IMG/VR virus record: IMGVR_UViG_3300006641_000223
Coordinates: 1-21,220 of that record
DNA length: 21,220 bases
Source: a virus
Reading direction: 5' to 3' (one strand)
In this document: positions 1-21,220 of the stretch, in pieces
How positions within the stretch are numbered: position 1 is the stretch's first letter
How the letters are laid out: each line of letters starts with the position of its first letter
Notes under the pieces: generated by a model
What the model was told of the DNA's origin: nothing
The model's database searches: none
Seen by the model: only the letters and a program-made list of their open reading frames with translations
Translations under genes and position numbers: made by a program

Positions 1-1961
1 GCGGCAGACAGCCGCAACTGGGACTGTCTGCCCCGCACCAGCCCCTCAGCCAGACGACGGATCTCCCCGTCAAGATCATCCAACACGGCCCGCAAACCGA
101 CCGTGTTCTGCACCTGACGGACCAACTGGTTCCCGACCGTACGAGACTCTTTCGCCGCCGCAGGCGTCAACTTTCGGACCCTACTCACCTCACCCAACAG
201 GCCCTTGTTGAACAGTTCAGTCGCAGCGATACGTTCCGAACTGCGGTTCGCAGCCTGCTTGATATAGTGAGCCAACGTTTCCCGCATGTCCGTGTTGAAG
301 AACCCATCGAAGTTCTTCGCCAACTCGGGATCGACCTGCTCCAACATGCGGCGGGCAATCTCCGTCACCTTCGCCGTCACCTCAGCGTTATTCGCCGCCT
401 TGAACGACTCGCCGCCGAAATGGTAGAAACCCTGACTGTCGGCAACCAACGAACGGGCACGTTCGTGGATCGCCAACGGGTTCGCATTCCCGCCCTTCTT
501 CGCAAGAAGCCCCAACTTGCGGAGAGCGTCCCGAACTTTCGGATCGCCATGCAGACGGCGCGGAATATAATCCTCAATGATGTTGATATTCGCGCCCGTA
601 GCCTTCTCGTGGGCTGCGATCTCGTCCAACAGTTTACGGACAGGAGCGACCCTGTCCCCACCCAACGCCTTCACAGCCGCCTGATCGCCCTCCAACGCCT
701 TCGGCAACGAATCCATCTCGTCGTCAGAGAACCCCTTCAACGCATGGTGAGCATCATTCCACCATTTCGTAGAAAGAGTTCTTGCCTCGGCCCGCGCACG
801 GTCCGCGCCGATCTGTTTCCAGACGGCCCCCCAAGCCTCCTCAGGTTTCCCCGACCGTGCAAGATCCCGCAACGCGACGTTCGTCCCGAACGCCCGCCCG
901 ACCGTGTGCGACACAAGATCGGCAGCCTTCGCTGAACCCTTCGCATACAGTTCCCCGAACGCCTGACCTGCCTTCGATCCCGTCCCAGGGATCACCCCCA
1001 ACCCTGCGAACTGCAAACCGCGCTGTTCGTTCGGCAAATACCTTGCCATCTCCTCGGCGGTCAACTCCGACAGTTTCGTACGGCGAGCCTTCGCCACCGC
1101 CTGCTGGCCCGCTTCGATAGCCTTCGCAACCTCAGGGTCATCGGCAACCAGACGGATCATCTTCCCTTGCTTCAGGTCGCCGCCCTCCGCAAGGGTCTTA
1201 GCAATCTCGGCACGTAACTTTGCGGCATCGTCAGCCTGTTTCGCAGCCTGATTCGCCAACGTCCGTTCCAGACCGCCTTTCGCTGCACCCTGCGCCGCAG
1301 ACTCCGCAACCTGCTTCGCAGCCTGCTCGCCAACATCGCCAACGGCCTGTTCCCCCAACTTGCGGGCGGCAGCCCGCTCTGCCGTACGGGCAATGTCATC
1401 AGCGGCAGCCTCCGCAACACGAGTCGCAGTAACCTTCGCCCCCGCCTTCGCTACACCTGCACCGCCCACATACGTCAAAGGGTCGAACGCCAGATCGACA
1501 CCAAACCCCGTAGCCGCCACCGCCCAATCGGGCATATGGTCGGCCAGTGGACTCTTTACTATCCCATGTTCGGGACTGCCCTCAATCCAATCGCGGCCGT
1601 AAATCCGTTTCTTCTTATCGAACGTCTGCTCGAACAGGTCTTTGAACGACGCATCGTCGTCCGACTGGCCCAGCAACATGCCGCCGCCAGCAGGGTTGTT
1701 CGACAACTGTGCAACCTCGTTGATCGCCGAGAACACGAACGCACGAGGAACATCAACAACGTCGAACACATACCCCAACGCAGACAACGGGCCAGCGAGC
1801 CGCTCCCGCCAGCCGCCCCCGCCGCCACCGCCCGTCGCGTACGCTGCAGGGCCGCTCCAACCTGCCGAACCTGACCGTCGAACGGCAGGTTTCGGCGGCG
1901 GCGCAAACCGCTCCATCGACCGTCTGAACTGTTCCGCAGGATTGTAAGTCGGCTCTGCCAT
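1..1961 (-). CDS. Large virion-associated protein, candidate ejected/internal virion protein (3' end outside window)
   Basis: The frame is open from an ATG at 1961 to the left edge: 653 codons without a stop, with the C-terminus missing. It starts MAEPTYNPAEQFRRSMERF, followed by a Gly-rich linker (TGGGGGGW, about residues 43-50), a hydrophobic stretch and the motif DLAFDPLTYVGG (about residues 160-171). A long Ala/Lys/Glu/Gln-rich helical region follows (about 175-330). Further on are NIIEDYIPRRLHGDP (about 460-480) and an amphipathic helical segment. Large size, helical bias and position as the last gene after the tail module match the slot of P22 gp16-type ejection proteins or T7-like internal virion proteins. 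I see no catalytic motif. The start lies 7 nt after the upstream stop, with only a weak ribosome site, so translational coupling is likely. Existence of the gene is secure; function is inferred from position. Confidence 0.85.
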   Translation of the reverse strand, partial: MAEPTYNPAEQFRRSMERFAPPPKPAVRRSGSAGWSGPAAYATGGGGGGGWRERLAGPLSALGYVFDVVDVPRAFVFSAINEVAQLSNNPAGGGMLLGQSDDDASFKDLFEQTFDKKKRIYGRDWIEGSPEHGIVKSPLADHMPDWAVAATGFGVDLAFDPLTYVGGAGVAKAGAKVTATRVAEAAADDIARTAERAAARKLGEQAVGDVGEQAAKQVAESAAQGAAKGGLERTLANQAAKQADDAAKLRAEIAKTLAEGGDLKQGKMIRLVADDPEVAKAIEAGQQAVAKARRTKLSELTAEEMARYLPNEQRGLQFAGLGVIPGTGSKAGQAFGELYAKGSAKAADLVSHTVGRAFGTNVALRDLARSGKPEEAWGAVWKQIGADRARAEARTLSTKWWNDAHHALKGFSDDEMDSLPKALEGDQAAVKALGGDRVAPVRKLLDEIAAHEKATGANINIIEDYIPRRLHGDPKVRDALRKLGLLAKKGGNANPLAIHERARSLVADSQGFYHFGGESFKAANNAEVTAKVTEIARRMLEQVDPELAKNFDGFFNTDMRETLAHYIKQAANRSSERIAATELFNKGLLGEVSRVRKLTPAAAKESRTVGNQLVRQVQNTVGLRAVLDDLDGEIRRLAEGLVRGRQSQLRLSA

Positions 1962-1968
1962 CTGTCGT

Positions 1969-2595
1969 CTACTTCGCCCGCTGGCGCAGTGAAATCATCT
2001 GCTGCAAGACATGCAAATACCGTTTCTTCCGCTCCAGTTCAGAAGGCTGCGCCTGCCGCTGCCGCTCCAACGACTGTTGGCCCATATCGAATATGCGGGC
2101 AACAGCCAACTGTTGTTCTTTCGACAGTTTCCGAAAGTCGCCATTCGGGTCGGGAGCAGGGCCACCAGGCACGGTACCAAGACCCGAACGGAACATAAAG
2201 TTCCGTTTCGCTTCCTCCACCGACGTACGGTTAGCAGCCAGATCGTTCAGATAGTTCGACACGATCTGCTGTGCGAACGGATCGTTCGGGTTGATGCCGC
2301 TGCGACCGTCGTCAGAGAACCGTTTCTGTTCCGCTTCCAACAGACGGCCCCAATCGACCGTAGGAACCTGTTTCGGCGCGTCAACATACTTGTTCAACGA
2401 AATGATCGAAGAAGAAGACATCGGCTTCGACGGCCCCAACGGCTGATCCTGAAAGAACGGATAGTCGCCCATCTCGCCGCTATAGTCAGGAAACTGGTAG
2501 CCGCCCCCGCTGTAGCCGCCGCCACTATCGAACAGCACAACATTGCCGTTCGCGTCGTAACCGTAATCTTCAGGGTCGTATTCTTCAGGGTCCAC
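1969..2595 (-). CDS. Hypothetical virion protein, candidate internal/ejection protein
   Basis: This 208-aa protein starts at a GTG six bases after a GGAG ribosome site. The first 30 residues are acidic and Tyr/Asp-rich (MDPEEYDPEDYGYD), followed by a flexible Gly/Tyr segment (SGGGYSGGGYQFPDYSG). The rest is charged and predicted helical, ending in a Gln/Arg-rich segment (SLERQRQAQPSELERKKRYLHVLQQM). There are no transmembrane segments or Cys clusters. I recognise no family. It belongs to a run of three Gln/Ala-rich helical proteins placed before the giant last gene, where P22-type phages encode their DNA-ejection proteins, so an ejection or internal-virion role is a reasonable guess only. Confidence 0.8.
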   Translation of the reverse strand: MDPEEYDPEDYGYDANGNVVLFDSGGGYSGGGYQFPDYSGEMGDYPFFQDQPLGPSKPMSSSSIISLNKYVDAPKQVPTVDWGRLLEAEQKRFSDDGRSGINPNDPFAQQIVSNYLNDLAANRTSVEEAKRNFMFRSGLGTVPGGPAPDPNGDFRKLSKEQQLAVARIFDMGQQSLERQRQAQPSELERKKRYLHVLQQMISLRQRAK

Positions 2596-2607
2596 AACTA
2601 TCTCCTG

Positions 2608-3291
2608 CTATCCGAGGCGCTGTTTAGACGCCGCGTACATTCGTTCAAGGTCCTGCAACGCGTTCTGTTGGGCCTGCGCCGACGCCAACTGGCGCACACC
2701 CAACGACTGTTCGAACTGCTGCCCATACTGGCCCATCAACGACTGTTGGCGGGCCTGAGCGTCACGCATCGCAGCATCACGCAACGCCATCTCCGACCCC
2801 ACCCCCGCCGTCGAAGCGCCCTGACGGCCAAGATCGGCAGAAAGTTGGGCGAGCAACGCTTGATTCTGCCCCAACCCATCCCTGTAGGGGGCGGCGTTCG
2901 CCGACAACAGATCTTTGTTGCGGCGACGCATCTGGTCGATCAACGCCGACAACTGTGCCTGTGCGGCCGAACCAGCATTGGTCACCCCCTGCTTTCCCGA
3001 CTCGAACACTTTCGACAGGTCGGCGATCAACTGTGCGCGAGAACGGCCACCGCCACCGCCGCCGCCGCCATAGCCGCCCCCGCCGCCGCCATAGCCGTAC
3101 GGTCCCGTCCCATTCAGAATCGCCTCGGCTTCAACGGTCGCCTTATTTGTATTCTCCATGTCCTGGTTGTAAGCCATCGCCTCCAACCATTTCTTCTCGT
3201 TCGCCTCACGCTCTGCCCGCGCCGCGGCCCGCTGAGGCCCATTCAGGAGCATGTCCCACGCGCTACGATGCTCCCCATTGGGATGACTCAT
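2608..3291 (-). CDS. Gly-rich helical virion protein, candidate ejection protein
   Basis: This 227-aa protein overlaps the upstream stop by 4 nt (ATGA). It has a charged helical N-terminus (about 1-58), then an almost pure Gly/Tyr linker (about 63-82, YGGGGGGYGGGGGGGG), then a long Ala/Gln-rich helical half (about 83-227). The helical half carries repeated 'Q..LL.QLSADLGRQG' and 'DAQARQQSLMGQYGQQFEQS' style segments. This two-arm layout joined by a flexible glycine hinge resembles small ejected or internal virion proteins of podoviruses, but no specific family is recognised. The linker DNA is a GCC-type simple repeat (about 3045-3105) that could vary in length between isolates. Confidence 0.82.
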   Translation of the reverse strand: MSHPNGEHRSAWDMLLNGPQRAAARAEREANEKKWLEAMAYNQDMENTNKATVEAEAILNGTGPYGYGGGGGGYGGGGGGGGRSRAQLIADLSKVFESGKQGVTNAGSAAQAQLSALIDQMRRRNKDLLSANAAPYRDGLGQNQALLAQLSADLGRQGASTAGVGSEMALRDAAMRDAQARQQSLMGQYGQQFEQSLGVRQLASAQAQQNALQDLERMYAASKQRLG

Positions 3292-3797
3292 TGTCCACCA
3301 CCCCCGATCCGCTGTGCGGCCATCTGATTCATCATCATCTGACGTTGCGCCTCCAACTGTGCCAACGCAAACAACTTCTGTTTCAGCAACATCTGTTCAT
3401 TTACGTCATACTGTCCCAACGCCCGAGCACGCTGCTCCTGCAAGTCGCCACCCTGACGGGCACGCAACAGCGCATAATCTTTCAGGCCATGCTGCCAAAC
3501 ACCCGAACCCAACATGCCCCGACGGTTGAACCGTCCAGGCAGCCCCTCACGGAACTTGTCCTGCTGAAAGTTGAAATCGCGAAGGCGGCGAATATAATCA
3601 GCAGCCGTAGTCGCCCGACCATACGCATTATTCGCAGACTGCTGCCCATACACATCCTCGGCAGCCTGCCGCTGATTCGCAAACTGCAAATCGGCATTCG
3701 CCGACACCCGCAAAGGCGCACCCAACGGGTCGGCCTTCTCCTGCTCGCCCACACGACGATAATAATCTAACGCCTCAGGGCTAAACGGATTCACCAC
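3288..3797 (-). CDS. Gln/Ala/Met-rich helical virion protein, candidate ejection protein
   Basis: This 169-aa protein starts at tandem GTG codons behind a strong AGGAGG eight bases upstream. It is almost entirely helix-forming. An N-terminal VNPFSPEALDYYRRVGEQ segment leads into RRLRDFNFQQDKFREGLPGRFNRRGMLGSGVWQHGLKDYALLRARQ (about 70-115) and a C-terminal coiled-coil-like region rich in Q, L and M (QYDVNEQMLLKQKLFALAQLEAQRQMMMNQ). The patch 'RFNRRGMLGSGVW..GL' resembles a motif I associate with tail or ejection-associated phage proteins, but this is recollection rather than a search. It opens the block of candidate ejection proteins directly after the adhesion genes. Confidence 0.82.
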   Translation of the reverse strand: MVNPFSPEALDYYRRVGEQEKADPLGAPLRVSANADLQFANQRQAAEDVYGQQSANNAYGRATTAADYIRRLRDFNFQQDKFREGLPGRFNRRGMLGSGVWQHGLKDYALLRARQGGDLQEQRARALGQYDVNEQMLLKQKLFALAQLEAQRQMMMNQMAAQRIGGGGQ

Positions 3798-3809
3798 AAC
3801 ACAAACCTC

Positions 3810-4832
3810 CTACGGGCGGGCAGGGAAAGGCACCTCAGCCCACCTGACCCCATAGCGACGATAATCGTTCAACACACCATCACCATTCAAGTTATACAGC
3901 AGCCGCAACATATTGCCCTGACGGTACGACAAGCCACCATAGTTATATTGGTCGGCCCACACTGTGGGGACCGTATAAAGATCCCCCAAATCTGTCCACG
4001 ACCCCGTCGGGCTTGCCGCCCACCACGCAGCAACCTTGTTCGACAACAGTCCCTTACGGCACGAAGTCAACAGCAAGCCGCCCGCAGGATGGGGCAACAC
4101 CGTAAACGAGTTCCCAGGTGTCGGCCCCAACTCGGCCACATCCGCCACAGCAGCCGACCAGGTAGCCCCATCCCAATAGGTGGGAGTGCCCGTCGTGCCT
4201 CGTCCACGACGAGCGACAACAACCCTGTACCCATCACCAACATGCTGCACCGCCCCATACACATACTGGTAAGTTTCGTCAAACGAAACAGCCTGCCCCC
4301 AAGTGACCTGAAGGCCACCAACCGTCGTCGGCCCCAAACCTGAACTTGCCGCCCACACGCCAGGCATCAACGTCACAGGATCGACCGTCACCTCACCTAA
4401 CGTCGCCGCCTCATAGCCCGTAAAGATATTGCCCGTATAGCCCGCAAAGAACGCATGGACCTTATTGTCCACATCCACCCACGCGCCCGCAGGCCAACGG
4501 AACCCGCCAGGAGACGGCGACAAGAACCCAGGCACATACGGCTTCCGTGCCCCATAAATGTTCGTGCCGCCCTGATAGCGGACACCGAACGTCCCCTGCC
4601 GCCAGAACAACAAACTGTTGTTCGTAAACGGACAGCCAGACGGTACGGGCCCATCAGGCATCTGCGGCACACGACCCATATAGGTGTCGCCACAGAACAT
4701 GAGGACAGTCCCATCCCAAGCGACCGTCATCGCAGTACAGTCCGCACCGACCCACTGACGGCCACGCCAAGTGGCCGTATCCAAATCTTCAATAGCGGGC
4801 TTCGGCTGGCGGGCCACCGACGGATACAACAT
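3810..4832 (-). CDS. Beta-propeller glycosidase-like protein (DUF4185/DUF5005-like), candidate receptor-binding or depolymerase
   Basis: This 340-aa protein has a pattern typical of five-bladed beta-propeller glycosidase-like families. It shows an early WDGTVLMFCGDT (about 39-50), NNSLLFW (71-77) and FRWPAGAWVDVDNKVHAFFAGY (about 111-132). Further on are VTWGQAVSFDETYQYVYGA, TPTYWDGATWS, NSFTVLPHPAGGLLLTS and AASPTGSWTDLGDLYTVP. Conserved acidic residues (D31, D40, D49, D120, D122) could form a sugar or metal site, but I cannot assign catalysis. No signal peptide or membrane segment is visible. The start overlaps the upstream stop by one base (TGATG), directly after the 454-aa fibre-like gene. 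That context suggests a virion adhesin or surface-glycan-degrading enzyme. Alternatively it is a non-enzymatic sugar-binding propeller. Confidence 0.8.
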   Translation of the reverse strand: MLYPSVARQPKPAIEDLDTATWRGRQWVGADCTAMTVAWDGTVLMFCGDTYMGRVPQMPDGPVPSGCPFTNNSLLFWRQGTFGVRYQGGTNIYGARKPYVPGFLSPSPGGFRWPAGAWVDVDNKVHAFFAGYTGNIFTGYEAATLGEVTVDPVTLMPGVWAASSGLGPTTVGGLQVTWGQAVSFDETYQYVYGAVQHVGDGYRVVVARRGRGTTGTPTYWDGATWSAAVADVAELGPTPGNSFTVLPHPAGGLLLTSCRKGLLSNKVAAWWAASPTGSWTDLGDLYTVPTVWADQYNYGGLSYRQGNMLRLLYNLNGDGVLNDYRRYGVRWAEVPFPARP

Positions 4833-6196
4833 CAGCCGATCACCTGCAAACGGTTGATGTCAACCGCCCTTCCCGTAGCATCCACCGTCACCAAACCGAC
4901 CATCGGAAACAGCATCGTTGAAGCCGACGGCATATATGTTGGCGACCACACACCAGACGTTTCCGTCCCCGCAGTACGATCCCAGATCTTCCAATGGACC
5001 GCCGTCCCGCCCGCAACCATCCCCACCTGCATCGAATACCACCGTTGCGGATAGAACGTCACCGTCGTCGCCGACGTAGACACATTCGACCCGTCACGCG
5101 ACAACAACGTCCAATAAGTGTCCGCAGCACCACCATTCACAGACCTACGCACAAACCCGACGAAATGGCCCGACACCGTATCGGCACTCAAAGCCGTCGC
5201 AATCGTCGTAGACGACAAACCAAACCCCAACCGCGAACCAGTCGAAGCGCCCGACTCGTCATACGACACATCAGTAAAGTTGAACGTCGCGGACGCCACA
5301 AACCCCGACCCGACCCAATCGGTACCAGCCCCCCGACACACAGGCGCAACCGAAGTAGAAGTCCCAGCCGCCGCCCCCGCCGAAGCCGCACTCGTCCACC
5401 TCGTCGCACGCGGAACATTCTGTGCAGCAGCCTGCCCCGCCGCCGTCCCCGTAGACGAATGGGCCGCATAACCCGACTCTTTGTACGCCGCCCCCTGCGC
5501 CTGCGCCGAATAGCCCGCCCGACGATCCATAATCGTCAAAGCCAAACTGTCAGGCAGTTGACGGGCCGTACCCGTCAACGTATAAGTATCATCGTGAACA
5601 CCATCGGCATCCAAATAGCCGACCACATCGCCAATCGTCCACGAACCGCCACCATTCGCAGTCACCTGACGGACCTCCGTCACCGCCGTCCAATCAGACG
5701 GCGACAACGGCAAACCGTTATCGTCATAATAAGTGTGGCCCGCCGCAGTCACCGACGAGTTCGCGACCTGCACACCCTTCCCGACAATCATCGAAGAAGT
5801 CAACGCCGACACATTCGCAGGCACATACACAGCCGCCAACACAACCTTCGACCCCGACGGGGCAGGCATCTGCGGGTCGGCCGCAGCCGACCCCTCATTC
5901 CAAGACAACACCCCATCAGAATCGACCTCAACCAACGACCACTTCGGATTCGCACCATCCGCAATAATCGTGCCAGTATCAGCGCCCGTCACCGAAACCA
6001 ACGTATTCGCGATCAACACCTGCCCCGACGCAACCGCGACCCTCATCGCCGCAGGAGACTTCGCCGTCACCGCACAGCCCGTATACACGCCCGTGCCGTT
6101 CGTCGCGGCTGTCAGGATCGCGAAATCTGCCGCATACACGCGGGCCTGATCGGCATACGATGCACTACCAACATTCGGGATAGTAAACGCACTCAT
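4832..6196 (-). CDS. Tail fibre / receptor-binding protein with baseplate-type N-terminus
   Basis: This 454-aa protein starts at ATG 6196 behind a GTAGGAG/GTAGGG purine stretch. Residues about 35-145 (VYTGCAVTAKSPAAMRVAVASGQVLIAN..., NPKWSLVEVDSDGVLSW, KVVLAAVYVPANVSALTSSMI) match the general pattern of beta-rich attachment domains at the N-termini of phage fibres and baseplate spikes. The middle (about 200-290) is Ala/Ser/Gly-rich. Residues about 290-454 form a beta-rich domain (FVASATFNFTDVSYDESG, GHFVGFVRRS, RWYSMQVGMVAGGTAVHWKIWDRT) that resembles a concanavalin/LamG-type jelly-roll and is plausibly carbohydrate-binding. Neighbours are a 48-aa protein, a C1q-like fibre and a propeller, which together form a host-adhesion cluster. 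Confidence 0.85.
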   Translation of the reverse strand: MSAFTIPNVGSASYADQARVYAADFAILTAATNGTGVYTGCAVTAKSPAAMRVAVASGQVLIANTLVSVTGADTGTIIADGANPKWSLVEVDSDGVLSWNEGSAAADPQMPAPSGSKVVLAAVYVPANVSALTSSMIVGKGVQVANSSVTAAGHTYYDDNGLPLSPSDWTAVTEVRQVTANGGGSWTIGDVVGYLDADGVHDDTYTLTGTARQLPDSLALTIMDRRAGYSAQAQGAAYKESGYAAHSSTGTAAGQAAAQNVPRATRWTSAASAGAAAGTSTSVAPVCRGAGTDWVGSGFVASATFNFTDVSYDESGASTGSRLGFGLSSTTIATALSADTVSGHFVGFVRRSVNGGAADTYWTLLSRDGSNVSTSATTVTFYPQRWYSMQVGMVAGGTAVHWKIWDRTAGTETSGVWSPTYMPSASTMLFPMVGLVTVDATGRAVDINRLQVIG

Positions 6197-6211
6197 TCCC
6201 TACAACCTCTC

Positions 6212-6358
6212 CTACGGGTACGGGTAGTAGCCCTGCGCCTCTAACGCAGCCTGAATCGACGCAACCAACTGTTCCAAACGGACCAACTTGTCGATCACAG
6301 CAACCCGAACCTGCCCATCATCGAACGTCACCTTCGTAGCGTTCTCGTTCTTGATCAT
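6212..6358 (-). CDS. 48-aa helical protein in the tail fibre cluster
   Basis: This short frame begins at ATG 6358, overlapping the stop of the C1q-like fibre gene by 4 nt (ATGA). It ends at TAG 6214-6212, fifteen bases before the start of the 454-aa fibre gene. The protein starts MIKNENATKVTFDDGQVRV, continues with an amphipathic helix (AVIDKLVRLEQLVASIQAALEAQ) and ends GYYPYP. Without it there would be a 158-nt hole in an otherwise gapless operon. The reading frame, overlap start and heptad-like helix support a real gene. It could be a chaperone or small trimerising partner for the fibres; no family is recognised. Confidence 0.72.
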   Translation of the reverse strand: MIKNENATKVTFDDGQVRVAVIDKLVRLEQLVASIQAALEAQGYYPYP

Positions 6359-7098
6359 GACCCCAACCCGTGCAGCCACGCAATCGTCAAACTATCCAAC
6401 ATCGGATATTCGTACGTGTTCGCCGCCGCAACAGCACCACCCGTCGAACACTGCACCACAATGTTGTTCCCAGCCTCGCAATACACGACCTGAGAGGACG
6501 CCAACTTCAACGGCTCGTCGTTCGGGTGGACGCCATACCATCCCTCCTGCGCCGCACCGAACGGCCACGCACGGTTCAGCACATACGGACAGACCCGCAA
6601 CGCATCCACCGACCGTTGCACCGTCCCACCCGAGTTACGGACCGCAACCCGAAACCGATACAACGCCTTAGAAATCAGTTGGTCAGACGGATCATCAACA
6701 TTCAGTTCCGTCACAAACCCAACATGATACAAACCAGCGGTCGGAGCGGTAAACACGCCCGACGCAGGAACGAACGCACCATGCGAATCGCGTTCCTCCG
6801 ACTGAAAGTTCTTCACCACATAATAGTTCTGGTCATTATGGATAAAGTCCGTACCGCAAACCATGTTCGAGTTCTTCGCCAACACGTACGGCCCATCCGT
6901 GTATGCCTTCCTCACCGCATGCGCCGCAGCCGACGGATTCCCCGACAGCAACAACGGAGCCGACATCGCATTCGACCCATCGACATGCACCACCTCATCG
7001 TTCACGAAATCTCGCAAATCGACAAAGTTCTGCTGCACCTCCGTAGCATCAGCAGGCGTGTTATTCGAAATCGTATAACTCAACGACGCAGAAGACAT
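6355..7098 (-). CDS. Short tail fibre protein with C1q/TNF-like jelly-roll
   Basis: This 247-aa protein starts with a region (about 1-70) containing TPADATEVQQNFVDLRDFVNDEVVHVDGSNAMSAPLLLSGNP and AAHAVRKAYTD, the pattern of phage fibre shaft or attachment repeats ('.a.haV.K.Yvd'). From about residue 75 it reads as a compact beta-sandwich. The segment GVFTAPTAGLYHVGFVTELN (about 114-133) is the signature-like core of C1q/TNF-type trimeric jelly-roll domains. Later strands (YRFRVAVRNSGGTVQRSVDAL, EAGNNIVVQCSTGG) fit the same fold. I infer a trimeric receptor-binding tip. It follows the tail hub gene after a single base and overlaps the 48-aa gene downstream by 4 nt. Confidence 0.85.
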   Translation of the reverse strand: MSSASLSYTISNNTPADATEVQQNFVDLRDFVNDEVVHVDGSNAMSAPLLLSGNPSAAAHAVRKAYTDGPYVLAKNSNMVCGTDFIHNDQNYYVVKNFQSEERDSHGAFVPASGVFTAPTAGLYHVGFVTELNVDDPSDQLISKALYRFRVAVRNSGGTVQRSVDALRVCPYVLNRAWPFGAAQEGWYGVHPNDEPLKLASSQVVYCEAGNNIVVQCSTGGAVAAANTYEYPMLDSLTIAWLHGLGS

Positions 7099-7099
7099 C

Positions 7100-8782
7100 T
7101 CACCGCACCTTCTTCGGCAAATATCGGAACGCCACAGCGTTCACACCCCAACGAGCCTGCGGCCCCCTGAACAACAACTGGACCGCATACGCGTTCCCCA
7201 ACGCCGACCCGCGCACAATCGCCTGATCGCCCACCGAACCCGACGACCAACTGAACGCCCCCCACAACGCTCCCGAACCCCACAACGCCCCACCGCTATC
7301 CGCAGGATCAACAGCCAACGACAACGAACGGCGAGAAATATTCGCCGCATAATCGTGGAACACATCCACAGCGATAGTCCCCTGCGAATCGGCATCCATC
7401 ACAAACGACGGACGCCGCCACCGTTTCCGCACAGTCGGCATCCCCGCAGCAAACCAAGCCGTCTTCAAATATGAACGGAACGGCACCAAATCCTGCGCCG
7501 TACCGCCCAACACATCCTGCCCGCCCACCTCAGACTGCTGCGCCACAAACGCCGCATAACCCAAATCGTCCGACGCCAACTGGCGATCATCCGACAGGCG
7601 GAACACCCCCTGCCCCTCACGGCCCACCAACAGGCAGAACGGACGGTCCCCAGGACCGTCCGACCAACAGATCATCGGCCCCACAGAAATCGGACTATCA
7701 GGCGAACCGAACTCGTACGGATACCACGCCCCACCCTTCCCTGCCTGCAAATCAAACACAAACAGACGAGTGTTCACCGTCGCCGAATCCCACGGCACCG
7801 CCACAAACAGACGGTTATCCAACCAGCCGACCGTCACACCATCAAGCGACGACCGCGAAATCGACCCGTCCAACAACAAGGACGCCAACTTCTGCCAAAT
7901 CCAACGCGGACGGCCATCCCCCAACGTAAACATGCCCTGCGTCCCATCGAACCAGAACAAACCCTGAGAAGACGCGACCACAGCCTCCTGCGAAACGCAC
8001 CCCACCCCATCAGCAATCTTCTGCAACTGGAAAGTGTCAGGATCATAACCAGAAAGCCGCCACACCGAACGGTGCTTGAACACAAACAGCGCCTGCCCGA
8101 ACGACACCAACGCCGTAATCTCATCCCCATCATCCAGACCGACATCCACCCAATCGTCAGTCCGATAATCCTCAGGCTCACCAGGATGCGACCACCGCAA
8201 ACGAGACGGAAACGAAGTAGCACCCTCCAACGTCCACCCATGAAACAGATAGTTCGCATGAGCCACAACCAACTTCGCCTTCGGCATATGTCCAGCCGCA
8301 GGCGACGCCAACACATCGTTATAAGCCCCATGCGAATCCGTCAGAACAATAACCTGCGACCCATCAAACCTCGTCGCCTGACGTTCCACATTCCGCTGCA
8401 CATACAAATACGACACGCCCGTAGACGTACGAGCCAACGAAGCCGCACGAGAACGACCCGAAATCGTGCCCGTACCACCAGGCTGCGGCACCGCCACAAA
8501 CGCGCCCGCACCATCCCCAACCGACAGCCCATCAGCCGTCTGCACCACAACCTGCGGCACACCCGTCCCATAGAACGGCCAAATGTTCTTCACAGACCCG
8601 ACCGCAAACGGATCTTTCGAGAACAACACAAGCGGGTTCCTCAACTGGAACCCGCCACGCGGCAACAACTGCACATTCAAACAGTCAGGAGTCTCATTCT
8701 CCGACAGTTGAAACGCATCATCAACGACGTTCAAACCGCCCGTGAAATCTTTCCGTTCCAACGAACGGACCCGCTGAGGCAT
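7100..8782 (-). CDS. Tail hub / stabilisation protein (P22 gp10-like beta-propeller)
   Basis: This 560-aa protein has the N-terminal pattern of podoviral tail hub or 'stabilisation' proteins: FTGGLNVVDDAFQLSENETPDCLNVQLLPRGGFQLRNP (about 13-50). Repeated short beta-blades follow, for example QVVVQTADGLSVGDG, NYLFHGWTLEGATSFPSRLRWSHPGEPEDY, ITALVSFGQALFVFKHRSVWRLSGYD, GLFWFDGTQGMFTLGDGRPRWIWQKL and NRLFVAVPWDSATVNTRLFVFDL. These proteins sit below the adaptor ring and close the tail tube that holds DNA in the capsid. The C-terminal 150 residues form an extra beta-rich domain, making it longer than P22 gp10 (about 470 aa). ATG 8782 follows a GGGAGTAGG ribosome site, 3 nt after the adaptor stop. 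The adaptor-hub order strongly supports the call. Confidence 0.88.
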   Translation of the reverse strand: MPQRVRSLERKDFTGGLNVVDDAFQLSENETPDCLNVQLLPRGGFQLRNPLVLFSKDPFAVGSVKNIWPFYGTGVPQVVVQTADGLSVGDGAGAFVAVPQPGGTGTISGRSRAASLARTSTGVSYLYVQRNVERQATRFDGSQVIVLTDSHGAYNDVLASPAAGHMPKAKLVVAHANYLFHGWTLEGATSFPSRLRWSHPGEPEDYRTDDWVDVGLDDGDEITALVSFGQALFVFKHRSVWRLSGYDPDTFQLQKIADGVGCVSQEAVVASSQGLFWFDGTQGMFTLGDGRPRWIWQKLASLLLDGSISRSSLDGVTVGWLDNRLFVAVPWDSATVNTRLFVFDLQAGKGGAWYPYEFGSPDSPISVGPMICWSDGPGDRPFCLLVGREGQGVFRLSDDRQLASDDLGYAAFVAQQSEVGGQDVLGGTAQDLVPFRSYLKTAWFAAGMPTVRKRWRRPSFVMDADSQGTIAVDVFHDYAANISRRSLSLAVDPADSGGALWGSGALWGAFSWSSGSVGDQAIVRGSALGNAYAVQLLFRGPQARWGVNAVAFRYLPKKVR

Positions 8783-8785
8783 CGC

Positions 8786-9466
8786 CTACTCCCACGGGAA
8801 ACGTAAACGTCCCGACAACTGCAAACCAGCCCCGCCACCAATCTGCTGCACATCAGGCGTCATCGCCCGCATGTACTGACGGCGAAACACATCCAACTGA
8901 CGTTCAAACATCTGCTGCTTCTGCACAGACATCTGCAAATCGTCCTGCTGCTCAAACGCCCGAGCCAACATCCACTCCGCAACCAACGGATGGATCTCCT
9001 CAGGAAGATCAGGGCTGTCCGTCGCAGCCACCACATCAGCCGCCACCCGATAGCCACGCACCACATACGTCGCAGACGCCGAAGGAGTCGGCCACAACCG
9101 CAGAAACGGCCCCTGCCCCTCCGTACGAGACACACTAAACTCGTACGCGACGCCCGTCACATCACCCCACGCATACTTTGCCACCGCCTGAGCATGCGGC
9201 AAATAACGCAACATCCAATCAGGCCCCTCAACCGAGGTGACCGAATCGACCGACGGATCAAACTGGGCGAACGGAATCTCAGCCTCATCGGTCGTCACCG
9301 ACCAAGAAGTCTCAAAGAACGACCAAGAAGGGATCGTCCGCTGAATGCGGGCGACCCCCTCATTCATCCAAACGTCCAACAGGACATCAGGGACTTCCTC
9401 AGCGTCCGTGTCCAGAAAGTTACGCACATAATCGCGTAACTGTTGGGCGGTCATCGGGCTAGGCAC
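8786..9466 (-). CDS. Head-tail adaptor (P22 gp4-like connector)
   Basis: This 226-aa protein opens with a helical pattern (TAQQLRDYVRNFLDTDAEEVPDVLLDVWMNEGVARIQRTIPSWSFFETSW, about 6-55) that is characteristic of ring-forming adaptor proteins bolted to the portal. A beta-hairpin middle follows (DWMLRYLPHAQAVAKY, GPFLRLWPTPSASATYVVRGYRVAADV), then HPLVAEWMLARAFEQQDDLQMSVQKQQMFERQLDVFRRQYMR, a long helix with Gln/Phe/Arg repeats. It is longer than P22 gp4 (166 aa). I chose GTG 9466 because GGAGGGGG lies at normal distance; ATG 9454 would be 12 nt further away. It follows the hairpin-rich gap 9467-9543 and directly precedes the hub gene. Confidence 0.85.
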   Translation of the reverse strand: MPSPMTAQQLRDYVRNFLDTDAEEVPDVLLDVWMNEGVARIQRTIPSWSFFETSWSVTTDEAEIPFAQFDPSVDSVTSVEGPDWMLRYLPHAQAVAKYAWGDVTGVAYEFSVSRTEGQGPFLRLWPTPSASATYVVRGYRVAADVVAATDSPDLPEEIHPLVAEWMLARAFEQQDDLQMSVQKQQMFERQLDVFRRQYMRAMTPDVQQIGGGAGLQLSGRLRFPWE

Positions 9467-9543
9467 CCAAACCCCCTCCTACGTCCCCTGGCGGGGACGA
9501 CCGACTCCTTGAGGGAGTCTCCGTCCCCTGCCGTCGCCGTCTA
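9467..9543 (-). promoter_or_regulatory. Leader with two tandem hairpins before the adaptor gene
   Basis: This 77-nt non-coding gap separates the head and tail modules. It holds a perfect 7-bp stem (9482-9488 with 9493-9499, loop TGGC) and a 6-bp stem (9503-9508 with 9514-9519, loop of 5). It also has a third copy of the CGTCCCC arm at 9522-9528 that could pair with the same right arm. The 15-mer CCTGCCGTCGCCGTC (9527-9541) is identical to one in the leader of the scaffold gene. The upstream gene ends in two consecutive TAG stops. There is no U-tract on the minus strand, so a classical terminator is unlikely; a processing or regulatory structure is more plausible. Confidence 0.5.
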
Positions 9544-9807
9544 CTATTGGGACGGATCGTGAGCCGAACAATGCGTGCCGCCAGGCTGCGCCTTCGCCCC
9601 ACAAGCCTTACCGTCCGTACGAGTCCCCTGACAAGTCGGACGTTCCGCATACGGCTGCACAAACGGCGTGTCCGACACATGCAGTCGGCCGTTCCCATGC
9701 GGACGGTACGTTGTCGTCACCGCATCGGCAGGAACGACGCCCGCCACCCCATACGGGCGGGCACCCTCCACACCACCATGATTCACAGGACGCCGCTCAG
9801 CACCCAT
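9544..9807 (-). CDS. Small protein with C-terminal Cys/His motif
   Basis: This 87-aa protein starts at ATG 9807, overlapping the upstream stop by one base (TGATG), and ends in tandem TAG TAG. The N-terminal 45 residues are Gly/Arg/Pro-rich and probably extended. The C-terminus contains C59-x9-C69-x10-C80-x2-H83 within PTCQGTRTDGKACGAKAQPG, a spacing that could bind one zinc ion as a small knuckle. Similar 'C.....GkpC......C..H' stubs occur in small actinobacterial and actinophage proteins. Its place at the end of the head module suggests a minor structural or assembly factor; function unknown. Confidence 0.75.
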   Translation of the reverse strand: MGAERRPVNHGGVEGARPYGVAGVVPADAVTTTYRPHGNGRLHVSDTPFVQPYAERPTCQGTRTDGKACGAKAQPGGTHCSAHDPSQ

Positions 9808-10217
9808 CAGATACCAACAAGGATCACATGCACCGCAAAGTTCGTGACCGTCGTCGCATTCGCCGTTTCGGTGCCCTCATCGAACAGTTGGACCTTCGGA
9901 GTGCCAGGCGTCGTACACAACATTGTGAACGACGAATCGCCCTTGTTTACAGGCTTCACGTTCGTGGTCGGGGAACCGACCACAAACGCCGCATGGATTT
10001 CCTTCAGGCCGACCGTCGCCTCATTGAACGCATCGCCACCCGTCGTGTAAGTGCCCGACGCAGTAAGTTTCGTCAGCACCGCCCGCTTATTACCAGGCCA
10101 CTTCAACGTTTCGAACACCGACGCGCCAGACGCCCCATAACCCGAGCCGATTCCAGCCTTCTGCACTTCCTTCACCGCAGTTGCATGCGGTGCGCTCGCA
10201 GTCCAAGTAACTGCCAT
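9807..10217 (-). CDS. Small structural protein, candidate capsid-associated
   Basis: This 136-aa protein is beta-rich. It contains the pattern ASGTYTTGGDAFNEATVGLKEIHAAFVVG (about 53-82), then TPKVQLFDEGTETANATTVTNFAVHVILVG. This 'GtYttGGdal....lGl..i.....' arrangement recurs in small proteins encoded just after phage capsid genes, so I infer a capsid cement or decoration role. It starts at ATG 10217 behind GGAG. Highly similar patterns are known only by memory; no search was possible. Confidence 0.82.
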   Translation of the reverse strand: MAVTWTASAPHATAVKEVQKAGIGSGYGASGASVFETLKWPGNKRAVLTKLTASGTYTTGGDAFNEATVGLKEIHAAFVVGSPTTNVKPVNKGDSSFTMLCTTPGTPKVQLFDEGTETANATTVTNFAVHVILVGI

Positions 10218-10235
10218 CAGTTATCTCCAATCAGT

Positions 10236-10251
10236 CACACCCGAAAGTGTG
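10236..10251 (-). other. Short hairpin with UUCG loop in an intergenic gap
   Basis: In the 41-nt gap before the 136-aa gene, the minus-strand RNA can form CACACU-UUCG-GGUGUG: five Watson-Crick pairs plus one U-G pair closing a UUCG tetraloop. It lies about 20 nt upstream of the start codon, and the ribosome site GGAG stays outside it. It has no following U-run, so it is more likely an RNA-stability or processing element than a terminator. Confidence 0.4.
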
Positions 10252-10258
10252 GTGAAAG

Positions 10259-10639
10259 TCAAGTCAGGTCAAATACCACAATGTCAACATTGACCGACGC
10301 GTTATCGACGGAGCCGTTAGTCGTGTTGTAGAACGTCAACGTCACCTTGTCGGTGCCCGTCGTCGCCCCAACAAACACAAGGCCACCGCTGACCGCGGTG
10401 CGGAAGTTGACGAACGCAACGTCGCCAGCCGCCACACCCGTAATAGCCACATCGGCAGAACCGTTCGCGAGAGTGCCGATCGAAGGAAGATCGAACGCAG
10501 CGTTCGTTGCCGTAAGGAAACCCTGCACGCCCTCATCGGCCGACAAGTCCTCCAGCAGGGCGAAACTGTCCCCGCCCGTAGCAACAATCAAGTTCTCCAG
10601 CAGATGCTGGCCGCTCTTACTGATATCTGCCGTCGCCAC
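10259..10639 (-). CDS. Capsid decoration-like protein B (paralogue of adjacent gene)
   Basis: This 126-aa protein aligns with the preceding 111-aa protein along most of its length. Both have a short helical N-terminus (TADISKSGQHLLENL here), a T-[AS]-T-[NS]-A segment, a VAITGVAAGDVAFV / VTVSGVAVGDMVLV core, a TDKVTLTFYN / TDTVTFVFGT strand, and a C-terminal D-I-[VL]-[VI]-F-D-x-T. The core resembles all-beta proteins that coat phage heads or form head fibres. It starts at GTG 10639 six bases after the upstream stop, with a weak ribosome site, so it probably depends on translational coupling. A head-decoration role is inferred from its position after the capsid gene. Confidence 0.82.
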   Translation of the reverse strand: MATADISKSGQHLLENLIVATGGDSFALLEDLSADEGVQGFLTATNAAFDLPSIGTLANGSADVAITGVAAGDVAFVNFRTAVSGGLVFVGATTGTDKVTLTFYNTTNGSVDNASVNVDIVVFDLT

Positions 10640-10645
10640 GAGTTA

Positions 10646-10981
10646 TCAGGTCCGATCAAAGATGAGGATATCGAACGTCTTGGCCGCACCCGTAACGCTC
10701 CCGCCCTCCGTACCGAACACGAACGTCACCGTGTCCGTCGCAGTCACAAACGCACCCTGCAAACGACAGTTGGTGGGAAGGGCTTCCAGCGGAGCGACAA
10801 GTACCATGTCGCCGACCGCAACACCAGACACCGTCACATCTACCTTCGCGATGTCAGGGTCCGTGATCGACGGTACGGTCACCGAAGTAGCCGAAGTGGC
10901 AGTAATAGCCTTGACACCAGCGGTACGCACCAACTCCTCGCCGCGATGCTGGGCACTCTTAGCAGTAGAGGCTGCTGACAT
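10646..10981 (-). CDS. Capsid decoration-like protein A (paralogue of adjacent gene)
   Basis: This 111-aa protein is the first gene after the major capsid gene, with a good ribosome site (AAAGGA, then ATG 10981). A short helical N-terminus (AASTAKSAQHRGEEL) is followed by beta strands containing VDVTVSGVAVGDMVLVAPLEALPTN and TDTVTFVFGTEGGSVTGAAKTFDILIFDRT. It pairs with the 126-aa neighbour as a tandem duplication that has diverged strongly. Small all-beta proteins directly downstream of a capsid gene commonly bind the outside of the shell, so I infer a decoration or head-fibre role. No named family is claimed. Confidence 0.82.
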   Translation of the reverse strand: MSAASTAKSAQHRGEELVRTAGVKAITATSATSVTVPSITDPDIAKVDVTVSGVAVGDMVLVAPLEALPTNCRLQGAFVTATDTVTFVFGTEGGSVTGAAKTFDILIFDRT

Positions 10982-11009
10982 AATAAGTTCCTTTCAGAAC
11001 ATTGGAAGG

Positions 11010-11038
11010 GGGGGACGGCCCTCGTGAGGCCGTCCCCC
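11010..11038 (-). terminator. Strong hairpin after the major capsid gene (possible terminator or attenuator)
   Basis: A perfect 11-bp GC-rich inverted repeat (11010-11020 with 11028-11038, arms GGGGGACGGCC / GGCCGTCCCCC, loop of 7) lies 11 nt after the capsid stop codon. The minus-strand sequence after the stem is CCTTCCAATG, without a U-tract, so full intrinsic termination is doubtful. Partial read-through, or protection of the capsid mRNA 3' end, would both fit a gene that must be expressed above its neighbours. Confidence 0.5.
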
Positions 11039-11049
11039 AAACCCAGCGG

Positions 11050-12027
11050 TTAGACCGTCGCGCCCGTGATCTTGCCGAGACGCCGACGGCTGTTCGTCAC
11101 CAAGTTGCCGTAGCACAGAATCTGTGCGTACCGTGCGTCCTGGTTCGTGGGCCGCTGGAACGAAGTGTTCGTAAACCACTTCTGCGAGTGGCGTGCGATC
11201 CACAGGTGCTTCGAGTTCAGGAAGTAGACAGGGCCGCTGTCGTAGGTGTAACCCGACAGGAACGACGAGTTGTCCACCGCCACATCCCAAGTGACAGGAG
11301 CGCCACGGTACAGCAGGTTCACGAAACCAGCATCCGCGGTCGCAGGGTCCGAGTAACGCAGTTGCGGCTGCAACAGCGACTCGTACTTCTCCCACAGATC
11401 CTGCGAAGTGAGGATGAAGTCAGGAGTGTCCGTGCCACCCTGAGCGACATCGTTCCACGCCGCCGACATCGCAGCAATCGTCAACGGGCCTGAACTCAGG
11501 TCCGTCTCCACCGACGCCCAAGTGGCGTGGTTACTTACGTCCAGGCCACCAAGCGCAATGCCGCTGTCAACGATGTTCGCAAGACCATTCCACGCGTTCG
11601 TGGTCGTGCCGTTCCCGAGGAACTGCTTGACCAGCAGGTCCGACAGCGATTCCTCGGCCTGCATCACCTTCGCTTCGAGAAGGTCGATGATCGCTTCCTT
11701 GCCGTTGTTCTGCGCTTCCTCAAGGCCAGCGATAGCAACGGACACGGCAGCCTGCCGCCACAGGTACTCGGCGGCAGTCATCCCATCCTGCGGGGCAGTC
11801 GAAAGCGTGTCATACATGCTGTATGTACCCGCCGTGCTGTTCGACCCCTCAATGATCGGGATGACGATACGGGCACCGCCCGTGTAAGTCTTGATACGGT
11901 TCTTCGACTTCAGCCAGTTCAGCATCGGTCGGGCCTGGAAGACGTTATCTTCCAGCGTGTTACGGTAGTTGTAAAGAGTTGTCGCAAGTAGCGAGTCGTA
12001 GTTCAGCGAACTGGTATCAGCAGCCAT
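11050..12027 (-). CDS. Major capsid protein (HK97-fold type)
   Basis: This 325-aa protein has the features of a phage capsid protein without a cleaved scaffold domain. The N-terminal arm is LNYDSLLATTLYNYRNTLEDNVFQARPMLNWLKSKNRIKTYTGGARIVIPI (about 8-58), followed by a spine helix (TAAEYLWRQAAVSVAIAGLEEAQNNGKEAIIDLLEAKVMQAEESLSDLLVKQFLGNG, about 84-141). A TPDFILTSQDLWEKYESLLQPQLRY segment and a C-terminal P-domain-like beta/helix region with YFLNSKHLWIARHS and FQRPTNQDARYAQILCYGNLV complete it. It starts behind an excellent ribosome site (GGAAGGGG, six bases from the ATG), consistent with high expression. It directly follows the scaffold gene and is followed by a strong hairpin and two decoration-like genes. 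Confidence 0.9.
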   Translation of the reverse strand: MAADTSSLNYDSLLATTLYNYRNTLEDNVFQARPMLNWLKSKNRIKTYTGGARIVIPIIEGSNSTAGTYSMYDTLSTAPQDGMTAAEYLWRQAAVSVAIAGLEEAQNNGKEAIIDLLEAKVMQAEESLSDLLVKQFLGNGTTTNAWNGLANIVDSGIALGGLDVSNHATWASVETDLSSGPLTIAAMSAAWNDVAQGGTDTPDFILTSQDLWEKYESLLQPQLRYSDPATADAGFVNLLYRGAPVTWDVAVDNSSFLSGYTYDSGPVYFLNSKHLWIARHSQKWFTNTSFQRPTNQDARYAQILCYGNLVTNSRRRLGKITGATV

Positions 12028-12061
12028 CGCCGTCCCCTTCCGAGAATAAACATTTAGACGA

Positions 12062-12847
12062 TTACAAGGTCATTCCGTGCGCCTGCTCTGCGAGAGCAAG
12101 CGCATCGCGGACGCTTGTAGGGGCAGTCACCCCGCCAGGCTGCACGGTCCCGCCAGCGACCCCGCGGCCTCCCGCAACGGGCGGCGCTGACGCCTTCCGC
12201 TGCTGGGCCTGCTGTTGGGCCTGTTGCCGTTGGGCCTGAGCCAACACCCTGTCCACCACGAAAGCCTTCGCCGCTTCCGTCACCGACGGGATGCCACGCT
12301 CCACCGCATATTGCAGCACTTGCAGATCGTCAAACTGGCCGAACTGCTGGTGCATCGCTTGCAGTTCAAGTTCAACTTTCTGTTCAAACGTCCGCATTTC
12401 CTGCTGCTGCATGAACTCCTCAACACGGCTGCGGAACGCTTCGTCAGGGTCTTGCCAGTCGGCTTCGGTGTCCTGAACTTGAGGTTCGGGCCGCATCATC
12501 TGCGGCTCCTGCGCCCCCAAATATGCGACCTGCAACGCCTGGATGGCCCGTTCAGGGTCTTGTTCCAACGCGTTGCGGATCTCCTCCGCATATGTCAACG
12601 AGTCACGTTGCTCTGCCAACGCCTGCGTCTTCTGCGTGTAGTCGCTTTGACGCATGTAGCCGTTCAGCGCTTCGTCCAACGAAACCTGAACGTCTTCCCC
12701 GCCTACTTTCACGGTGAAATATTGGCTAGCAGCGGAAGGGTCTGCTGTTTCGGTACCGATGTCCTGACTTGCGGCCAGATCGGTCTCGCCCTGAAACCCT
12801 TCGTCCGAAACGGCCGTGTCGGCCGTTTCGCCCATATATTCGTCCAC
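12062..12847 (-). CDS. Capsid scaffolding protein
   Basis: This 261-aa protein is acidic, Gln-rich and helical. It carries the typical scaffold pattern YFTVKVGGEDVQVSLDEALNGYMRQSDYTQKTQALAEQ (about 43-80), then DSLTYAEEIRNALEQDPERAIQAL. Long Gln-rich helices follow (VEEFMQQQEMRTFEQKVELELQAMHQQFGQF), with an AQAQRQQAQQQAQQRK stretch and a C-terminal helix (SVRDALALAEQA) of the kind that binds coat protein. I chose GTG 12847 because AGAAGGA sits four bases upstream; ATG 12835 is an alternative. The frame is open to a TTG at 12946, but those codons translate the leader repeat and look non-coding. It lies 34 nt upstream of the capsid gene. Confidence 0.88.
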   Translation of the reverse strand: MDEYMGETADTAVSDEGFQGETDLAASQDIGTETADPSAASQYFTVKVGGEDVQVSLDEALNGYMRQSDYTQKTQALAEQRDSLTYAEEIRNALEQDPERAIQALQVAYLGAQEPQMMRPEPQVQDTEADWQDPDEAFRSRVEEFMQQQEMRTFEQKVELELQAMHQQFGQFDDLQVLQYAVERGIPSVTEAAKAFVVDRVLAQAQRQQAQQQAQQRKASAPPVAGGRGVAGGTVQPGGVTAPTSVRDALALAEQAHGMTL

Positions 12848-12878
12848 AGAGTCCTTCTCGGGTTGCTCTCTTGGGTGA

Positions 12879-12899
12879 AGGTCACCATCGCGGTGACCT
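12879..12899 (-). other. Perfect 8-bp hairpin in the scaffold leader
   Basis: AGGTCACC (12879-12886) and GGTGACCT (12892-12899) form a perfect stem around a 5-nt loop, between the recurrent dyad element and the scaffold ribosome site. No U-tract follows. It may be part of a 5' leader RNA structure controlling scaffold or capsid expression, or a protein operator. Confidence 0.45.
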
Positions 12900-12917
12900 G
12901 ACGGCGGCGATAAACAC

Positions 12918-12944
12918 CCCCTACTAGATAAGACAAACTGTCCC
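12918..12944 (-). promoter_or_regulatory. Recurrent 27-nt dyad element, copy C (scaffold leader)
   Basis: On the minus strand this reads GGGACAGTTTGTC then TTATCTAGTAGGGG. Its first 13 bases are identical to copy A in the TerS leader. It lies in the non-coding gap 30 nt after the stop of the 691-aa gene and about 70 nt before the scaffold start. Directly 5' of it is the 15-mer also found before the adaptor gene (12947-12961). A late promoter or operator role is inferred only from its placement. Confidence 0.5.
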
Positions 12945-12974
12945 AACCTGCCGTCGCCGTCGGGGCTGCGGCGG

Positions 12975-15050
12975 TCAGAACCGCGAAACCAACTGGCCGT
13001 ACAGCGCCAAAGCGACAGGATCGAACTTCGGCCGAGCCGACACCGACACCGCCTCCACCCTCACAACGCCCGCACACTCGCCAACCACCGACACCACAAA
13101 CGTCCCCGCCGCAGACGGCACCCACGAATACGACCACGAATCGGTCGCACCGATCTGCCCCATCGCCGCAGACGCCACCTCGTCCGTTTCCGTTCCCGTA
13201 GACGGATCAATCGAATACACCCGCACCGTAGGAGTCGCATCAAACGGCTGGGCGACACCCAACGCGCTCAACGCCTGCGTCACGATCGGGGCAGCCAATC
13301 CGACCGCAACCTGGTCGGCCACCTGCACCACCAGAACGCAAGTGTTAGCCAAATCGCCAACAAGCGGAACGCCGAACGACAGACCCGCAGCAAACCCCGC
13401 AGGGCCGACAGTCACCTCACCAGGCGTGACCGTCACACTACCGAACGTCGGACCGTCAGCCAGACCCGACGGCTCCACCGTCTGCGGGAAAGCAGACGCC
13501 ACATCGACAGTCGGCGTCCCAAACACCTGACCGTCAACCAAACTAGACGGACTCGCAGTCACCTCACCAGGGGTGACCGTTACAGTACCGAACGCCTGCC
13601 CATCGGCAAGACCCGTGGGGCTAACGGTCACCGTCCCAGGTGTGACCGTCGCGGTACCAAACGCCTGGCCGTCAACCAAACTTGAAGGAGAGATCGTCTG
13701 ACCGCCAGCAGCGAGATCCACGGTCGGCGTCCCAAACGCCTGACCGTCCGCAAGACCCGACGGAGCAATCGAATGATGCGTAACAACCAGCAGCGGATCA
13801 GAATCAGTACCGACCGTCCCAACCCCATACACCGTCGCAAGCGACTGTGCAGGATACGACGAATCCGTCGTCGGGGACAACACCGCCAACACCGACGTTG
13901 TACCCGTCTTGTTGATCGTCGCCTTCAAAGCAGTATCAGAGTTCAGGCCAGACGAACCGTTCAGATCGTTATATGCCGCCGTCCCCTCAACCATATTCGC
14001 CTTGACCATCGACCCCAACGTCGAACCAGAAATCGACGTACGGGCCTGCATCACCTGCGAATACGTTGTAGTCCCACCAAACGCCGACGTACCGTCGGCC
14101 ACCTTCCCCTCAACCACCAGCAACGAATCGCCAGTACCAATCGCATCCTTATCCTGCAAGCAGAACCTCAGCGACGCACCCGAAATCGTGTCATAATCAG
14201 GAAGCGAGGCCGTATCGAACAACAAACCCGCCCGATACTCCGACGTAACCAAACCGTAATAGCCCACATAGAACGTCGAATCGTCATTCGTCAAACTGGT
14301 GATGCCCTCACCACCAAACTCGTACGTGATCGCCGACCCCGTAACCGAACCTGTCCACGACCAAGCATGCGCCGACGGGGTATCACCATCCGTCAACGCG
14401 GTAGAAGTCTCATCTTCTTTATCAAGATAGAAAGCCTGACGGCCCGACGAGAACACCTGCGACGACGCATCACCACCCGACATCGTGATCGCAGACCCAC
14501 CCGAGTTCAACGCACACACCGCAACCCGCAAACGCGGATGCCGAGTCTTATCTCTGGTCAACAACGTATACGAACGGGACGTAGCCCCACTCGTCCAAGT
14601 ATCAATCCCAGAAGACTGCTGATACTGGGCATACGGGCCAGAGAACTCCCACATGTACACTTTGCCCGTCACGTTCGACGCAGCCGTAAACGGCTGCGAC
14701 GTAGTGCCAGTCGTGTTACTGTTCTCGCCCTCACGACGCCAATACATCGCGATACCACGGCCCGTCGCCCCAGCATCAACGATCTCCGTCCACTTATAAG
14801 TGCCCGTATCAATCGAACAACGAACATTCGATTCGATAGCAATCGCACAAACCAGCAAGTTCCCTGCGGTCGGAGCCGACGAGAACGCAACCGCACAGTT
14901 CGTAGACGACGTAACCGTCGCAGACGCAGTTTGGACAGTACCCCAATCGGTCAACGCACGATCAATCGTATCGTTGATATCCGAATGGTACGTTGTGAGG
15001 CCCTCGGACCGTTGGCCCGTCGCAACAGGATAAATCGAAGAAGTGGTCAT
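12975..15050 (-). CDS. Multidomain beta protein with six tandem repeats and Ig-like end; candidate head fibre
   Basis: This 691-aa protein starts at ATG 15050, overlapping the upstream stop by 4 nt; an open extension to 15266 only translates the neighbour's antisense frame-shadow. Residues about 35-245 form a beta-sandwich-like region (SAPTAGNLLVCAIAIE..., VYMWEFSGPYAQYQQ...). Residues about 250-425 look like a DNRLRE-type domain (YVGYYGLVTSEYRAGLLFDTASLP, GASLRFCLQD, DPLLVVTHH). Residues 428-564 hold six repeats of the pattern (I/V)xPSGLADGQAFGTPTV, and residues about 575-670 look Ig-like (TPTVRVYSIDPSTGTETDEV, WSYSWVPSAAGTFVVSVVGEC). It is encoded upstream of scaffold and capsid, far from the tail fibre cluster, so I infer a capsid-surface fibre or adhesin. 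A neck or whisker protein is the main alternative. Confidence 0.85.
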   Translation of the reverse strand: MTTSSIYPVATGQRSEGLTTYHSDINDTIDRALTDWGTVQTASATVTSSTNCAVAFSSAPTAGNLLVCAIAIESNVRCSIDTGTYKWTEIVDAGATGRGIAMYWRREGENSNTTGTTSQPFTAASNVTGKVYMWEFSGPYAQYQQSSGIDTWTSGATSRSYTLLTRDKTRHPRLRVAVCALNSGGSAITMSGGDASSQVFSSGRQAFYLDKEDETSTALTDGDTPSAHAWSWTGSVTGSAITYEFGGEGITSLTNDDSTFYVGYYGLVTSEYRAGLLFDTASLPDYDTISGASLRFCLQDKDAIGTGDSLLVVEGKVADGTSAFGGTTTYSQVMQARTSISGSTLGSMVKANMVEGTAAYNDLNGSSGLNSDTALKATINKTGTTSVLAVLSPTTDSSYPAQSLATVYGVGTVGTDSDPLLVVTHHSIAPSGLADGQAFGTPTVDLAAGGQTISPSSLVDGQAFGTATVTPGTVTVSPTGLADGQAFGTVTVTPGEVTASPSSLVDGQVFGTPTVDVASAFPQTVEPSGLADGPTFGSVTVTPGEVTVGPAGFAAGLSFGVPLVGDLANTCVLVVQVADQVAVGLAAPIVTQALSALGVAQPFDATPTVRVYSIDPSTGTETDEVASAAMGQIGATDSWSYSWVPSAAGTFVVSVVGECAGVVRVEAVSVSARPKFDPVALALYGQLVSRF
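13359..13769 (-). repeat. Six tandem repeats of about 70-78 bp encoding a 17-aa beta motif plus linkers
   Basis: The repeat units start at residues 428, 453, 476, 499, 525 and 548 of the 691-aa protein. The consensus motif is PSGLADGQAFGTPTV, with linkers of 6-9 residues such as TPGEVT. Units 1-4 are close in DNA sequence as well, while units 5 and 6 have drifted (PTFGSVTV, LSFGVPLV). Unit-number variation by recombination would be expected between relatives. Confidence 0.8.
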
Positions 15051-15484
15051 GCTGTCAACGCCACAAACAAGGCCGTCAACGCGGCCTGCGGATCGTAACG
15101 GAACCGACGTAACCCGACCACCGTTTCCATTGCGTCCAACGCCCGAGCAGGCAACAAAGTCGTTTCGACCAACAGACGGCCATCGCCCTGTTCGACCGTA
15201 CGGACAGCCCACTCGCCCGCAGGATCCGACGCCAACACGGGCGGTCGGGACACAATCACGGGCCAAGAAATGTTGCCGCCCTCACCATCCAGCCGCAACG
15301 CATCGCCACCATCGCCATCAGCAGCCCGCGACACGGCCAAAACCGTCACGCCCTCAACAGGCGTGAACGGGCAAACAATCTCGGCAAGTGCAGCATCTAC
15401 ATGCTTCGCACACACCTCATGATGTAACGCCCGTTCAGATGGATGTTCGCGATCAAAGACAGCGAGGATGTCGGGAACTGCCAT
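15047..15484 (-). CDS. Hypothetical head-module protein (145 aa)
   Basis: This protein starts MAVPDILAVFDREHPSERALHHEVCAKHVDAALAEIVCPFTPVEGVTVLAVSRA, a helix followed by beta strands. A beta-rich middle follows (GEGGNISWPVIVSRPPVLASDPAGEWAVRTVEQGDGRLLVETTLLPARALD), then a C-terminal helical segment (DPQAALTALFVALTA). No family is recognised. ATG 15484 lies six bases after the upstream stop without an obvious ribosome site, so coupling is likely. Its stop overlaps the 691-aa gene by 4 nt, and tight coupling with that gene suggests they act together. Confidence 0.78.
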   Translation of the reverse strand: MAVPDILAVFDREHPSERALHHEVCAKHVDAALAEIVCPFTPVEGVTVLAVSRAADGDGGDALRLDGEGGNISWPVIVSRPPVLASDPAGEWAVRTVEQGDGRLLVETTLLPARALDAMETVVGLRRFRYDPQAALTALFVALTA

Positions 15485-15490
15485 CGCACA

Positions 15491-15907
15491 TCAGAGCGCA
15501 AAGATCTTGTTCGAACCCGCATCCCACGTTACGGAAATGTTCCCGCCGTTCGGAGTGATCGGCGTGAACCCGTCAATCCATGCGATCAACGGACTGGTCG
15601 CAGGGTTACCCGTGTCCTTGTAGATCACAAGCGCACCGACCGTCTTTGCCCCATCGACCGCCACCGAAGTGAACGTAGAATCGCCAGCGTCGAACGTGCC
15701 GCCCGTCACCGTCTTCGACCCCAACGTCTGATCGGTAGACGCCCCATACGACGTAACCGACGACTTATATTGAGTGGCGCTCGTCACCGAACCGTTATCG
15801 GTCGCAACATTACAAATAGCGACCTTGATTGTGTCAGTATCGAAATCAATCGACGGGTTCTGCGAAAGCAGCGACTCTTTGCACTTATCGAACAGATATG
15901 AGGCCAT
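15491..15907 (-). CDS. Phage structural-type hypothetical protein (138 aa)
   Basis: This protein has the arrangement MASYLFDKCKESLLSQNPSIDFDTDTIKVAICN (about 1-33), then LGSKTVTGGTFDAGDSTFTSVAVDGAKTVGALVIYKDTGNPATSPLIAWID (about 61-111), ending in FTPITPNGGNISVTWDAGSNKIFAL. This pattern ('I...lv......vt.G.fdA.d.tft.v.g....alviYkdtG....s.LIa.id......vtpnGg.i.v.wd.g.n.if.l') is widespread in tailed phages as an unnamed virion-associated protein. It is beta-rich with no membrane segment. The start is three bases after the previous stop. Family membership is fairly sure; the molecular role is unknown. Confidence 0.85.
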   Translation of the reverse strand: MASYLFDKCKESLLSQNPSIDFDTDTIKVAICNVATDNGSVTSATQYKSSVTSYGASTDQTLGSKTVTGGTFDAGDSTFTSVAVDGAKTVGALVIYKDTGNPATSPLIAWIDGFTPITPNGGNISVTWDAGSNKIFAL

Positions 15908-15910
15908 CTC

Positions 15911-16192
15911 TCAACTGTAACTTTCTGTTGTGCGGTCATTCCAAATGGCGGTGCGGTCACCCGACCATACCTGTTGGGTCGGGTTGCCCGACCCGTCCAA
16001 TATCACTTTCTTGATCGTCCACACCGCATCGCCAGCGGCAGCGCCCTTCTCGGCTTCCCCCACATAGATCGCGGAACTGCCGATGTCGTACCGCAACTGC
16101 ACGTTCGTTGCGGCTGCGACATATTCGCCTGCTTCCAACGGGCGTACGGGCAGAACGCGGACCAAATCCCGTTCTGCATAACGGCCGCTCAC
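15911..16192 (-). CDS. Phage hypothetical protein with IYVGEA...VWTIKK...DRTTESYS pattern
   Basis: This 93-aa protein ends with a stretch (IGSSAIYVGEAEKGAAAGDAVWTIKK, VILDGSGNPTQQVWSGD, RTAIWNDRTTESYS) seen in many small phage proteins encoded next to portal or tail genes ('yiG.A..G.......W.Ikri.......i..a.g......iwd.R....Y'). I place the start at GTG 16192, which overlaps the upstream stop by 4 nt (GTGA); GTG 16201 in the same frame is the other option. The function is unknown; a minor virion protein is likely. Confidence 0.82.
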   Translation of the reverse strand: MSGRYAERDLVRVLPVRPLEAGEYVAAATNVQLRYDIGSSAIYVGEAEKGAAAGDAVWTIKKVILDGSGNPTQQVWSGDRTAIWNDRTTESYS

Positions 16193-16392
16193 GACACCCA
16201 CGGGCGAGGCTGCCCGCCAGGCTCAGGAACATCGCCCTCCGTCTCGGGAGACGAAACAGCAGAGCGTTTCTTCTTCTGGGCGACAACCTCCTGCACATTC
16301 ACGTTGATTGTCGGCGCTTGCTGCTGTGCCATCCGTTCCATCACCGCCAACAGGCGGTCCAGACGACGTTCCCACTCACTCGCGTCCATCAT
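16189..16392 (-). CDS. Small coiled-coil hypothetical protein (67 aa)
   Basis: This gene starts at ATG 16392, overlapping the portal stop by 4 nt (GGATGATGG). A second ATG follows immediately, and the GGAGG ribosome site is unusually close to both. Residues about 3-24 (DASEWERRLDRLLAVMERMAQQQ) form an amphipathic helix, then a short beta patch (APTINVNVQEVV), a basic cluster (AQKKKRSA) and a Pro/Glu/Gly-rich tail. No family is recognised. It could be a portal-associated assembly factor, judged only from its position. Confidence 0.75.
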   Translation of the reverse strand: MMDASEWERRLDRLLAVMERMAQQQAPTINVNVQEVVAQKKKRSAVSSPETEGDVPEPGGQPRPWVS

Positions 16393-18398
16393 CCTCCGTT
16401 CGGCAGTTCCAAACCCAACTGGTTCTGCAACTGCAACAGAATCTCAGGGGGAATGTTCACGCCAGCGTTCGGTGTCGCTGCCGTTTCCTGCGGCATGTCT
16501 GTCGGCCCCTGCCCCGCAGGAAGTCCCTGCGGGCCTGCCGACGGCGGGAAACCACCACCTGCCTGCGCGCCGCCCATCATCGACGGATCGCCACCCATCA
16601 TCGACGGGTCCATCATCGGTGAAGGCATCGTAATGAACTGTTCGGGGTTCTTCACCCCGAACCCCTCCCGCAGCACATACGTCACCAACGCCTGCGGGTT
16701 CACAGCCACCCCCACATACGGGCTGAGCACATTCGCCAACTGCAACGCCTGCTGGCGACGGTACGCCTCATCGCGAGGCTGTGTCGAACCTGCCTCCACC
16801 TCGAAGTCGAACTCGCCCTGAATGCGTTCGATGTCGAACTCAATCCATGACGCCGCCCCATCCATCCCCACAATGCGAGCAACATGATCGCCCGTCAAAT
16901 ACTGTTGGGCCAGTTCCACAACCCTCCTGGCAACGTCCGACATGAACGTTTCGATCTTCGCCAACTTGTCGGCCGCACGAGCGTTCGCAGCATCCTGGAT
17001 CATTGCCGCTTCCGTAGCAGTCCGTCGAACTTCCGACAGTCCACCACGCTGATATTCGGACACGCCAGAAACCAGATCGACATCCTGTTCGATCTGCTGC
17101 GAATGTTGATACATCTGCGGGTCCAACGACAGTTGCTGCAACGGCACAACCACGTTATGCAGATCGACATCTCCGTCAACATAAATGATCCTGTTGTCCT
17201 TATCGGTCAACAGTGCATTCTGTGCTGACGGGTCCAACGCGTCACGGCGAGCGATATAGGCCCGCTGCCACCGTTTACGGTGATTGACCATATCTGACCG
17301 TGTGGCGTTCAGTTCGTGCTGCAACGGTTCGATCACCTCAAGGTCACCGATGTTGTAGAACTGGTCAGGTACCTCATAGTTGCCGAGGAACACGTACGGG
17401 CTGCCATACGGGTACGGGAAATCGGTCGGCTCCAACAGGAAGTCGTCACCCGACCCTGCGAACACACAGTAGAACTCGGCCCGCAAATCGTAGAACTCCC
17501 ACAGCACAACCCGTTTCACATCGTCGTCGTACTTGTGGGCCTCATCATGCGAATCGATACTGTCCCGCCATCGCACATTCGTAGACGCGTCGGCTTGCAG
17601 ACGGTCACGGGCCGCTTTACGGTACCTGCGGTCCTTCTTCACATCTTCCAACGGGAGGACCATCCGTTGGGCAACCCATTTCAGATCCTCGAAACAAGTC
17701 GATTCGGGATCTACGAACAGGTCGAACGGACTGACCCGTTCCACGAACGGGCAGTCCACCTTCGGTTCCTCGGCCCGTTCATCGACCTGCGACCGTAACA
17801 TTTCGTCCGACGGGCCGTCCAACATCGGATCTTGTTCCAACTGCAAATCGGCCTGATCGCGTAACTGTTGAAACTCGGCGAACTGTTCGTCCGCGCTCTT
17901 CTCGCGATATTCGGCCTCATATTTCCAGCCGACCTTCACCCAGCCGTTCCCGAAGATCAGCGAGTCTTTCACCGCCCGTTTCAGTTCGACCCGCCAGTTA
18001 TAGTGCCGCCACCAATAGTTTACGGCCGCTTCGGCAGCCTCGGCAGCAGGTTCCATTTCGGGCTGACGGGCCGTGACCGTAACTCTCGGATGGTTCACCG
18101 AAACTGACGGAACAATCGTGTTCACCGTAGCGAACGCGACGTTCACAGCGATCTGCGCTTCCGACGAGAACTGGTCGAAATGGCGGTTGCGGTACAGGTC
18201 GGAAAGGCGACGCCAAGTGTCCTCGTACTGTTCGTCTTTCCGCCACCGTTGCGCCGTATCTAACCGTTGGCGGTACTTGGCAAGCAGATCTTTCTTCGTG
18301 CCGCCCGCACGGCGGTACGGGGCAGGGCCGTCCTGTTCGTTGTCGTTCCCTTTCCAATATTGTTCGGGGAGCGGAACTTGCGGCTGCTGTCCGTCCAT
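16389..18398 (-). CDS. Portal protein
   Basis: This 669-aa protein (from ATG 18398) has the general layout of portal proteins of short-tailed phages. An N-terminal region contains RWRKDEQYEDTWRRLSDLYRNRH, NVAFATVNTIVPSVSVNHPRVTVTAR and AVKDSLIFGNGWVKVGW, followed by VERVSPFDLFVDPES and VLWEFYDL. A long stem/crown region then has DQFYNIGDLEVIEPLQHELNATRSDMVNHRKRWQRAY, LVSGVSEYQRGGLSEVRRTATEA and helical DKLAKIETFMSDVARRVVELAQQYL. The last 90 residues are a low-complexity Met/Gly/Pro tail including two DPSMMGG repeats. TGATG overlap favours ATG 18398; GTG 18407, with GAGGG upstream, is an equally legible alternative. It forms the dodecameric ring that TerL docks on. Confidence 0.9.
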   Translation of the reverse strand: MDGQQPQVPLPEQYWKGNDNEQDGPAPYRRAGGTKKDLLAKYRQRLDTAQRWRKDEQYEDTWRRLSDLYRNRHFDQFSSEAQIAVNVAFATVNTIVPSVSVNHPRVTVTARQPEMEPAAEAAEAAVNYWWRHYNWRVELKRAVKDSLIFGNGWVKVGWKYEAEYREKSADEQFAEFQQLRDQADLQLEQDPMLDGPSDEMLRSQVDERAEEPKVDCPFVERVSPFDLFVDPESTCFEDLKWVAQRMVLPLEDVKKDRRYRKAARDRLQADASTNVRWRDSIDSHDEAHKYDDDVKRVVLWEFYDLRAEFYCVFAGSGDDFLLEPTDFPYPYGSPYVFLGNYEVPDQFYNIGDLEVIEPLQHELNATRSDMVNHRKRWQRAYIARRDALDPSAQNALLTDKDNRIIYVDGDVDLHNVVVPLQQLSLDPQMYQHSQQIEQDVDLVSGVSEYQRGGLSEVRRTATEAAMIQDAANARAADKLAKIETFMSDVARRVVELAQQYLTGDHVARIVGMDGAASWIEFDIERIQGEFDFEVEAGSTQPRDEAYRRQQALQLANVLSPYVGVAVNPQALVTYVLREGFGVKNPEQFITMPSPMMDPSMMGGDPSMMGGAQAGGGFPPSAGPQGLPAGQGPTDMPQETAATPNAGVNIPPEILLQLQNQLGLELPNGG

Positions 18399-18631
18399 CA
18401 CACCCACCTGCGTCCCTCATATTGCGGTTCGGGGTTCCCGTACCGTTTGGCGTTGGCGAACATTTCGTCTACCCGTTCCTTTACCGTTTCGCCATGCCAA
18501 TCGTCACGGCCCCCTGCTGCCACAAAGTTCAGGCAGACAGATCTGACTTTCTCGCCGTAAGCCTGCTCGGCGTCCGTCAACCCAGGGCAGGCGTCCAACG
18601 ACCAATGTTGGGAATGTTCACACTCTGCCAC
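18398..18631 (-). CDS. Small Cys/His protein between TerL and portal (77 aa)
   Basis: I place the start at GTG 18631 because AAGGAG lies eight bases upstream; GTG 18637 would be only two bases away. An in-frame ATG at 18847 would run through the TerL gene and the non-coding leader. The protein begins MAECEHSQHWSLDACPGLTDAEQAYGEKVRSVCLNF (C4, H6, H9, C15, C31), then GRDDWHGETVKERVDEMFANAKRYGNPEP. The C/H cluster could bind a metal, although the spacing is not a known finger. Its stop overlaps the portal start by one base, so it is translated with portal. Function is unknown. Confidence 0.75.
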   Translation of the reverse strand: MAECEHSQHWSLDACPGLTDAEQAYGEKVRSVCLNFVAAGGRDDWHGETVKERVDEMFANAKRYGNPEPQYEGRRWV

Positions 18632-18722
18632 AGCCACGGCTCCTTGCCGACCGCACGAGAGGGACTCGGCGTCTTCTGGCGTCGCCGACCGTCTAGGGAG
18701 ACGACGCCTTCTACCTAATAGG
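18632..18722 (-). promoter_or_regulatory. Leader between TerL and the portal block, related to the TerS leader
   Basis: This 91-nt non-coding gap shares several blocks, in the same order, with the leader upstream of TerS: the 3' part of the dyad element, GTCGTCTxCCTAGA, a TCCCT run flanked by complementary bases, and CGTGCGGTCGGC just before the ribosome site. In the minus-strand RNA, GCCGA and TCGGC can close an outer stem with CGAG/CTCG inside. Two such related leaders before two packaging genes suggest a shared control element. Confidence 0.5.
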
Positions 18723-18734
18723 TCAAACTGTCCC
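18708..18734 (-). promoter_or_regulatory. Recurrent 27-nt dyad element, copy B (contains the TerL stop)
   Basis: The minus-strand sequence is GGGACAGTTTGACC then TATTAGGTAGAAG; it differs from copy A at two of 27 positions. The first 12 bases encode the last codons of TerL (G-T-V-stop), so the TGA of TerL sits inside the element. The TGTC-to-TGAC difference from copy A is exactly the base that creates the stop. Confidence 0.5.
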
Positions 18735-20309
18735 AGGGATGCGTGGGCCGTTCGGCCCCCAACGGACGTTGTGGGAGCCGATTGTCGGCACGGCCGTTTC
18801 GTGACTATCGACCTGATCCCACCAGGCCAACTGGCCCCACTGCACATTCTGCACTTTGTAGTCGTGCTGGTGGGCGTACGCCATCATCTGCACGGCGATA
18901 GCCAACGAGATCGTACGGTCATCGAAAGGTGACCCGTGCAGGCGGGCGCTTTCGTCGCGGATAAACGTCCGTAACTCCCCAACAGTCTCCCGATCGCGGA
19001 CCGTGATCGAATCGTCACGCAACGCCGCATATAGGTCGTCCAACATCATCGGCCGAGTCTTACGAGTCGTAGACCAACCAATCTTCCGAGTCTCCCGACG
19101 CGACCGCTCATCCACAATCCGCGAATAGAAGATATTCGGATACTTCGCACCCTTCAACGCCACACAAGTCGTCAACCCATGATTATTGTTCTCCACCCCA
19201 ACCAACGCCCGATTATAGAACCATCCCAAATCGGCCAACACATCGCCGAACTCGTCAGGAGGAACATGCCCATGCCAATGAGCAACAACCAAACCAGACC
19301 GCAAACGGATCACATGAGCCGACGAAAAGTCACCATGCTCCAACCCCTCCGCAACATCAGCACCAATCACATACTGGTCGCCATCCTGCGGCAACTCCCA
19401 CATCTCCAACGGGCCACCCGACCGTTCAACAAACGTCCGAAACTCACGAGCCACAACCTCACCCACACGGCCATCCTCCAACACAAACTCGGCCAGACGG
19501 GCAGTATCAAAGAACGGATTGCCACCCTGAATGAACGCCTCATCCTCCGTCCGCGGATACTCCTGATGTAACTGCCACTCAGGCAACGACCGACGTTTCA
19601 CCTCATACCAAGCAGCATCCCGCTCCGCACGCGCATCCCACGCCTCAAAGATCGGCACAAACTGATTCGTGCCAGTCCTCGCCCCAACCCACAACGAATG
19701 GAAAAAGTTCCCCCAACCATTCGCAGTAGACAAACCGATCACACGACCACCAACATCAGCGATCGGCTCAATCGACGCCCACGCATCAACAGGATTCTCC
19801 AAGAACGCCCACTCGTCCACAATCACCAAATAGCAAGAACGGCCACGAGCAGGATCAGACTTCGACGGCAACGACTCAATCGCAGAACCGTTCGACAACG
19901 GAAACTCCTGCTGATTGTCCCGCAACAACTTCGGGCCACGAGCACGCAACCACTCAGGAAGCCGTTTATGCCCATACCTGACCTTATCCAGAATCGTCTT
20001 CGCTTCCCGCTCACCCTTCGACAAGAAGATCACCAAACGATCCTCATGAAAGAACGCCAACCAGAACGAATACGCAGCAACCAACGTCGTCCAGCCGATC
20101 TGACGGGCCTTCAACGTCACCACATACCGTTCTGCCTGAAACACCCGCAACGCATCACGTTGCGCATCGAACAGTTCAAACGGAATCTGCCCACGTTCAG
20201 GATGTTGAATCCGCCAATAGTTCTCGAAGAAGAACACAGGATCTTGAGCGCACTTACGCCACGAAGCCTCCTGAAACAGTTCGGCCTTCGAGAACGGAAC
20301 GTCCGTCAT
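18723..20309 (-). CDS. terL: Terminase large subunit (ATPase/nuclease)
   Basis: This 528-aa packaging motor protein has an N-terminal ATPase with an adenine/Walker A region (YVVTLKARQIGWTT, K67 to T75, variant of GK[TS]). Walker B is YLVIVDEWAF (D165, E166) and the coupling motif is IGLSTANGW (about 191-199). The C-terminal RNase H-like nuclease contains YVIGADVAEG (D318), LVGVENNNHG (E373) and PFDDRTISLAIAV (D463/D464), the expected acidic triad. The length is normal for the family. The start overlaps the 89-aa gene by 4 nt (ATGA) with no strong ribosome site, so translation is probably coupled. Its stop lies inside dyad element copy B. It cuts concatemeric DNA and pumps it through the portal. 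Confidence 0.93.
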   Translation of the reverse strand: MTDVPFSKAELFQEASWRKCAQDPVFFFENYWRIQHPERGQIPFELFDAQRDALRVFQAERYVVTLKARQIGWTTLVAAYSFWLAFFHEDRLVIFLSKGEREAKTILDKVRYGHKRLPEWLRARGPKLLRDNQQEFPLSNGSAIESLPSKSDPARGRSCYLVIVDEWAFLENPVDAWASIEPIADVGGRVIGLSTANGWGNFFHSLWVGARTGTNQFVPIFEAWDARAERDAAWYEVKRRSLPEWQLHQEYPRTEDEAFIQGGNPFFDTARLAEFVLEDGRVGEVVAREFRTFVERSGGPLEMWELPQDGDQYVIGADVAEGLEHGDFSSAHVIRLRSGLVVAHWHGHVPPDEFGDVLADLGWFYNRALVGVENNNHGLTTCVALKGAKYPNIFYSRIVDERSRRETRKIGWSTTRKTRPMMLDDLYAALRDDSITVRDRETVGELRTFIRDESARLHGSPFDDRTISLAIAVQMMAYAHQHDYKVQNVQWGQLAWWDQVDSHETAVPTIGSHNVRWGPNGPRIPGTV

Positions 20310-20575
20310 GCCAACGGGACAGGCGGCAAATCAGCCCACAACTGCCAGAACTGCCGCTCTCGCGTCCACGGAGACGTAGCAGTCAACGTCACAGACACAG
20401 ACGCCGCAGCATCCGAGACAGCCGCCGCACGAGCCACACCCCACGGCGTACCCGACAGCCCCTGATCCAACCAGAACTGACGTTCCTGCTCATGACGGAA
20501 CACCCATTCAGGATAGTTCACCGACCAGGCAGACAGTGCGTCCGCCTGATCGTCGCAAACAAACCTAACTGCCAT
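20306..20575 (-). CDS. Small hypothetical protein between TerS and TerL (89 aa)
   Basis: I choose ATG 20575, which overlaps the end of TerS by 11 nt, with a GGGATGGGGGA purine stretch upstream; the frame is open to 20665 but that part only overlays TerS. The protein reads MAVRFVCDDQADALSAWSVNYPEWVF, then an HEQERQFWLDQGL segment, an Ala/Ser/Thr-rich middle, and a second ERQFWQLWADLP near the C-terminus. The duplicated ERQFW helix is the only internal structure visible. Being sandwiched and overlapped on both sides by terminase genes suggests a packaging role; no family is recognised. Confidence 0.75.
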   Translation of the reverse strand: MAVRFVCDDQADALSAWSVNYPEWVFRHEQERQFWLDQGLSGTPWGVARAAAVSDAAASVSVTLTATSPWTRERQFWQLWADLPPVPLA

Positions 20576-21020
20576 CAGCGTCCCCCATCCCAGCAAGAAG
20601 CCCCAACTTACCCAACTCGGCCCGCAACTCGTCATCCGACAAATCAGCAATCCGACGATCCTCAATCACCACACGGTTCGGCTTCAACCTATCCGCATGC
20701 TGCAAGAACAAGCCAGCAGCCTTCATATCGCCCTCCGTCGCAGACCGAAACACCGCGTTCATCACCTCCTGAATCCGCACAGGAGACAGATTCAACTCAT
20801 TACAACGCTTATCTACAGCCTTCCGAACACGAGAGTCCTTATCCCACTTGCCCAAACGAGCCACCGCCACACCGATCGACTTGGCAAACGCGACCCGAGT
20901 CTTCAAATCGGCAGGCCGCTCCCAAGTAGGCATCGTCACCCACTCCACATACCGTTCCACATGCGGAGGCAACGACCCGTCAGCAGGCCAACCGTTCCAC
21001 GACTCTCTCCCATAACCCAC
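20565..21020 (-). CDS. terS: Terminase small subunit (DNA-recognition)
   Basis: The 151-aa product from GTG 21020 contains SLPPHVERYVEWVTMPTWERPADLKTRVAFAKSIGVAVARLGKWDKDSRVRKAVDKRCNELNLSPVRIQEVMNAVF. This is a helix-turn-helix pattern of the kind seen in small terminases (AKSIGVAVARLGKW as the HTH core), followed by a helical oligomerisation region (SATEGDMKAAGLFLQHADRL). The start is inferred: GTG 21020 has GGAG and GGGGG just upstream, while codons before it translate the tandem repeats of the leader. ATG 20930 would lose part of the conserved-looking segment. It binds the packaging site and passes DNA to TerL. Confidence 0.82.
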   Translation of the reverse strand: MGYGRESWNGWPADGSLPPHVERYVEWVTMPTWERPADLKTRVAFAKSIGVAVARLGKWDKDSRVRKAVDKRCNELNLSPVRIQEVMNAVFRSATEGDMKAAGLFLQHADRLKPNRVVIEDRRIADLSDDELRAELGKLGLLAGMGDADGS

Positions 21021-21053
21021 AACAAACCCCCAACTCCAACATCGGCTCCTGCC

Positions 21054-21104
21054 GTCGCCGACCGCACTCCGTCGCCGACCGCACTCCGTCGCCGACCGCA
21101 CAAG
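21054..21104. repeat. Three 17-bp tandem direct repeats in the TerS leader
   Basis: The unit GTCGCCGACCGCACTCC occurs at 21054-21070 and 21071-21087 without mismatch, and its first 14 bases recur at 21088-21101. The units abut exactly with no spacers, so this is not a CRISPR array. The inner CCGCACTCC is the reverse complement of GGAGTGCGG in the adjacent 18-bp repeats, so the two arrays can pair. Confidence 0.85.
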
Positions 21105-21117
21105 GGAGTGCGGCGGC
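21091..21117 (-). other. Bulged 10-bp hairpin between the two repeat arrays
   Basis: GCCG-A-CCGCAC (21091-21101) pairs with GTGCGG-CGGC (21108-21117) around the loop AAGGGA, with A21095 bulged. In minus-strand RNA the loop is UCCCUU, complementary to Shine-Dalgarno-like AAGGGA. The same UCCCU loop recurs in the leader at 18632-18722. Confidence 0.6.
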
Positions 21118-21141
21118 TCCTAGGAGTGCGGCGGCTTCTAG
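21106..21141. repeat. Two 18-bp tandem direct repeats in the TerS leader
   Basis: GAGTGCGGCGGCTCCTAG (21106-21123) is followed immediately by the same sequence with one change, C to T (21124-21141). Each unit ends in CTAG. Together with the adjoining 17-bp array in inverted sense it forms a compound inverted/direct repeat of about 90 bp. Confidence 0.85.
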
Positions 21142-21152
21142 GAAGACGACTG

Positions 21153-21179
21153 CTCCTACCTAATAGGACAAACTGTCCC
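21153..21179 (-). promoter_or_regulatory. Recurrent 27-nt dyad element, copy A (TerS leader)
   Basis: The minus-strand sequence is GGGACAGTTTGTCC then TATTAGGTAGGAG. It contains two back-to-back dyads, GGACA-GTT-TGTCC and CCTA-T-TAGG, an arrangement typical of a protein operator. It shares 25 of 27 bases with copy B and the first 13 with copy C. Confidence 0.55.
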
Positions 21180-21220
21180 GCGACCAGGGCCGAAAGGGAG
21201 CAGCCCGACTTGCCCTGGGA

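Follow-up and report, generated by a model that had tools for sequence, protein, structure and literature searches.

In the R17/MS2 coat operator and the T4 gene 43 operator a hairpin carries the ribosome site, and packaging sites are often located before terS. In Cluster K mycobacteriophages, a repeated element accompanied by inverted repeats lies immediately upstream of the AGGAGCC ribosome site and start of several genes, and its function is unknown (PMC3203893). The start-associated element (SAS) has a 13-bp consensus, GGGATAGGAGCCC, found within two deviations before start codons, and its extended form (ESAS) consists of imperfect 17-bp inverted repeats with a 4–13 bp spacer upstream of the SAS (PMC3203893). 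The 17-bp inverted repeats of Cluster O mycobacteriophages have no link to translation starts, unlike the repeats described here (PMC4351075).

Here we analyze two repeat-bearing leaders in an IMG/VR fragment of 21,220 bases (the window), whose late genes lie on the minus strand. They are genuine duplicates of one leader, built on an old promoter-like framework, and most likely form a structured 5′ UTR module.

Late genes of the window and its relatives

The minus-strand late genes include a probable terS, terL, a small Cys/His-rich gene, an SU10-like portal, a scaffold, and the major head protein. Three of them bear on the leaders:

20565..21020, minus strand: probable terS, its GTG start (21020) placed from the SWNxWP N-terminus of relatives
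18723..20309, minus strand: terL (terminase large subunit), its last codons inside copy 2 of the promoter-like element
18398..18637, minus strand: small conserved gene after terL, ~78 aa, Cys/His-rich, with CEHSQHW

The terS candidate had no PHROGs match, and its product matches the ORF preceding terL in two relatives, L005 and L051. No relative of the small post-terL gene was found among genome contigs in a host/prophage search. Near-identity searches of isolated phages gave no match to the window, and the closest TerL among annotated phages, at 45% identity, is that of MW202803, a complete genome annotated as podovirus. The version of the small post-terL gene in this phage (L270, MW202803.1, 38887–39204) is annotated as a DNA-directed RNA polymerase, and relatives’ versions resemble zinc ribbons. 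A 763-aa ORF between portal and scaffold contains diverged tandem repeats with an ADGQAFGT-like motif (window 13372–13764).

Two homologous leaders

Each leader has three layers, namely an old promoter-like element, a body built of repeats, and a Shine–Dalgarno sequence in a small hairpin loop:

21156..21179, minus strand: promoter-like element copy 1 (GGGACAGTTTGTCCTATTAGGTAG), upstream of terS, with syntenic copies in L005 and L051
21105..21158, minus strand: three 18-nt tandem units, consensus TAGGAGCCGCCGCACTCC, self-similar at offset 18 (0/2000 shuffles)
21052..21102, minus strand: 17-nt tandem array of three units, GTGCGGTCGGCGACGGA, which complements the 18-nt array, the two forming a predicted long hairpin
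21043..21054, minus strand: Shine–Dalgarno AGGAG of the terS leader, in a small CGGC-AGGA-GCCG hairpin, followed by ATG (21042)
18711..18734, minus strand: promoter-like element copy 2, overlapping the terL stop codon
18661..18713, minus strand: body of the post-terL leader, homologous to the terS body and composed of diverged, unit-like stretches
18646..18656, minus strand: GTGCGGTCGGC, a single copy in the post-terL leader, common to the 17-nt units of the terS leader
18638..18649, minus strand: Shine–Dalgarno AAGGAG of the post-terL leader, predicted to be unpaired within a small CGGC-AAGGA-GCC(G) hairpin

The first-pass annotation proposed that the two leaders are homologous, and a colinear local alignment over 89–90 nt at ~80% identity, which beats shuffled controls, bears this out. 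The whole-leader alignment scored 82 against a shuffle maximum of 28; without the shared 26-nt element it scored 44 against a maximum of 33 in dinucleotide shuffles (0/2000), and beyond 44 nt it scored 30 against a shuffle mean of 14.9, a value reached by 3 of 2000 shuffles. Homology continues to the Shine–Dalgarno sequence (AGGAGCC). Some details of that annotation need correction. Among the shared features it listed in order, GTCGTCT(T/C)CCTAGA is present in both leaders (21150–21137 and 18705–18692, minus strand), but GTGCGGTCGGC occurs three times rather than once in the terS leader (21101, 21084, and 21067). The span that it gave, 18632–21110, also falls short of the terS leader, which begins at 21179.

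Internal structure differs between the two bodies. The first 18-nt unit of the terS body overlaps the end of the element, and the post-terL body retains one significant self-similarity, at a 35-nt offset (shuffle P 0.0005). A third copy of the element, before the scaffold gene, has nothing in common with the leaders beyond the element itself; only the terS and post-terL leaders share the body.

Besides the window, only two near-identical variants carry these leaders (L003 and L004, 99.7–99.9% identical to it). Scans of viral contigs with the element, TATTAGGTAG, and the 17-nt unit gave chance-like matches outside the known relatives and no cassette. The leaders hold 3 of 17 and 3 of 6 of the strain differences (binomial P 0.02 and 0.002, post hoc; the L004 count leaves out a run of contig-end mismatches as an assembly artefact), and two of these differences are common to both variants. 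The difference at 21137 turns terS unit 2 into an exact copy of unit 3, and that at 18710 brings the post-terL leader closer to the terS leader, hinting at homogenization. Both variant contigs end at base 21194, 26 nt before the window end, suggesting that the assembly breaks close to the terS leader.

L005, L016, and L051, the three nearest relatives, lack the post-terL body, and their element stands directly before the start codon. The body was therefore copied or added there in the window’s lineage. The relatives’ terS leaders differ in sequence from the window’s, which leaves terS a putative donor and the post-terL site a putative recipient. In L005 the terS leader (9477–9535) is filled by a long inverted repeat with 13-nt arms (92%), unrelated in sequence to the window’s arrays; no inverted repeat was found in the terS leader of L051.

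A promoter-like element at late-gene starts

The promoter-like element, GGGACAGTTTGNCCTATTAGGTAG, occurs at three syntenic places, at terS, at the terL end, and at the scaffold gene, where the third copy was located:

12921..12944, minus strand: promoter-like element copy 3, with 3 mismatches, upstream of the scaffold gene and without a leader body

Relatives whose TerL is 66–68% identical have element sites at the same places; L005 and L051 carry GGGACAGTT or GGGACATT at the three positions syntenic to the window, and in the window, L016, and L051 a copy runs into the terL stop. Because L005 and L051 share the three sites, the element itself was not newly transposed. The first-pass idea that a whole leader was duplicated or transposed is supported for the body, which is missing after terL in the nearest relatives and aligns with the terS leader, but not for the element. 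Its dyad, GGACA-GTT-TGTCC, is intact in copy 1 only; neither copies 2 and 3 nor the relatives L005 and L051 retain it, and we reject it as a structural element.

More distant relatives have GTAACGA or CGAACGA at the post-terL start and other gene starts. In 37 cases GTAACGA stands 22–23 nt ahead of the ATG that opens an ORF of at least 60 codons, and neighboring distances have few such cases; further peaks occur at 17 nt, seemingly coding sequence, and at 59 nt. All forms of this first block (box A) together give 86 sites at 20–25 nt before starts versus 8 on the reverse strand, counts from which near-duplicate contigs were only partly removed. In the best examples of the GGGACAG and GTAACGA forms, a TATTAG-like block (box B) follows 14 nt after the first base; it is weak or poorly kept in L005 and L051.

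A conserved sequence at a fixed distance before late genes is what a late promoter would provide, and on sequence grounds the element may well be one. The 22-nt distance to the ATG speaks against a promoter, because with transcription starting at that codon it would misfit the usual sigma70 spacing, and so does the poorly kept box B of L005 and L051. Sigma70 region 4 proteins are encoded by 14 of 20 relatives, the contigs of L005 and L051 among them, where the proteins are small (~120–150 aa) and score at or below the Pfam cut-off. The corresponding helix-turn-helix genes lie at 28989–29132 (plus strand) in contig G001 and at 14498–14632 (minus strand) in contig G002, which hold L005 and L051. 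In one scanned relative, L174, a Sigma70 region 4-like domain is fused to a DUF1599-like domain. The window, a contig fragment, lacks a sigma-like gene. A search for a single-subunit phage RNA polymerase as reader (PF00940) gave no match anywhere, controls included.

Leader folds and the ribosome site

The terS leader has a predicted fold stronger than shuffles (z −4.1, 0/200), with two near-isoenergetic registers at −77.7 and −75.6 kcal/mol. For the post-terL leader the predicted fold does not stand out from shuffles (z −0.70), and the variant differences rearrange it, with SNPs 18707 and 18710 altering the stem without compensation.

In both leaders AGGA stands between CGGC and GCCG, placing the ribosome site in a hairpin loop. 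The post-terL AAGGA is predicted unpaired in all three strain variants (p 0.96–1.0), and the terS site is predicted partly open, being only partly paired. The first-pass annotation saw in UCCCU a loop that could mask translation starts. UCCCU is instead a boundary sequence of the repeat units, not consistently a loop, and in the predicted folds it does not pair with the post-terL ribosome site. Together with the open site, the ordinary post-terL fold, and its rearrangement by SNPs, this makes a masking switch unlikely on present evidence. Rfam covariance models gave no match in window 12000–21220 up to E = 1. A 20-codon ORF (window 21042–20980, minus strand) begins at the ATG that follows AGGAGCCG and overlaps the terS start out of frame; it is a possible leader peptide.

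A conserved hairpin before the scaffold gene

The third leader, before the scaffold gene, contains a different structure:

12845..12872, minus strand: conserved RNA hairpin AGAGAG-CAACC-loop-GGA-CUCU

Hairpins of the form GAG-CAACC-loop-GGA-CUC (GAGCAACC-loop-GGACUC) lie directly before the scaffold gene in the window and in 48 sequences from relatives (including L005, L051, L092, and L119) whose major head proteins are 36–74% identical; the second L136 entry among them is probably a chance match. Across 31 distinct sequences, 89.9% of cells pair versus 84.2% in shuffles (0/500), and 16 double-sided changes are seen versus 7.2 in shuffles (0/500), covariation counts that are inflated by related sequences. 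In each of the genomes searched, the covariance model found a single copy, invariably ahead of the scaffold gene. It matched MW202803 weakly and gave no match in the stretch of Mx8 searched or in the terS and post-terL leaders; the loci tested had no Rfam match.

A parallel case in MW202803

The terS and post-terL leaders of MW202803 share a perfect hairpin, CCGTTTCTGACGGAAACGG-NN-CATA-NN-TATGA (score 46, shuffle maximum 29), whose full arrangement occurs only at those two places among the sites scanned in its 42-kb genome. Its sequence is unrelated to the window’s body, making it an independent parallel. Such a shared leader is the exception, since only MW202803 exceeded its shuffles in a screen of 44 loci, a screen that can miss cases because it took the wrong terS ORF for the window and may have misplaced other terS starts.

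Origin and role of the duplicated leader

We give an even chance to the reading that recombination copied a single late-gene 5′ leader module to give the two leaders, and that in this module the element is a late promoter and the repeats a passive 5′ hairpin. The module would run from the promoter-like element through a repeat-built, structured 5′ UTR to a ribosome site displayed in a small loop. The element shared by both sites is an obvious point for recombination, which may have carried the body from terS to the position after terL. The element would then serve as a late promoter, with the small sigma-region-4-like protein encoded by relatives perhaps helping in its recognition, and the transcribed repeats would stabilize or insulate the late mRNA as a passive 5′ hairpin while leaving the ribosome site open.

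Other roles for the repeats have to be weighed against this. Three 17-bp and three 18-bp direct repeats immediately before terS could be a DNA array to which a phage protein binds, for example the small terminase, if this is a packaging site, or a protein of replication or partition. We consider this unlikely, as a homologous body also follows terL, directly upstream of another ribosome site, whereas a packaging site is expected once; the two arrays are mutually complementary, which suits RNA; and in place of the arrays L005 has its inverted repeat and L051 none that we found. If the leaders worked as RNA, UCCCU or CUCCU could base-pair to the ribosome site and keep translation shut off until the fold was opened by a signal or protein. 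The anti-Shine–Dalgarno-like CUCC segments of the terS leader and its strong, two-register fold would suit such a switch, but the open, unpaired post-terL site in all variants, its ordinary fold, the uncompensated stem changes, and the missing Rfam match render it quite improbable.

A start-associated element of the Cluster K type, with extended inverted repeats and acting at translation initiation, would account for the layout, which is the same: at more than one gene, inverted repeats immediately precede the start codon and its AGGAGCC ribosome site (PMC3203893). The leader sites lack the 13-bp SAS that defines the type, even with up to three mismatches, a threshold at which the window has five matches, a chance-level count, and the body is common to only two leaders; we doubt that the leaders belong to this type. 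Two copies of one sequence might also reflect a small MITE-like mobile element inserted twice. Terminal inverted repeats and target duplications did not show at a first look; both copies share one starting point behind the old common element and end at a ribosome site, and the viral contigs scanned gave no copy other than those of the two strain variants, all of which makes such an insertion highly improbable.

Returning to the copied leader module, we tentatively propose, at somewhat less than an even chance, that a podovirus-like uncultured family has an undescribed late system. It would combine the bipartite element (GTAACGA/GGGACAG) 22–23 nt before starts, a sigma-region-4-like reader, the scaffold hairpin (GAGCAACC-loop-GGACUC), and, in some members, lineage-specific terS and post-terL leaders. 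The duplicated leader would show how phages in a group with few isolated members change head-gene expression, by transferring copies of entire leaders between genes while the promoter skeleton stays fixed. The start-linked, family-wide element and the covarying scaffold hairpin open late gene control in uncultured phages to direct testing.

Comparison with known systems

A bipartite element heading late genes, together with a sigma-region-4-like protein in relatives, resembles phage late promoters that use phage-coded factors. To our knowledge, a spacing of 22–23 nt to start codons fits no known promoter class. The window’s leaders are like the R17/MS2 and T4 gene 43 operators in presenting a Shine–Dalgarno sequence in a hairpin loop before a gene, and unlike them in that no candidate binding protein is seen, the site is predicted open, and the terS and post-terL hairpins are not conserved in relatives. 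The window resembles the Cluster O mycobacteriophages in having short repeats, there 17-bp inverted repeats scattered in an actinophage genome (PMC4351075). Set beside the ESAS arrangement, the terS leader has 9-nt exact inverted arms within its 17/18-nt arrays, and the post-terL leader has one 10-nt pair, 21 nt apart. Compared with the Cluster K SAS/ESAS, the window’s promoter-like element lies ~70–110 nt further upstream, and its repeats are tandem arrays.
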